From a virus, in the IMG/VR virus record IMGVR_UViG_3300006735_000055, positions 1 through 48,818 of that record: a DNA stretch of 48,818 nt; one strand, given 5' to 3'. Shown one piece after another: positions 1 through 48,818 of the stretch. Positions within the stretch are counted from its first letter, which is position 1; the number at the start of each line of letters is the position of its first letter. The position numbers were made by a program, and so were the translations under genes. The notes under the pieces were generated by a model that was given only the letters and a program-made list of their open reading frames with translations, was not told the origin of the DNA and did not search any database.

Positions 1-7
1 CGAATAA

Positions 8-133
8 GAGGAATTGAACGCAAGTTACACTTTGAAGAAGGTGGAAGCCTTCACGAATGGCGAGGTGGGCTTCACACCGTCACCGCAAATAAAAAGAAGA
101 AGCAAAACAAACGAGCCTGTCGAGGCAAAATAA
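8..133 (+). CDS. possible fragment or 3' end of a small gene
   Basis: An open frame with protein-like composition ends in TAA at 131-133. Its last codons (GAGGCAAAATAA) and the sequence after it match the end of the next gene at 408-419. That similarity suggests a duplicated gene end plus promoter. There is no ATG, and an in-frame stop lies at 5-7, so a non-ATG start (TTG 14, GTG 41) or a decayed gene would be needed. A frame open from base 1 to a stop at 139-141 is the alternative, but it looks less protein-like. No function can be assigned. Confidence 0.25.
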   Translation, partial: EELNASYTLKKVEAFTNGEVGFTPSPQIKRRSKTNEPVEAK

Positions 134-150
134 GAAATTGAACTTTTAAT

Positions 151-178
151 TTGACAAATCTTCTGAACGTGATACATT
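151..178 (+). promoter_or_regulatory. cassette promoter P1 (class A)
   Basis: TTGACA at 151-156, a 16-bp spacer ending in ACGTGA, and TACATT at 173-178 with the TGn of an extended -10. It is followed by the TATAACC seen after most sibling promoters. It drives the gene at 210. Confidence 0.8.
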
Positions 179-209
179 ACTAATATAACCAAAACAACCG
201 GAGGCTCCA

Positions 210-419
210 ATGAGCAACTCATTCAAAATAGGCGATACCGTCAAACCTAAATCAGACTATCCACAAGAGGTAAGAGGCCGCAACGGGTTCGAAAGCATAA
301 AAGGAATAATAGAGGGCTTCGACACAACGACAGGCCGAATACTCCCTATTATCCAAATCCAAGATGGAGATATGTATACTGTTAACCCTGACTTTTACGA
401 GATCACCGAGGCAAAATAA
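210..419 (+). CDS. small GDxV barrel-like protein
   Basis: A 69-residue protein preceded by a good ribosome binding site (GGAGG at 200-204) and its own promoter. It opens with FKIGDTVKP, the same K-[IV]-G-D-x-V start seen in a dozen small proteins of this window. A glycine and hydrophobic pair follow near residue 32 (KGIIEGF), and then a strand-rich tail. The pattern fits an SH3/KOW-like small beta barrel. It is a single-gene cassette with a hairpin and promoter immediately downstream. I do not recognise a characterised homologue; the fold is inferred from pattern only. Confidence 0.75.
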   Translation: MSNSFKIGDTVKPKSDYPQEVRGRNGFESIKGIIEGFDTTTGRILPIIQIQDGDMYTVNPDFYEITEAK

Positions 420-420
420 A

Positions 421-445
421 AACGGTCAAAAATTGTCCACTTTTT
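421..445 (+). terminator. cassette hairpin/terminator
   Basis: GGTCAA (424-429) and TTGTCC (433-438) form a short stem with one T-T mismatch, followed by ACTTTTT. It sits between the stop of the 210-419 gene and the next promoter. Weak on its own, it belongs to a repeated hairpin-promoter series. Confidence 0.5.
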
Positions 446-448
446 AAT

Positions 449-476
449 TTGACAAATCAACTGAACGTGATACATT
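449..476 (+). promoter_or_regulatory. cassette promoter P2 (class A)
   Basis: TTGACA 449-454, a 16-bp spacer nearly identical to P1 (ends CTGAACGTGA), TACATT 471-476. It drives the MoxR-like ATPase gene. A 16-codon ATG frame (483-533) begins almost exactly where transcription should start. Confidence 0.8.
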
Positions 477-570
477 ACTTATATGAAAGCAAAACAACAC
501 ACTTTCTTTTTTCAACCACTATTTATTATATAACCCGTCCATTCGAGACACTTTACATAAGGAGCCTATC

Positions 571-1629
571 ATGGCTATTGACTTCAAAACATTAAACTCA
601 GTCCTTCCTTACATCCTTGACGCTAAGTTCCCTGTTCTTATCCGTGGTAGACACGGTATCGGTAAATCTGCTATTGTATATCAGATTGCTGAAGATCGCG
701 GCTTGCCTGTCATTGAACGTCGTGCCTCTCAAATGACTGAGGGAGACTTGCTTGGTTTACCAAAGGTAGAAGGCAATGTCACTACTTGGTTGGCTCCAGA
801 ATGGCTTCACAACGCTTGTAACGAGCCTTGTGTTCTATTTCTCGATGAGGTTGACCGTGCAACTATGGAAGTTCGTCAAGGTATCTTCGAGTTGTGCGAC
901 AGCCGCAAGATCGCGGGATATACCCTACACCCCGACACACTTATCTTCGCTTGTGTAAACGGTGGAGAGCACGGTGCTCAGTATCAAGTAGGCGAAATGG
1001 ATCCAGCAGAATTGGATCGTTACACCTGCTTTGACGTTCAACCAACTGTTGAAGATTGGTTGAATTGGGCCGATGGTAATGTTGTTTCACAAGTTTGGGA
1101 CTTCATCAATCAGAACCATCAACACCTCGAACATACCGATGAGTACGAGCCTAACAAGGTTTATCCATCTCGTCGCTCTTGGGTTCGTTTATCCGACGCT
1201 CTCCAGTCTATGGGTGAGATCAAGCAAAGTCCTGTACTTTATCACCTTGCCTCTTCTTTCATTGGCTTCGAAGGTGCGGTTGCTTTCAATGACTTTGTTG
1301 CAAACTATAAAAAGATTGTAACTGTTGAAAACATCTTAGATGAAGGTAAGATCGAACTCACCAAAGAGTTCAAGATCAATGACCACAACGCTCTTATCGA
1401 GAAGTTCAAGCAAAGCAAGTGTTTCGATGATAAATTATCCAAGGATCAATTGAAAAATGTTGCTGAGTATATGGTAACATTACCATCTGAGATTGGTATG
1501 TCATTCTGGACTGTAATTGCTTCTGGCTCCGAAGCCAAGCACAATGCAGCAGGTGTTCACTCAGTGCAATTATCTGGTGGAACTTCAGTTCGAGATTATA
1601 TGATAGAAATCCTCGGTGCAAAAAAGTAA
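571..1629 (+). CDS. MoxR-type AAA+ ATPase
   Basis: A 352-residue AAA+ ATPase of the MoxR/dynein-related type. Visible motifs are a Walker A (GRHGIGKS, residues 26-33), a Walker B (VLFLDE, 88-93) followed by VDRA, and a sensor-1 asparagine (N130, FACVN). MoxR ATPases remodel or activate partner proteins carrying VWA domains, often by inserting metal or assembling complexes. The next gene encodes such a partner, so the two probably act as a chaperone pair like RavA-ViaA. The start is set by AAGGAG at 559-564 before ATG. It has its own promoter and is separated from the partner gene by a hairpin and a second promoter. The AAA+ assignment is firm; the substrate is unknown. Confidence 0.9.
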   Translation: MAIDFKTLNSVLPYILDAKFPVLIRGRHGIGKSAIVYQIAEDRGLPVIERRASQMTEGDLLGLPKVEGNVTTWLAPEWLHNACNEPCVLFLDEVDRATMEVRQGIFELCDSRKIAGYTLHPDTLIFACVNGGEHGAQYQVGEMDPAELDRYTCFDVQPTVEDWLNWADGNVVSQVWDFINQNHQHLEHTDEYEPNKVYPSRRSWVRLSDALQSMGEIKQSPVLYHLASSFIGFEGAVAFNDFVANYKKIVTVENILDEGKIELTKEFKINDHNALIEKFKQSKCFDDKLSKDQLKNVAEYMVTLPSEIGMSFWTVIASGSEAKHNAAGVHSVQLSGGTSVRDYMIEILGAKK

Positions 1630-1653
1630 CGAGTATATCGAGGGTGTAGCAAT

Positions 1654-1672
1654 GAGGACAAAAAATGTCCTC
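1654..1672 (+). terminator. cassette hairpin
   Basis: A perfect 7-bp stem GAGGACA (1654-1660) / TGTCCTC (1666-1672) with an AAAAA loop lies between the ATPase gene and the next promoter. There is no clear T-run after it, so it may attenuate, protect or process the RNA rather than terminate. Confidence 0.5.
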
Positions 1673-1690
1673 AAATGCACCCGAAATAAT

Positions 1691-1719
1691 TTGACAGATA
1701 GTTACTGACAGGATACATT
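1691..1719 (+). promoter_or_regulatory. cassette promoter P3 (class B)
   Basis: TTGACA 1691-1696, 17-bp spacer GATAGTTACTGACAGGA, TACATT 1714-1719, then TATAACC. The identical spacer recurs at 3793, and with one change at 4370. It drives the VWA/metallopeptidase gene. Confidence 0.8.
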
Positions 1720-1748
1720 ATAGTATAACCCAAATCCTTGGAGGTCAT

Positions 1749-3008
1749 ATGACCACTGAAAACAAAAATGAAAATACACCTAAACCAGTGTTTGATTTGA
1801 ATAAGCACACTTTCAAATTGCTGCAATCTGAGCCGTTCTTTGCTGGCTTGTCTCGTCGTATCCATAAGAAGGAAAGCACTGCTATTCCAACTGCCGGTGT
1901 GATGATTGATCCTGATACTGCTCAGTTCGTCATGCTCTACAACCCTAACTTCTTCGCTGAAATGCCCGAAGAACAGCGGCTTGGTGTTCTTATGCACGAG
2001 TTCTATCATCTTATATTTGAACACGTTACTGGTCGGCTACCCCCCGAGGGCATGAGCAAGATGTGGAATGTAGCCACTGACTTGGCTATCAATTCATTCT
2101 TGGTTGGTAAACTCCCAGAAGGTGGTTGTATCCCGACACAAGAGCCATTTCAAGACTATCCCTTGGAGATGTCAGCAGAATGGTATTTCTCCAAGTTACA
2201 GAACGACCCGCAATTCCAGCCTCCACAAGATGGCGAAGGTGATGGAGAAGGTGGAGAAGGCCAAGGGGATGGAGATCCATCTGAAGGCAACGGCTCCGGT
2301 TCTGGTGGTGGCTTACCTGATAGCCTCGATGACCATAGCGGTTGGGGTGAAGTTGATCAAGAGACTAAGGCAATGGCCGAGGAACGCTTGAAAGACGCTA
2401 TCCGCAAGGCTACTGACGAAGTCAATTCTGGTGGCCGTGGCTGGGGTTCTGTATCTCAGGATATGAGAAAGAAGATCCAAGACATGGTTACACCTAAAGT
2501 GAACTGGCGGTCTGTCCTTCGATACTTCGTCAAGACTTCCCAACGTGCTAATCGTCGCTCGACAGTGCGGAGGATAAACAAGCGTTTCCCATATATTCAT
2601 GCCGGAAAGAAGGTCAATCGTACAGCAAAGATTGCTATCTCTATCGATCAATCGGGGTCTGTCTCAGATCAAATGCTTGGCATCTTCTTTGCTGAATTGA
2701 ATGGTCTTGCTAAGTATGCCGAGTTTACCGTGGTTCCCTTCGATACAGAAGTTGCTGAAGATGAAGTTTATGTTTGGAAAAAAGGTAAACGACAGACTTT
2801 TGAGCGTGTATCTTGTGGAGGTACTTGCTTTGATGCCCCGACACGTTGGGTAAATGAACGTCAATTCGATGGTCATATCATCCTAACAGATATGGAAGCA
2901 CCAAAACCAGTTCCATCTAAATGTCAGCGAATGTGGATGACAACTCCAGAATGTGCTGCTCGTCCTTACTTTACGACAAACGAGCGTGTCATTGCGGTGG
3001 ATAAATGA
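1749..3008 (+). CDS. HExxH metallopeptidase-like plus VWA protein, MoxR partner
   Basis: A 419-residue two-domain protein. The N-terminal part has an HExxH zinc motif (HEFYH, residues 83-87) in LMHEFYHLIFEH, followed by NVATDLAIN, as in the DUF2201-type metallopeptidase-like family. An acidic glycine-rich linker (about 160-190) follows. The C-terminal part is a VWA-like domain with a MIDAS-type D-x-S-x-S (D300, S302, S304 in IDQSGSVS) and a downstream ILTDME. This architecture typically sits beside a MoxR ATPase, as here. The start has GGAGG at 1740-1744. Its stop overlaps the next start (ATGA). It is probably metal-binding and remodelled by the ATPase; whether it cleaves protein is not shown. 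Confidence 0.85.
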   Translation: MTTENKNENTPKPVFDLNKHTFKLLQSEPFFAGLSRRIHKKESTAIPTAGVMIDPDTAQFVMLYNPNFFAEMPEEQRLGVLMHEFYHLIFEHVTGRLPPEGMSKMWNVATDLAINSFLVGKLPEGGCIPTQEPFQDYPLEMSAEWYFSKLQNDPQFQPPQDGEGDGEGGEGQGDGDPSEGNGSGSGGGLPDSLDDHSGWGEVDQETKAMAEERLKDAIRKATDEVNSGGRGWGSVSQDMRKKIQDMVTPKVNWRSVLRYFVKTSQRANRRSTVRRINKRFPYIHAGKKVNRTAKIAISIDQSGSVSDQMLGIFFAELNGLAKYAEFTVVPFDTEVAEDEVYVWKKGKRQTFERVSCGGTCFDAPTRWVNERQFDGHIILTDMEAPKPVPSKCQRMWMTTPECAARPYFTTNERVIAVDK

Positions 3009-3340
3009 AATACAAGTATCTTGATTTGAAGCCGCTCCCACAGCGGCCTATCAAAGAACACGTTTATGAACCTACTGAGAAGGATAAGGCTTTATCTGCT
3101 AACATGTTCGAATTGGCCGACAGGATAGAGAAACAACTTGAAGGCAGATGGAGGCCGTCCATTGGAGACAAGGTTATCTATGTTGACGAGGACACCGAGC
3201 CACTCGGCTATTTAGAGAATGAGCAAGGCGCTGTTACATATCTTGGCTTTGGTTGGTTCCAAGTTACTTGGGATAACTTGGGCCTAAGATCTTATGGATT
3301 ATCTTGTATAGTTCAAAATTGGATCATATTGGCCCCATAA
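3005..3340 (+). CDS. small protein with C-terminal GDxV barrel-like domain
   Basis: 111 residues, translationally coupled to the VWA gene by an ATGA overlap. The N-terminal half is charged and likely helical (about 25-47). From residue 52 it reads SIGDKVIYV, then GAVTYLGFGWFQVTW. This matches the K/S-I-G-D-x-V...G-x-V...V-x-W pattern of the small barrel family in this window. The co-translation suggests a link to the MoxR-VWA pair, perhaps as an adaptor. No characterised homologue is recognised. Confidence 0.75.
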   Translation: MKYKYLDLKPLPQRPIKEHVYEPTEKDKALSANMFELADRIEKQLEGRWRPSIGDKVIYVDEDTEPLGYLENEQGAVTYLGFGWFQVTWDNLGLRSYGLSCIVQNWIILAP

Positions 3341-3406
3341 CGGCCTTACACTCTCATACCCTACCTACACCCCTATGAACCCTCACAAATGCCTTTAGGA
3401 GCCTAT

Positions 3407-3772
3407 ATGAGCCTTACGAGACAAACAATTACCGTTGCTTCAAATGTTGGGGACGGTAACAAAACAACAGTCACTATGCCAGCACAACATGTTTATCCTT
3501 TTATCATTCATAAATCATTGATTGAATGGAATGAAAAGCAAGATGGAGAGAGAACACGATATACAAAACAGTGTATAGTCTCGCATTTGTATACTGGTTA
3601 TCTTGTTGCTCATTGCAAAGATTACAAAAACGCTTTCGAGATAACCAAGAGAATAAAGGATAAACCAATTTTTCTCATGCCTACGGTGGAAACAATGAGG
3701 ATGCATGACGATTGGCATAAGACTGCCGTTATGATGAGGGAATTGAAGGAAAAATATGCTATTTCACAATAA
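3407..3772 (+). CDS. hypothetical protein
   Basis: 121 residues from the ATG at 3407, chosen over an in-frame ATG at 3389 because AGGAG (3397-3401) is correctly spaced for it. The C-terminal half is lysine-rich and helical (KNAFEITKRIKDK, MMRELKEKY). No recognised domain or signal peptide. It has no dedicated promoter of the repeated type, so it is probably read from P3. Confidence 0.65.
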   Translation: MSLTRQTITVASNVGDGNKTTVTMPAQHVYPFIIHKSLIEWNEKQDGERTRYTKQCIVSHLYTGYLVAHCKDYKNAFEITKRIKDKPIFLMPTVETMRMHDDWHKTAVMMRELKEKYAISQ

Positions 3773-3786
3773 TTTCAACTATTAAC

Positions 3787-3815
3787 TTGACAGATAGTTA
3801 CTGACAGGATACATT
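3787..3815 (+). promoter_or_regulatory. cassette promoter P4 (class B)
   Basis: TTGACA 3787-3792, the same 17-bp spacer as P3 (GATAGTTACTGACAGGA), TACATT 3810-3815. It drives the gene at 3859. No hairpin is seen before it. Confidence 0.8.
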
Positions 3816-3858
3816 ATTAACATGGATCAATTGTGATCCACCAACCAAAGGAGGGCTT

Positions 3859-4188
3859 ATGCCTTATATGACCGATAACGTGGGCGTTGTAGACGCTTTT
3901 ATGAACCTAAACACTGCAAATGCTGGTAGACTAAAGACAGATGGACAATCTCTATATTCTTATGATCTCCGTATTGCCGAACACATTCCACAAAGGGATG
4001 GCACAGCAATCACCGTTGTATATGATTATACAAGTAAGGGTGGTAATTACGTATCACAGACAACATCTGGACATGTTGGACTTGTGAAGAGAAGGATACC
4101 AAGAAGGAATGTAATCTCAGTTACTGAAGGGCTTGACACCGGATTGATCGAGGATAGACCAAATGTTATTAATAAAACACAAAGATAG
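3859..4188 (+). CDS. SLYSY-family small protein, copy 1
   Basis: 109 residues with a strong binding site (AAAGGAGG at 3847-3854). The core reads GQSLYSYDLRIAE ... VYDYT ... SQTTSGHVGLVKR. The same order of motifs occurs in the 92-residue protein at 8876 (NSLYSYNLKIAE ... VYDFT ... SMTTSQHVGLIKR), so the two are paralogues about 5 kb apart. I recall similar short proteins in other large phages without a known role. Function unknown. Confidence 0.75.
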   Translation: MPYMTDNVGVVDAFMNLNTANAGRLKTDGQSLYSYDLRIAEHIPQRDGTAITVVYDYTSKGGNYVSQTTSGHVGLVKRRIPRRNVISVTEGLDTGLIEDRPNVINKTQR

Positions 4189-4351
4189 AGGTTATGGACA
4201 TGCGGAGAAAACTACTCAGAATGACGGCAGGGTTGGCTATAGTGTGCGGTTTTTCGACCGTTATGATTATCAACTACATTTTACAGAACAATCAATCTCA
4301 AGAGGAATACTAGAGATACTGGAGGAAGGAGAAAAAACGGTCAGAAATTGA
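4163..4351 (+). CDS. YGHA-family small protein, copy 1
   Basis: 62 residues, overlapping the previous gene by 26 bases. GAGGAT at 4150-4155 is a possible binding site. GYGHAEK and GYSVRFFDRYDY correspond to RYGHAIEK and YIEVRFIDDYEN in the protein at 6065, so the two look paralogous. Its stop codon lies inside the downstream hairpin, so translation termination and the hairpin overlap. Function unknown. Confidence 0.6.
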   Translation: MLLIKHKDRGYGHAEKTTQNDGRVGYSVRFFDRYDYQLHFTEQSISRGILEILEEGEKTVRN

Positions 4352-4356
4352 CCGTT
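4336..4356 (+). terminator. cassette hairpin/terminator
   Basis: A perfect 8-bp stem AACGGTCA (4336-4343) / TGACCGTT (4349-4356) with a GAAAT loop, then ACTTTCCTT. It contains the stop codon of the preceding gene and lies 8 bases before the next promoter. Confidence 0.65.
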
Positions 4357-4363
4357 ACTTTCC

Positions 4364-4392
4364 TTGACAGATAGTTACTGATAGGATACAAT
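4364..4392 (+). promoter_or_regulatory. cassette promoter P5 (class B)
   Basis: TTGACA 4364-4369, 17-bp spacer GATAGTTACTGATAGGA (one change from P3/P4), TACAAT 4387-4392, then TATAACC. It drives the genes at 4424 and 4721. Confidence 0.8.
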
Positions 4393-4423
4393 AATAGTAT
4401 AACCCAAAACCATTGGAGGCACA

Positions 4424-4711
4424 ATGGAAGATAATTTTTTCACAATAGAGCATTACAAGTACGGTATCGGCACTGCAATCTTAATAAAGCACCGCAGAAA
4501 AAGACCAGATGATTTGTTTATGTGCTCTTTCAAGGAACTGAAGGGCCAAAAATTATTTTATTGTCGGAAAGACTTCGATGAGGCTGAAGAGGTCTGGTGG
4601 AATAGTGATGGAAAGCCTAGAGTTATTGCAAACGATAGCAATAAAGATACAACCTTAGAAGATACTTTCAAGGCACTATTTGGTGGTGGTATCTCACCAA
4701 TAAATTACTAA
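4424..4711 (+). CDS. hypothetical small protein
   Basis: 95 residues with TTGGAGG before the ATG. It opens with a charged, probably strand-forming segment (HYKYGIGTAILIKHRRKR). KYGIGTA is a faint echo of the YGHA proteins nearby. The remainder is charged with no known motif. First gene of a two-gene cassette. Confidence 0.65.
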   Translation: MEDNFFTIEHYKYGIGTAILIKHRRKRPDDLFMCSFKELKGQKLFYCRKDFDEAEEVWWNSDGKPRVIANDSNKDTTLEDTFKALFGGGISPINY

Positions 4712-4720
4712 AAGGCTTCA

Positions 4721-4972
4721 GTGGTGTTTGAAGTTGGTGATCTCGTGACGGTGGACAGTGACACCCTACGTGCTTATGTAAACGGCCATGTTTACGAGCA
4801 ATGGGCAAAAAACCAACTTGGAATTGTTGTTGACGTTGAAGGTCACTTTGTTGAAAAGTCCCAAGCCACAACGATCCTTGTGAAGGTTCACTTTGAAAGC
4901 CTTGGGAACTCTTATTGGCTTTATGCTCGCGAGGTCATTCTTCTAACACCCGTAAAACTGGACAGTAAATAA
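4721..4972 (+). CDS. GDLV-family small barrel-like protein
   Basis: 83 residues starting at GTG 4721 (GTG 4724 is equally possible), after AAAGG at 4711-4715. FEVGDLVTVDS is the family opening. GIVVDVEG and a strand pair ending in YWLYAREVILL follow. The YWLY segment is also present in the protein at 5060, which suggests these two are close relatives. Probably an SH3/KOW-like fold; role unknown. A hairpin follows directly. Confidence 0.7.
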   Translation: MVFEVGDLVTVDSDTLRAYVNGHVYEQWAKNQLGIVVDVEGHFVEKSQATTILVKVHFESLGNSYWLYAREVILLTPVKLDSK

Positions 4973-4976
4973 AAAG

Positions 4977-4993
4977 CGGTCATTTTTTGACCG
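4977..4993 (+). terminator. cassette terminator
   Basis: CGGTCA (4977-4982) / TGACCG (4988-4993) with a TTTTT loop, flanked by AAAAAG upstream and TTTCTTATTT downstream. This gives a plausible intrinsic terminator, perhaps working in both directions. Confidence 0.65.
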
Positions 4994-5001
4994 TTTCTTA
5001 T

Positions 5002-5029
5002 TTGACAAATCCCCACAACGTGATACATT
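5002..5029 (+). promoter_or_regulatory. cassette promoter P6 (class A)
   Basis: TTGACA 5002-5007, 16-bp spacer ending CAACGTGA, TACATT 5024-5029. It is the only promoter of this type found before the run of overlapping small genes at 5060-6790, so it probably drives all of them. Confidence 0.8.
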
Positions 5030-5059
5030 ATTAACATAACCCGAACGAATGGAGTTCAA

Positions 5060-5389
5060 ATGATAAAATCAGAAACCTCTTGGCTTGATAAAGAAGTAGA
5101 ATGTGACGATTGTGCTCATCTTATCCCAATGTCCTATATGTGCGTCGATTATGATGGTGAAAACGTTTGTGAAGGCTGTGCTGAACAGCGAGATGTTGAG
5201 GATCAAAAAGTCAACCTAAAAGTAGGCGATTTAGTCATTGAAAAGAGGCTGCACAACCATCCGTTTCCTGCTCAACTATCGATGGTAACTGAAATTATTG
5301 AACAGGCCCAAAGAAAAGTAATGGTTCAAAACATTCGCACTGGCGGTGAATACTGGCTTTATCTATATGATGTAAGGGAGATCAAATGA
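5060..5389 (+). CDS. zinc-ribbon plus GDLV barrel-like protein
   Basis: 109 residues. The N-terminal half carries two cysteine pairs (CDDC near residue 15 and CEGC near 37) that look like a small zinc ribbon. The C-terminal half opens with LKVGDLVIEKR and ends with YWLYLYDVREIK, matching the GDLV family and especially the 4721 protein. This looks like a fusion of a metal-binding module to the barrel. It heads the nine-gene overlapping array; its stop overlaps the next start (ATGA). The zinc and barrel calls are pattern inferences. Confidence 0.7.
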   Translation: MIKSETSWLDKEVECDDCAHLIPMSYMCVDYDGENVCEGCAEQRDVEDQKVNLKVGDLVIEKRLHNHPFPAQLSMVTEIIEQAQRKVMVQNIRTGGEYWLYLYDVREIK

Positions 5390-5574
5390 AATTACAGATA
5401 GGAGAATTGGTGGTTTACTCATCAACTTGGATAGCCAATAAAATCGGCCTCAAAGAAATCTATCAAAACTCGGTTGGCATTGTGAAAAGCGGAAAGGGTG
5501 AACCTTGCTATTCGGTTGTGTGGAGTTGTGGGGAAACTCGCGTGGTTCATTATACATATTTGGAGAGATTATGA
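5386..5574 (+). CDS. GDLV-family small barrel-like protein
   Basis: 62 residues, ATGA-coupled at both ends. Opening LQIGELVVYSS, then SVGIVKSG and a YSVVWSCG strand, the layout shared across the array. GGGAG at 5376-5380 serves as binding site. No known function. Confidence 0.7.
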   Translation: MKLQIGELVVYSSTWIANKIGLKEIYQNSVGIVKSGKGEPCYSVVWSCGETRVVHYTYLERL

Positions 5575-5750
5575 AAGTTGGAGATTTAGTAAGATTGAAG
5601 AGATATATAAGCACCGACGTGTACGGTGTTGTGGTGGAAGTCAAGTACAATATATCAATGGCTGAGGCTTTTTTACTGGTGCAAACGTCCAAGGGAGAAC
5701 GAAGAATGGAGCGTCAATCTTGGTTAGAGGTGATAAATGAAAATAGGTGA
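5571..5750 (+). CDS. GDLV-family small barrel-like protein
   Basis: 59 residues from the ATG at 5571, which overlaps the upstream stop and has GGAGAG just before it. A longer in-frame reading from 5505 lies entirely inside the upstream gene and is not favoured. Opening MKVGDLVRLKR, then YGVVVEVKY and a charged strand-rich end. The 3' end overlaps the next gene by 14 bases. Confidence 0.7.
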   Translation: MKVGDLVRLKRYISTDVYGVVVEVKYNISMAEAFLLVQTSKGERRMERQSWLEVINENR

Positions 5751-5895
5751 TTTAGTAACAGTCAAAAGAGATATGCATGGTGACATTGGTATCGTGATTG
5801 ATTTGAATTATCTTGGAGACAAAGCAAAGATAATTTGGGATGATTTATCTATTTATTGGGAACCGTCCCGTGCGTTGGAGGTATTATGCAAGTAG
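5737..5895 (+). CDS. GDLV-family small barrel-like protein
   Basis: Only 52 residues. MKIGDLVTVKR, then DIGIVIDLNY and KIIWDDL give one complete set of the family motifs (GDLV...GIV...IW), the shortest version in the array. TAGAGG at 5725-5730 precedes the start. It overlaps both neighbours (14 and 10 bases), so translation is coupled. Confidence 0.7.
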   Translation: MKIGDLVTVKRDMHGDIGIVIDLNYLGDKAKIIWDDLSIYWEPSRALEVLCK

Positions 5896-6068
5896 GCGAT
5901 TTAGTAAAATATGATGCAGAAGATGGTGACACGCTTGGGATCGGAATAATAACAAAAACAGAGCGAACACCGTTTAGCCTGCATTGCTGGGTTCTGTGGA
6001 ACTTTGGAGACATTATCCATCATTCCTCTTATGCCTTAACAAAACTCGATACACTGGAGAACAAATGA
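5886..6068 (+). CDS. GDLV-family small barrel-like protein
   Basis: 60 residues from ATG 5886, preceded by TTGGAGG at 5876-5882. MQVGDLVKYDAEDGD, then GIGIITKTE and CWVLWNFGD. It overlaps the upstream gene by 10 bases and the downstream one by ATGA. The LWN-G motif recurs in the proteins at 6423 and 6605, suggesting these arose by recent duplication. Confidence 0.7.
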   Translation: MQVGDLVKYDAEDGDTLGIGIITKTERTPFSLHCWVLWNFGDIIHHSSYALTKLDTLENK

Positions 6069-6259
6069 ATAATGTAATGTTAATAACAGATGCCGATGGT
6101 TCAAGATACGGGCATGCGATAGAAAAAGTCAATCAATATGGCCATAAATATATCGAGGTTCGCTTCATAGATGATTATGAAAATGTGCATACAACAAATT
6201 GGTCTAGTTTCCTTATTTTTTATGAGGTTCTCAATTACAATTTAGGGAAGGAAGAATGA
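6065..6259 (+). CDS. YGHA-family small protein, copy 2
   Basis: 64 residues from ATG 6065 (ATGA overlap, CTGGAG upstream). RYGHAIEK and YIEVRFIDDYEN match the protein at 4163. It lacks the GDLV opening, so the array is not made only of one family, although a distantly related barrel is possible. Function unknown. Confidence 0.65.
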   Translation: MNNVMLITDADGSRYGHAIEKVNQYGHKYIEVRFIDDYENVHTTNWSSFLIFYEVLNYNLGKEE

Positions 6260-6426
6260 AGATAGGCGATCTAATTTATATACGAGATAATATGAGCATA
6301 CACAATATAAATGGTCAAGTTGGCATCATTCAGTCAATCCCAAACCGCTGGAAGCAATATAAAGTTTTTGTGGTAAGTCTAAACCGAGCAGTGTTCCTGA
6401 CACCCGCAGTAATGGAAAAACTATGA
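6256..6426 (+). CDS. GDLV-family small barrel-like protein
   Basis: 56 residues, with GGAAGGAAG immediately before the start and ATGA overlaps at both ends. MKIGDLIYIRD, then GQVGIIQSIP and YKVFVVSLN, the family layout, but the final W-containing strand is replaced by VVSLNRAVFL. Confidence 0.7.
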   Translation: MKIGDLIYIRDNMSIHNINGQVGIIQSIPNRWKQYKVFVVSLNRAVFLTPAVMEKL

Positions 6427-6608
6427 AGAAGGGTGTCTTGGTCAAATGGTCGGATATATGGCTAAGAGGTTCTGGAACCAACCTGCATGAATATAAAGAT
6501 CAACTTGGAGTTGTAATCGAGAAAGGAGAAATACCGAATTGCTGGATGGTTCTTTGGAATAATGGTATCGTCGATGAAGTTCATGTCGAGTATCTGGAAT
6601 TGATATGA
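6423..6608 (+). CDS. GDLV-family small barrel-like protein
   Basis: 61 residues. KKGVLVKWSD replaces GDLV with GVLV. LGVVIEKGE and WMVLWNNG follow. ATGA-coupled on both sides; the binding site is weak (TGGAAAAA), which fits re-initiation by ribosomes finishing the upstream gene. Confidence 0.7.
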   Translation: MKKGVLVKWSDIWLRGSGTNLHEYKDQLGVVIEKGEIPNCWMVLWNNGIVDEVHVEYLELI

Positions 6609-6790
6609 CGGCATTGAAAGAGGGCGATTTAGTTGTCGATATATTCTCGAATAATGAACGAATAGGAGTTATTATCGATATATCATTGAACGGTGTATTT
6701 GCTGAAGTCTTATGGAACGATGGAAGCGTAGCGCATTATGACACGTTCTTCCTTGATAGACTGGAAGTTCCCGAGGCCCTAAAAAAATAA
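6605..6790 (+). CDS. GDLV-family small barrel-like protein
   Basis: 61 residues, last member of the overlapping run. LKEGDLVVDIFSNNERIGVIIDIS and AEVLWNDGS carry the full set of family motifs. Its closest visible relative is the 6423 product (LWNNG/LWNDG). It is followed by about 70 bases of A/G-rich sequence and then a separated member. Confidence 0.7.
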   Translation: MTALKEGDLVVDIFSNNERIGVIIDISLNGVFAEVLWNDGSVAHYDTFFLDRLEVPEALKK

Positions 6791-6861
6791 TTGTAAAAAG
6801 AAAGAAGAAGTAAAAAACGGGTAGAAGAATAATAACATCAATAAGGATAACGAGTAAGAGA

Positions 6862-7059
6862 ATGATAGGTAAAGGAAAGGAAGGAAGTATTATTCAGAAA
6901 GGGGACTTAGTTCTTCGTGGTGGTGTTATGTTTATCGTATTGGATATAGGTGACTATGAGCATCACGGTTATTGTCAGGTATCGCCAGCAAATGATTTGA
7001 ATACTCATATATGGATACTATCCCGCCTGTTGATGCCCCTTGGCTTCATCTGGGGCTGA
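6862..7059 (+). CDS. GDLV-family protein at array edge
   Basis: 65 residues; IIQKGDLVLRGGVMFIVLDIG places it in the family. GTAAGAG before the ATG is a modest binding site. The last dozen codons run into a stem-loop (7043-7062) that starts the long non-coding block. The C-terminus (LLMPLGFIWG) may therefore be a newer extension read into structured DNA. Confidence 0.55.
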   Translation: MIGKGKEGSIIQKGDLVLRGGVMFIVLDIGDYEHHGYCQVSPANDLNTHIWILSRLLMPLGFIWG

Positions 7060-7078
7060 AGCGTAGCGGATGCCCCTT
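7032..7078 (+). repeat. 10-bp direct repeat around a stem-loop
   Basis: GATGCCCCTT occurs at 7032-7041 and 7069-7078. Between the copies, GCTTCA (7043-7048) and TGAAGC (7057-7062) form a stem that includes the stop codon of the preceding gene. Confidence 0.5.
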
Positions 7079-7287
7079 ACCCCTGTTACGTGTATGTGAA
7101 TTATAGTTCTTATTTTATGAAAAAAATAATCCTCTTCGGATGTGGTGTCCGTGCCTGTATCCCCCCATACAGCGTTCTGTTTCCCTTCTACCCAGATACC
7201 CCCGTACCCCGACCCGAGTATGCCTTTCAAGCCCGTAAACGTGCATAGACGCGCTTTGAGTGATGCGGGAGTGTGTTGACGCGTCTG

Positions 7288-7371
7288 CGTCCATAGGATG
7301 CAATGTGGACGTGTTGTGGGCCTGTTCTGTGGGTGCTGGAGTGCGCTTGTAGTGCTTGTAGCAAGCCCACA
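7288..7371 (+). ncRNA. candidate structured RNA segment
   Basis: Two neighbouring stems: CGTCCA (7288-7293)/TGGACG (7306-7311) and TGTGGGC (7315-7321)/GCCCACA (7365-7371). The loop of the second holds the short tandem GCTTGTAG repeat. No covariation can be tested here, so this is only a fold-based suggestion. Confidence 0.25.
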
Positions 7372-7495
7372 TTTCCCCCGTATATCCGAGGTTATAGGCG
7401 AAACATAGCGTAACACGTAACGTAACATCATATTCCGTAACACCCGATCTTCAAATAATCCTTTTAGAACCTACACTATTTAGGATTTACCTTAC

Positions 7496-7525
7496 TTGAC
7501 GTAAGTAGTTCAAACCGACGATAAT
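7496..7525 (+). promoter_or_regulatory. weak sigma70-like promoter candidate
   Basis: TTGACG 7496-7501, 18-bp spacer, GATAAT 7520-7525, inside the non-coding block. No gene follows; if active it would make a non-coding transcript. Confidence 0.25.
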
Positions 7526-7763
7526 GCAACTTCAACCTACCTTTTTTGCTCTTGACGTGTATTCCTTGAAAGTGTGTGTTTTCGTTCATACACCCCTTGA
7601 ACTGCCGATTGTCGAGGTTCAACTTGGATTATTCGTACATGCATATACGTGAAAAACACCCAAAAACCCCTAAAATGCCCTAAAATCGGGGGATCGCGAT
7701 AAGCCCCGTATCATCGAGGGTTCTACAATGCCCGTGGTTCGGGCGTTATCGACGGATCCAATT

Positions 7764-7780
7764 ACTTTACATAATTATAT
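7764..7780 (+). repeat. 17-bp repeat, copy 1
   Basis: ACTTTACATAATTATAT, identical to copies at 7803 and 7954. The first 11 bases also occur upstream of the MoxR gene at 550-560. Confidence 0.8.
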
Positions 7781-7802
7781 TGAGGGCCTCTTCTGAAAAA
7801 AT

Positions 7803-7819
7803 ACTTTACATAATTATAT
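7803..7819 (+). repeat. 17-bp repeat, copy 2
   Basis: ACTTTACATAATTATAT preceded by TCTGAAAAAAT. It shares this A-rich lead with copy 3. Confidence 0.8.
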
Positions 7820-7953
7820 CGAGCGCGTAACATTCGGTTCCCACAGTCCCCACCAATTCGAGCGTATCCTTACGGGGCATGTAGTACTAACCCCTTGATT
7901 TCATTACGTTTTTTCATTTGCCTTGTTACGCGCATGTTACGATTTCAGAAAAA

Positions 7954-7970
7954 ACTTTACATAATTATAT
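7954..7970 (+). repeat. 17-bp repeat, copy 3
   Basis: ACTTTACATAATTATAT preceded by TCAGAAAAA, as in copy 2. Confidence 0.8.
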
Positions 7971-8127
7971 AACACGTTCCGCGCGTCATCCAACCAAAGC
8001 CCCCGTTATACCGGCACTATCAACGACTACATGCATACGTACGGCTCCTTCGGAGTCATGCGCGTGTTAGCGTACGCTTAGGGAGGGTATAGTATTTCAG
8101 CCCCGGAATACCGAGGTTCTTTATTTT

Positions 8128-8144
8128 CGGTCATTTTTTGTCCG
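8128..8144 (+). terminator. cassette hairpin/terminator
   Basis: CGGTCA (8128-8133) / TGTCCG (8139-8144) with one mismatch and a T loop; a GAAAAGAAAC spacer and TTTTTATTT follow. It closes the non-coding block. Confidence 0.5.
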
Positions 8145-8163
8145 GAAAAGAAACAGTTTTTAT

Positions 8164-8192
8164 TTGACAAGTTAGTTAGGGTATGATACATT
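8164..8192 (+). promoter_or_regulatory. cassette promoter P7
   Basis: TTGACA 8164-8169, 17-bp spacer, TGATACATT with TACATT at 8187-8192. The spacer differs from both main classes. It drives the gene at 8243. Confidence 0.75.
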
Positions 8193-8242
8193 ATAGGTAA
8201 GAAAGGAAATTACTCTTTTCAATCAAGCCTTGGAGGGCTTAC

Positions 8243-8536
8243 ATGGTTTCTTATACTTCAATCCAAACTACCGATACCAATGGCCAAACCGTTATTTGTT
8301 CTAACCTTCAATCAGCCCGTGCTTATCGTTCCGGTCGGGTTCCAATGAAGAACTTGCAACCAGTTGAAACAAGAGTGAACGTTAACGCTTTCGTATCTCC
8401 ATCGGGTCAATACTATGTTCAACACGGCAACCAACGCATGGACGTTGCTAACGCTCAAACCGCACGGCACTATGCCAAGAACGGTGTGGCTATTTCGGTT
8501 ATGCTTGCCGCCTCTCTTGAAGGTTTGAGAGGATAG
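8243..8536 (+). CDS. small protein with internal duplication
   Basis: 97 residues with TTGGAGGG before the ATG. It appears to consist of two similar halves: NGQTVICSNLQSARAYRSGRV (about 13-33) and SGQYYVQ ... NAQTARHYAKNGV (about 54-81). The repeated N-x-Q-[ST]-A-R-x-Y suggests a duplicated short strand-helix unit. Single-gene cassette. No known function or family recognised. Confidence 0.7.
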   Translation: MVSYTSIQTTDTNGQTVICSNLQSARAYRSGRVPMKNLQPVETRVNVNAFVSPSGQYYVQHGNQRMDVANAQTARHYAKNGVAISVMLAASLEGLRG

Positions 8537-8557
8537 GAAAATAAATAAACTTTTTTC

Positions 8558-8585
8558 TTGACAAACTCTTTCAACGTGATACATT
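8558..8585 (+). promoter_or_regulatory. cassette promoter P8 (class A)
   Basis: TTGACA 8558-8563, 16-bp spacer AACTCTTTCAACGTGA (identical in P9), TACATT 8580-8585, then TATAACC. Confidence 0.8.
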
Positions 8586-8616
8586 ATAGTATAACCTCAA
8601 ACAAGGATAGTATCCA

Positions 8617-8799
8617 ATGACTTTTGATGAAGCACTTTTCAAACTCAAACAAACTCAAGATCTCTCTACAAACATGTTAGAACCTCTTGGAATTCCCTTC
8701 GATCACTTCTTAAGATACTGTAGTTTGACCTCGCACCAATCACGGCTTGCCATTGCTCGTCTTATCCAAAAACTCGAGAACAAAAGAAACCGGTCATAA
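8617..8799 (+). CDS. hypothetical small helical protein
   Basis: 60 residues, apparently all helix (DEALFKLKQTQ; SRLAIARLIQKLENKRN). AAGGAT lies upstream. Single-gene cassette between P8 and a hairpin-P9 unit. The size and composition would suit a small regulator or inhibitor, but nothing specific is recognised. Confidence 0.65.
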   Translation: MTFDEALFKLKQTQDLSTNMLEPLGIPFDHFLRYCSLTSHQSRLAIARLIQKLENKRNRS

Positions 8800-8806
8800 T
8801 TTGTCC
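8792..8806 (+). terminator. cassette hairpin/terminator
   Basis: GGTCA (8792-8796) / TGTCC (8802-8806) with one T-T mismatch, then ATCTTTTAATTT. It overlaps the stop of the 8617 gene, as at 4336. Confidence 0.5.
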
Positions 8807-8816
8807 ATCTTTTAAT

Positions 8817-8844
8817 TTGACAAACTCTTTCAACGTGATACATT
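8817..8844 (+). promoter_or_regulatory. cassette promoter P9 (class A)
   Basis: TTGACA 8817-8822, the spacer identical to P8, TACATT 8839-8844, then TATAACC. It drives the SLYSY copy at 8876 and the micro-genes behind it. Confidence 0.8.
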
Positions 8845-8875
8845 ATATATATAACCAATAACAAAGGAGCCAATC

Positions 8876-9154
8876 ATGGCTATCTCAACTAACTCAGATG
8901 TAATCTACTCTTTCCTTTCTGGTCGCGATGCTCGTGGCTTAAACCTCTTCGCTAGAGGCAATTCGCTTTATTCTTACAATCTCAAGATAGCCGAATGGAC
9001 TACCAATGGTGTGCTTGTCTATGACTTCACAGCAACCGGCAACGCTTTCATGTCAATGACAACCTCCCAGCACGTCGGACTTATCAAGCGAGAAGTCAAG
9101 CCTTCAAGTATTATGCTTGTTGAAGCCGCCCGTCACGCTGGTCTTATTCAATGA
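8876..9154 (+). CDS. SLYSY-family small protein, copy 2
   Basis: 92 residues with AAAGGAG upstream. NSLYSYNLKIAEWTTNG, VYDFTATG and MTTSQHVGLIKR match the motif order of the protein at 3859. The codon choice and cassette structure are like those of its paralogue. Role unknown. Confidence 0.75.
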   Translation: MAISTNSDVIYSFLSGRDARGLNLFARGNSLYSYNLKIAEWTTNGVLVYDFTATGNAFMSMTTSQHVGLIKREVKPSSIMLVEAARHAGLIQ

Positions 9155-9177
9155 AACCCATAAACATCGGAGATCCC

Positions 9178-9249
9178 ATGTTATTAATTACTATTTATCT
9201 TTCCTTCCTTTTTTCAATGTATGCTATCGCCGGAGTTCTTTCATGCTAA
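9178..9249 (+). CDS. possible membrane micro-peptide
   Basis: 23 residues from ATG 9178 with CGGAGA upstream; an in-frame ATG at 9151 would add nine residues. LLITIYLSFLFSMYAIAGVL is one continuous hydrophobic segment long enough to span a membrane. The stop overlaps the next micro-gene. Confidence 0.4.
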   Translation: MLLITIYLSFLFSMYAIAGVLSC

Positions 9250-9362
9250 TCACCCCTTTCGATGTTGTTATTGTTATGTTTCTTTCAACCCTCGCTGGCA
9301 TCCTAATGTGTGAAGCGTACCACCTCATGGAGATATACGACGATGAACAAGTTTCAAAATAA
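9243..9362 (+). CDS. small single-pass membrane protein
   Basis: 39 residues from ATG 9243 (GGAG at 9231-9234). The hydrophobic segment DVVIVMFLSTLAGILM (about 7-22) is followed by an acidic tail. It overlaps both neighbours. The longer in-frame reading from 9117 lies within the SLYSY gene and lacks its own site. Confidence 0.5.
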   Translation: MLITPFDVVIVMFLSTLAGILMCEAYHLMEIYDDEQVSK

Positions 9363-9444
9363 TCCGTGGTACTCAGTTATAGATGGCAAACTTTATTTTG
9401 TTTGTCGTGGTGGAAAGCACATCTATCTGAGACCATATAAATAA
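9343..9444 (+). CDS. micro-protein of 33 residues
   Basis: Starts at ATG 9343 with GGAG at 9330-9333, ends TAA just before a hairpin. Aromatic and basic (WYSVIDGKLYFVCRGGKHIY), like a single beta-hairpin. Overlapped by the previous gene; third of three overlapping micro-genes. Confidence 0.4.
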   Translation: MNKFQNNPWYSVIDGKLYFVCRGGKHIYLRPYK

Positions 9445-9445
9445 C

Positions 9446-9460
9446 GGACATAAAATGTCC
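9446..9460 (+). terminator. cassette hairpin
   Basis: GGACAT (9446-9451) / ATGTCC (9455-9460), a perfect short stem. AAAAAACTTTCCC follows, then the next promoter. Confidence 0.5.
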
Positions 9461-9480
9461 AAAAAACTTTCCCTTATTTC

Positions 9481-9509
9481 TTGACAACCCTGTCCCAGCA
9501 TGATACATT
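9481..9509 (+). promoter_or_regulatory. cassette promoter P10
   Basis: TTGACA 9481-9486, 17-bp spacer ending CAGCATGA, TACATT 9504-9509. Last promoter of the repeated type. It drives the gene at 9558. Confidence 0.8.
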
Positions 9510-9557
9510 ATATATACAAGGAAGGCAATTCAGCCCCCTTTCAATTTCGGAGTCTCT

Positions 9558-10124
9558 ATGACTAAATCAAATCTTTCTCTCTCTTCTCAATCTGTTCTCA
9601 CCGCTTCCGGTTCTCGCTTCCCTAAGATGAACACTATCGCCTTTCACCCGTCCGTTGGATTTGGTGAGGTTGTTGGCCGTGTTGGTGAGCGTGTCCGTAT
9701 CCAATTCGATGAGGCTGAATTGACTGATGAGCGTAAGGCTTTGATGGCACGCGTGGCTGACGCTTCCGCTAACAGTGCGGAGATTGAAATCGCTGGCCTC
9801 GAGGCTCGCAAGGCTGATATGACTGACGCGTTCTATGAAGCGGGTGCGATTGTAAACCAATTGACTGAGTCTATCATCTCGAGAGTACGGGAGTCAAATG
9901 AAATGCTTGTTGGTATCGATGGTGCCGAGGCTTCCGGCTGGGAGTTCGATGAGTATGCAACTGTATCAATCAAGACTAAGGCTGCCCGTGCGAAGGCCCC
10001 GGCCCCTCGGCTTCCTACGGCCCCCGCTGTTGCCCAAGGTCTCGAGGATGCAGGCCGACCTGACTGGTTGGTTGCTGAGTTGAACGAAACCTTCGGTGAC
10101 ACTTGGACACCGAATGCCAAATAA
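9558..10124 (+). CDS. hypothetical protein
   Basis: 188 residues preceded by CGGAG. After a serine-rich start, GFGEVVGRVGERVRIQFDEAE (from about residue 35) resembles a short barrel strand set. It is followed by a long alanine- and glutamate-rich helix (about 55-115) and an alanine/proline-rich linker. The codons are more GC-rich than in neighbours, consistent with high expression or separate origin. No known family recognised. It is the largest product of the second cassette block. Confidence 0.7.
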   Translation: MTKSNLSLSSQSVLTASGSRFPKMNTIAFHPSVGFGEVVGRVGERVRIQFDEAELTDERKALMARVADASANSAEIEIAGLEARKADMTDAFYEAGAIVNQLTESIISRVRESNEMLVGIDGAEASGWEFDEYATVSIKTKAARAKAPAPRLPTAPAVAQGLEDAGRPDWLVAELNETFGDTWTPNAK

Positions 10125-10128
10125 TGTC

Positions 10129-10145
10129 CGGTCATTTTTTGACCG
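10129..10145 (+). terminator. cassette terminator
   Basis: A perfect stem CGGTCA (10129-10134) / TGACCG (10140-10145), T loop, then AAAACTTTTGTCTTG. It closes the cassette region. Confidence 0.6.
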
Positions 10146-10422
10146 AAAACTTTTGTCTTGTGTTTCGCGTAACATGTTTTGTTACGGTGTGCCCCCTCCC
10201 CCCCTACTGGTGGAGGGTCTAGACGAAGGGTCGAAATAAGTACTTACGTTACGGGTTTCGGCTGGGAGCGCAGCGAGGTACATTCATACGCTCGGCCAAA
10301 TTTCCGAGATTTCACTTTTTCCCTCAATTAGATCTTCATTTGACTATTTATGATGAGAAAAAATTACCAAAAAAAAATTTTGAGATATAAAACTGCTATA
10401 AAATTTCATGGAGAAACAAAAA
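10146..10422. other. second structured intergenic gap
   Basis: About 280 bases without a gene. It contains an inverted repeat CGTAACA (10168-10174)/TGTTACG (10180-10186), a stem CCCTCC (10194-10199)/GGAGGG (10212-10217), a further GTTACG at 10248, and CTCGG (10291-10295)/CCGAG (10304-10308) followed by a T-rich stretch. The GTTACG motif and structure link it to the block at 7060-8242. AT-rich sequence with TATAAA at 10386 and 10397 leads into the next gene. Confidence 0.55.
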
Positions 10423-10746
10423 ATGAAAATAAGTAAAGAAGAATTAGTAAAAATTATAAAAGAAGAGGTTGGCTTACTTGAGGGTGAGCACGATGATCCA
10501 ATGGACCCGAACACCCCTTTGAAGATGACCAAAGCATTGGAGATGTTCATCGAGAACGTCCTTATGCTTGCAGAGAAAGAATTGGGCATCGATATGGACG
10601 ATAAAGAGTCAGATCATCTTTATTCGCTTCTATTGACCCAAATGGATTCCGGAACAGAGTTGGCGGCAATGGTTGCAATGTCTTTAATAAAATTATGGAA
10701 AGATGGAAACCGGGGGAAACACTCAGATCCATTGAAGTACCAATAG
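10423..10746 (+). CDS. tagged protein, candidate internal virion protein
   Basis: 107 residues from ATG 10423, chosen over ATG 10408 because GGAG (10410-10413) is spaced for it. The N-terminus MKISKEELVKIIKEE is the tag shared with the products of 11420 and 18405 and, more loosely, 10758 and 11673. It ends in I-K-E, the kind of site cut by T4-type prohead proteases. The remainder is helical and acidic. No enzymatic motif. Candidate prohead core or packaged protein; the role is inferred from the tag only. Confidence 0.7.
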   Translation: MKISKEELVKIIKEEVGLLEGEHDDPMDPNTPLKMTKALEMFIENVLMLAEKELGIDMDDKESDHLYSLLLTQMDSGTELAAMVAMSLIKLWKDGNRGKHSDPLKYQ

Positions 10747-10757
10747 GAATAAAAAAA

Positions 10758-11228
10758 ATGAAAAAACTTACAAAAGAATTATTGAATGAAATAATCAATG
10801 ACGTTATAAGTGATACCCTTATAGAAGAAGGCCGGGCACAGTTTTCGAAAGTGAAGCCATGGCAATCGGGTATAGTGTATTTTGATAAGAGCGCTAATGC
10901 AGAACCACTAAAGCCCAGAATGGTGCGAATAAAGGCTTCCGTTGATGTGCAGGGCACATTGTCGCTCAAAAAGAATTACCAACAAAATACGGTGCAATTA
11001 GAGATTGTTACAGATGTGATTGATAATGATGGTAAACATATAAAGAAGCCTATATATGTAAAGGTGCCCGGTAAAGCAATTATACCAGATGATGAAGGAA
11101 GGTTCATCGATATTGAGGGATGGCGCCTAAGTAAATTAGGGCTAACTGATAAGTATGGAAACCTATTAGATTCCAGAGGTAATATTCTGGCCTCAAAGAA
11201 ACAACAAAATAAATTCTCAGGAGCATAG
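10758..11228 (+). CDS. tagged protein, function unknown
   Basis: 156 residues from ATG 10758 (AGGAAT upstream). A longer reading from 10695 lies in the previous gene. N-terminus MKKLTKELLNEIINDV ... LIEEG is a variant of the tag with an I/L-x-E site near residues 21-24. The body is strand-rich with many lysines (VRIKASVDVQGTLSLKK; PIYVKVPGKAIIPDDEG). No known family recognised. Confidence 0.65.
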   Translation: MKKLTKELLNEIINDVISDTLIEEGRAQFSKVKPWQSGIVYFDKSANAEPLKPRMVRIKASVDVQGTLSLKKNYQQNTVQLEIVTDVIDNDGKHIKKPIYVKVPGKAIIPDDEGRFIDIEGWRLSKLGLTDKYGNLLDSRGNILASKKQQNKFSGA

Positions 11229-11231
11229 ACA

Positions 11232-11375
11232 ATGGCCGCTAAACAACCACATGTAAAAAAGAAAACTCGTCAAGGACGAGGAAAGAAAACTAAATACGGA
11301 CGGAAAGGTGGAGGCCCGGAAGGGTCGACAAAGTCGAAAGGCTACAAGAAGCCTCGTCGCGGACAAGGTAAATAA
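11232..11375 (+). CDS. small highly basic protein
   Basis: 47 residues, about a third Lys or Arg, with many glycines (KKTRQGRGKKTKYGRKGGG; KPRRGQGK). Preceded by AGGAG at 11219-11223 inside the end of the upstream gene. The composition suggests nucleic-acid binding, for example DNA condensation inside the head or ribosome-associated RNA binding. I recall similar short basic proteins in marine T4-like phages, but no defined function. Confidence 0.65.
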   Translation: MAAKQPHVKKKTRQGRGKKTKYGRKGGGPEGSTKSKGYKKPRRGQGK

Positions 11376-11419
11376 AATGACTTCTGGTCTTTTCGTATTA
11401 TTGTTCAAGGATATCAACA

Positions 11420-11683
11420 ATGAAAATAACAAAAAAAATATTATTAGAAATGATAAAAGAGGAACTCGGAGATCTCACTCCCGAGATGGAACTGTCTCCG
11501 GACGTTGAGCGCGTCAAAGACGCGATGTCCAATCGCATTGATAATAAGGAGGAGTTCACTCAATTGCTGACTTTAGTTCTAAAGATGGCGGATGATGTTA
11601 CTGGCGCCGAGGAGATTCTCCGTCAAGCCCTAAAGCAACTCCCCGAGTTTATTGCGCAAATGGACGATCAAAATGAAACTTGA
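11420..11683 (+). CDS. tagged protein, candidate internal virion protein
   Basis: 87 residues, AAGGAT upstream. N-terminus MKITKKILLEMIKEE is the shared tag, ending I-K-E|E. The rest is helical (EEFTQLLTLVLKMADDV ... EILRQALKQLPEFI), broadly like the body of the 10423 protein, so the two may be paralogues. It overlaps the next gene by 11 bases. Confidence 0.7.
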   Translation: MKITKKILLEMIKEELGDLTPEMELSPDVERVKDAMSNRIDNKEEFTQLLTLVLKMADDVTGAEEILRQALKQLPEFIAQMDDQNET

Positions 11684-13583
11684 TAAAAAATATTTATTGA
11701 ATTCGATTGAAGAAGTTCTTCGAATAGCATCTTTGGAAGAGTGTTTGGAGTCGTTGGGTTCGGAAAATACGAAGGTAACGGTTGCACCTTTGAGTGAAAT
11801 CATTGAAAATGTTGGAAATTTTGGCGCGAAATCGCGGGGCGATGGATTGCTGAATGAAGCATGGGATTCCTATTGGCCCGAGGCATTCAACGACATGAGA
11901 GATGAGATCAAAGCATTGACCAACAAGGGCGTTCGTGCGGAAGACTTGATATCAAAATATTTTCTTGGGTCAATGGAGTGGTTTTATTTCAATCCTGATT
12001 CTATCTGGGAAAGATATCGAGATATGTTTGGTTCTTTTGCTTATGCTTTTTTTGATGAAGATCCTCAAAAACTGAAAGCCGCGATGAAATTCATTGATGA
12101 TATAAAAGGGTTCGATGAAAAGGAAGGGCTCGCCCAAGCAAATAAGATGTGGGACAAAATAAGAAGAGAAAGAGGAGAAGGAATGAGAAAATTGTCCTTC
12201 CTCTCAAAGTTGATAAAGTCTCTATCTAAAAAAGTTTCAAGATTCGCTAAGGCTGTTGATGCCGATGAAAAGTTCGAAAAGACTTTTCAAGAAGAAATAA
12301 AACGAACATTGATGTTTCGAATGTATAAGGATATTGATCAGGCATCATTCGACATCGAAGACATTGTCAAGTTTATCAATAAAGATGAAGGCGATGGAAA
12401 TCTAAAAAAACTTGCTGCTTTTTATAAAAAAGCCAAGAATGATCCCGAAGTTGGTAGTATCGTCATGGCAACCAGAGTCTTTATCGAAGATGAATCCTTT
12501 GAACTTGATATGACTCCCTGCGATGAGAACACTGTTGATGGAGATGGGTGTTTGTTTCATAAATTTGATGATGGTTATTTCTGGCATGCTGTAAACGGAA
12601 ACTCTTGTTCTGTTTCTGCTCGCAAGATGAACAACTGTGGTCAGGCAGAAGTGGACGATTCTATATTATACAACCTGATGAGTATGAATGAAGATGGGAA
12701 TCCAAACTGGCATGTTATGGTTGAGTGGAATAGAAGAAACCAAATGATTGTTCAAGTTTTGGGAAAAAACAACAAGGTTCCAAAAGAAAAATATTGGGAT
12801 AAAATCAAATGGTTCTACGAGTTCTTTGGTGAACCAACACTGAATGAGTACGCTTGGGATAATCTTGAAGGACGAGAAGCCGAAGAAGAAGTAAATAATC
12901 TTCTAAAGTACCTCGGGCTAAAATCGGATGAACCAATTACGGAAACTTGGTCAAAAATGACCAACCAGATAAATGATGGGTTTTATAACTCAAAAACTTA
13001 TGAAGGGACGTTCAGTAATTTCGCAAAAGCCGGAGGTATCAATACTAATTGGGGACACCTAATGTTCTCAATAGAGGATGTAACTCCACAGAATGTTACT
13101 TTGCGTGGAAGAATTCAGATTGTTGCCATTGCACAACCCCTAATGAAAACTGGTGGAAGAAAATACAAAGATGCAGCAAAGAAGTTTCAAGAAACTTTTT
13201 ATAATGATTTTCTTAAAGATATATTGAACCCAGATATTAATGACTTTTTTGATTTTGAGAACAGATTGCGTGTCCGAACGGGATTGTCTAATACTGGTAA
13301 ACTTGTAATATCTTTTAGTGTGTCCTCGAAACTATTGCAAGATAATGACGATGGAAGATCCTCGAAAGAATATCGTGATCAAATAGAAAGAGAATACCTC
13401 TCTAGTGTAATGAAACTGACTCAGAGAATCTTCACGCCGCAACGGATGATGATCATTGGTAAAACAATCGCCGATCAAATTAAGAAGACCGAAATAAACG
13501 AAAGTAAAGCAATTAATAAATTAGATAAAAATTACTTAACTTCCGTGATTCTCGAAGTACTCAAAGAACACAAAGAAAAATAA
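11673..13583 (+). CDS. large tagged protein, candidate ejected protein (PcfJ-like segment)
   Basis: 636 residues from ATG 11673. The N-terminus MKLDKKYLLNSIEEVL and the C-terminus NKLDKNYLTSVILEVL are copies of the same tag, one at each end. The first 230 residues are helical and charged. The middle (about 300-380) has a Cys-containing strand-rich segment: CSVSARKMNNCG, then WHVMVEW and QVLGKNNKVP. It resembles the PcfJ-like pattern of C...V.E....Q..GKNN..P. The C-terminal third is strand-rich. Size, tag and lack of replication motifs suggest a protein packaged in the head and delivered to the host, as T4 Alt is. That is inference. Confidence 0.65.
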   Translation: MKLDKKYLLNSIEEVLRIASLEECLESLGSENTKVTVAPLSEIIENVGNFGAKSRGDGLLNEAWDSYWPEAFNDMRDEIKALTNKGVRAEDLISKYFLGSMEWFYFNPDSIWERYRDMFGSFAYAFFDEDPQKLKAAMKFIDDIKGFDEKEGLAQANKMWDKIRRERGEGMRKLSFLSKLIKSLSKKVSRFAKAVDADEKFEKTFQEEIKRTLMFRMYKDIDQASFDIEDIVKFINKDEGDGNLKKLAAFYKKAKNDPEVGSIVMATRVFIEDESFELDMTPCDENTVDGDGCLFHKFDDGYFWHAVNGNSCSVSARKMNNCGQAEVDDSILYNLMSMNEDGNPNWHVMVEWNRRNQMIVQVLGKNNKVPKEKYWDKIKWFYEFFGEPTLNEYAWDNLEGREAEEEVNNLLKYLGLKSDEPITETWSKMTNQINDGFYNSKTYEGTFSNFAKAGGINTNWGHLMFSIEDVTPQNVTLRGRIQIVAIAQPLMKTGGRKYKDAAKKFQETFYNDFLKDILNPDINDFFDFENRLRVRTGLSNTGKLVISFSVSSKLLQDNDDGRSSKEYRDQIEREYLSSVMKLTQRIFTPQRMMIIGKTIADQIKKTEINESKAINKLDKNYLTSVILEVLKEHKEK

Positions 13584-13649
13584 AATAACCATTCAATTTC
13601 CAAATCCCTCTATTGCCCCCTATTTACTTTAGACATGGAGGATTTATGA

Positions 13650-15236
13650 ATGTGGATATTAGGACTATTATTCGCTTGTAATGATATAGCGCTAAATAAA
13701 ATACAGGACCCGCAGCCGGAGATTGTGGTACTACCGGAGGTCATTGACTTTGGTAATATGAGGTCGGGTTACGAAACAGGGGTTGAAGAATTGACGATTG
13801 TAAATGCGGGGGATGAAGTATTAGTACTTGATCCTCTTTTGCTTATTGCAGGTAATGATCGATTTTCAATCGGTAGTAACGCTACAGAAGATTGGGAATT
13901 GCAACCGGGCGAAGGTATTCAAATTGACGTATATTATGAACCTCAAACATATGAGAGTAATGGTGGTCTTATAGAGATCGCTTCTAACGACGATGAGAGC
14001 CCCGAGATTGAAGTTCTCTTGCTTGGGAAGGGTGATGCACCTGTGATGACTGTCGAGCCAGCCACGTTCGATTATGGGCTTATATCATTAGGGTGTGATA
14101 ATGAAGAGAGAATCACCATCCGTAATAAAGGCAATTTACCTCTGACTGTTGATGAAGTAGTGCAGATGGTAACGCAACCAGTTGATATCATTATGGAGTT
14201 TGGCTCTTTACCTCCGCCGCCTTGGGTTCTCGATCCTAATCAAGAAGTAGATTTTCTTATTTCATATATTCCAAGCGATACAGGTGCTGATGAAAGTCAA
14301 GTGACGGTTCGTGGTAATGACCCTCAAACACCAGAAGTGGAACTGTTGCAAATCGGCGAAGGAATTATGGAGCAATATATAACCCAAGAACATATACAAG
14401 AAGAGGTGGCGATTTTAGACATAGTATTTGTTATTGATAACTCTGGTTCTATGGGAATGTTCCAAGGGGAACTATCAAATCAAATGACTGCTTTCATGAA
14501 TGTATTCTTATCAACAGGCGCTGATTTTCATCTTGGGTTTATCACAACAGATAGAGATGCACTGCAGTGTAGTGCATTAGTTTGTTGGATTGATAATGCT
14601 TTCCCTAATCCTGTTGATTGGACTCAAGGAATTATTTCTCAAATTGGTACTGGTGGTTCTGCTTTTGAACGCGGGATTATGATGGCGAAACAGTTTTTTC
14701 AAAACCAAGATCCTTATAACGGTGGTGCTCCGAATACTCCGTTCTGGAGAGATGATGCTACTACTGTTGTTATATATGTTTCTGATGAAGCAGATGGCTC
14801 TATCGGAGGCTGGAACTCTTATACTTATTTCTTTGATAACCTCAGACCAGACGTGAATACGATGAAACATTTTGGTGTAATCGGTGATGCCCCATCTGGT
14901 TGTAGTTATAATTACAATGGGGTGCCTAGAAGCGTTCAGTATGGAATGGGATACTGGGATATGATTCAGCGCTATGGTGGAGAGTGGTACTCTATATGTT
15001 CGGTTGATTGGGGAGCACAGATGCAAGACCTCGCAAGCACCGTAACAGTCAGAACAAGATTCGGTCTTGACGAAGATGACCCAATTGAATCTTCTATTCT
15101 GGTCAAGATCAATGGACAGATTACTTCGACTGGATGGTATTATGATTCAAACACAAACTCTGTAGTGTTCGAAGAAGGTTCAATACCGGAGGCAAACCAA
15201 ACAATCACAATAGAATATGGTATCTGGGGATGCTAA
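13650..15236 (+). CDS. lipoprotein with two ASH-like domains and a VWA domain
   Basis: 528 residues. MWILGLLFAC gives a very short signal ending in a lipobox cysteine (C10). Two ASH/choice-of-anchor-D type beta domains follow (about 25-128 and 132-238, each with a V/T-x-x-x-x-x-D-[FY]-G start). A VWA domain from about 257 has MIDAS residues D263, S265, S267 (DNSGSMG). This architecture, including the VIDNSGSMG and GFITTD wording, is typical of Myxococcota surface lipoproteins. In a phage it may alter the host surface, or be captured cargo. GGAGG at 13637-13641 sets the start. Its stop overlaps the next gene. Confidence 0.8.
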   Translation: MWILGLLFACNDIALNKIQDPQPEIVVLPEVIDFGNMRSGYETGVEELTIVNAGDEVLVLDPLLLIAGNDRFSIGSNATEDWELQPGEGIQIDVYYEPQTYESNGGLIEIASNDDESPEIEVLLLGKGDAPVMTVEPATFDYGLISLGCDNEERITIRNKGNLPLTVDEVVQMVTQPVDIIMEFGSLPPPPWVLDPNQEVDFLISYIPSDTGADESQVTVRGNDPQTPEVELLQIGEGIMEQYITQEHIQEEVAILDIVFVIDNSGSMGMFQGELSNQMTAFMNVFLSTGADFHLGFITTDRDALQCSALVCWIDNAFPNPVDWTQGIISQIGTGGSAFERGIMMAKQFFQNQDPYNGGAPNTPFWRDDATTVVIYVSDEADGSIGGWNSYTYFFDNLRPDVNTMKHFGVIGDAPSGCSYNYNGVPRSVQYGMGYWDMIQRYGGEWYSICSVDWGAQMQDLASTVTVRTRFGLDEDDPIESSILVKINGQITSTGWYYDSNTNSVVFEEGSIPEANQTITIEYGIWGC

Positions 15237-15748
15237 GAAGACACTATGGTCTTTGGTTGTTGGTTGCACTCATCATTGGGTTTTGTCTGGGCTCGGGAAT
15301 AAAGACTGCTTGGGAACACAACCGTTTTATTGTTGGTTCTTGGCAGACTCAAACTCCCATTCTTGTTGTTTGTCCGTGCAGTTCAGTCACCCGGTATCGT
15401 GTCGGTAATGCAGTTCAGTGGTGGGGCATAAGAGGATATGAAGTCAAGAGTGTGCATTGGGATGATGATAATACAGTTTGTAGTAAAGGGAAATTTGTTG
15501 ATGGTGTGATCTTTATAAGAGGCGAAGGAGAACGCGAGAAAGGAACCTACGCTGTTACTTCAAGGATAATGATAATAAACGATATGAGGTCGGCATCAAT
15601 CTTGCTTCCAAACGGAAATACACATATGCCTAGACTATTAGAACACGAAATGGGACATGCATTTGGAATGAGCCACGTTGATATTACAGGACATATGATG
15701 CATGCAATATATGAATATGGTGGAGACCGCTTTTGGATTCCAGATTAA
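15230..15748 (+). CDS. membrane-anchored matrixin-like metalloprotease
   Basis: 172 residues. One N-terminal membrane anchor (LWLLVALIIGFCLGSG, about 8-23, after MLRRH). At residues 139-149 lies HEMGHAFGMSH, the HExxHxxGxxH zinc site of metzincins, followed by a Met-turn-like GHMM (154-157). This is the matrixin-type arrangement. With an N-in anchor the catalytic part would face the periplasm. It overlaps the lipoprotein gene by 7 bases with no strong binding site, so translation is coupled. Possible roles are envelope protein processing, maturation of the neighbouring lipoprotein, or lysis. Zinc protease motif firm, substrate unknown. Confidence 0.8.
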   Translation: MLRRHYGLWLLVALIIGFCLGSGIKTAWEHNRFIVGSWQTQTPILVVCPCSSVTRYRVGNAVQWWGIRGYEVKSVHWDDDNTVCSKGKFVDGVIFIRGEGEREKGTYAVTSRIMIINDMRSASILLPNGNTHMPRLLEHEMGHAFGMSHVDITGHMMHAIYEYGGDRFWIPD

Positions 15749-15786
15749 GATCTTAGACAACTATTTACGATGATGAGGTGAATAGT

Positions 15787-16659
15787 ATGAAACTGTTACT
15801 TGAAAAATGGAAAGCATATACCCAAGACTGTAAAAATGCCGACGGCAAAGATGGAAATGCTGTTGTAAAGAAAGGTGGAAGTGATAAAATTGAATCTTGT
15901 CACGCATCAAAAGAAAAAGCAGAGGATGCTGTAAAGGCAAGGTATGCTAATTACAAATCTGAATCTCTTGATGAGATGAGTGCTATGGGTGGTGGGGCCG
16001 TTCAAGGATACGCAGCACCATTAGAGGACGAAAGAGAAGAGTTGGAAGAAATGTTTTCTTCTTCAACACAAACTGGTGGGGTTCCACAAAGTAAAGTCTC
16101 TGGTGAGGAAGAGCACGAAGGACATGTTGAGAGATCAAAACATCAAGGTCTGAGAAATGTTATGGAAGACGCTGGTGTTCAGTGGAAACTAACGGACTTT
16201 GCAGATAACCCAAGAAATGCTGCTAGAGTTTTTGATGTTCTAAAGGATATAATAAACAATATTGGAATAAAGAAATTACAAAACGCTGTTCTTTCGGACG
16301 CATCATCAGAAAGTAGAGTAAATGTGATGGCTAACAAATTTGGTTATGACTCAGACTTGCTTGAAAAAATAAAAAAAGATGATATTGAAGCAATAAAAAA
16401 ATATTATCAATTTTTGATAAACGAATTTATGTTTTGGTCAACGTATAATCCAATGGCCTCGGCGGCACAGTATGCTGGAAGGCGTAATTTATTATCAAAA
16501 CCCGTAAAAGATCTTGCTTATTCTCATATATATCGATATGTGAAGAGCCCATCTGTGAATAATCCAAAGAGTTTAGGGCAGAGGATAAGATCCCAAGCAG
16601 ATGATTATGAGTTAGACCCAGATTTAGACCCCTCGTTGTACGAATTGCCCGAGGAATAG
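15787..16659 (+). CDS. candidate prohead core or internal protein
   Basis: 290 residues from ATG 15787, preferred over an in-frame GTG at 15778 because GAGGTG (15774-15779) is its binding site. N-terminus MKLLLEKWKAYTQD resembles short capsid-targeting leaders. A segment with SCHASKEKAEDAVKARYAN (about 37-55) is a motif I associate with phage prohead or protease C-termini. A glycine patch SAMGGGAVQGYAAP and an acidic stretch follow. The C-terminal half is helical and tyrosine-rich. Possibly scaffold-like. No enzymatic motif. Confidence 0.6.
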   Translation: MKLLLEKWKAYTQDCKNADGKDGNAVVKKGGSDKIESCHASKEKAEDAVKARYANYKSESLDEMSAMGGGAVQGYAAPLEDEREELEEMFSSSTQTGGVPQSKVSGEEEHEGHVERSKHQGLRNVMEDAGVQWKLTDFADNPRNAARVFDVLKDIINNIGIKKLQNAVLSDASSESRVNVMANKFGYDSDLLEKIKKDDIEAIKKYYQFLINEFMFWSTYNPMASAAQYAGRRNLLSKPVKDLAYSHIYRYVKSPSVNNPKSLGQRIRSQADDYELDPDLDPSLYELPEE

Positions 16660-16660
16660 C

Positions 16661-16689
16661 TTGACAAAGACAGAATAATGTGTTATAAT
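16661..16689 (+). promoter_or_regulatory. consensus sigma70-type promoter
   Basis: TTGACA 16661-16666, 17-bp spacer, TATAAT 16684-16689 preceded by TGT. It overlaps the end of the previous gene (stop at 16659) and drives the HAD-Nudix gene 20 bases on. A full consensus, unlike the TACATT cassette promoters. Confidence 0.8.
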
Positions 16690-16708
16690 ATATAAAAAGG
16701 ATAAGAAT

Positions 16709-17938
16709 ATGAGAGACCTATTAGACAAAATGAAAAAATTAAATGAAAACAAGAACGGAAAGGTTGTCACATTCGATTTTGATAACACCATTGTAAAATC
16801 CTACGAGGAATCCAATGATGGTGAGGAGACATTGTATCGCTTTGGTGGAGTCAATAAGCAAATTATTGCAAGAATAAAGAAGTTCAAGCAGTCTGGAGCC
16901 ACAGTTCTCGTTGTTACCTCAAGAATGCAAGCCCTTGAAGTACCAGAAAGTTCGGTTAGGGTGATGTTAGATCAACTAAAAATTGAAGTTGATGGAATTT
17001 TTTACACAAACGGTGAAAAAAAGGCACAAAAATTATATGAGTTAGGCTCCTCTTTACATTATGATGACTGTCCGAGTGAGCGTGAGGCGATTGAGGCTTA
17101 CAAAAAACTTCACAAGAGTGATATTGTCGTCAAAAACCCTGATGATTTACTAAAAGATATCAACGAAATATCAAAAGGGCTTATTATTACTAATGATGGA
17201 AAGATTATTATCACACAAAGGTCTGATTCTCTTGAGTGGGATGCACCCGGGGGACACCTTATGGAAGGCGAAGAGCCGAATTTTGCTTTTTATCGTGAAA
17301 CTTTAGAGGAATTATCGCTAAAAGTCAAGAAAATAGACTATTTGGCCACCGAAGATATCACTTGGAAGGGTGATACGAAGCCTGTTTATTATTTTGTTGG
17401 GTATGTTCCCCACACATCTGATGAATTAGAAGGCATAATACAACTACAGTGGGAAATTGAAGACTATTTTTGCGGTGATATTCAAGAAATTGAACAAAAA
17501 ATGGGTGAAGGATCAACTCAAAACCTAGTAAACGCTCTCAAGCACCTTCTTGAGGACGATATGGTGCTTCAAGAGAGAGCATATCCTCATTCAGAGAACC
17601 ATGCTACTAAAAAAAGAAGGCTGATTGGGCTTGGTGGTAGCAAATCCACTGGTGCAACTGGTCTGAAAAGATCAAAAGACTTCTCAAGATCCAAATCTGC
17701 ACCTGCTGGTTTTGGTGCTTTGGAAGAAGCCGAAAAAAAAACAAAAAAAATAAAAATTAAGATCGTTTCAAGCGTTGACGAGAAGAAAAAACGCAAAAAA
17801 AAGAAAAAACCCGGACCAAAAAAGGGTTCTAAAAGAAAAAAGAGAAGAAATTACGGTAGCGCTTGGCCATATATTGGCGGCGGAGTAATTTCAAGCACCG
17901 ATAGCGGAGAAGGAGGCGATGGTGGTGGCGGCGAATAG
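16709..17938 (+). CDS. HAD-like phosphatase fused to Nudix hydrolase, basic tail
   Basis: 409 residues in three parts. A HAD-type domain (about 17-140) has DFDNT (D23, D25) at the nucleophile site and a late DD (119-120). A Nudix domain (about 155-270) has the box G182-x5-E188-x7-R196-E197-x2-EE, with Ser replacing the usual Gly near its end. The tail (about 340-409) is rich in lysine and ends in glycines. HAD enzymes dephosphorylate small molecules and Nudix enzymes cleave nucleoside diphosphate derivatives. The fusion suggests sequential processing of a nucleotide or RNA end. AAAAGGAT before ATG 16709, own promoter. The tail could bind nucleic acid or serve packaging. Confidence 0.8.
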   Translation: MRDLLDKMKKLNENKNGKVVTFDFDNTIVKSYEESNDGEETLYRFGGVNKQIIARIKKFKQSGATVLVVTSRMQALEVPESSVRVMLDQLKIEVDGIFYTNGEKKAQKLYELGSSLHYDDCPSEREAIEAYKKLHKSDIVVKNPDDLLKDINEISKGLIITNDGKIIITQRSDSLEWDAPGGHLMEGEEPNFAFYRETLEELSLKVKKIDYLATEDITWKGDTKPVYYFVGYVPHTSDELEGIIQLQWEIEDYFCGDIQEIEQKMGEGSTQNLVNALKHLLEDDMVLQERAYPHSENHATKKRRLIGLGGSKSTGATGLKRSKDFSRSKSAPAGFGALEEAEKKTKKIKIKIVSSVDEKKKRKKKKKPGPKKGSKRKKRRNYGSAWPYIGGGVISSTDSGEGGDGGGGE

Positions 17939-18260
17939 TGGAATCAAAGATAAACAGAAACTTCTAAAGTATCTTTATGAAAACCCAGAAAAATTAGCAT
18001 ACAAATTAAGAAAATTTATGGAAGATGATGATGGGTTTATGTTACCAATGGTCAAACTAAAAGGTAAAGGGCAAGGATATTATCATTCCACCTCAGATAA
18101 AAAACTCGTAAGAGTGAATAGAGACGCTGAATTCTTCTTATTGCCATGGGCTCACAAGAATGACGACAGAAGATGCTATGTTTACACTCATTATGTCTGG
18201 ATGACTGGGTGTATTTTTGATGTGTTCAAAGATGATATAGAACTTATTGGAGGCAACTAG
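17919..18260 (+). CDS. hypothetical protein
   Basis: 113 residues overlapping the end of the HAD-Nudix gene by 20 bases. AGGAGG (17911-17916) is only two bases from ATG 17919, so GTG 17922 or 17925 may be the real start. Charged helical first half, aromatic-rich second half (YVYTHYVWMTGCIFDVF). No recognised family. Confidence 0.6.
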   Translation: MVVAANSGIKDKQKLLKYLYENPEKLAYKLRKFMEDDDGFMLPMVKLKGKGQGYYHSTSDKKLVRVNRDAEFFLLPWAHKNDDRRCYVYTHYVWMTGCIFDVFKDDIELIGGN

Positions 18261-18400
18261 TGTACCCCTCAGAGAAAAGAATGGAAAAAAACATAAAAAT
18301 AGCATTTTTATTGCTAATTACACTGTTAGGAGTCTCTTTGACCTCGGAAACATTTACTATTGTGATGTTAGTGTTCTATATCGCATTTATAAAGGAATAA
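18260..18400 (+). CDS. small membrane protein
   Basis: 46 residues from GTG 18260, whose first base is the last base of the upstream stop. GGAGG (18249-18253) is ideally placed for it; ATG 18281 would have a weaker site. Two hydrophobic segments (IAFLLLITLLGVSL; FTIVMLVFYIAFI) make it a likely two-pass membrane peptide. Role unknown. Confidence 0.6.
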   Translation: MYPSEKRMEKNIKIAFLLLITLLGVSLTSETFTIVMLVFYIAFIKE

Positions 18401-18404
18401 AATT

Positions 18405-18788
18405 ATGAAAATAAGTAAAAAAAGACTCGTCGAGATCATAGAGGAAGAAGCAGCGCTCGTTGATGGTATGCATGCTGAGTACTCGATGGATGGAATTGAC
18501 GAAGAAGGTAAGATGGCCAAGCGTCAATTGCACGATTTAGCAAATTACTCTCACGAACTATGTGATATGCTCGCTGATGCGACACAATTAGAGTCTTGGG
18601 TGCAAGCAAAGATCACTAAAGCAGCGGATTATATCAAAACCGTCAAGCATTATGTCGAATATGGTATGGAAGAAGGCGCATACGACCAAGTTTCGTCCGA
18701 AATGGACCCCGTGGAGCCTGTTGGAGTCGAAATAAGTGAACCATACGAAGTAGATGACTCCGAAATGGTCAAAATAATGAGGGAATAA
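18405..18788 (+). CDS. tagged helical protein
   Basis: 127 residues with AAGGAAT upstream. N-terminus MKISKKRLVEIIEEE is the shared tag with a candidate I-E-E cleavage point. The middle (SHELCDMLADATQLESWVQAK; ITKAADYIKTVKHYVEYG) is a pattern I recall from other large marine phages. The C-terminus is acidic. Probably a virion-internal or prohead protein; the exact role is unknown. Confidence 0.7.
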   Translation: MKISKKRLVEIIEEEAALVDGMHAEYSMDGIDEEGKMAKRQLHDLANYSHELCDMLADATQLESWVQAKITKAADYIKTVKHYVEYGMEEGAYDQVSSEMDPVEPVGVEISEPYEVDDSEMVKIMRE

Positions 18789-19111
18789 TGAGACTCGACC
18801 ATATTGCAATAAAAGTTTCGGATATTGAAGAAGTAACTAAGTGGTATTGCAATAAACTAAGCGTAAATGTAATTCATGAGACCGATTCGTACAAGCAACT
18901 GCAACTTGATAACACGATTTTATCTATTATTGATGAAAATCGCTACGAACACTCCCATATTGGCGTTTTTGTTGACAAAATAGAGGATTTTCCAGAAAAT
19001 GGGACCATTATTGAACATAGGGACGGCTCTATTGGCTGTTATATGCTGGACCCTGCTGGAAACTGTGTGGAATTCATCTTTTATGGACGCAATTCAAGTA
19101 AAAATTCTTAA
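18788..19111 (+). CDS. VOC (glyoxalase/bleomycin-resistance) superfamily protein
   Basis: 107 residues. The opening LDHIAIKVSDIEEVTKWYCN and the close DPAGNCVEFIFY are the hallmark start and end of a VOC metal-binding fold (ligand-type His4 and Glu in VEF). One VOC unit of this length normally dimerises. The family includes glyoxalases, dioxygenases and resistance proteins that bind small molecules; no substrate can be assigned. The start overlaps the upstream stop (AATGA). Confidence 0.8.
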   Translation: MRLDHIAIKVSDIEEVTKWYCNKLSVNVIHETDSYKQLQLDNTILSIIDENRYEHSHIGVFVDKIEDFPENGTIIEHRDGSIGCYMLDPAGNCVEFIFYGRNSSKNS

Positions 19112-19385
19112 GTTGAGCAAAGAAATGCTTGATAAACTAAAAAACAAGGTACTTGGGGACTCTCAAACGGAAAAATACGTCATTGGAGAGATAGTTAGGT
19201 GGCCCGGATGGGATCTTAGCGAGGGTGGAGTGACTCGAATATACAAATATGGCGTTTTATTGTCTATTTATACCGGTATTTTGGATGCAAGAGAGATAAA
19301 AATAGCCCAAATATTGCCTTTTGGTGAGGATAAACCTATCAAAATAAGCCTTCTTTTAGTGAAAAAATCAGATTTAGAAGACTAA
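19083..19385 (+). CDS. hypothetical protein, distant barrel-like
   Basis: 100 residues from ATG 19083, overlapping the VOC gene by 29 bases, with no strong binding site. YVIGEIVRWPGW and YKYGVLLSIYTG faintly recall the GDLV family layout (G-E-x-V...G-V-L). The C-terminus is strand-rich (KISLLLVKKSDLED). No recognised family. Confidence 0.55.
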   Translation: MDAIQVKILKLSKEMLDKLKNKVLGDSQTEKYVIGEIVRWPGWDLSEGGVTRIYKYGVLLSIYTGILDAREIKIAQILPFGEDKPIKISLLLVKKSDLED

Positions 19386-19392
19386 TTAGACT

Positions 19393-20292
19393 ATGCCTTG
19401 TAATATAAAGAACTTAGCAAACGTTGATTTAGGCTCTCTAGAGCCCCATATCAATGGAATGTACGACTATTTTGATCAAAAAATAGGCTTTCAGAAGCCT
19501 CCTACGATCGTTTTCGACTCGGACCCTAGTAATCAGTCTAGGGTTCTTGGCAAAACGGCATATTACGACCCTCAGAGCCTTGAAATACATATATATAGTG
19601 ATGGTAGGCACCCAAAAGATATGCTCCGATCAATCGCACACGAACTAATTCACCACCAGCAAAATATGGAAGACAGATTAGATGTTGAGGGATACTCTGG
19701 TCCGGGCTACTATTTAGAGAATGATAAATTACGCGTCATAGAGCATGAGGCAATGCTTGAAGGCAACAAACTCATGCGTGAGTATGAAGACACTATTAAA
19801 AAGGAAAGTAAAGATATGTCACTAAAAGAATGGAAAAATAATCAATTGAACCAACGTCTTTTGAAAAAATTTGGAATCCTCAAAGAAGAGCAAGAACTCG
19901 ATGAATTGAGCAATAACGCAAATCACACAGATCGTCATCGAGGTAATAACCAAGATGGTAGACTTCGTGAAGATGAAGAAGTTGTTGAAGAAGCAAAAGA
20001 AGAGTTAGAAGAATTGTCCGCTAATAAAGAACAAACAGCAGATAGACTTCAAGCCGGTGAAGAAAACGGCAGAGAACAAGGTCGACTTCGCGAAGAAGAG
20101 ATTGATGAAGCACATTGTGGAAAACGTGATGATGAATTAGAAGAAGCAGCAAAGCCTGACTATCTTGATTTAGATAAAGACGGCGATAAAGAAGAATCTA
20201 TGAAAGATGCTGCTGAAGACGCTAAAATGAAAAAAGAAATCAACCTCAAGGAAGTTGTACAAAAAGCACTAAGAATTGCTAAGGGTAAATAA
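19393..20292 (+). CDS. HExxH metallopeptidase-like protein with acidic tail
   Basis: 299 residues. The first 140 carry HELIHH (zinc-type HExxH at H83-H87) in a small peptidase-like domain. A following E (EHEAMLEGN) could be the third ligand. From about 165 to 270 the protein is a low-complexity acidic region with near-repeats (DELSNNANHTDRHRGNNQDG and ELSANKEQTADRLQAG, each followed by RLRE-E). DYLDLDKDGDKEESMKDAAE comes next, a block I recall from other large phages. An acidic tail on a phage peptidase recalls prohead core proteins, so prohead maturation is one possibility, but this is not the known gp21 fold. Confidence 0.7.
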   Translation: MPCNIKNLANVDLGSLEPHINGMYDYFDQKIGFQKPPTIVFDSDPSNQSRVLGKTAYYDPQSLEIHIYSDGRHPKDMLRSIAHELIHHQQNMEDRLDVEGYSGPGYYLENDKLRVIEHEAMLEGNKLMREYEDTIKKESKDMSLKEWKNNQLNQRLLKKFGILKEEQELDELSNNANHTDRHRGNNQDGRLREDEEVVEEAKEELEELSANKEQTADRLQAGEENGREQGRLREEEIDEAHCGKRDDELEEAAKPDYLDLDKDGDKEESMKDAAEDAKMKKEINLKEVVQKALRIAKGK

Positions 20293-21054
20293 ATGAATAA
20301 CAAAGAAGAAAAATTAATTCGCGAGTATGTTCGAATGAAGATTAGAAACAATCTTACAGAACAACAAGAGCACAAGAAAGAAGTAATCAAAGAAGAATTA
20401 CGTCTTCGTTCAATTATTCGTGAACTATTGAGAGAAGGTGATATATCTGATATGCACCCTCATCGTTCTACTGGTATCAATGTCCTCGAGGATGTTTTGA
20501 AAAAAATGATCACCACTCTTAGAACTGATTACAAACGTATGACCACTAACAAGCAACAAAGGGATTCTTTCCGAGCACATATGATCTCTGCTGTGAAGGG
20601 AGCGCTAGCACCATCATTAGTGAATGATACTTACTTGCAAGGTACCGATACTCTAATGGCTGAACCTGTTCCTAAGATAGGAGACCCAGCACCAGAAGAG
20701 GAGTCTGACCTTATGGACTTAGAAAAGACCCTTCAAGAAATCGATATAGATGTTGAAGATGAAGATAAGAAAATCCCTGTTGAAGATGATGATAAACCAA
20801 ACGAAATCGATGGTTTTGGAGCAGAAGGTATTGATCTAGATGAAACTGGTCGTAACATGGCTTTCACAACATTCAAAAAAATCTCCCAATATATCCTCGA
20901 TGCTTACGACATGTTAGCAAACGTTGAGGACAAAAAAATCTTTGTGGATTATTTGATCACAAATATGAAATTATATTTCGATAAATTCGAACAAGAAATC
21001 CAAAAAGAGGTCACTGAGCCATCTACTTCTCAGTATGACTCAATGTCCAGATAA
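20293..21054 (+). CDS. acidic helical protein, scaffold-like
   Basis: 253 residues, starting directly after the upstream stop (AAGGG at 20281). The first 55 residues are basic and helical (EEKLIREYVRMKIRNNLTE; KEELRLRSIIRELLREG). A strongly acidic middle (DLEKTLQEIDIDVEDEDKK) and a helical end (FKKISQYILDAYDMLANV; MKLYFDKFEQEI) follow. The repeated R-x-I-I-R/K-E-x-L motif resembles the tags nearby. Composition suits a scaffold or core protein. Confidence 0.6.
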   Translation: MNNKEEKLIREYVRMKIRNNLTEQQEHKKEVIKEELRLRSIIRELLREGDISDMHPHRSTGINVLEDVLKKMITTLRTDYKRMTTNKQQRDSFRAHMISAVKGALAPSLVNDTYLQGTDTLMAEPVPKIGDPAPEEESDLMDLEKTLQEIDIDVEDEDKKIPVEDDDKPNEIDGFGAEGIDLDETGRNMAFTTFKKISQYILDAYDMLANVEDKKIFVDYLITNMKLYFDKFEQEIQKEVTEPSTSQYDSMSR

Positions 21055-21089
21055 CAACAACATATATAATATAACATACTGAAGGTGTG

Positions 21090-21428
21090 ATGTCAAGTAA
21101 AAAAGGAAAGAATCATTCATTTATTCAATTGATGAAAAAAGAACGTCGAATAAATGCGAACTTCATGAATATTCTTTCTACCCTAACTTTAGAGGAAGTC
21201 ATTGCACTGAAATTAGAGACATCAGTCAAAACCATAAACAATAAACTTTATAATTTCCCTCTCTGGAGTTCTATGCCAAATATTACCAGAGATGCTTTAC
21301 TTAGATATGCAATGTCTGCTTGTCAATCAAAAAGAGACATGGCTAGATTTTTAGGTATACCAATAAATAAATTCAATAAGATAATAAAGAAGTATAAAAC
21401 TGAAGAATTATTCAATACAGATGTATAA
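21090..21428 (+). CDS. Fis-like HTH DNA-binding protein
   Basis: 112 residues from ATG 21090 (GTG 21087 adds one residue; GAAGGTG upstream). The C-terminal RYAMSACQSKRDMARFLGIPINKFNKIIKKY is a Fis/NtrC-type helix-turn-helix. The N-terminal LTLEEVIALKLE ... NNKLYNFPLW block recalls a family of short phage proteins of unknown job, possibly transcription or terminase related. AT-rich DNA follows (21429-21517). Confidence 0.65.
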   Translation: MSSKKGKNHSFIQLMKKERRINANFMNILSTLTLEEVIALKLETSVKTINNKLYNFPLWSSMPNITRDALLRYAMSACQSKRDMARFLGIPINKFNKIIKKYKTEELFNTDV

Positions 21429-21517
21429 GTAGTATTTATTATATAAATTTTTTTATTGATAAGTAATATAATATAATATATATAAAAAGAAATAAATAAA
21501 GAAAAAAGGTATAAATC

Positions 21518-21877
21518 ATGAAAGAAGGAAAGATTTACGAGGGAGATATTCTGATCATGGAAGTATTTCAAGAAGCCATTCTTGATGATGGAAGAAAAGT
21601 ATGTGAGGCTTGTCTCTTTGAATTGATAACCGAAAACATCAAGAACCCAAGAGCACCGGTGGTAAGTTATAAGGAATCCAAGGTAAAACTAAACACAATC
21701 TATTCAGGTGACGAAAAACAATACAAGATTCATGTTGTTGATCCGAGAGATAATAAAGTCAGAAAAATAGAGTTTGGTAATTCTATTGTGAAGCCTAATG
21801 GAAACGGAAAAGTAAGAAAGTTCAAAACAATTCATAAATGCCGACCCCCTAATAGTGCTTGGTCTTGTTTGGGATAA
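21518..21877 (+). CDS. hypothetical protein
   Basis: 119 residues, AAAAAGG upstream. Strand-rich with a Cys pair (CEACL near residue 29-33) and a basic C-terminus with two more cysteines (IHKCRPPNSAWSCLG), so it may bind a metal. No recognised family. Preceded by a very AT-rich gap with several TATAAT-like hexamers. Confidence 0.6.
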   Translation: MKEGKIYEGDILIMEVFQEAILDDGRKVCEACLFELITENIKNPRAPVVSYKESKVKLNTIYSGDEKQYKIHVVDPRDNKVRKIEFGNSIVKPNGNGKVRKFKTIHKCRPPNSAWSCLG

Positions 21878-21882
21878 AGTTC

Positions 21883-21911
21883 TTGACTTCTTGTCGTGAG
21901 TGTGTTATAAT
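21883..21911 (+). promoter_or_regulatory. sigma70-type promoter for a leaderless gene
   Basis: TTGACT 21883-21888, 17-bp spacer, TATAAT 21906-21911 preceded by TGT. Expected transcription start is about 21918, which is the A of the next ATG. Confidence 0.75.
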
Positions 21912-21917
21912 ATTTAT

Positions 21918-22139
21918 ATGTTTAGTATTGGTGATTTAGTTACTCAAAAAGATTTCTCGACCTCGTTTATGTCAGATTTTCTAAAACGAAATTTGAATAT
22001 GGGTGTTGTGGGTATCGTATTGGAAATAAAGATTGAACTAGATCCTACATCTAGTGATGTCTTCCACAATATGGTGTTTATCCGCTGGTCAAATGGAACC
22101 ATTGAAAAACTACCAGAAATTTATTTAGAAAAAGTTTGA
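21918..22139 (+). CDS. GDLV-family barrel-like protein, probably leaderless
   Basis: 73 residues starting MFSIGDLVTQKD, then GIVLEIKIEL and VFIRWSNGTIEKL, the same motif order as the array at 5060-7059 but 15 kb away. ATG 21918 lies 7 bases after the -10 hexamer, so the message would have almost no 5' leader. An in-frame ATG at 21900 would lie inside the promoter and is unlikely. A dispersed, separately regulated member of the family. Confidence 0.7.
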   Translation: MFSIGDLVTQKDFSTSFMSDFLKRNLNMGVVGIVLEIKIELDPTSSDVFHNMVFIRWSNGTIEKLPEIYLEKV

Positions 22140-22147
22140 GGTTTCAC

Positions 22148-22176
22148 TTGACACGCCTACTAAAGTAGGTTATATT
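22148..22176 (+). promoter_or_regulatory. sigma70-type promoter with overlapping TATAAATA
   Basis: TTGACA 22148-22153, 17-bp spacer, TATATT 22171-22176. TATAAATA, the T4 late-promoter consensus, starts at 22176 and runs to 22183. It drives the genes at 22224 and onward (HU, phosphomannomutase). Confidence 0.7.
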
Positions 22177-22223
22177 ATAAATACAACAACAACAAAACAT
22201 AAATAAAAATTTTAGGAGAACGT

Positions 22224-22451
22224 ATGAGCGAGATTGAGATCGCGGAGATTGCGCCAAAGAAAGGCCCAAACCCGCAAAAAGTAAAGTGGACTAATGTAGC
22301 CTACTATGATAAATTTACAGATGCAGACACCCACAGAAAACAACTAGACGGACTTGTGAAAGTAAGACGTTGTGGCCCCTATGGAACAAAATTTGTTGTA
22401 AGGACAGGTAAGTTATTAAACCAACCCGGAGAACAAACTGATGAGCAATAA
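22224..22451 (+). CDS. hypothetical small protein
   Basis: 75 residues with TTTAGGAG upstream. After an acidic start, KVKWTNVAYYDKFTDADTHR and KVRRCGPYGTKFVVRTGK give a compact strand-helix-strand pattern that I recall from other large phages without a function. It overlaps the HU gene by 11 bases. Confidence 0.6.
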   Translation: MSEIEIAEIAPKKGPNPQKVKWTNVAYYDKFTDADTHRKQLDGLVKVRRCGPYGTKFVVRTGKLLNQPGEQTDEQ

Positions 22452-22782
22452 GAAAACAATAGAGCAGTTAGATGAAAAGAAAAGTTGGAATAAGAAAGAC
22501 TTGACTAATATCTTGAGTTTTGAATTGGATATATCAAAAGCCAAAGCAACAGAATACATCAATGCTTTTGTCGGCGTTGTTTCTGATGGGCTTTCGAAAG
22601 GAAAGAAAATAACAATTTCAGACTTCGGAACATTTACAGTTTCAAACAGGTCGAGTTTCAAAGGAACACACCCAAGAACAGGCGAGCCTTTAGAAGTAAC
22701 GGGTAGGAACATACCCGGATTCAAAGTGGGTAAAGGCTTGAAAGATCTTCTCAACCCACACTTGGGAGAAGATAATGGGTAA
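22441..22782 (+). CDS. HU/IHF-family DNA-bending protein
   Basis: 113 residues. After a short leader, WNKKDLTNILSFELDISKAKATEYINAF forms the HU helices. ISDFGTFTVSNR, the arm region HPRTGEPLEVTGRNIPGFKVGKGLKDLL completes the domain (about 15-105). HU proteins bend and compact DNA and assist replication, recombination and packaging. The arm keeps the RTGE and a proline (IPG) near the tip. ATG 22441 overlaps the upstream gene; GGAG at 22428. Assignment strong. Confidence 0.92.
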   Translation: MSNKKTIEQLDEKKSWNKKDLTNILSFELDISKAKATEYINAFVGVVSDGLSKGKKITISDFGTFTVSNRSSFKGTHPRTGEPLEVTGRNIPGFKVGKGLKDLLNPHLGEDNG

Positions 22783-23578
22783 AACAGTTGTACTTTTTGA
22801 TATGGATGGTACACTAACCGAACCCAGAAAGAATTTTTGCTTATCTAATTTGAGCCACTCTCTTTATGACCTCACAAATAGAAGAGTTGAAATAGGAATT
22901 GTGACTGGTTCTGGACTGAAGTATCTAAGAGAACAAATGGGCGAATGGCTTGATAAATCGACTTGTCGTTACAAGACGCACTTGTTACCTTGTAACGGAA
23001 CACAGTATCTTGAACCTCCTATGTTCCCAACCGAATCACATAAAATAACTTATGATGTTTCGATGAGTGAACATTTAGGTTCTGATATCTACAGAGATAT
23101 AATGAAGGAATTGATAGACCTTCAGATGGAAATATCAGAACATAATATTCCATTATCTGGGCATTTTATAGACTGTAGGGGATCAATGATCAATTGGTGC
23201 CCCATAGGCCGTGAAGCAAACGACGCACAGAGAACCCAATTCAAAGAACTGGACAAGTTACAGAACCTAAGAGCGTATTTTTTAGATACTCTAAGGAAAC
23301 AGTTCCAATGGCTTCAGATAGAGGATAAGGTAGTTGCTAAATTGGGTGGTAACACATCCTTTGATATCTACCCGGTAGGTTGGGATAAAACCTATGCCCT
23401 CAGACACTTTCCTGACTATGATATATTTTTTGTTGGTGATCGCTGTGAATCAGATGGAAACGATTATGAACTCTACAAGCATTGTGGAGAACAAGGGTAT
23501 AATTCAAAAGGACCAGAGAACACTGTAGATATTATCAATACAATAATAAAAAAAATAATGGAGAAAGAAAGTGAGTGA
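22775..23578 (+). CDS. phosphomannomutase-like HAD enzyme
   Basis: 267 residues of the eukaryote-type phosphomannomutase (PMM) branch of HAD enzymes. DMDGT (D9, D11) is the nucleophile motif. Later MINWCPIGREA corresponds to the family's N-x-S-P-I-G-R stretch. FDIYPVGWDKTYAL and FVGDR complete the active site. PMM converts mannose-6-phosphate to mannose-1-phosphate for GDP-sugar synthesis. With two glycosyltransferases and a heptose-type nucleotidyltransferase in this window, it likely feeds glycan modification. Overlaps the HU gene by 8 bases; GGGAGA upstream. Confidence 0.85.
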   Translation: MGKTVVLFDMDGTLTEPRKNFCLSNLSHSLYDLTNRRVEIGIVTGSGLKYLREQMGEWLDKSTCRYKTHLLPCNGTQYLEPPMFPTESHKITYDVSMSEHLGSDIYRDIMKELIDLQMEISEHNIPLSGHFIDCRGSMINWCPIGREANDAQRTQFKELDKLQNLRAYFLDTLRKQFQWLQIEDKVVAKLGGNTSFDIYPVGWDKTYALRHFPDYDIFFVGDRCESDGNDYELYKHCGEQGYNSKGPENTVDIINTIIKKIMEKESE

Positions 23579-24005
23579 TTTTATTCGATCCGGCATAGGA
23601 GCAGCCCTTGAATACGGGATAGATTTACAACTAGACTCTCCAATAGAAGAACAATATTATACAGAAAAAATGTGTGAATACTTCAATTATTCCACAGACT
23701 TCAAAGCATATTCAAGTGGCGAATCGAGTTTTGAAATAGAATTTGACAAAAACTCCCCCATTATGGAGGTTGTAATACGAGATTCGGTACTATATATGAT
23801 ACCATATGTAGAAGATATATTCGAGATATTCACATTGGTTTTAAACTTTATAGCAAAAAAACATCGTGATATAGTTTCAGAATTTAGAGGAACAGAAGAA
23901 ATGCACAAAATTGAATCTTTGGAAAATTTTGAATCGGAACAGAAAGAACTTCCTGTACCGGTTTCTGAAGATGACGATGATGATGATGATTACGAATGGA
24001 TTTGA
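23571..24005 (+). CDS. hypothetical acidic protein
   Basis: 144 residues starting at GTG 23571 with GGAG upstream, overlapping the previous gene by 8 bases. Mixed strand-helix body and an acidic tail with eight consecutive aspartates. No known family. The tail may be a DNA mimic or a chaperone-like feature. Confidence 0.6.
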   Translation: MSDFIRSGIGAALEYGIDLQLDSPIEEQYYTEKMCEYFNYSTDFKAYSSGESSFEIEFDKNSPIMEVVIRDSVLYMIPYVEDIFEIFTLVLNFIAKKHRDIVSEFRGTEEMHKIESLENFESEQKELPVPVSEDDDDDDDYEWI

Positions 24006-24016
24006 AAGGAAAAAAA

Positions 24017-24340
24017 ATGAAAATATTTTACTTAAAAAGAACAGAAGATGAAAGCGGTGTAAGCGGCACAGGAAGGGTCGCACAAGGCTTTGTTTTTGAT
24101 AATGGAAAGGTGGCTGTTACTTGGCTTTCAGAGCACCCTAGTGTAACAGTTTATGATTCAATTGGTGAGGTTCATGCTATTCATGGGCATGGTGGTAAAA
24201 CTGAAGTTATAATGGAGCCAGACTTCAAGAAGGCTTTCGGTGAACTAAAGTCGTTTATAGACAATTTCAATCTGCAAGAGATAGCGGTTGCTAAACTCAC
24301 TCCCGACTCACCAGCGTCGAAACTGATGGTGAAAGTCTAA
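24017..24340 (+). CDS. conserved hypothetical protein
   Basis: 107 residues from ATG 24017 (GAAAGGA six bases before), preferred over in-frame ATG 23996 inside the upstream gene. SGVSGTGRVAQGFVFDNG, VTWLSEHPSVTVYDS and AIHGHGGKTEVI form a conserved block I recall from many phages and bacteria as a short uncharacterised protein. The strand-rich layout suggests a small beta fold. Confidence 0.7.
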   Translation: MKIFYLKRTEDESGVSGTGRVAQGFVFDNGKVAVTWLSEHPSVTVYDSIGEVHAIHGHGGKTEVIMEPDFKKAFGELKSFIDNFNLQEIAVAKLTPDSPASKLMVKV

Positions 24341-24347
24341 TTAGGAT

Positions 24348-24857
24348 GTGGAACGAAGTAAACATAAATTGATGACTCTAAAATTGGATGCTGCTTGGCG
24401 CCCAATCGAAATAATACCAGCAGAGAGAGGATTCTCTATGGTCTATAGTGGACGGGCACAACCTGTTGAGAATTACACTCACGGGCCATGTGCCCGTTTT
24501 TTGTTTCCATCGGTCATTGTTTTGAAAAGTTATATAAGAAAGAAAACCATAGGTCTGAACCCAACCAGAAGAAACATTTACTGGAGGGACAAATATGTCT
24601 GTCAGTATTGTGCTAAAACATTTACTTATAAGAAACTGACCCTTGACCATGTGATTCCAAAATCAAGAGGTGGTGGTAAGGGATGGCTGAATCTGGTTAC
24701 CGCTTGTGATTGCTGTAACCAGAAAAAGGCAAATAAAACTCCAACAGAGGCTGGTATGGAACTAATTACTACACCATACATTCCAAAAATGTCTGTTGTT
24801 GATGTATATCATCAAAAAGATATTCCAGAAGAATGGTATAATTTTGTAAAGAGGTGA
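24348..24857 (+). CDS. HNH endonuclease
   Basis: 169 residues if started at GTG 24348; ATG 24372 is equally possible. CQYC (about 84-87) and CDCC (about 122-125) flank LDHVIPKSRGG and NLVTAC, the HNH nuclease core with a zinc-binding four-cysteine frame. The opening LDAAWRPIEIIPAERGFSMV matches the usual N-terminus of this HNH subfamily. It could be a homing nuclease or act in DNA packaging or host DNA degradation. CTAATTAG overlaps the preceding stop. Confidence 0.85.
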   Translation: MERSKHKLMTLKLDAAWRPIEIIPAERGFSMVYSGRAQPVENYTHGPCARFLFPSVIVLKSYIRKKTIGLNPTRRNIYWRDKYVCQYCAKTFTYKKLTLDHVIPKSRGGGKGWLNLVTACDCCNQKKANKTPTEAGMELITTPYIPKMSVVDVYHQKDIPEEWYNFVKR

Positions 24858-24859
24858 AA

Positions 24860-25276
24860 ATGAAAACAATTATGGTAAGCGGCGGGTTTGACCCTGTTCA
24901 TATAGGACATGTTAGAATGATCCAAGATGCCGCTCGATGGGGAACCGTCATAGTAGCGATCAATTCAGATGATTGGCTAATGAGAAAAAAGGGCTATGTA
25001 TTCATGCCTTGGAAAGAACGTGCTGAAATAATCGGCAACATCAAAGGTGTCTCTTTGGTAACTAATGTTGACGATCTTGACGGTACTGTTTGTGCTGCAA
25101 TTCAAAGACACCGTCCACATGCTTTTGCAAATGGCGGAGATAGAAAGAAAAATAATACACCAGAAATGGAGTTGTGTAATAAAATGGGAATCCAATTATT
25201 ATGGAACGTCGGTGGTGGAGACAAACCTCAATCATCTTCTTGGTTGGTAAATAAAGCAATGGAGTACTTAAAATGA
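24860..25276 (+). CDS. HldE/RfaE-type nucleotidyltransferase
   Basis: 138 residues from ATG 24860, with GAGGTG as binding site (GTG 24854 is less likely). GGFDPVHIGHVRM has the HxGH motif (H14, H17) of cytidylyl/adenylyltransferases. The ADGGDR-like ANGGDRKKNNTPE and SSSWLVNK resemble the adenylyltransferase half of HldE, which makes ADP-heptose. A glycerol-phosphate cytidylyltransferase is the alternative. It would supply an activated sugar for the glycosyltransferases at 29403 and 30659. It starts just after the HNH gene. Confidence 0.85.
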   Translation: MKTIMVSGGFDPVHIGHVRMIQDAARWGTVIVAINSDDWLMRKKGYVFMPWKERAEIIGNIKGVSLVTNVDDLDGTVCAAIQRHRPHAFANGGDRKKNNTPEMELCNKMGIQLLWNVGGGDKPQSSSWLVNKAMEYLK

Positions 25277-25518
25277 GACTGCAAAATGAAAAACTAGACG
25301 AATTCTTGACCAAAGCAGAGAAAGACCCAGAAATAATGGAGGCACTAAGATTGATTATATCTGGATGTCACCAAGCATCAGAAAAGGGAGTATCCCTTGA
25401 GGAAGTTGCTGCCGCCGGAACAATGGGTTGGTCCATCGGTAATGATCCTGCAGTTGCAGCAATGGTAGAGTATATGTTTGAATTATCAAAAATGGGCATT
25501 GGCCCGAAAAAAAAATAA
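25273..25518 (+). CDS. hypothetical small helical protein
   Basis: 81 residues, ATGA-coupled to the nucleotidyltransferase. EKLDEFLTKAEKDPEIMEALRLI and DPAVAAMVEYMFELSKMG suggest an all-helix protein. I recall relatives in marine phages without a known role. Confidence 0.6.
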   Translation: MRLQNEKLDEFLTKAEKDPEIMEALRLIISGCHQASEKGVSLEEVAAAGTMGWSIGNDPAVAAMVEYMFELSKMGIGPKKK

Positions 25519-25528
25519 GGAGACGATA

Positions 25529-25759
25529 ATGATTTTATTATTAGTAACGTTTTTGTGTTTTGCACAAGACGACGATAGAGACATTAGGTATAAAGAAAAA
25601 ACAGAAATTGATTTTGAAGAACTTGATGTAGAAGGTGAATTAGTAAAACCACAAGGTGCTCTTTTATTAGACAGGAAGAGAGCAACGTTTAATCCACTAA
25701 TTAAACTCAGATCAGACTTCAATCCAGAAATGTCCAAATCCGTTTCTGAAATAAAATAA
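25529..25759 (+). CDS. secreted protein resembling gliding-motility CglF
   Basis: 76 residues from ATG 25529 with AAGGAGA upstream. MILLLVTFLCFAQ is a short signal peptide with a likely cleavage before DDDRD. RYKEKTEIDFEELDVEGELVK and DRKRATFNPLIKLRSDFNPEM resemble, from memory, small periplasmic proteins of Myxococcota annotated as CglF-type (adventurous gliding motility). If right, the phage carries a copy or mimic of a host motility/envelope protein. The resemblance needs a search. Confidence 0.55.
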   Translation: MILLLVTFLCFAQDDDRDIRYKEKTEIDFEELDVEGELVKPQGALLLDRKRATFNPLIKLRSDFNPEMSKSVSEIK

Positions 25760-25771
25760 CAGGATACTTCA

Positions 25772-27115
25772 ATGGCTAAAAAAAATTTCATCATAGACAC
25801 AAGTGTATTCTTGTCGGACTCTAATTGTATATTCAAATTCCAGAATAATGATATCTTTATTCCCATAAAGGTTCTCGAAGAAATTGATAAACATAAAAAA
25901 CGACAAGACACAGTTGGTCATCACGCAAGGCAGGCTATAAGACACTTCGACTCTCTGAGGGGCTCTGGTAGCCTTTCTAAGGGCGTTCGGATCGACAAAG
26001 GGTTAGGGGTGCTTCGTGTAATCAAAGCGTCTGAAATATGCCTTGACGAGCTTCCTAGAGATCTTACTCACCAAGTGGCCGACCACTTGATCCTTGGAAC
26101 AGCATTGACGGTCAAAAAAGATATGCCTAAAAGAAAAACAATTGTTGTTTCTCGAGATATCAATATGCGGGTCATTGCTGATGCTTTAGGAATGCTCACT
26201 GAAGATTATTCAAACTCACAAGTGGTTGATAACTCAGATAAAATATACGAAGGGTTTACTAAATTACTTGTTGATGAAGAGTTAGTCAATCAATTCTATC
26301 TAGGGGATGATGTATTTCTGGATGAAGATGTGGTAACTCAACAAGGCATCAAATTACACTGGAACGAATTTGTGATGCTTGTATCATCCAGTAATGAAAA
26401 GAAAACAGCACTCGCTCGTTTCTCTGATTATATCAAACCCCTCCGTCACATTAGAGATCTCAAGAATGAACTTATGTGGGGAATCCTCCCTCGAAACAAA
26501 GAGCAGTCTTTTGCATTTGATCTTTTATTTGACGATGATATCCCTTTGGTCTCTTTGATTGGTAAAGCCGGTTCGGGGAAAACCCTTATGGCGATTGCAG
26601 CCGGATTAGAGCAGGGCTTAGGAGGTAAAGGGGATAAATATAGAAGAATAATTATTTCTCGACCGGTTCAGCCCCTTGGAAAGGATATAGGGTTCTTACC
26701 GGGTACACTTGAAGAGAAAATGCTTCCTTGGTTGAAGCCAATTCAAGATAATATTCGTCACCTTATGGGTGATGATCGAACTATGCTTGAGGCTTATGTT
26801 GAGAAAGGAAAAATTGAAGTAGAAGCACTAACTTATATCAGAGGTCGGTCAATTTCTAATGCGTTCGTAATTATAGATGAGGCCCAAAACCTCACGGCAC
26901 ACGAAGTCAAGACGATTATCACTCGTATTGGCGAAAACACAAAGATTGTTTTGACTGGAGACATTGAGCAAATAGATAATGTCTACACAAACGAGACAAG
27001 CAATGGTTTGACGTATGCAGTCGAGAAGTTCAAAGATAGTGAACTTGCAGGGCACATTACATTTAGAAAAGGGGAGCGATCAAAGTTGGCAACCGCCGCT
27101 GCTAAACTATTATGA
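25772..27115 (+). CDS. PIN-PhoH (PhoH2-type) ATPase
   Basis: 447 residues. The N-terminal PIN ribonuclease domain (about 4-150) has acidic residues in FIIDTSVFL (D9), LEEIDKHK, ADHLILGT and VSRDINMR. The C-terminal PhoH domain has Walker A GKAGSGKT (264-271), Walker B FVIIDEAQN (about 368-376) and LTGDIEQID. PhoH2 proteins couple an RNA helicase-like motor to PIN RNase activity; phoH genes are common in marine phages. AACAGGAT upstream. Its stop overlaps the next gene. Confidence 0.9.
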   Translation: MAKKNFIIDTSVFLSDSNCIFKFQNNDIFIPIKVLEEIDKHKKRQDTVGHHARQAIRHFDSLRGSGSLSKGVRIDKGLGVLRVIKASEICLDELPRDLTHQVADHLILGTALTVKKDMPKRKTIVVSRDINMRVIADALGMLTEDYSNSQVVDNSDKIYEGFTKLLVDEELVNQFYLGDDVFLDEDVVTQQGIKLHWNEFVMLVSSSNEKKTALARFSDYIKPLRHIRDLKNELMWGILPRNKEQSFAFDLLFDDDIPLVSLIGKAGSGKTLMAIAAGLEQGLGGKGDKYRRIIISRPVQPLGKDIGFLPGTLEEKMLPWLKPIQDNIRHLMGDDRTMLEAYVEKGKIEVEALTYIRGRSISNAFVIIDEAQNLTAHEVKTIITRIGENTKIVLTGDIEQIDNVYTNETSNGLTYAVEKFKDSELAGHITFRKGERSKLATAAAKLL

Positions 27116-27531
27116 TAGGATTTATTTTAGGAATTATTTATGCAAGTTTTTTGGAATGGTGGGTTCACAAGCACCTATTTCATATAAGAGGCAAAAAAAA
27201 AGATAGTCTCTTTGCTTATCACTTGAGGGATCACCATGTCGTTGCTAAAAGAAATAATTTTGTTGATATTCGCATGTCTCTCATCGAGACGACTGGTCTT
27301 TTATTCCTTGCTATTATCCATTTCCCTATTTTTTATATTAGTTGTATGTTTTATTTCGCTACAGTTATCTATGCTATAGCATTTTTTGTGCTTCACAATT
27401 ATGCACACAGGAACCCCCAATGGGCAAAAATTTTCCAACCTTGGCACTGGAAGCATCATATGGAAAACCCAAATTCAAACTGGAACGTTGTATTTCCGAT
27501 TGCAGATTGGATAATGAAAACTAATAAATAA
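27112..27531 (+). CDS. fatty acid hydroxylase/sterol desaturase-like protein
   Basis: 139 residues, ATGA-coupled to phoH. Histidine clusters: HKHLFH (19-24), HLRDHH (37-42), HNYAH (95-99) and HWKHH (112-116), the di-iron pattern of the fatty acid hydroxylase superfamily. Hydrophobic segments before and between them (about 2-15, 60-95) fit an integral membrane enzyme. The family hydroxylates or desaturates lipids, carotenoids or sterols. At 139 residues it is shorter than most relatives but retains all clusters. A lipid-modifying auxiliary gene is the likely meaning. Confidence 0.8.
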   Translation: MIGFILGIIYASFLEWWVHKHLFHIRGKKKDSLFAYHLRDHHVVAKRNNFVDIRMSLIETTGLLFLAIIHFPIFYISCMFYFATVIYAIAFFVLHNYAHRNPQWAKIFQPWHWKHHMENPNSNWNVVFPIADWIMKTNK

Positions 27532-27534
27532 AAC

Positions 27535-27563
27535 TTGACAGTGTGATCAGTTTGTGTTATATT
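27535..27563 (+). promoter_or_regulatory. sigma70-type promoter
   Basis: TTGACA 27535-27540, 17-bp spacer ending TGTGT, TATATT 27558-27563. Drives the gene at 27592. Confidence 0.7.
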
Positions 27564-27591
27564 AATAATAATTAGCAAGAGAGTTAGCAAT

Positions 27592-28257
27592 ATGTGGATA
27601 GAAGAATCAGCCAAAAGAGGGTCTAGGCTCAAGGATACGTATGTTATGAATGGTGTGCAAGTTTTCATCAAAGATAAATTACCAACAGATATAGACCCAG
27701 ACTTTGTCTTCAATTATATAAATGCAAGAATACCTTTTCATCTTACAACAGGTATTGATATTGTGTATATTGGAAAGTTTCCAGAAATGATAGACAGGGA
27801 AATAAACGCTTTTTACGAAGATGGCGCTATATACGTGACTAATGAGCAAGAAGAAGAAATGGACATGATTGATGATATAATTCATGAGTTAGCACATGCA
27901 GTAGAAATAAATAATGATGAAATTATATACGGATCAGGCACGTTGCAAAGAGAATTTATTGCTAAAAGAAAAAATCTTACATCAAGACTTGCAGACTTAT
28001 ATGATATACCATCTGACTTTGACTTGAATATTGAGTATGATAGAAATATCGATGATTTTTTATACAAGACTGTAGGATATGATGTTCTAAACCAGATGGT
28101 ATCAAATATATTTATATCAGGCTACGCAGCAACATCAGTGAGTGAATATTTTGCACGAGGGTTCGAAGAGTATTTTATCGGAGATAAAACAAAACTAAAG
28201 AAAGTAAGCCCTGTTCTTTACAGGATAATAGATGAACTTGTTCATTTGGAGGACTAA
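27592..28257 (+). CDS. HELAH zinc metalloprotease-like protein
   Basis: 221 residues. DDIIHELAHAVE has HExxH (H98-H102) with a Glu three residues on. A conserved-looking REFIAKR and a later EYFARGFEEYF follow, typical of gluzincin-like single-domain peptidases. No signal peptide. Fourth HExxH protein of the window. GAGAG upstream; its stop overlaps the next gene by one base. Confidence 0.75.
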   Translation: MWIEESAKRGSRLKDTYVMNGVQVFIKDKLPTDIDPDFVFNYINARIPFHLTTGIDIVYIGKFPEMIDREINAFYEDGAIYVTNEQEEEMDMIDDIIHELAHAVEINNDEIIYGSGTLQREFIAKRKNLTSRLADLYDIPSDFDLNIEYDRNIDDFLYKTVGYDVLNQMVSNIFISGYAATSVSEYFARGFEEYFIGDKTKLKKVSPVLYRIIDELVHLED

Positions 28258-29030
28258 TGACAAAACAACATATTTCGTTTTCAGAATTGAAAACTTGGGC
28301 AGAATGCCCACATAAACATAAACTAAAATATATTCAAGGCATTAACGGATTTACCGGAAATGCCTTTACTGCATTTGGAACAGCGATTCATAGTGTATGC
28401 GAGTTTATCGCAAAGGGCGAATTAGACCCAATTGATTATGATGAGCATTTCGATTTAGCATTTCTCTGTGAACTAAAGAAACTGGAAGAAAAACCAGAAA
28501 ACAAAATGATTGCAGATATGCGACAGCAGGGGAGAGAAATTTCCCCTTCTGTTTTTCCTCAACTCAAGAGCCATTTTGGCGACTACGAGGTGTTTTCAAC
28601 AGAAGAAATGCTTTATGAGACAATTGAGGAACTAACATACAAATGGCATCTCAAGGGCTTTATTGATCTAGTTATAAAAACTCCAGACGGAAAGTATCAC
28701 ATTCTTGATTGGAAATCTTGTAGTTGGGGCTGGGACGCTAAAAAGCGTTCTGAGAAGTTGGTGACTTATCAATTAACTCTGTATAAAAAATTCTTCTGCA
28801 AGAAACACAACATAGACCCAAGTGAAGTTGAAACTCACTTTGGCCTACTCAAGAGAACAGCAAAAACAGATAAGGTGGAGATATTTAGAGTTACATCCGG
28901 CGCTCGTAAAACAAAGAACGCAACAAAATTATTAACTGATGGATGCAGAACAATAAAAGCGGGAAATTTTGTTAAGAACCGAACTTCCTGTCAATTCTGT
29001 GAATTCAAGCACACGGAGCACTGTCCATAA
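28257..29030 (+). CDS. PD-(D/E)XK nuclease with four-cysteine motif (Cas4/AddB-like)
   Basis: 257 residues. The opening ISFSELKTWAECPHKHKLKYI with C17, then GTAIHSVCE, GFIDLVI and ILDWKS give the RecB-type PD-(D/E)XK core. C245, C248 and C256 at the end, with C17, match the four-cysteine iron-sulfur arrangement of Cas4, AddB and Dna2. Likely a 5'-3' exonuclease in recombination or DNA repair; phage Cas4-like proteins are known. GGAGG at 28249-28253 sets the start. A lone Cas4 here has no CRISPR genes beside it. Confidence 0.85.
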   Translation: MTKQHISFSELKTWAECPHKHKLKYIQGINGFTGNAFTAFGTAIHSVCEFIAKGELDPIDYDEHFDLAFLCELKKLEEKPENKMIADMRQQGREISPSVFPQLKSHFGDYEVFSTEEMLYETIEELTYKWHLKGFIDLVIKTPDGKYHILDWKSCSWGWDAKKRSEKLVTYQLTLYKKFFCKKHNIDPSEVETHFGLLKRTAKTDKVEIFRVTSGARKTKNATKLLTDGCRTIKAGNFVKNRTSCQFCEFKHTEHCP

Positions 29031-29031
29031 T

Positions 29032-29322
29032 ATGTATAAGCCATTACCAGAATTCATAACAATACAAAATTCACCTATACACGGTTTGGGCTTGTTTGCA
29101 ACACAAACTATAGACGAAGGAACAGTATTGGGAATAACCCACCTAAAAGACAATAGGTTCGAAGATGGGTACATCAGAACTCCTCTGGGAGGTTTCTTCA
29201 ATCACTCCGATAATCCAAATTGCGAATGTTATAAAGATGGAGATTTTTTGAAATTAAAAACAATCAGAACAATCCACTCTGATGAAGAAATAACAGTAAA
29301 GTATTGGCTTTACGAAATATAA
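29032..29322 (+). CDS. SET-domain protein (lysine methyltransferase-like)
   Basis: 96 residues from ATG 29032, just after the nuclease stop. An in-frame ATG at 28969 is within the nuclease gene and less likely. HGLGLFA (17-23), GGFFNHSDNPNC (53-64) and EEITVKYW (85-92) are the SET core: the GxG cofactor strand, the NHxxxPN knot and the final catalytic Tyr region (Y91). No pre- or post-SET cysteine clusters. SET enzymes methylate protein lysines with S-adenosylmethionine. A stand-alone minimal SET in a phage could modify host or virion proteins. Confidence 0.8.
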   Translation: MYKPLPEFITIQNSPIHGLGLFATQTIDEGTVLGITHLKDNRFEDGYIRTPLGGFFNHSDNPNCECYKDGDFLKLKTIRTIHSDEEITVKYWLYEI

Positions 29323-29343
29323 ATAAAAAAAATATTTTTTCCC

Positions 29344-29372
29344 TTGACTTTCCCTTCAGTAAATGTTATATT
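29344..29372 (+). promoter_or_regulatory. sigma70-type promoter
   Basis: TTGACT 29344-29349, 17-bp spacer, TATATT 29367-29372. A TATAAATA sequence also lies at 29318-29325 over the previous stop. Drives the glycosyltransferases. Confidence 0.65.
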
Positions 29373-29402
29373 ATAATAATATAATGTACAAAAAGGAAAT
29401 TT

Positions 29403-30662
29403 ATGTCCAAAAAAATAAAAGTTATAACCATAAGTGACCATCCGCTTTCCCCGTCGGGCGTTGGTACACAGACGAAGTATGTTTGTGAGGCTTTGCTAAA
29501 GTCAGGCAAATTTGAAATACTTTCCCTCGGCGGGGCTATGAAGCACAATGATTATACCCCAATTACGGTTGACCCTCACGGTGAAGATTGGAGAGTAATA
29601 CCGGTTGATGGATACGGAACACAAGAGATGATCCGATCTGTTATACGAAACGAGAAGCCCGACATGCTTTGGATCATGACTGATCCTCGATTCTATGAAT
29701 GGTTGTGGGCTATTGAAAACGAAATAAGAGCACTGTGTCCTATCGTGTATTATCATGTATGGGATAATTATCCATATCCGCAATTCAACCAAAAATACTA
29801 TGAGTCAAACGATCATATTGCTTGTATTTCTAAGTTGACTCATGATGTAGTAAGGAATGTAGCACCAGATACACCTTCGAGTTATGTTCCTCACGCTGTA
29901 GATTCTTCAATATTCAAGCCACTAACAAAAGAAGGTCGCTTGAAGTTACGTGAAGAGAACATGGACCCTCGAGATAAAGATAAAGTTATCTTTTTTTGGA
30001 ACAACCGCAATGCTCGCCGTAAACACTCAGGAACCTTGATTTGGTGGTTCAGTGAATGGATAAAAGATCGTGGCCTTCAAGACAAAGCCCAGTTGTTATT
30101 ACATACTGACCCTCGAGATCCGCACGGACAAGACCTTGAAGCAATTATTCAGAGAGTTGGTCTTACCAATAGAGAGATTCTTTTATCAACTCAAAAGGTA
30201 TCACAAGAGCAAATGTCTATTTTTTATAATCTTGTTGATGTTACAGTCAACATCTCAGACGCTGAAGGCTTTGGTCTTTCAACTCTGGAATCACTTGCTT
30301 GTGGAACTCCAATTATTGCAACTATGACTGGCGGCTTACAAGAGCAAGTTGTCGGTGAGGATACTTATGGTGTTCCGCTCTTCCCTGTTGCAAAAGCAAT
30401 TATCGGTTCCCAGTCGGTTCCTTATATTTATGAAGATCGAGTTAGTAAAGACCATTTCATGTCTGCCTTGAGTAACATGTATGATCTTGGCCAAGATGCT
30501 CGTTTAGAGATGGGCTTGAAAGGCGCTCGACATGTACAATCCAACTACAACTTCAATGACTTTGCCCAACAGTGGGTTGATCTCATGCTTGAAGTACACG
30601 AGAAAGAAGGTTCTTGGGATTCAAGACACCACAATACGATCACATTCAAGGAGATAGCGTGA
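29403..30662 (+). CDS. GT-B glycosyltransferase (GT4-like)
   Basis: 419 residues, AAAAAGGAAA upstream. N-terminal SPSGVGTQTKYV, a middle HAVDSSIFKPL typical of the hinge of GT4 enzymes, and the donor motif EGFGLSTLESLACGTPIIAT (E-x7-E). Retaining GT-B enzymes of this family transfer sugars from nucleotide donors. Paired with the next gene, and with PMM and a nucleotidyltransferase upstream, it likely modifies envelope, virion or DNA. The closing 4 bases overlap the next gene. Confidence 0.88.
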   Translation: MSKKIKVITISDHPLSPSGVGTQTKYVCEALLKSGKFEILSLGGAMKHNDYTPITVDPHGEDWRVIPVDGYGTQEMIRSVIRNEKPDMLWIMTDPRFYEWLWAIENEIRALCPIVYYHVWDNYPYPQFNQKYYESNDHIACISKLTHDVVRNVAPDTPSSYVPHAVDSSIFKPLTKEGRLKLREENMDPRDKDKVIFFWNNRNARRKHSGTLIWWFSEWIKDRGLQDKAQLLLHTDPRDPHGQDLEAIIQRVGLTNREILLSTQKVSQEQMSIFYNLVDVTVNISDAEGFGLSTLESLACGTPIIATMTGGLQEQVVGEDTYGVPLFPVAKAIIGSQSVPYIYEDRVSKDHFMSALSNMYDLGQDARLEMGLKGARHVQSNYNFNDFAQQWVDLMLEVHEKEGSWDSRHHNTITFKEIA

Positions 30663-31867
30663 AAAAGAAGATATTTGTAAGGGCTCCAACCCTCAGTCAA
30701 TCTGGTTATGGAGAGCAATCTCGTTTTGCTCTCAGAGCATTGAGATCCAGAGAAGATCTATTTGATGTTTATATCCAACCAATACCATGGGGTCAAACAG
30801 GCTGGATTTGGGAAGACAATGAGTTTCGTCAATGGATGGATCAAAGAATTACAGAAACTCAAATATTGATTCAACAGCAAAAACTTCAACCAGACGCAAG
30901 TCTTCAGATTACTATCCCAAATGAATTTGAGCGTATTTGTCCTATCAACATTGGTTTTACGGCAGGGATGGAGACAACAAAGGTTGCTCCTGCTTGGATT
31001 GAGAAAGGAAACATAATGGATAAGATCCTCGTTGTCTCCAGTCACTCAAAGAACTCGTATGTTAATACAACATATCCATCTAAAGATCCTCAAACTGGTG
31101 AATCCATAAGCACGAAACTTCAGACCCCAATTGAAGTGACTTGGGAGTCCACTCCACAAGCACCTGCTGAAGAAATCCCCGGATTAGATATGAAAACAAA
31201 GTTCAATTTTCTTATGGTTTCTCAAATGGGCCCTAGAAAGAACTTTTCAAATGCAATCGGTTGGTGGATTGAAGAATTTATTGATCAGAACGTAGGTCTA
31301 ATTGTGAAAACAAATCACCGTGGAAACAGCCGTATGGATTTAGAAGCCACTGAAGGAGCGCTAAAGGGTCTCCTTGCGCTTTATCCTGATCGTAAGTGTA
31401 AGGTGTATCTGCTTCACGGAGATCTCTCTGCAGGGCAAATGACGAGCCTTTATACACACTCTAACGTAAAGGGTATCATCAACATTGCTCACGGTGAAGG
31501 TTTTGGTCTTCCATTGTTTGAGGCTGCTAGAGCAGGGCTACCAATAATTACTGTTGGTTGGTCTGGACAACTTGACTTTTTACACCATGATGGGGTCGAT
31601 TATTTCCAAAGTGTTGACTATACAATAGCCCCTGTGCAACGAGAGGCGGTTTGGAATGGTGTGGTGGAACCAGATTCTATGTGGGCACATGCTGACCAAG
31701 GCTCTTATAAGATGGCCCTTCGTAAATTCCGCAAGGAACACAGGAAGGCAAAAACCACAGCCAATAAACTCAAGAAAATTATAGAGAAGAAATTCTCAGA
31801 TGAAAAATTATACGCAACATTTTGCGATCAAGTATCGGATCTCTTTGAGACCAAGGAACAAGAATGA
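30659..31867 (+). CDS. GT-B glycosyltransferase (GT4-like), second copy
   Basis: 402 residues from GTG 30659, with AAGGAGA before it; the upstream in-frame ATG 30614 lies inside the previous gene. SQSGYGEQSRFAL opening, FLMVSQMGPRKN hinge strand, and donor motif GEGFGLPLFEAARAGLPIIT. Similar in layout to its neighbour but clearly diverged. The GTGA overlap indicates coupled translation. The C-terminal about 50 residues are helical and lysine-rich. Confidence 0.88.
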   Translation: MKKKIFVRAPTLSQSGYGEQSRFALRALRSREDLFDVYIQPIPWGQTGWIWEDNEFRQWMDQRITETQILIQQQKLQPDASLQITIPNEFERICPINIGFTAGMETTKVAPAWIEKGNIMDKILVVSSHSKNSYVNTTYPSKDPQTGESISTKLQTPIEVTWESTPQAPAEEIPGLDMKTKFNFLMVSQMGPRKNFSNAIGWWIEEFIDQNVGLIVKTNHRGNSRMDLEATEGALKGLLALYPDRKCKVYLLHGDLSAGQMTSLYTHSNVKGIINIAHGEGFGLPLFEAARAGLPIITVGWSGQLDFLHHDGVDYFQSVDYTIAPVQREAVWNGVVEPDSMWAHADQGSYKMALRKFRKEHRKAKTTANKLKKIIEKKFSDEKLYATFCDQVSDLFETKEQE

Positions 31868-32058
31868 ACTATAAATTATCAAACCAAGCCGTCGGAGCAA
31901 TCATGATGGCGCTCCAAAATTCCCTAATGGAACAGACCGATATCGTGCCTGTTCTTGGAAACTTTGAGATTCAAATCGATGATTCAAATCAACTTGTGGT
32001 TATGAACCCACCAGTGGTCAAGTCATCCGGCGAAGACATCGAGACGAGTGTTCAATAA
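31864..32058 (+). CDS. hypothetical small protein
   Basis: 64 residues, ATGA-coupled to the glycosyltransferase. LSNQAVGAIMMALQNSLMEQ is a short helix followed by strands (GNFEIQIDDSNQLVVMN). I recall similar short proteins in marine T4-like phages. No known role. Confidence 0.65.
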   Translation: MNYKLSNQAVGAIMMALQNSLMEQTDIVPVLGNFEIQIDDSNQLVVMNPPVVKSSGEDIETSVQ

Positions 32059-32321
32059 TGCCTAAATACGTTTACAAATGTAACGATTGTGAAGGTCATT
32101 TTGAGGTCTACCACGGTATGTCTGAGGAGCAAGATTCTTGTGTCCTTTGTTCCGGGGTAGGCCTCTATAGGGTTCCGCAAATGCCCCACATAAAGCGTCA
32201 AGAAGTTTCAAAGAGTGGTAAGGTAGGCGATGAAGTGAAAGCCGCTATCGAGGAAAATAGAGCCATTCTAAAGGACGCTAAAAAAGAAAGAAAAAAGGAT
32301 TATTACCGTGATGACAATTGA
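32058..32321 (+). CDS. FmdB-type zinc-ribbon protein
   Basis: 87 residues. The opening MPKYVYKCNDCEGHFE and CVLC make two CxxC knuckles (residues about 8-11 and 33-36), the FmdB/CxxC zinc-ribbon pattern. The remainder is a charged helix. Such proteins are thought to be small regulators; common in phages between structural genes. Overlaps neighbours by one and 11 bases. Confidence 0.75.
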   Translation: MPKYVYKCNDCEGHFEVYHGMSEEQDSCVLCSGVGLYRVPQMPHIKRQEVSKSGKVGDEVKAAIEENRAILKDAKKERKKDYYRDDN

Positions 32322-32697
32322 AATATGGCTTGGTATAGCCCTTGTTTTCTCTAGTTTAATAAATGTTGTTTTGTTTTGGCTAGCAGCCAAGCAATCCATA
32401 AGACTCTCCTATATATCAGAGAATATTGATGATTTATTAGAGATAATTGAAAATTATAAAAACCATCTAAAAAAGATATATGAGATGGAGATGTTCTATG
32501 GTGACGAAACCTTAGAATTTCTCATGGACCACACAAGGTCCTTTATAGATATACTCGAAACAGAGTATGGAGATATTAGTTTTATCTCCGAACCACTACA
32601 AATAGAATATGAAGAGGAAGAAGAAATTGCCGAAGAAACGATCAACCAAAAAGAAAAAGATGTATTTTACGCAGGATCACGAAAACGCGATTCTTAG
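32311..32697 (+). CDS. membrane-anchored coiled-coil protein
   Basis: 128 residues from ATG 32311 (AAGGAT upstream, GTG 32308 just before). One hydrophobic segment (IEIWLGIALVFSSLINVVLFWL) near the N-terminus, then a charged helix and an acidic, basic-ending tail. The last 89 bases overlap the sigma factor gene in another frame. Role unknown. Confidence 0.55.
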   Translation: MTIEIWLGIALVFSSLINVVLFWLAAKQSIRLSYISENIDDLLEIIENYKNHLKKIYEMEMFYGDETLEFLMDHTRSFIDILETEYGDISFISEPLQIEYEEEEEIAEETINQKEKDVFYAGSRKRDS

Positions 32698-33319
32698 ATA
32701 CTGCACAACAGAAAACAGAGCAGAGAAAGAAGTACTATATGAAAACCTAATCCAACCAGCCTTTAATCAGATGGTTGATAAGATTGTATTCTCGTATAAA
32801 TTCACCTCTCTCCCCAATATTGATGAATTACGCATGGAATGCAAAGTGTGGCTCACAACCATATTAGATAAGTATGACCCAAATAGAGGGTCAAAAGCCT
32901 TCTCTTATTTCAGTGTTATAACAAAGAACTGGTTCATTCACAAAGTAAAAAGAAACACAAAACGTCTCCAAAGAGAAGTCCCATACGAAGAAGCCGAGTT
33001 GGAACTTGAAACAACATTCGTAGATCCCGGAGATCAATATTACAGAGAAAGAGTATCCCAAGAGTTTTGGCAGAAGTTATGGAATGAAATAGAATCTTGG
33101 AATGTGGATTTTGAGAAAGAATCAGAAAAAAGAGTATACGAAGCAGTAAAAATTGTTTTATCATCGGTTGATGATATCGAAATATTCAACAAAAAAGCAG
33201 TATACTTATACTTACGTGAGTTGACCGGTATGAACACAAAACAGATTGTAACTCAACTCAATAAAATGAGAACAAAATATAGAGACTTCAAATCTGAGTG
33301 GGACAACGGCAAAATTTGA
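32609..33319 (+). CDS. gp55-like late sigma factor
   Basis: 236 residues from ATG 32609; ATG 32660 is an alternative that drops a lysine-rich leader. NEMVDKIV-like NQMVDKIVFSYKFTSLPNID, ECKVWLTTILDKYDPNRGSKA and FSYFSVITKNWFIHKVKRN are the sigma region 2 segment seen in T4 gp55 family members: DNA melting and core binding. As in T4 it would redirect host RNA polymerase to late genes, which here follow immediately (33633 onward). It overlaps the preceding gene. The family call is strong; promoter specificity is not known. Confidence 0.88.
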   Translation: MKRKKKLPKKRSTKKKKMYFTQDHENAILRYCTTENRAEKEVLYENLIQPAFNQMVDKIVFSYKFTSLPNIDELRMECKVWLTTILDKYDPNRGSKAFSYFSVITKNWFIHKVKRNTKRLQREVPYEEAELELETTFVDPGDQYYRERVSQEFWQKLWNEIESWNVDFEKESEKRVYEAVKIVLSSVDDIEIFNKKAVYLYLRELTGMNTKQIVTQLNKMRTKYRDFKSEWDNGKI

Positions 33320-33338
33320 GTAAAACCTAATTAGTTAT

Positions 33339-33629
33339 ATGAAAAGCAAAAAGCACATAGAGAAAGCCATCCAGAATATTGAAGAAGACCGCGAGATAAC
33401 GAGAGAGTTGCTTGATGATGCAATCAAGTGGCTAGCCGTTGACGATGGTCGTCACCAAACAATAGGTATGACCTTGGCCAAATACGTTGAGACCCTGCAA
33501 CGCTCGAACGAGCAGTTGGTCAAATTGTGTTCTCTGATGTCTAAGCAGGAATCATCTGATGAACTTTCGGAAAAAGACTTTGCTCAAATTTTTGATCAAA
33601 TTCAAAACTCCGAACAAAAGGACGACTAG
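33339..33629 (+). CDS. hypothetical small helical protein
   Basis: 96 residues, entirely helical in appearance; TLAKYVETLQRSNEQLVKL is a pattern I recall from marine T4-like phages. CTAATTAG just upstream and no clear binding site. It sits between the late sigma factor and the tail lysozyme. Confidence 0.65.
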   Translation: MKSKKHIEKAIQNIEEDREITRELLDDAIKWLAVDDGRHQTIGMTLAKYVETLQRSNEQLVKLCSLMSKQESSDELSEKDFAQIFDQIQNSEQKDD

Positions 33630-33632
33630 AAT

Positions 33633-35297
33633 ATGTCGAGTAGGTATGTATCAAATTCTTCAACAGAATTGGTAAAAATCAAAAATAGATTATCGGATAC
33701 CGAAACTAAATCTCGGCTGGATTTGAATGATAATATAGATACGTTTCGCGGTATTGTTTTTGTTGCAGACACTCGGAGTGCTTTCGCAAGAGCATTCCGT
33801 AGACTTCTTGGAGACGTGAATGAAAAACTTAAAGAATTTCAGCCCAAAGAAGCGATTCTAAATAAAAGAAACGACCCAGAGTTGGTAGCCGATGGTGATG
33901 AGGGGAATTATTATCAAGTTTACGTTTATTTTATCGATGAAGACTCCCCAGCCAAAGACCCCAGAACAGAAGCCCAAGGAAGTGCAGCATATTGGGCTAA
34001 AGTAAAGAAACTAAACAGAGCATTGGTGCCCAAAAAAGTCAATGGATCGATATCAAAACCAGAAAACGAGTCCGAATATAAGTTCAAGTTTTTGAAAGGC
34101 GGACCCCGAAGAAACGAATGGTACTCAGGTATAGCGCTCTATCGGGAGCCACACCAAGAAGATGATGACTTCTTCGCAAACCTTTTTAACAACCAAAACC
34201 GACAAGGTAGCAACAATAGTGGTGGTAACCAAGGTGGCGGTGGCGGTAACCAAGGTGGTGGAGGTTCCGGAGGTTCCGGAGCAGGATTCCGACCCGGAGA
34301 AAATATACAAAAACCAGTGCTTCCCCCTGACGTTGAGCAATTACCAAACGCAGGAATCTTTCATTGGGAATGCGTGAGCAATAAACTTACTTGGGTCAAT
34401 GGTGAAAGGACTAATTATATCGATGATACGGTTCATGAAGATCGAAGAACAGATATATTACTAGCATCAAACGCGAATACTTCTGCAGCCACCGATGTTG
34501 GTGGATATCTAGATGTTGATGATGGTACAGGACTCAACTTGCGCGTTGCGAACTATATCTCATATCAAGATGTAAAAGACAAATTACCTTGGTTCGAAAT
34601 TGAAAGATACCGCAGGACCGTAATAGCATACGAATCACTATCCAGAGGATATCTTGGTCAGAATCCCGAGGGTTACTTGGGTGCTTATCAAATGGGTTAT
34701 GATGCCATGAGAAACTCTGGTTTTTTACCCGGTATCCCCGCCGCTGAATATAATCGAATTAAAAGAGAAAACGGAAACTATACTTTAACGACAACCGCAA
34801 AGATGATGTTAGCAGCCGATTGGGATAGTCAAATGGCTAAAGATAGATGGGGTGAACCATATGCTCTACACATGCAGACACTCAAAGCCGCCTACGCTGC
34901 AGCACCTGACCGCGCGGCACAAAAGATTATTGAGGAGCAGACCCGACAATATTTCAAGGATAACCCCGAAGCCCAAGATAATATGTTCGCTACATATACA
35001 ATATCTCGGCTTCATCATATGGAATGGCAGGGCTTGGTAGACCTATCTGATCCTATAATGATGCACGCGCATTCAATGGGAACTCACTTAAGAGGTTTTG
35101 GTAGTGATTCTAAAGTATCAATTTGGTGGGAAGACCGTCAATATGGTAAGGGCTTGTACGCCTATGTAAGGGATGGGATCGATTCAGAAGACGACTATGG
35201 TACTAAATTTTCCTCGTATTATCGAAAAGGCGCAAAAGGCTGGCTAGAGAAGAATGGAGACCCCTGTGTAAGTCCAAACTCTGGTGGTAACCCCTAG
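33633..35297 (+). CDS. gp5-like tail lysozyme/baseplate hub protein
   Basis: 554 residues. N-terminal domain (about 1-180) probably the structural hub part. A Gly/Asn-rich linker (about 187-222) follows. Further on, ERYRRTVIAYESLSRGYLG and GYLGAYQMGYDAM (about 325-360) resemble a lysozyme or transglycosylase fold with Glu in AYES as candidate catalytic residue. The end is aromatic and charged. A hub protein carrying a murein hydrolase is a T4 gp5-like arrangement, and its place before gp25/gp6-like genes supports that. It would puncture and cut the cell wall during entry. Catalysis is inferred. Confidence 0.7.
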   Translation: MSSRYVSNSSTELVKIKNRLSDTETKSRLDLNDNIDTFRGIVFVADTRSAFARAFRRLLGDVNEKLKEFQPKEAILNKRNDPELVADGDEGNYYQVYVYFIDEDSPAKDPRTEAQGSAAYWAKVKKLNRALVPKKVNGSISKPENESEYKFKFLKGGPRRNEWYSGIALYREPHQEDDDFFANLFNNQNRQGSNNSGGNQGGGGGNQGGGGSGGSGAGFRPGENIQKPVLPPDVEQLPNAGIFHWECVSNKLTWVNGERTNYIDDTVHEDRRTDILLASNANTSAATDVGGYLDVDDGTGLNLRVANYISYQDVKDKLPWFEIERYRRTVIAYESLSRGYLGQNPEGYLGAYQMGYDAMRNSGFLPGIPAAEYNRIKRENGNYTLTTTAKMMLAADWDSQMAKDRWGEPYALHMQTLKAAYAAAPDRAAQKIIEEQTRQYFKDNPEAQDNMFATYTISRLHHMEWQGLVDLSDPIMMHAHSMGTHLRGFGSDSKVSIWWEDRQYGKGLYAYVRDGIDSEDDYGTKFSSYYRKGAKGWLEKNGDPCVSPNSGGNP

Positions 35298-35318
35298 AAC
35301 ACATGATAGGAGAAGATT

Positions 35319-36251
35319 ATGAGCAATAAAATCCCAATAGATTCGTTTACCAAAGGGTTCTTGAACACATACCTAAATGAGCAACTTAAAGAACCAAAAA
35401 AACTCTCGGGAGAAAACTGGATTCAATCCGAGAACAATTCTTATATTAGACTTGGTAGAGATAGATACGGAGGCCCATCGGAGGGTTATGGTTCTTTAGC
35501 CCAAGGTAACTGTGGCGCTATTGACTTGTTCGTTGGTGCAGCAGCCAATAGGTTTGGAACCGCCGAGGACAAGAAAAAATCTTTAATGAATCCAAACTTC
35601 TTAGCAGATGCAGGAAGGATTTATATATCTCAGCGATGTGATATTGATACATATTTTGGTATAACTTCTGGTACAGAAATGACCCCACCCGAAGGCAGAT
35701 CAGGTATCGGCTTGAAGGCAGATCAAATTAGAGTATTTGCTGGCCAGCATTTGAAACTTGTAACAGGGAAGGCTGCTGGTAACGGCTTTGGTTCTCAAGG
35801 CGCACCAAACAACCTAGGGGGACCATCCGATGGAGGTGGTCGTATTGAATTTATTGTTGGAAACAATACTCAACCAGTGTTTGAGGGACCTTTTACAGTA
35901 CCAGTTCTACAGCCCGTACCACTTGGGAACAATTTGGAAAAACTTTTGAAAGAAATTATCTCTCTAATATCAAGCCTGAGATCGATAGTGAGTAATAACA
36001 CTAGCCACATTCAAGAAGTTGCACAGGCACTAATGGGGCATTACCACACGGACACACCCCAACCTTTACCCGGTATCTCACTTCCAAGCCCACAAATAAT
36101 TGCTAGAATGATGCCGTTACTTGGTAAGTCCATATCCCAAGACACAATTGGAATTGAATTGCAAAAATTCAATAAAAAAATAACCAACCTTAACCACTTA
36201 GACCCAGAAGGGGCACAGTACATTTTGAGTTCGGGAGTATATACAACATGA
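35319..36251 (+). CDS. virion structural protein, baseplate-associated
   Basis: 310 residues with AGGAG before ATG. Strand-rich segments such as GRIYISQRCDIDTYFGI and GIGLKADQIRVFAGQHLKL are reminiscent of the repeating strands of gp5/VgrG-type puncture proteins. A helical part follows (KEIISLISSLRSIVSNNT). Its position between the lysozyme and giant structural gene suggests a spike or central baseplate part. No exact family recognised. Overlaps the next gene by 4 bases. Confidence 0.6.
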   Translation: MSNKIPIDSFTKGFLNTYLNEQLKEPKKLSGENWIQSENNSYIRLGRDRYGGPSEGYGSLAQGNCGAIDLFVGAAANRFGTAEDKKKSLMNPNFLADAGRIYISQRCDIDTYFGITSGTEMTPPEGRSGIGLKADQIRVFAGQHLKLVTGKAAGNGFGSQGAPNNLGGPSDGGGRIEFIVGNNTQPVFEGPFTVPVLQPVPLGNNLEKLLKEIISLISSLRSIVSNNTSHIQEVAQALMGHYHTDTPQPLPGISLPSPQIIARMMPLLGKSISQDTIGIELQKFNKKITNLNHLDPEGAQYILSSGVYTT

Positions 36252-39200
36252 CAACAAGTAAGTTTCGTGAATATCAGGAAGATCCTTGTATTGAAGAGGA
36301 CGAGTTCGAAGTTAGCGGAGAAGAGTGTAAGGATTGTAAACCTAATCCAGACGCTTTTGTGCCTGACTGGACAAAGCAAGATCTCGGAGTTCCCTTCAAG
36401 AATGAACAGACTTGTCAGTATTGTGTGGTACTCACCATGGATACTGATGGTCGATTCGTGAACGGCGAAAACTTACAACAATTATTATATCAATACAACC
36501 TCGGAGGTCTCTCGAGTGATCCAGAACTTGAGCAATCTGTTATGGTTCAACTTGGTAACCTATTATCCTTCAACGAAGAGGCTCTGAAAGCATTTTTGGA
36601 ATCTTATGGTAAAGTAATGCCTCAAGTTTATACCGATGAGGCAGTCGAAGCAGCCACAGCAAGATCTGAATTCTATGCAGAACAATTAGAGATCGATAAG
36701 AAACGAAGAGACAAGAGACGGAAGAGAAGAAAGAAATACTTCAAGAAAAAAGCGAATATAGAGACCAGAAGAAGAGATCGTGATCAAGTAAGAGAAGACA
36801 TAAGAGAATTATATGATGGATCAGTATCTATATTAAATGACCTCCGCACACGCTATCAGCAAGAGAGAGTAGAATTTCGCGAAGATAGAAGAGAAGCAAC
36901 AAAAATTGCAAGAGAGACCTTGAATACCCTTGGCCAAGCGGCTTTTGGTGTAACCCGATTTGATGAAGAGCCTGAGCCCGGTAAAGTCCTTACTATGCGC
37001 GAAAGACAAGAAAGAAGAGAAAGGTATAGAGACGCAGGTCAGGTCAAAAGAGATTTTGCTAGAGAAATTATAGAAGAAAACATACAAGCACGACGAAAGA
37101 GACGTAGAGACCGCCGAAAACGAATTGTACAAGGAGTACAAGACAGAACGGACGAAAGAATTGAAAATCGCAGAGAAAAAAGGGACGAGAAACTACTCGG
37201 ACGATACGAAGATAGAGAAGAAAGAATCAGGGCTCGCGAAGAGACTAGAGACGAAGCAAGAGAGCAGAAGTTTTTAGATAAAATAGAAAAAGAAGAAGCA
37301 AAAGAAAGAAGAAAAGAAAGAAGAGAAACAGCAAAGAATTACGAAAATGAAATATTTGATCCTTTAGTAAATCCCGCAGACACCGTCTTTACTCAAGAGT
37401 ATTTGAATCTAATATCTGCTATTGGCTGCGAGAGAGCACTGCTAACAACGAACCAGACAATCTCAGCAGGAAGTCCATTCAAGTTTATGATATGTATACC
37501 AGTAGAGACACTGGATAGTCTAGAGGACGTTCCGCAACCTGATTCAGATCTTGAGACTCTTCGAATTTCATCTTCTGTTACATTGGACGGAAGAAAACTT
37601 TGGTCTCAACTCGTCAGATTATCAATGACCTTGAGTACTTTTGCTCGATATGCTAACAATTCATCACAATTCAAGATCTTGGTTGGAGACACAAAAGAAA
37701 CATTTACGTCGGATTTATATGGTCACGGCGGCGCCTCTGATGTTATGAACATATATTCAGAGTTGGTTGAGTTTCTGAGGTTGAACGAATACTCCATGGG
37801 CTTCAACAAAGCATTTCAATTGGATTTAGCGGACGAGATTCGTATATCATTCGACACTAGTGATATAGAAAATCCATTTGTGATCGATAAAGTATACGCA
37901 AAAAAGAAATATTGTGATCTTGAAGAACTAACAAAAAACAAAGAACTCTTGAAGAAAGGTTCGTTCCTAAATCAAACCCTAATGGGATATTTATCCTCAC
38001 TACCGCAGATTGATGAAAAACTTAGATCCCCAACACCAACTCCTTGGGTTGATTTTCTTGTGGACCACACCTTTCCTCAGTTGAATCTGGTATCAAGTGA
38101 TGGGGAAGCAATCACATCATTAGAAGACGGACCAGTTGCAGCATTTTTTGGAGATTCTTTAGATAAAGCATATAACCTTGTATCAACAACGATGTCTAAC
38201 ATGATATCGGGTGTATTTGATGAGTGGAGTAAAAGAAACTGCGCAATGACTCGTAATTTCTTATCAGACCCAGAGTCTGATGAGGAACTTTTCAATTATG
38301 CAGAGGTTCTCACATCTTACAAGCAGTATGCAAATTCAGACGACAGTTATTTGAGCATAGTTAGGCACATTAGAAGATATCACACTGCTCTTGGGGACGA
38401 GAACGTATCTCTGAACCTCAAAATTATAAGGGCACTTGGTCTTTGCGGCATGAACAGTTTAGCAGAAAAAGCCACAAGGTGTTTGTTGCGAGGGTCATCT
38501 CTAAATGAGTTTTTGAAAATACAATCGAGAGTTTATTTAGAGAAATTAGACCCAGAGGCTATGCTGCTATTGTCCAACACTCTCCCACCTAATGTTGCAG
38601 CAAAGATAATGGCCGACTTCAAAGAAGACCTTGTAAATGCCCCTTTACCTTGGGAGACAGGCTACGCCTCCGAAGGTAATCCGATGAACAAGAAGAAAAT
38701 GAAGCAGTTTTATAAAGAGGCCGCTAGACGTGATGTTTATCTAGAACAACAAGAAACAAGGAGAGAGTTGGAAGACAAGGCTAATGAGCACCAAGCCTTA
38801 GTAGACGCAGCACTTGCAGTGGATGAAGAATACCAGAGACGTCTCAATGAACTTGACTATTACTATGCGGATATACAAGGAACACAAAGAAATGAGTATA
38901 TTCTGGAGTTAGAAGAACAGATTAGACTCAGAGATGCCGACAACCCCTTTACTACTACGCCCGGCTCTGACATGGGTTCGCCGGATTCTCCCCGGGAACC
39001 AATGACCGACAAAGAAATAAATGAACGCGCTTGGGAACTATATGACGAAGAAGAGTTCTTAGCCAGACCAGAAGTGGAAGATAATGAAATAAAATGGTTT
39101 GACGAAATAACTCCGATTCAAAGAGAAAAAGAACAGACAAAGGAACAAAACACGCAAATAAACAATGATTTTTACGATAATAATGATGTGGAACTTTATT

Positions 39201-42200
39201 ATCAGTCTATACTAACACTTCAAGAACTTCGTTATGATACGGAAGTTTGGAAAGAATTAGGATACGATACAGAACAACAGTTCATAAGAGATTCAAAGAT
39301 GTTGCTCAAACTCCAAACAATTGGAAAAAATAAAGCAAAAATAGAAATGGAACGAAGAGCATACGATCAGGCTTCATTGTATAGACCATTACCAAACTTA
39401 CAAGCCGCACTTACAGAAGCGTACACTGACCAACTACTGAATAATATTGGTATTGCAGACCTTCAAAGAGTTGTTGATAACATACCAGATATTGTGCCCA
39501 TAGGTCCGATTGCGGATTCTCTAAGGTGTCCGTGGAATACTTTGTTCACTCCATCTATAAAGAGGTTCTTAGGGACATCAGAACTTTATACTGCTTTTGA
39601 TTGCGCCGAAGGTCTCCCTATTCGTCGACCATTTTTGCCCAAAATAGATGGCGTCAATATCAAGGACGCATTTTCAACAAACATAGAGGAGGCTTTTTTC
39701 AAGGCTGTTAGCGATGCAACAGTCAATGCCCTGATGGGATTGTTGGATCTGGCCATCAACACGTTAGAAGAGGCAGTGTGTAGAACCATTGGCGGCTTAG
39801 GAGATAATCTCATAAATGCTATTAACGGCGGCGGAGAAGATGGATTCTTTGAAGTCATGGCTGCTGCATTCGGAGGTAATCCTGATTTACCCTCAAACAA
39901 AAGAGATCTTCAAAATGGATTGGCGGATAAATTATTGGAAGGATATGGTATAGTCCCAGATGACTGCCCAGAACTTGATCAAGTTGAAATCTCTGAGAAT
40001 TACAGAAGTCTTTATAAAGCAATTGGCTACTCTCTGAACGTTCGTGAGATGAAGGAATTATTCAGTTTTGGGATTGATGAATACAATCCTCTAACTCTCG
40101 CAAGAATTACGGAATCTATTGATGTTCATGCTCCATGCTTTAGGGATACTTTCAATAACAATCAAAAAGTTGGAAAGTTCTTTAGAGATATCAGCAGTTC
40201 AGTTCCGTTAGATGTAAAGAATAACATAAGAGCCTCAATTACAGATGCAGACGATCAAGTCCCTGTGTTTACCTCCATATGTTTGAATCAACAACAATAC
40301 GATAAATGGAAAGAGGATCGCATAGGCTTACTTGTTTCATTAGGTATCCCAGAGGATATAGCAAGAGATAATGTTGATGAGCAAGATAAAAACAACGCCG
40401 AGTCTCTTGAAAAACTTTTAGGCGCTCAAAGAGATATGGGAGAGTTCCTGCAGGACAACGTTGCGAACTCTCTATCGGTCAATGATGGTCCACAATTTGA
40501 TGATGAAGGTAACTTGATTGATCCATCATGTTATAAGAAAGGCGGTTTATTAGATACAAACTCGGATGATATAGCATCAGCATTAGACGTTGTAAACTCT
40601 GCATACTTCGATGCTCTAGAGTTGCAATTTACTAAGGATCTCACGACTGGAGGATTCTTTACCGATGGTTTGTTGAATCGTATTTTAGCAAACACCGATG
40701 ATGAATCATTTTCCTCCCATAATTTGAAATCTACCCGAACTCTTGATTTTGGAAAACGATTCATCGGGTATGAAGATGCCAACAACGATGATATCCCAGA
40801 CCTTGCTGATATATTCTATCCAAAAACAGTGGGTTTACATTACTATACTGAAACACAAGAACCAACGGGATTCAGTACCAGCGTAAGGGCCCAAGCAGAG
40901 GCGCTTGAGCAAGTTGATCCAAGCCTAAGTGATTTACCGGTTGCACAACTTTTAGACCTAAATATGCCCGAAGGAGAGACTAGAGCAGTTCATCCTCCAT
41001 CCTTCTCTCTAGAATTTGAACAACAATGGGATACTAACTTTGAATCCACTTCTGCTTTAGAGAAAAGAACAAGCACAACAAGACTCTATCTAGAGCCCAG
41101 AGATGAGGCTGGTAACTATTCTCCCTTCACTTACAGAATAACAAATACAAAAACATCAGTGAAAAACAAGAACAATAAGGAAATCAAATCAGGTGAGACA
41201 GATCCCGAATTAGAGATGACACTGCAGCAGGAACTAGACCCATCATTAAGGAATTATATAAACAGACATTTCGGATTTTCTGCTACACCAGTGACCGATG
41301 AGTTGGCCACTGTTGTTGGTTCACCAAATGCAGCCGCTCGTTCTCAGCCAATTAGAGCCTTGGTATTCAACAAATATATAGTTGATTCATTCAGTTCCGC
41401 AGGGCTGGATGTGAAGTCTAAAGACAATCAGTTCTTTTATTCTTCTCCATATGGAAAAATGAGTCAGCTGTTATATAATGAAACAAAAAATATGTGTTAC
41501 AATGATCTCGACGGACAGATAAATTCGGGATTTTCCTTTGGGTACGACCCAGAGGATGAACTAACAGAAGATGATTATAAATACGTAGATCCAGAACCCG
41601 GATCAACCTCATACACAAAACCACGATCCGCAAAAATATTAGGAAGATCCCAAACGGATCATCCTCGAGTTTTCTTTTTGGACCCCGAAAAACACGGTGG
41701 ATCTTATGTTAAGCCAAAGATATATGTTGCTCCTCCTCGAACTTTTGGTTGGCTTAGTTTATATGATGCAATCATACCAGAAGTTGACGGTTGTGAACCA
41801 TCGAGGCAAGTAATAATCAATACAAACGAAATCAAACAATATGTTAGTGATACAAAAAACAAAATAGCAAGAGACCCAAGACTCAACAATGCTAGCGATT
41901 GTATAAAACTAATTCCATTTGATCTGATTATAAATCAACAATCTCGCGCACAAATAGAAGGAGCCATCAAAACAATATTGAGAGTATTCTCTACAGAGTC
42001 TTATATTTTCAGTAGCCCTGTTTTTGCTTCTATCTTCTCGGGTTTTGATGGTAATTATGATGATGCGATGTTCCATATGATAGCGACAGAAATCATTGAA
42101 GACATGGAGACAAGAGGCGGCGCATTACGAGGCTTGATTTCAAACAAATATTACGTAAACACCTTCTTGGAGCAATGTGTACAGATGTATGCCAGAATGT

Positions 42201-44104
42201 ATTATTCTGGCGAGACTGAACCATCTGAGGAGGCTATGAACGCTCTAAGTAAGATAGAAGAGAGCCAAATGAGATATAAATACCCCTCAGATACGTGGCT
42301 CAAAGACTTTTTTGATGTGGATATTGATATATTCCATCAATATCCTCACAAGGAACCGACTTTAGAAGACTTACCCTATGAGACACCCTATGATATACCA
42401 GCGGATGTTGTTGGAAGAATTTATCCGCTCATTGATGACTCGTGGTATGATCCTCCTTTAGAAGAGAAACAAGAAGCAGTGCAGGAATTACTAATCAGAG
42501 ATTTTTATGTGAACTCGCTAATGTATGTTTCGGAGGGAGAAAAAATGTTTGTCCCACCATCACTAGATTTACAGGAGCCGGGCGACAGAAGAATGGTCCC
42601 AACACCAGAAGGGGCTATATACTCCATGAAGGTCCAAAAGCCACCGGGCAACCTCGGGGCATTCGTCAAGAAATCAAACAAATATTTCCGATTCTATACA
42701 AGGATGTATGTAGTTCGGACAATGAGGGAAGAGTGCATATCGATATTCAAAGAGTTGCTAAAGAAGGAATTTAGATACATTGTAAATTCAATGGCTAATG
42801 CGATTGATAAAAAAGCAGACGTGTTCAGAGTTTCTCAACATTTCTCAACTAGAGACGGAGTCTTCTATGGTAACAACACGGACTTCGGTACATTCCGTAG
42901 CGTGTTGCAGTCGGAGGTTAGCGGTGAAATCGAAAGCGTAACCAATAATATAAGTGAAAACTTCTTTAATAAAATTGAAATCTCCAATGATCAGGCTGAT
43001 GAAATAAAAGCAAAAGGCTGCTTTGTGATTCAGAAATACTTTAGAGTTATGGATAAAACGGATGGAACGCCGTTGCCCCAAAGAAGCGATGATCTAAAGG
43101 GTGTCGTAAACCCAGAATCCTTTTTGGAATATATAAATTCTCCTTTACCAGAGGATGCTGAAGTTGTGATTGACGATAATATGTTGATCTCTGATGCGTT
43201 TGGTGATTTAGAGTTCATATATGGCCTCAGAGGACAAGAATTGATAGACGGTGTTGTCGTAGTCTCATCGACTGGCGAACCAGCCCCTCCGATACCAGAG
43301 GACACACCAGAAGAGAGTCTGATCGAATTAGGAATCAAAGGATCAGTTGGTATCAAAAAAGGCATAAGACTTATGTATGTCCCAAATGAGGAATATTATG
43401 AACAATTGATGCTTGATAATCCAGCATTATCAGAGTTACAAACAACAATAGCAGATGGAACAATGACTTCTGAAGAATACCTCAGAGAAAACGCGTTTTT
43501 CTCCGCCCCTTTTACACCAATTCGAGATGACGCTGACCCTTCTTTGAGTTTAGCGATCCCGTTGGCTTCTGTTGAAATAGAGGAGTTTGATCAAGAACTA
43601 AAAAACCTTCAGAATTTCAACGGGAACGATTATAAGTGCCTATTGACCAAATTGGTTGAGAGCGATGAATACAAAATGCTATTTGAATACTGTTTTCCGA
43701 TCAACATATATATTGGCCACAATATCATACACACAAATAAATCATTCTATATGTCTTTAGGTCAAGGAGATAGAGAAAGGATTGAACATAATCCACTCGG
43801 CCTTAGTGGAGCAAGTCTACCAAAGATACCACGTTCATCTCAACCGGACGATGAAATAAGAACATATCTAGATGATACCAAAGACAACCTAAGAAGGTTA
43901 TTCGCAAGTATTTATACAGTTGATGATTACAAGAAGACTTTCCAGTTTGATGGAGATTTAGAAAGACAAGGTCTTGCCGATTTCCTTAGTTTGTTTTTAC
44001 CCACCTTTAGATTCCTCGGCGGACACAGAAAAGCACGTAGACCTTTCAATAAAGACGGGGGAGAATGTGAAAGCCCCGTTGGTAAAATATTCGGAGACAA
44101 ATAA
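36248..44104 (+). CDS. giant tail/baseplate structural protein
   Basis: 2618 residues, by far the largest gene. ATG 36248 overlaps the upstream stop. An acidic N-terminus with CKDC-type cysteines leads into a highly charged Arg/Glu/Lys coiled coil (about 150-375: RRDKRRKRRKKYF; REKRDEKLLGRYEDREERI). The rest is a mosaic of helical and strand-rich parts. Few enzymatic motifs are visible. Its neighbours are baseplate genes, so it probably forms a wedge, inner-baseplate ring or tail fibre network. Comparable giant genes sit beside gp25 in some marine phages. It is not a tape measure by position, but that alternative cannot be excluded. Confidence 0.7.
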   Translation: MTTSKFREYQEDPCIEEDEFEVSGEECKDCKPNPDAFVPDWTKQDLGVPFKNEQTCQYCVVLTMDTDGRFVNGENLQQLLYQYNLGGLSSDPELEQSVMVQLGNLLSFNEEALKAFLESYGKVMPQVYTDEAVEAATARSEFYAEQLEIDKKRRDKRRKRRKKYFKKKANIETRRRDRDQVREDIRELYDGSVSILNDLRTRYQQERVEFREDRREATKIARETLNTLGQAAFGVTRFDEEPEPGKVLTMRERQERRERYRDAGQVKRDFAREIIEENIQARRKRRRDRRKRIVQGVQDRTDERIENRREKRDEKLLGRYEDREERIRAREETRDEAREQKFLDKIEKEEAKERRKERRETAKNYENEIFDPLVNPADTVFTQEYLNLISAIGCERALLTTNQTISAGSPFKFMICIPVETLDSLEDVPQPDSDLETLRISSSVTLDGRKLWSQLVRLSMTLSTFARYANNSSQFKILVGDTKETFTSDLYGHGGASDVMNIYSELVEFLRLNEYSMGFNKAFQLDLADEIRISFDTSDIENPFVIDKVYAKKKYCDLEELTKNKELLKKGSFLNQTLMGYLSSLPQIDEKLRSPTPTPWVDFLVDHTFPQLNLVSSDGEAITSLEDGPVAAFFGDSLDKAYNLVSTTMSNMISGVFDEWSKRNCAMTRNFLSDPESDEELFNYAEVLTSYKQYANSDDSYLSIVRHIRRYHTALGDENVSLNLKIIRALGLCGMNSLAEKATRCLLRGSSLNEFLKIQSRVYLEKLDPEAMLLLSNTLPPNVAAKIMADFKEDLVNAPLPWETGYASEGNPMNKKKMKQFYKEAARRDVYLEQQETRRELEDKANEHQALVDAALAVDEEYQRRLNELDYYYADIQGTQRNEYILELEEQIRLRDADNPFTTTPGSDMGSPDSPREPMTDKEINERAWELYDEEEFLARPEVEDNEIKWFDEITPIQREKEQTKEQNTQINNDFYDNNDVELYYQSILTLQELRYDTEVWKELGYDTEQQFIRDSKMLLKLQTIGKNKAKIEMERRAYDQASLYRPLPNLQAALTEAYTDQLLNNIGIADLQRVVDNIPDIVPIGPIADSLRCPWNTLFTPSIKRFLGTSELYTAFDCAEGLPIRRPFLPKIDGVNIKDAFSTNIEEAFFKAVSDATVNALMGLLDLAINTLEEAVCRTIGGLGDNLINAINGGGEDGFFEVMAAAFGGNPDLPSNKRDLQNGLADKLLEGYGIVPDDCPELDQVEISENYRSLYKAIGYSLNVREMKELFSFGIDEYNPLTLARITESIDVHAPCFRDTFNNNQKVGKFFRDISSSVPLDVKNNIRASITDADDQVPVFTSICLNQQQYDKWKEDRIGLLVSLGIPEDIARDNVDEQDKNNAESLEKLLGAQRDMGEFLQDNVANSLSVNDGPQFDDEGNLIDPSCYKKGGLLDTNSDDIASALDVVNSAYFDALELQFTKDLTTGGFFTDGLLNRILANTDDESFSSHNLKSTRTLDFGKRFIGYEDANNDDIPDLADIFYPKTVGLHYYTETQEPTGFSTSVRAQAEALEQVDPSLSDLPVAQLLDLNMPEGETRAVHPPSFSLEFEQQWDTNFESTSALEKRTSTTRLYLEPRDEAGNYSPFTYRITNTKTSVKNKNNKEIKSGETDPELEMTLQQELDPSLRNYINRHFGFSATPVTDELATVVGSPNAAARSQPIRALVFNKYIVDSFSSAGLDVKSKDNQFFYSSPYGKMSQLLYNETKNMCYNDLDGQINSGFSFGYDPEDELTEDDYKYVDPEPGSTSYTKPRSAKILGRSQTDHPRVFFLDPEKHGGSYVKPKIYVAPPRTFGWLSLYDAIIPEVDGCEPSRQVIINTNEIKQYVSDTKNKIARDPRLNNASDCIKLIPFDLIINQQSRAQIEGAIKTILRVFSTESYIFSSPVFASIFSGFDGNYDDAMFHMIATEIIEDMETRGGALRGLISNKYYVNTFLEQCVQMYARMYYSGETEPSEEAMNALSKIEESQMRYKYPSDTWLKDFFDVDIDIFHQYPHKEPTLEDLPYETPYDIPADVVGRIYPLIDDSWYDPPLEEKQEAVQELLIRDFYVNSLMYVSEGEKMFVPPSLDLQEPGDRRMVPTPEGAIYSMKVQKPPGNLGAFVKKSNKYFRFYTRMYVVRTMREECISIFKELLKKEFRYIVNSMANAIDKKADVFRVSQHFSTRDGVFYGNNTDFGTFRSVLQSEVSGEIESVTNNISENFFNKIEISNDQADEIKAKGCFVIQKYFRVMDKTDGTPLPQRSDDLKGVVNPESFLEYINSPLPEDAEVVIDDNMLISDAFGDLEFIYGLRGQELIDGVVVVSSTGEPAPPIPEDTPEESLIELGIKGSVGIKKGIRLMYVPNEEYYEQLMLDNPALSELQTTIADGTMTSEEYLRENAFFSAPFTPIRDDADPSLSLAIPLASVEIEEFDQELKNLQNFNGNDYKCLLTKLVESDEYKMLFEYCFPINIYIGHNIIHTNKSFYMSLGQGDRERIEHNPLGLSGASLPKIPRSSQPDDEIRTYLDDTKDNLRRLFASIYTVDDYKKTFQFDGDLERQGLADFLSLFLPTFRFLGGHRKARRPFNKDGGECESPVGKIFGDK

Positions 44105-44487
44105 TGCCTAAGACACCAAAATTCCCACTAACTTTCGATGAAACAACTCTTTATGAGACAACAGAGGACATCAAAGAGATTACAAAATTTCATGTAAAGA
44201 ACATAGTACTTACTAATCCGGGAGAGAAAATATCTGATCCGGGTTTTGGCGTTGGTGCTAGAAAGTATTTGTTTGAAAACCTAACAGATCAAACAATCGC
44301 GGCTTTATCGTCTCGAATAAGATCACAGATAAAAAGATATGCATCTCATGTTCAAGTTTTATCAATAAAGGTAAACCCAGTTGCAGAGGATAATTATATG
44401 TCAGTAAAGTTGTCTTACTACATACCAATCATAAATGAGAGTGACATATTATCTTTTAGTATATCAAATTCCACAGCAATTTACTAA
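44104..44487 (+). CDS. gp25-like baseplate wedge protein
   Basis: 127 residues, ATGA-coupled to the giant gene (TAATG). DIKEITKFHVKNIVLTNPGE, DPGFGVGARKYLFEN and ISSRIRSQIKRY-like SSRIRSQIKRYASHVQV are the hallmark gp25/W-type motifs. The family initiates sheath assembly on the baseplate and is present in all contractile injection machines. The strongest single proof of a contractile tail. Confidence 0.9.
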   Translation: MPKTPKFPLTFDETTLYETTEDIKEITKFHVKNIVLTNPGEKISDPGFGVGARKYLFENLTDQTIAALSSRIRSQIKRYASHVQVLSIKVNPVAEDNYMSVKLSYYIPIINESDILSFSISNSTAIY

Positions 44488-44517
44488 TAGGCTAATTAGT
44501 TTTAAGAGGAACACCAA

Positions 44518-46308
44518 ATGCCGAACAAGAAAAATATAAAATATACGAATAGAGATTTTGATTCAATCAAATCTGCATTAGTCAACCATGCACAAAGATA
44601 TTACCCAGATAGATACAAGGATTTCTCTGAAGCATCCTTTGGCTCGATGGTTTTTGATGCTGTTGCCTATGTTGGAGATGTTCTATCATTCTATCTTGAT
44701 TATCAGATAAACGAATCGTTTTTGACTACTGCAACTGATTACAGTAACGTAAAGAGGCTAGCAGAAACAGTTGGATATAAAAGAAGAGGTATTCCATCAT
44801 CTTTCGGTATAGCATCCCTTTATGTTATCGTGCCGGCTGATACAGCAGGTCTCGGCCCAGACACTACTCTTTTACCAATTCTCAAAAAGAACGCAACCTT
44901 TACAGCCCCGAATGGCGGCTTTATTCTTCTTGATGATGTAGACTTTGCAGGGTTCAATACGGAAACCGTCGCAGCAAGAAGAGACGCATCAACTGGATTA
45001 CCAACGGACTATGCTATAAAAGCATTTGGTAGAGTGATGTCTGGTACTTTCAAGACCGTAGATCTCGCTATAGGTGATTTTGAGAGATACAAAAAACTAA
45101 CAGTATCAGATACGAAAGTAACTAAAATCATATCGGTAATTGATAGTGAAGGTCATCGATATTATGAAGTGGATAATCTGGCTCAGAGTGTAATATATCA
45201 AGAGACAACAAACACTAATTATAAAAACGATGGCGTACCTTCTATTCTCAAGCCCGTCGTGGCTCCTCGTAGATTTACTGTAGCCGAAGTGGGAGCCGAT
45301 ACTGTGTTGCAATTCGGTCATGGATCAGATGCAGAGGACACAACAGAGGACATATTAGACCCAACGAGTGTTCTTGTTCAGAGACATGGTTTTGACTTTA
45401 ACACCAATAAGAATTTTGATCCATTCAAGTTAGTCAATAATGATTCTCTTGGGATATCTCCGGCTAACACAACACTTACTATCACATACATAGAAAACAC
45501 ATCAGAGAATAATAACTTGGCCCCAAATCAACTAACAGGAGTTGGAACAACTGATTTCTTCTTTGAAAACCAAGCATTACTCAATGCATCAAAAATGACA
45601 ACAGTTGAAAATTCACTGGAGATCACCAATGAAACTCAAATTATTGGGTCAACTTTTGATATTGAGTCATCTGAGGATTTAAAAATAAGAGCATTATCAA
45701 ACTACAGTTCCCAAGGCCGTGCAGTAACAAAAACGGACTATGAATCTTTAGTGTATATGATGCCTGCTAATTTTGGCTCTGTTTCGAGAATATCAGTTAT
45801 AAATGATCCATCATCTTCAAACCGTCGATTATCAATGTATGTTGTGTCGCAAGACGTGAACGGATACCTGACTTCTTCAAACACAACAATCAAAAATAAT
45901 ATCAAGACTTGGTTGAGTAACTATAAAATGCTAAACGATATTATTGATATATTTGACGCTAAAATAGTCAACTTTGCATTCGACTTCAAGATCATTACCA
46001 ACCCGGGCTATGACCCAGAACAAGTATTGATCGAGTGTAAACAAGAGTTATCTGCTTTGTTTGCAAACAAACTATACATCGGAGAACCTATTTATCTTTC
46101 TAAAATATACAATACGATAAATAAAGTCCCCGGAGTATCTGATTGCGTTAGTGTGACTCCAAGTATTCCAACAGGAACTAATTATGCTGAAACATTTCTT
46201 CTTCTTGAAGACATCATCTCACCAGATGGAACTTTCCTCAAGACTCCAAAGAATGTTATCATGGAATTGAAATTTCCGACAATAGACATCGTAGGGAGTA
46301 TTGCATAA
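44518..46308 (+). CDS. gp6/J-like baseplate wedge protein
   Basis: 596 residues with AAGAGGAA before ATG. The opening KYTNRDFDSIKSALVNHAQRY and FSEASFGSMVFDAVAYVGDVL are the N-terminal signature of the T4 gp6 / P2 J baseplate family. The C-terminal SSNTTIKNNIKTWLSNYKM and NKLYIGEPIYLSKIYNTINK match the J-like C-terminal domain. It forms the ring joining wedges around the hub. Length is normal. The last base overlaps the next start. Confidence 0.9.
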   Translation: MPNKKNIKYTNRDFDSIKSALVNHAQRYYPDRYKDFSEASFGSMVFDAVAYVGDVLSFYLDYQINESFLTTATDYSNVKRLAETVGYKRRGIPSSFGIASLYVIVPADTAGLGPDTTLLPILKKNATFTAPNGGFILLDDVDFAGFNTETVAARRDASTGLPTDYAIKAFGRVMSGTFKTVDLAIGDFERYKKLTVSDTKVTKIISVIDSEGHRYYEVDNLAQSVIYQETTNTNYKNDGVPSILKPVVAPRRFTVAEVGADTVLQFGHGSDAEDTTEDILDPTSVLVQRHGFDFNTNKNFDPFKLVNNDSLGISPANTTLTITYIENTSENNNLAPNQLTGVGTTDFFFENQALLNASKMTTVENSLEITNETQIIGSTFDIESSEDLKIRALSNYSSQGRAVTKTDYESLVYMMPANFGSVSRISVINDPSSSNRRLSMYVVSQDVNGYLTSSNTTIKNNIKTWLSNYKMLNDIIDIFDAKIVNFAFDFKIITNPGYDPEQVLIECKQELSALFANKLYIGEPIYLSKIYNTINKVPGVSDCVSVTPSIPTGTNYAETFLLLEDIISPDGTFLKTPKNVIMELKFPTIDIVGSIA

Positions 46309-48248
46309 TGGCTTTCAAAAAATATACCGCCAACAAGGATACAACCATAACCAACCGATTTATCGGTGATAAAACCGAAGCAAACAGGGTTACGGGATCT
46401 AATACAGGCCAATCTGACACTTTAGAAATATTTTCCTATCACGGAAGAGCAGAAGCGTCGCTCACTGCACCTTCGGTTGAATTATCAAGGGTTTTGATTG
46501 AATTCCCAGTATCATCCATATCAACAGATAGAACTGCTGGGACAATCCCTGCATCAGGCAGTGTTAGTTTTATACTGAAAATGTATGATAATCCCACCGC
46601 TGGTATTAAAGCAACAGGATATGCGATTGAGGCTTTACCACTATCAGGCTCTTGGGAAGAGGGATTCGGAATTGATAATAGTAACTTCGAGGATCTAACC
46701 AATGACAATGAAGGTGCAAACTGGATGCGAGCAAATGGAACATCAGTTTCTGCCTCCGCCACCTTGGTTCTTGCTGGAGGTACTAATTTAGCATCAATAC
46801 ACGGCCAGACTTTTGCTTTGGTAGACTCGGACGGCACATCACAGACTTTTACAATAGATTATGGATCTTCTACAACCACTGGAGGCACAATAGGCTTTGG
46901 CTTGGGCGCAGGTGATGAAGACCAGAATGATAACGCAATGACGGCCATCAAGACAGCGATCAACTCTATTACGGCTCTAGATATCACAGCCAGTACAATA
47001 ACACCAGTCGGTGATGCAACTTCCGAACATACTCTACTAGTAAAACAAAAGACCACAGGATTCGCAGGGAATACTTCTATTGATTTATCCGGCGTAACCG
47101 GACTGTCCGTATCGGGCTCTACTGCTGCTTTTACTGGAGGATCTGGAACTTGGGCTAACATCGGTGGTGGAGATATAGCAATCAAAAACGGATCAGCAGT
47201 GACTGGTCTAAGTCAAACAATATCGACCGGAAGTCAAGACTTGGAGATTGATGTTTCAAGTTTTGTAGAAGATTGGCTCGCGAGCACATATACAAACTAT
47301 GGTTTTTTAGTCAAAATCGTTGACTCTAATGAAGGTCTCAATCTAACCGCCTCAGCCGTAGAGATTCAGAACACAGTAGGTGTCTCAGGTTCATTCGGGA
47401 CCAAAAAGTTTTATGCTAGAACTTCTAATCTTCAACTCAAGCGCCCAGTGATAGAGGCCCAATGGAATGATTCCAAGGGCGATGATCGAGCAAACTTTTA
47501 TTACTCATCTTCTCTCGCACCAGCCGCAGATAATATGAACACACTTTACCTTAATAATAAAATTAGAGGAAGATACGCTGATGTTCCCGGGCTTACCGCG
47601 AACAAGATGAAAGTTGCTTTCTTCACCTCATCAGCAGGAGTTCCGGACACAGGAAATCTCACAGTAAGAACTGGTAGTTCTAATGTGACGTCAATTGATG
47701 CAACAAAGACTGAAACAGGTATCTACAGTTGCTCAGTAGCCGTTCCTAGTGGAGCGTATGGTACCATATATGACGTTTGGTACACGGGATCGAGTGCTCC
47801 ATATACTATCTTCCACCGAGGCGAAATAACCCCCAAAGCGTTCTCTGGAGACGACTATTATGCTAACAACAAGTATATCCTCAAGGTAACAAATGGAAAA
47901 TTACACTACAACATAGGTGACTCTCAACGTATTCAGTTATACACGAGAGCAAAAAACATAACACCGAATATCTTCACGGTCTCTCAGAATACGACCGACG
48001 TTACAATTTTACCTGAACTTTATTATAGGGTCGTTCGAACATATGATGATCTAGTGGTCATACCGTTTGGAACAGGGTCGACCAACCACACCAAGATGTC
48101 GTATGACGCATCTGGTAGTTACTTCGACTTCGACTTTAGCAATCTACAAGCAGATTTTGAATACAAGTTTGAATTTGCCTATTATGAAGATTACGCTAGT
48201 GATTATATCACGCACCCTTATATATTCAAGTTTAGGACATCAGAATGA
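46308..48248 (+). CDS. baseplate/tail structural protein with inserted domain
   Basis: 646 residues. The first 150 are strand-rich with RVLIEFPVSSIS and FILKMYDNPTAG; ALPLSGSWEEGFGI ... NDNEGANW resemble a DNRLRE-like virion domain. At about 150-285 a glycine/threonine-rich unit (ASIHGQTFALVDSDGTSQTF; VKQKTTGFAGNTSIDLSG) interrupts this domain, and the flanking parts (ANW and the later SQTISTGSQDLEIDVSSFVED) read as one fold if joined. The remaining C-terminal part is strand-rich with many aromatic residues. Position after gp6 suits a gp7/gp8/gp10-type role. Confidence 0.65.
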   Translation: MAFKKYTANKDTTITNRFIGDKTEANRVTGSNTGQSDTLEIFSYHGRAEASLTAPSVELSRVLIEFPVSSISTDRTAGTIPASGSVSFILKMYDNPTAGIKATGYAIEALPLSGSWEEGFGIDNSNFEDLTNDNEGANWMRANGTSVSASATLVLAGGTNLASIHGQTFALVDSDGTSQTFTIDYGSSTTTGGTIGFGLGAGDEDQNDNAMTAIKTAINSITALDITASTITPVGDATSEHTLLVKQKTTGFAGNTSIDLSGVTGLSVSGSTAAFTGGSGTWANIGGGDIAIKNGSAVTGLSQTISTGSQDLEIDVSSFVEDWLASTYTNYGFLVKIVDSNEGLNLTASAVEIQNTVGVSGSFGTKKFYARTSNLQLKRPVIEAQWNDSKGDDRANFYYSSSLAPAADNMNTLYLNNKIRGRYADVPGLTANKMKVAFFTSSAGVPDTGNLTVRTGSSNVTSIDATKTETGIYSCSVAVPSGAYGTIYDVWYTGSSAPYTIFHRGEITPKAFSGDDYYANNKYILKVTNGKLHYNIGDSQRIQLYTRAKNITPNIFTVSQNTTDVTILPELYYRVVRTYDDLVVIPFGTGSTNHTKMSYDASGSYFDFDFSNLQADFEYKFEFAYYEDYASDYITHPYIFKFRTSE

Positions 48249-48818
48249 GTATTATAACACTATTCAACGCAAATAACCCAATAACCGCTCTGAACGCTCA
48301 ATCTGCGTCATATTACTCAGAGTCGGAAAAAAATATATCGGAAAAATTCAAAAACATTCAACAATTTGAACCACCGATTGATTTCACTACTGCGTCGAAC
48401 TGGTGTAGATATGGATCTCTGGAGTTATACTATGAGTATGGCTTCAAAAAAGTATACAACACATATCCTTATGATGGTTCAGCATACGAGAAGAATCTAT
48501 ACAGAAACAATTCGTCTCAAATTGACAATTATATTTTTGATAGTCTTTATCCAAAGTCAACAGGGTATGCTGTGTTTATGCCCGGTGCATTTTCTTATTC
48601 TGCAGTCCAGAGTACCGCCGGTGGTGTTAAATATTATCTTGACTCTACCCCTGAGTACATAACCACTTTTGGTGGTCCGAATACCGCATCTGCAGGCATG
48701 ATAGGTAAGCCATTACATGAGACTTTTGATGATTCAAATAAATATGACGTTGCTTTGCGTAGAGAATCTAATCTTGAGTTTGACTTTTCTTTTGGAAATA
48801 CAATTGAATTCTGGATGA
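48245..48818 (+). CDS. LamG-like tail protein, 3' end outside window
   Basis: Starts at ATG 48245 (ATGA overlap) and stays open to the window end, at least 191 residues. LEFDFSFGNTIEFWM at the very end resembles the first strands of a LamG/concanavalin-like domain, which binds carbohydrates in phage tail proteins. The earlier part (NPITALNAQSASYYSESE) is a typical structural start. The rest of the protein is not visible. Confidence 0.7.
   Translation, partial: MSIITLFNANNPITALNAQSASYYSESEKNISEKFKNIQQFEPPIDFTTASNWCRYGSLELYYEYGFKKVYNTYPYDGSAYEKNLYRNNSSQIDNYIFDSLYPKSTGYAVFMPGAFSYSAVQSTAGGVKYYLDSTPEYITTFGGPNTASAGMIGKPLHETFDDSNKYDVALRRESNLEFDFSFGNTIEFWM

What the first reader, a model, noticed from the sequence alone, without database searches (positions are those of the whole stretch)
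5060..7059. Tandem array of GDLV mini-barrel paralogues with overlapping start and stop codons
Ten small genes lie in 2 kb; nine of them (5060-6790) are linked by stop/start overlaps, mostly ATGA. At least eight of the ten open with K/E-[IV]-G-[DE]-L-[VI] or a close variant, followed by G-[IV]-[IV] and a V-x-[WI]-x-[ND]-G-like strand. Further members lie at 210, 3005 (C-terminal half), 4721 and 21918. The pattern looks like an SH3/KOW-like barrel that expanded by repeated duplication in this phage. Coupled translation suggests they are made in fixed ratios, perhaps forming hetero-oligomers or acting as a diversified inhibitor set against host factors. I know of no characterised phage system like this.
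Basis: partly seen in the sequence, partly recalled or inferred. Interest (0 to 1): 0.8.

Follow-up and report, generated by a model that had tools for sequence, protein, structure and literature searches.

The report
Swappable mini-barrel gene cassettes in phages
A group of large, apparently marine phages carries dozens of tiny related barrel-shaped protein genes packed head to tail, and the short DNA join that both ends one gene and starts the next is where whole genes have been swapped between phages, giving an interchangeable protein toolkit for which no integrase was found.

Summary
The array is real. Genes at 5060-6790 are joined by eight overlaps (six ATGA, one 10-nt, one 14-nt). Seven full-length products, the C-terminal half of 5060, and outliers 4721 and 21918 form one family. 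6065 belongs to another family (with 4163); 6862, 3005-C and 210 are not supported. AlphaFold2 gives a five-stranded SH3/KOW-like barrel (pLDDT 92.7).

It is not peculiar to this phage. A clade of large T4-like phages carries roughly 10-36 members per large record; 2170 units from 174 loci form 1478 clusters at 60% identity. Units meet at a DNA seam, TTGGAGGTNATNA[A/G]TGAAAGTCGGTGATTTGGT, that encodes the end of one protein (LEVI.ESR-stop), the Shine-Dalgarno for the next gene, and its start (KVGDLV). Near-identical units lie between unrelated neighbours in different phages, and homology stops at the seam. One 204-bp unit is identical in phages whose peptidases are 71% identical.

I read it as single-gene cassettes exchanged at the overlap seam, translated wherever they land, probably by homologous recombination (UvsX/RecA 12/12 records, tyrosine integrase 0/12). 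Protein function is inferred only: early host-interaction modules under purifying selection (dN/dS about 0.13). No relatives found in 50,697 phage records.

The parts
4974..5031 (+). stem-loop (terminator-like) followed by a sigma-70-type promoter-like repeat (TTGACA 5002, TG-TACATT to 5029); likely promoter of the array operon
5060..5389 (+). first gene: ZZ-type zinc-finger-like N-terminal segment plus a C-terminal GDLV mini-barrel domain (about 5219-5389)
5386..5574 (+). GDLV mini-barrel cassette, ATGA junction upstream
5571..5750 (+). GDLV mini-barrel cassette, ATGA junction upstream; ends EVINENR-stop in a 14-nt overlap
5737..5895 (+). GDLV mini-barrel cassette, 14-nt seam upstream; AlphaFold2 model m6346abad5420; ends LEVLCK-stop in a 10-nt overlap
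5886..6068 (+). GDLV mini-barrel cassette, 10-nt seam (ATGCAAGTAGG) upstream
6065..6259 (+). coupled gene of another family (paralogue of 4163-4351), small beta protein of unassigned fold
6256..6426 (+). GDLV mini-barrel cassette
6423..6608 (+). GDLV mini-barrel cassette
6605..6790 (+). GDLV mini-barrel cassette, last of the coupled run
6862..7059 (+). small gene after a 71-nt gap; has QKGDLV but is not recovered by the family profiles; relatives follow the 6065-type gene in L010 and L041
4721..4972 (+). isolated GDLV family member (GTG start) upstream of the array operon
21918..22139 (+). isolated GDLV family member elsewhere in the window
4163..4351 (+). paralogue of 6065 outside the array

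Best explanation
The array is an expression-ready cassette bank for which no integrase was found. Each cassette is one gene of about 50-70 codons for an SH3/KOW-like mini-barrel. Cassettes meet at a short shared DNA seam that does three jobs: it ends the upstream protein (last strand LEV plus I.ESR-stop), supplies the Shine-Dalgarno (GGAGGT inside the LEV codons), and starts the next gene (ATG/GTG then KVGDLV, whose Gly4-Asp5 codons GGT-GAT hold the upstream TGA in another frame). Because seams are alike, a crossover within a seam can add, delete, swap or move a whole cassette and leave the operon in frame, ribosome-loaded and under its existing promoter. Homologous recombination (phage UvsX/RecA-type) is the likely agent. 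The proteins are most likely early-made single-domain binding modules, each directed at a host or host-defence protein or at nucleic acid, so that phages assort a toolkit. Shown from sequence: family, predicted fold, seam, codon signature, homology breaks at seams, horizontal spread, purifying selection. Inferred: recombination enzyme, expression timing, coupled translation in vivo, molecular targets.
For: Family and fold. Seam: in 174 loci 827 of 1215 closely spaced pairs overlap by exactly 14 nt, 178 by 4 and 66 by 10, against 5 of 153 with 14 nt among larger non-member ORFs; consensus and codons. Shine-Dalgarno inside the C-terminal motif: Glu codon GAG 306/313 when a coupled gene follows, 63/93 at array ends (Fisher P 3e-15), 43% in gene bodies. 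The seam pattern alone retrieved 119 viral loci, all with family members, and only 4 stretches in the bacterial/archaeal genome collection. Exchange: units at least 60% identical in different loci have both neighbours different in 228 pairs and both the same in 63, while MoxR-peptidase order holds in 61 of 66 loci. In 31 such pairs nucleotide identity is about 0.25 outside and 0.75-0.97 inside, changing over the seam. A cassette identical over 204 bp lies in phages whose peptidases are 71% identical; cassette exceeds peptidase in 17 of 18 pairs. RecA family 12/12, tyrosine integrase 0/12, RecT 0/12. No hairpin at seams. Median dN/dS 0.13. One promoter/stem-loop element upstream.
Against: Exchange is inferred from assembled contigs, nearly all metagenomic; a seam of about 30 nt could mislead assemblers, although pairs at 60-95% identity cannot come from misjoining one sequence. 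The 17-of-18 comparison uses pairs chosen for high cassette identity. Serine recombinases, transposases, Rad52/ERF-type annealing proteins and homing endonucleases were not searched. Low dN/dS does not fit a fast arms race on each cassette. There are no target, expression or binding data. A coupled neighbour (6065) is of another family, so the array is not restricted to barrels. In the window itself most junctions are ATGA, not the dominant 14-nt class.
Confidence: 0.72

Rival explanations
1. Ordinary tandem duplication and divergence in place: arrays grow by unequal crossing-over within each phage, the seam is simply inherited, and there is little exchange between phages.
For: Recent neighbouring duplicates exist (L068 3198/3370, 79%; L017 2457/2609, 66%). 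All units share descent and the same gene ends.
Against: Only 11 within-locus pairs reach 45% identity, while between-locus pairs reach 100% with both neighbours different; 228 both-different against 63 both-same pairs; cassettes more alike than the backbone gene.
Confidence: 0.13
2. Apparent shuffling is an assembly artefact: the repeated seam joins unrelated fragments in metagenome assemblies.
For: Seams are about 30 nt, near the length of short assembly k-mers; nearly all contigs are metagenomic.
Against: Most both-different pairs are 60-95% identical, i.e. different sequences in different contexts (identity bands); within one assembly a misjoin would pair identical copies. The arrays lie in 160-195 kb contigs that span them.
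Confidence: 0.06
3. The barrels are nucleic-acid- or RNA-polymerase-associated KOW-type factors (like NusG/Spt5 KOW domains or the KOW domain of T4 MotB), acting on host transcription or nucleoid, and diversity reflects many nucleic-acid partners rather than host-protein targets.
For: Closest solved folds include Spt5 and NusG KOW; T4 MotB is an early DNA-binding protein with a predicted KOW domain.
Against: Fold rows are tied with Tudor, restriction-enzyme SH3 and other barrels, so fold does not choose; no nucleic-acid-binding assay. This concerns what the proteins do and is compatible with the cassette mechanism.
Confidence: 0.3
4. A dedicated site-specific recombinase (integron-like) moves the cassettes.
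For: Precise single-gene units with uniform ends.
Against: No tyrosine integrase in 12 records; seams form no attC-like hairpin; the seam is fully explained by translation signals. Serine recombinases not searched.
Confidence: 0.06

Closest known systems
PeSL promoter-terminator elements of T4-type phages (Arbiol 2010; Comeau 2014)
   Same: Repeated sequences between genes that mediate modular shuffling in T4-like phages; the window has stem-loop plus early-type promoter repeats, one directly before the array.
   Different: PeSLs are promoter/stem-loop motifs between modules. The seam here lies inside overlapping coding sequence, has no hairpin or promoter, couples translation and bounds single genes of about 180 bp. 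The two primary papers were not held; known from PMC4503421 and memory.
Integron gene-cassette arrays
   Same: Strings of small exchangeable promoterless single-gene cassettes read from an upstream promoter.
   Different: No tyrosine integrase in 12 records, no hairpin at six tested seams; cassettes belong to one protein family and overlap their neighbours.
SH3-like/KOW/Tudor barrels (Spt5 and NusG KOW, PHF1/PHF19 Tudor, Hpy99I SH3 domain, NdhS)
   Same: Five-stranded barrel; about 50-52 residues aligned at 1.5-2.4 A, Z about 8.
   Different: No Pfam, PHROG or NCBIfam family covers the set; matches are weak and scattered. Here they are stand-alone domains in large coupled arrays.
T4 MotB
   Same: Non-essential phage early protein with a predicted N-terminal KOW domain (PMC7827196).
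   Different: Two-domain KOW plus OB-fold protein; not described there as a tandem array.
YorP of the SPbeta prophage of Bacillus subtilis (PDB 2HEQ; the SPbeta origin is from memory)
   Same: Foldseek rank 4, small SH3-like barrel (TMq 0.77).
   Different: 84-residue chain; array or seam not examined.

Membership tests
SH3-like/KOW small barrel superfamily | Five-stranded SH3-like barrel | tested here: met
   AlphaFold2 pLDDT 92.7, strands 6-9, 17-23, 29-34, 39-43, 47-51; Foldseek TMq about 0.8, VIA Z to 8.6; prediction, not an experimental structure
Any curated Pfam/NCBIfam family | Score over the curated cut-off for the members | tested here: not met
   Window products: none over cut-off. 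Among 119 members no family covers more than 5, at weak E-values; none in NCBIfam
Integron cassette array | Tyrosine recombinase (integrase) in the genome | tested here: not met
   PF00589 0/12 records, control genomes 14/14
Integron cassette array | attC-type folding recombination site at each cassette boundary | tested here: not met
   Six seams folded as single-stranded DNA: z +1.0 to -1.4, no stable hairpin
PeSL-mediated module shuffling | Early promoter plus stem-loop between modules | tested here: inconclusive
   Such elements precede the operon (4974-5031) and other genes of the first 10 kb; published motifs could not be compared
PeSL-mediated module shuffling | Promoter/stem-loop at the boundaries between the array cassettes | tested here: not met
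   No strong + strand promoter or terminator between 5031 and 6790, one weak promoter-like match at 6046; no inverted repeats
T4 MotB family | KOW domain plus C-terminal OB-fold domain | tested here: not met
   Array members are single domains of 52-62 aa, apart from 5060 with its ZZ-like segment
Translationally coupled operon | Stop/start overlap with Shine-Dalgarno inside the upstream gene | tested here: met
   Overlaps; Shine-Dalgarno-like motif upstream in 90% of 14-nt, 98% of 10-nt and 68% of 4-nt junctions against 49% of unlinked members
Translationally coupled operon | Downstream translation depends on upstream translation | not testable with these tools
   Needs a reporter experiment

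The most novel reading that the evidence does not exclude
A phage clade has evolved a recombination-ready cassette system without an integrase, in which the overlap between two genes is at once coding on both sides, ribosome-binding, stop/start and crossover site, so that more than a thousand alternative mini-barrels circulate as interchangeable host-interaction modules.
Probability: 0.5. Interest if true: 0.88.

Novelty: new variant of a known kind. Interest (0 to 1): 0.77.

Why it matters
If right, it shows how a phage operon can stay open to new genes without an integrase: any gene with the same ends drops in and is transcribed and translated at once. It explains a sizeable set of unannotated small ORFs in a widespread group of large phages, supplies well over a thousand distinct miniature domains to screen for host targets and anti-defence activity, and gives a simple sequence signature for finding such arrays. 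It also warns that conserved protein motifs (KVGDLV, LEVI) can partly reflect constraint on the DNA rather than on the protein.

Tried and rejected
Near-identity DNA search, and tblastn with a consensus and with 29 concatenated members, against 50,697 phage records: no significant relatives. Pfam, PHROG, NCBIfam and PDB sequence profiles: only weak, scattered SH3/KOW-type matches. Rfam: nothing in the window. Membership of 6862, 3005-C, 210 and 6065 in the barrel family: not supported. 6065 as a divergent version of the same barrel: AlphaFold2 gives a confident small beta protein with one helix, but no convincing fold match, so left open. Diversifying selection on cassettes: median dN/dS 0.13, none of 107 pairs above 1. 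attC-like hairpins at seams: none. Tyrosine integrase or RecT: none in 12 records. Papers describing such arrays: none found in the open library, which lacks most subscription papers and preprints. Genome-collection hits: three of four are arrays on MAG contigs; the two MAG genomes checked (of L208 and L211) also carry the phage peptidase gene, so these are probably viral contigs; the fourth (L210) has no array.

Full report
What the window is. The window is a 48.8 kb virus record of 39.5% G+C without tRNA genes. It encodes a baseplate wedge-like protein at 44518-46308 (32% identical to Flavobacterium phage immuto, 31% to Microcystis phage Mel-JY01), a MoxR-like ATPase (571-1629) and a metallopeptidase/VWA-like protein (1749-3008). 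The latter finds relatives at 26-32% identity in cultured phages and at 54-90% in at least 80 IMG/VR contigs, many of 185-195 kb. It is therefore a fragment of a large T4-like phage. I call the clade marine from the names of the MAGs and samples that I recognise; this was not tested.

Checking the observation. Nine genes at 5060-6790 are chained by overlaps: six of 4 nt (ATGA), one of 14 nt (5571/5737) and one of 10 nt (5737/5886); 6862-7059 follows after 71 nt. To test relatedness I left each product out in turn, built a profile from the others and compared its score with 300 shuffles. 5386, 5571, 5737, 5886, 6256, 6423 and 6605, and the outliers 4721 and 21918, score 16-21 bits, above every shuffle. 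5060 (C-terminal half) and 210 are borderline; 6862, 3005-C and 6065 fail. With relatives in the profile, the 5060 domain is recovered and the other four are not. 6065 and 4163 are paralogues of one another. The N-terminal part of 5060 resembles a ZZ zinc finger and finds no counterpart in the relatives.

Fold. An alignment of 119 members gave an AlphaFold2 model of 5737 with mean pLDDT 92.7 and five strands, the last being the LEVLC segment. Foldseek and VIA-align place it among SH3-like barrels: Spt5 and NusG KOW domains, PHF1/PHF19 Tudor, the SH3 domain of Hpy99I, NdhS, HERC2. These rows are tied, so the fold does not choose a function.

A lineage-wide expansion. An iterated profile found about 1060 members in the 80 related loci, none in shuffled decoys, and all but one on the same strand. 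Of twenty records of 131-195 kb, nineteen hold 12-36 members and one holds 1; a second set of 20 seam-bearing records and genomes holds 9-35, and every one of those also has a relative of the window's peptidase (36-73% identity). The arrays therefore belong to one broad phage clade. Over 174 loci (duplicate contigs removed where recognised) I counted 2170 units in 1478 clusters at 60% identity, 1112 of them singletons: the pool is far from exhausted.

The seam. Of 1215 closely spaced neighbours, 827 overlap by exactly 14 nt, 178 by 4 and 66 by 10; among larger non-member ORFs of the same loci 14-nt overlaps are 5 of 153. The consensus of the 14-nt class is TTGGAGGTNATNA[A/G]TGAAAGTCGGTGATTTGGT. 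In one frame it reads L-E-V-I-(N/S)-E-S-R-stop, the end of the upstream barrel; in the other, start-K-V-G-D-L-V, the beginning of the next. GGAGGT is a Shine-Dalgarno sequence placed in the codons of the last strand. The 10-nt class (ATGCAAGTAGG) gives 'CK-stop', and the 4-nt class is ATGA, so the same gene start terminates whatever precedes it. A test at codon level: where a coupled gene follows, the Glu of the C-terminal motif is GAG in 306 of 313 cases; at array ends in 63 of 93; in gene bodies in 43% (Fisher P 3e-15). So the 'LEV' motif is held in part by the DNA. The near-universal GGT codon in the 14-nt class is partly true by definition, since the stop lies there; the abundance of the class and the GAG test are not.

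Specificity. In the bacterial/archaeal genome collection it found four stretches: three are arrays on MAG contigs (the two genomes checked carry the phage peptidase gene) and one has no array.

Cassette exchange. For pairs of units at least 60% identical in different loci, with coupled neighbours on both sides, both neighbours differ in 228, both agree in 63 and 28 are mixed; by contrast MoxR lies upstream and close to the peptidase in 61 of 66 loci. In 31 such pairs of equal length, nucleotide identity is about 0.25 in both flanks and 0.75-0.97 within the unit, changing over the seam on each side. The clearest case is L055:12575-12778 and L059:14515-14718: identical over 204 bp with shared seams and unrelated flanks, in phages whose peptidases are 71% identical. 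In 17 of 18 pairs at 80% or more the cassette is more similar than the peptidase, though these pairs were selected for high cassette identity. Recent tandem duplication is also seen (L068, L017). In the window's own nearest relatives (peptidase 86-90%), array genes are only about 30-63% identical, and 6256 and 6605 have no counterpart.

How it probably works. Because cassettes have the same ends, a crossover between two seams yields an array in which each gene still has its Shine-Dalgarno and start/stop overlap, under the same upstream promoter. In the window that promoter follows a stem-loop (4974-5031), and no strong + strand promoter lies within the array. A RecA/UvsX-type protein is present in 12 of 12 records, a tyrosine integrase or RecT in none, and seams form no hairpin, which points to homology-driven exchange rather than an integron-like system. 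Serine recombinases, Rad52/ERF-type proteins and homing endonucleases were not searched. Cores are under purifying selection (median dN/dS 0.13, none of 107 pairs above 1), so each cassette type is a maintained protein rather than decaying or fast-diversifying sequence. What the barrels bind is unknown. I favour early-made adaptors or inhibitors directed at various host factors, with a nucleic-acid or RNA-polymerase-associated KOW function as the main alternative; T4 MotB, an early DNA-binding protein with a predicted KOW domain that alters H-NS-DNA interaction (PMC7827196), is the nearest characterised parallel.

Known relatives of the idea. Modular shuffling at PeSL promoter/stem-loop elements has been reported for T4-like phages (cited in PMC4503421; the primary papers were not held). 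The window has elements of that make-up, but the seam is different in place and composition. Integron arrays are alike in logic but fail on integrase and attC. I found no description of this array in the open papers searched, which is limited evidence of novelty. I rate it a new variant of a known kind (modular shuffling at conserved gene boundaries), with a genuinely new boundary.

Limits. Nearly all loci are metagenome assemblies. Misassembly at seams cannot be excluded for single identical cases, but it does not account for the bulk of pairs at 60-95% identity. Translation, recombination and protein function have not been observed.

Noticed in passing
143-186, 441-484, 1687-1721, 3783-3817, 4336-4394, 4974-5031, 8160-8194, 8550-8588, 8786-8847, 9474-9512: Repeated TTGACA...(T)GATACATTAT promoter-like elements, several preceded by a GGTCA...TGACC stem-loop; they resemble PeSL-type promoter/terminator motifs and mark operons of the first 10 kb.
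   Followed up: partly
3859-4188 and 8876-9154: Paralogous pair (109 and 92 aa) of a family of unknown function found in 41 of the loci searched.
   Followed up: partly
7060-8240: About 1.1 kb with no convincing gene after the array, including repeats of ACTTTACATAATTATAT (7760, 7799, 7950); no Rfam match.
   Followed up: no
5060-5218: ZZ-type zinc-finger-like segment in front of a mini-barrel; the matching relatives in L010 and L041 align only over the barrel.
   Followed up: partly
1749-3008: PHROG 1314 labels this protein 'HNH endonuclease', but it reads as a metallopeptidase/VWA-like protein (HEFYHLIFEH motif) beside a MoxR ATPase; some public phage records carry the endonuclease name.
   Followed up: no
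L208, L209, L211: Arrays on contigs binned as bacterial MAGs (Deltaproteobacteria, Flavobacteriales, Methylococcaceae), probably phage contigs; the 305 kb Methylococcaceae TMED69 contig may be a large phage genome.
   Followed up: partly

Follow-up and report, generated by a model that had tools for sequence, protein, structure and literature searches.

What use might a phage have for an adhesin-like surface lipoprotein whose gene runs into that of a membrane-anchored protease? The question is raised by a locus in a 48,818-base IMG/VR virus record (IMGVR_UViG_3300006735_000055), which was analysed at its full length and is referred to here as the window. Judged by its gene content, its source is a large, uncultured T4-like myovirus; the window encodes gp25-like and gp6-like baseplate proteins as well as PhoH, and its gp6 is 29-32% identical to the proteins of Flavobacterium phage immuto, Microcystis phage Mel-JY01 and a 484-kb uncultured phage. 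The closest larger phage records (G001, 187 kb; G002, 112 kb; G003, 192 kb) have the same gene order around the lipoprotein/protease pair. By analogy with known envelope systems, we consider it possible, if somewhat short of probable, that the two genes form a late-expressed phage envelope module in which a host-mimic MIDAS adhesin and an envelope protease remodel the host surface.

The start of the lipoprotein gene is firm because an in-frame TGA (13647-13649) abuts the ATG and a Shine-Dalgarno sequence precedes it (Table 1). The encoded protein begins with MWILGLLFAC/NDIAL (signal peptides and membrane anchors are called here from motifs and hydropathy), and it comprises two ASH/choice-of-anchor-D copies (choice_anch_D, 3e-20, two copies; ASH-type Ig/HYDIN PF22544, 1e-9), a MIDAS-type VWA domain that is weak in Pfam and matches the CglD model (NF033765) at 2.4e-7, and a C-terminal beta part. 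Among 31 aligned rows, T300, D379 and E380 are as invariant as the MIDAS residues listed in Table 1; E340, S378 of the acidic S378-D379-E380 loop and Cys149/418/450 are also conserved, and lipobox Cys10 and Asp12 are found in at least 96% of the rows. By its lipobox, its DxSxS motif and its acidic metal-site loop, the protein can be classed as a putative MIDAS-type VWA adhesin-like lipoprotein.

The ATG of the second gene (15230) and the stop codon of the first (15234-15236) overlap by 7 nt (ATGCTAA), an arrangement that fits translational coupling. The product carries a hydrophobic anchor at residues ~10-24, and its Met157 lies eight residues past the third zinc-binding His, the spacing of the matrixins and the same as in MMP-1. 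Its score against PF00413 is marginal (23.5 bits for the protein and 24.7 in a genome scan, with a cut-off of 24), while the G004 orthologue reaches 28.4 bits; PDB profile matches to MMPs (MMP-13, MMP-1, MMP-14) cover the active site, with a best E of 3e-6. On the strength of zinc site, Met-turn and profile score, we class it as a predicted matrixin-like (M10) member of the metzincin clan. It shares with the matrixins (PF00413, MEROPS M10) the HExGHxxGxxH signature and the Met-turn at +8, but it possesses an N-terminal membrane anchor and a catalytic domain of only ~140 aa, and has no room for a propeptide or a hemopexin domain. Because the AlphaFold models of the lipoprotein (pLDDT 46) and of the metzincin (AF2; pLDDT 49) are both of low confidence, the fold assignments of the two proteins rest on sequence profiles. 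The initial annotation had proposed a lipobox-bearing VWA/ASH lipoprotein coupled to a membrane-anchored metzincin with HExxHxxGxxH and a Met-turn, and this description was accurate in its coordinates and in its features (LFAC/ND, two ASH domains and DNSGS in the former; HEMGHAFGMSH and Met157 in the latter).

Table 1. Features of the lipoprotein/metzincin locus and of the CglF/GltF homologue in the window.
Feature	Position	Strand	Remarks
CTATTTA late-promoter-like motif	13620..13626	+	30 nt upstream of lipoprotein start
Shine-Dalgarno GGAGGA of lipoprotein gene	13637..13642	+	7-nt spacing to ATG 13650
Putative ASH-ASH-VWA(MIDAS) lipoprotein, 528 aa	13650..15236	+	lipobox LFAC/ND; Pfam/NCBIfam; 39 viral relatives
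MIDAS DNSGS (DxSxS) codons, VWA domain	14436..14450	+	D263, S265, S267 invariant in 31/31 rows
Predicted membrane-anchored matrixin-type metzincin, 172 aa	15230..15748	+	N-terminal anchor; PF00413; overlaps lipoprotein gene in 10 other phages
Zinc site HEMGHAFGMSH, residues 139-149	15644..15676	+	HExGHxxGxxH in 11/11 adjacent orthologues
Met-turn Met157	15698-15700	+	Met at +8 in 11/11 adjacent orthologues
CglF/GltF homologue, 76 aa, signal peptide, beside PhoH	25529..25759	+	NF033764 E 2.3e-14, 53 bits

Other regions of the window also code for putative metallopeptidases and VWA-like proteins. Two further products are of the HExxH type (27592-28257 and 19393-20292; HELAH and HELIHH), the first of which matches ATLF (3e-5) and M90 (3.5e-5) just under the Pfam cut-offs. 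At 571-3008, an AAA ATPase-like gene lies beside that of a DUF2201 protein, in which a putative metallopeptidase is combined with a VWA-like domain; the two form a pair of the cytosolic MoxR/VWA type.

The lipoprotein/metzincin pair is, as read from sequence comparison of the sister phages, under purifying selection. Among four phages, the lipoprotein is 74-82% identical, with dN values of 0.13-0.19 and a dS that is high to near-saturated, and it is conserved more than most of its neighbour genes; the metzincins of the same phages are 57-75% identical. The pair is more than a chance assembly because the lipobox, DxSxS, the SDE loop, HExGHxxGxxH and the Met-turn have all been kept across independent phage genomes despite high-to-saturated synonymous change. 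A profile built from seven divergent members retrieved relatives of the lipoprotein from 39 other viral contigs of up to 395 kb, in which the MIDAS residues and the lipobox are kept. Hence, the initial view that such a pair is unusual in a phage does not hold for uncultured large phages, where the lipoprotein is widespread and old. The outcome that had been named as refuting the initial interpretation, closest relatives that are all unrelated structural proteins of phages, did not arise. Among deposited phage records, no relatives were detected of the lipoprotein (50,697 records), of the metzincin or of the CglF homologue discussed below; plasmids yielded weak choice-of-anchor D matches only, in Variovorax, and none to the CglF homologue. 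That the two genes are an incidental moron, derived from a host and inert in the phage, would accord with the frequency of this architecture in bacteria (choice-of-anchor D proteins), but it is hardly credible and is disfavoured in view of the strong purifying selection, the invariant MIDAS residues of 39 relatives, the invariant zinc site of 11 metzincins, and the conservation of both the gene overlap and the promoter-like motif.

The clade to which the window lipoprotein belongs has 12 members (support 100/100). In 11 of these (the window and 10 contigs), the metzincin gene overlaps or abuts that of the lipoprotein, and in the twelfth it is found ~11 kb away; all 11 adjacent metzincins keep the hydrophobic N-terminus along with the features given in Table 1. 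The genes around the pair are different in G004, where a sigma-factor-like gene is among its neighbours, yet the two overlap there too, by 4 nt. In a distant clade, the gene near the lipoprotein encodes a non-homologous, secreted trypsin-like protease (PF13365, 3e-13), which can lie on either side of the lipoprotein gene or on the opposite strand. Genes in the relatives were called with a simple script and many of the viral contigs are fragments, so that counts of absences are soft; with this proviso, a trypsin-like protease is present within 5 kb of the lipoprotein at 24 of the 39 loci, a metzincin at 12 and either of the two at 34, and some distant members have no protease in this interval. 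Nine loci further include a TlpA/ResA-like thioredoxin, and at L106 lipoprotein, metzincin and thioredoxin form a single run. Since its overlap with the lipoprotein gene is confined to one clade, the metzincin is rejected as an invariable partner. We read these gene neighbourhoods as a MIDAS lipoprotein and an envelope protease that make up one recurring unit, whose protease seems to have been swapped for a non-homologue between clades.

Related proteins occur elsewhere in these phages. HtrA/MarP-like trypsin-fold proteases with a lipobox-like N-terminus, of the type that adjoins the VWA lipoprotein in the distant phages, are encoded in G001 (174064-174753) and G003 (101242-101958). Second, short (~300 aa) VWA lipoproteins were noted in G006 (112877-113818), G005 (16507-17427), L125, L128 and L132, and in G006, L125, L128 and L132 the short and the long gene form a direct tandem.

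A precedent for a phage-derived protease that acts on a partner lipoprotein is the Mtz-Tim pair of Listeria, which is of phage origin; there, a metzincin cleaves and releases the lipoprotein, with greater sensitivity to phage lysis and a higher virion release as the outcome (PMC8235301). In both cases, metzincin and lipoprotein genes of phage derivation are adjacent (overlapping in the window and 10 contigs). The differences are substantial: Tim is TIMP-like and Mtz is secreted, whereas in the window the lipoprotein gene comes first, its product is of the ASH-VWA type, the metzincin carries a membrane anchor and the apparent host is a diderm. The likeness was established by description rather than by sequence comparison, and with a lipoprotein that is not TIMP-like the window pair is rejected as a member of the Mtz-Tim system; at most, it may work like it.

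The closest described counterparts of the VWA domain are found in gliding and predatory bacteria. In Myxococcus, CglB and CglD are VWA outer-membrane lipoproteins of the gliding apparatus (PMC4488436), and CglB is the adhesin that the Glt complex recruits (PMC13104615); in Bdellovibrio, Bd0875 is a lipobox MIDAS adhesin required for prey invasion (PMC11003981). The window protein resembles CglD and CglB as an outer-membrane-type VWA lipoprotein, and in this family the VWA start matches the CglD model at 2e-7 to 2e-9. However, that model has 1124 positions and a cut-off of 400 bits, and the window protein scores 29 bits, at the VWA start only; it is thus rejected as a CglD equivalog. With Bd0875 (NF052240; PMC11003981), it has the lipobox and the DxSxS MIDAS in common, and the phage C-terminal beta part resembles the arrangement described for that protein; matches to the model extend over the VWA start, and a paralogous phage lipoprotein matches it in the C-terminal part. 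The phage proteins score only 12-40 bits against a cut-off of 700 (window protein, 22 bits, 8e-5), so that equivalence to the Bdellovibrio adhesin is rejected in favour of a related domain; they also possess two extra N-terminal ASH domains and a protease partner. Relatives of the window lipoprotein reach 2e-9 with the CglD model and 3e-10 (40 bits) with NF052240, values that are far under the equivalog cut-offs.

The window also encodes a homologue of CglF/GltF (Table 1), a small secreted protein whose mature part aligns to positions 26-88 of the 88 in the model. It is phage-encoded and stays under the equivalog cut-off of NF033764 (90 bits), and is hence regarded as a homologue and rejected as an equivalog. 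Cellular gltF has been found only in Myxococcales and Bdellovibrionales, and GltF is required for the formation of GltD focal-adhesion clusters (PMC3169522). The phage homologue was detected in 13 of 14 related phage records and in none of 14 control genomes. In G007, its gene adjoins GroEL; GroEL-like proteins are encoded in G001, G006 and G007 and a DnaK-like one in G006, while a ClpS-like adaptor adjoins another lipoprotein in G001 and a PAS-histidine-kinase-like membrane protein is encoded at L101. The CglF homologue is absent from G003 and, within the distant clade, from most of the larger VWA-bearing phage records, and it is therefore rejected as a constant companion of the lipoprotein. 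We nevertheless consider it a probable member of the same envelope programme as the pair.

From the VWA matches to the CglD and MIDAS-adhesin models and from the CglF homologue, we infer that the host belongs to the Myxococcota or Bdellovibrionota, the support for a host origin of these genes lying at the level of protein families only. The initial annotation had taken the host-like pair to point to Myxococcota; the VWA models and the CglF homologue bear out this direction, but Bdellovibrionota fit equally well. Top matches in Myxococcota, which had been suggested as a check, did not materialize, in that two scans in which short peptide patterns were run against 84,980 prokaryote genomes, a method that sees close relatives only, gave no close cellular relative.

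These resemblances invite the explanation that the CglD-like lipoprotein and the CglF homologue are decoys or replacement parts of the host Agl-Glt machine, by which gliding or prey attachment would be stopped or redirected while the metzincin strips native components. In the host, the two families supply envelope components to one and the same machine (PMC3169522, PMC4488436), at least 93 viral contigs encode the CglF homologue, and both genes are preceded by a late-type motif in G001. Yet, the distance of the lipoprotein from the CglD and MIDAS-adhesin cut-offs and the patchy occurrence of CglF, which marks the two as non-obligate partners, speak against such a hijacking of gliding and adhesion, as does late expression, which would leave the phage scant time to gain from changed motility; we regard it as unlikely.

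The evidence for timing comes from the CTATTTA motif upstream of the lipoprotein gene, whose position is conserved in all four of the closest phages (CTAGTTA in one). On the coding strand upstream of gene starts, this motif is enriched in G001 (13 observed against 1.8 expected; P=3e-9), G003 (15 against 2.7) and G005 (16 against 2.6), and in the sister genomes it precedes the genes for tail sheath, tail tube, a gp25-like baseplate protein and the prohead core, as named from sequence and position. The CglF homologue carries it at -24 in G001 and G002. By analogy with T4 late promoters, the pair is probably expressed late, with the metzincin cotranscribed. This claim is confined to the clade of the window because the exact motif is absent at G004, G006 and most distant loci.

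Two other gene groups of these phages may be recorded here. Otherwise unrelated proteins, four of the window (10423, 10758, 11420, 18405) and 10 of G001, begin with a common N-terminal motif, MK[IL][ST]K..L..II.EE, which could be a capsid-targeting or prohead-protease signal comparable with the N-terminus of T4 internal proteins. A small, fatty-acid hydroxylase-like multi-pass protein with the His-rich motifs WWVHKHLFH, HLRDHH and HNYAHR (27112-27531) is kept in G001, G002 and G003, and similar ORFs exist in G005 and G006.

Timing bears directly on the idea that the lipoprotein serves in superinfection exclusion or receptor masking, blocking a phage receptor from the outer membrane with the metzincin as an accessory. 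The model for this is Llp of phage T5, likewise a phage-encoded outer-membrane lipoprotein, which also averts the loss of phages to receptor-bearing debris (PMC9586334); a phage lipoprotein of the outer-membrane type with a ligand-binding domain could have a similar role at the receptor. Llp, however, is small and has neither a VWA domain nor a protease, whereas the window lipoprotein is long and multidomain and stands behind a late-type motif; proteins for superinfection exclusion are as a rule produced early rather than late (PMC9586334), a point that counts against the late envelope module as well. With the recurrent protease left unexplained, we judge exclusion or masking to be rather unlikely.

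A lipoprotein and an inner-membrane protein from overlapping genes, in a topology like that of Rz/Rz1, might instead serve as a spanin-like pair in accessory lysis, where the metzincin would weaken the envelope and the lipoprotein would be its docking site or substrate. The Mtz-Tim pair sensitises cells to lysins (PMC8235301), and in G005 the CglF homologue lies between an Rz-like gene and one for a secreted coiled-coil protein, in a lysis-like cassette near the terminase. On the other hand, the sister phages possess separate holin-like and Rz-like genes near the terminase, so that the pair is dispensable for lysis as such and is not the core lysis system, and neither a MIDAS adhesin domain nor ASH repeats have a role in known spanins. 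Membership in the Rz/Rz1 spanins proper was rejected since the partners are an ASH-VWA protein and a metzincin, not a small proline-rich lipoprotein and a coiled-coil protein of the inner membrane. Accessory lysis is, in our view, distinctly improbable, and the present data do not separate it from exclusion and from the hijacking of gliding.

For the late envelope module that we prefer, the following course of events can be envisioned. The lipoprotein would leave the cytoplasm through Sec, receive its lipid and pass on to the outer membrane; there, its MIDAS VWA domain may bind a protein ligand in the manner of the host MIDAS lipoproteins (CglB/CglD of Myxococcus, Bd0875 of Bdellovibrio). The metzincin would be inserted in the inner membrane so that its catalytic domain faces the periplasm, and would cut either the lipoprotein itself or host adhesion and envelope proteins engaged by it. 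As a net effect, the host surface would be remodelled late in infection and the cell would lyse or let go cleanly, so that progeny are not lost through re-adsorption to host surface proteins and debris. Purifying selection, the recurrent protease, the MIDAS matches, the CglF homologue and a motif common to virion genes all argue for such a module. Against it stands that genomic pairing does not show the protease acting on the lipoprotein, and that partners in different membranes could make contact in transit or across the periplasm only.

Few phages are known of gliding and predatory bacteria, and the locus may therefore be of interest beyond the window. It is doubtful, though worth considering, that widespread large phages of Myxococcota/Bdellovibrionota possess their own version of the surface components used by the host in focal adhesion and predation, namely CglF/GltF and a MIDAS adhesin that has a dedicated protease, with which they take over or dismantle the adhesion-gliding machine of the host. 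If this is true, phages would have a late envelope programme that makes use of integrin-like adhesins and zinc proteases; that a single adhesin lipoprotein is repeatedly paired with one or the other of two unrelated proteases predicts a shared substrate or a shared step. The CglF homologue and the MIDAS lipoprotein would then be markers by which many uncultured large phages could be assigned to gliding or predatory hosts.
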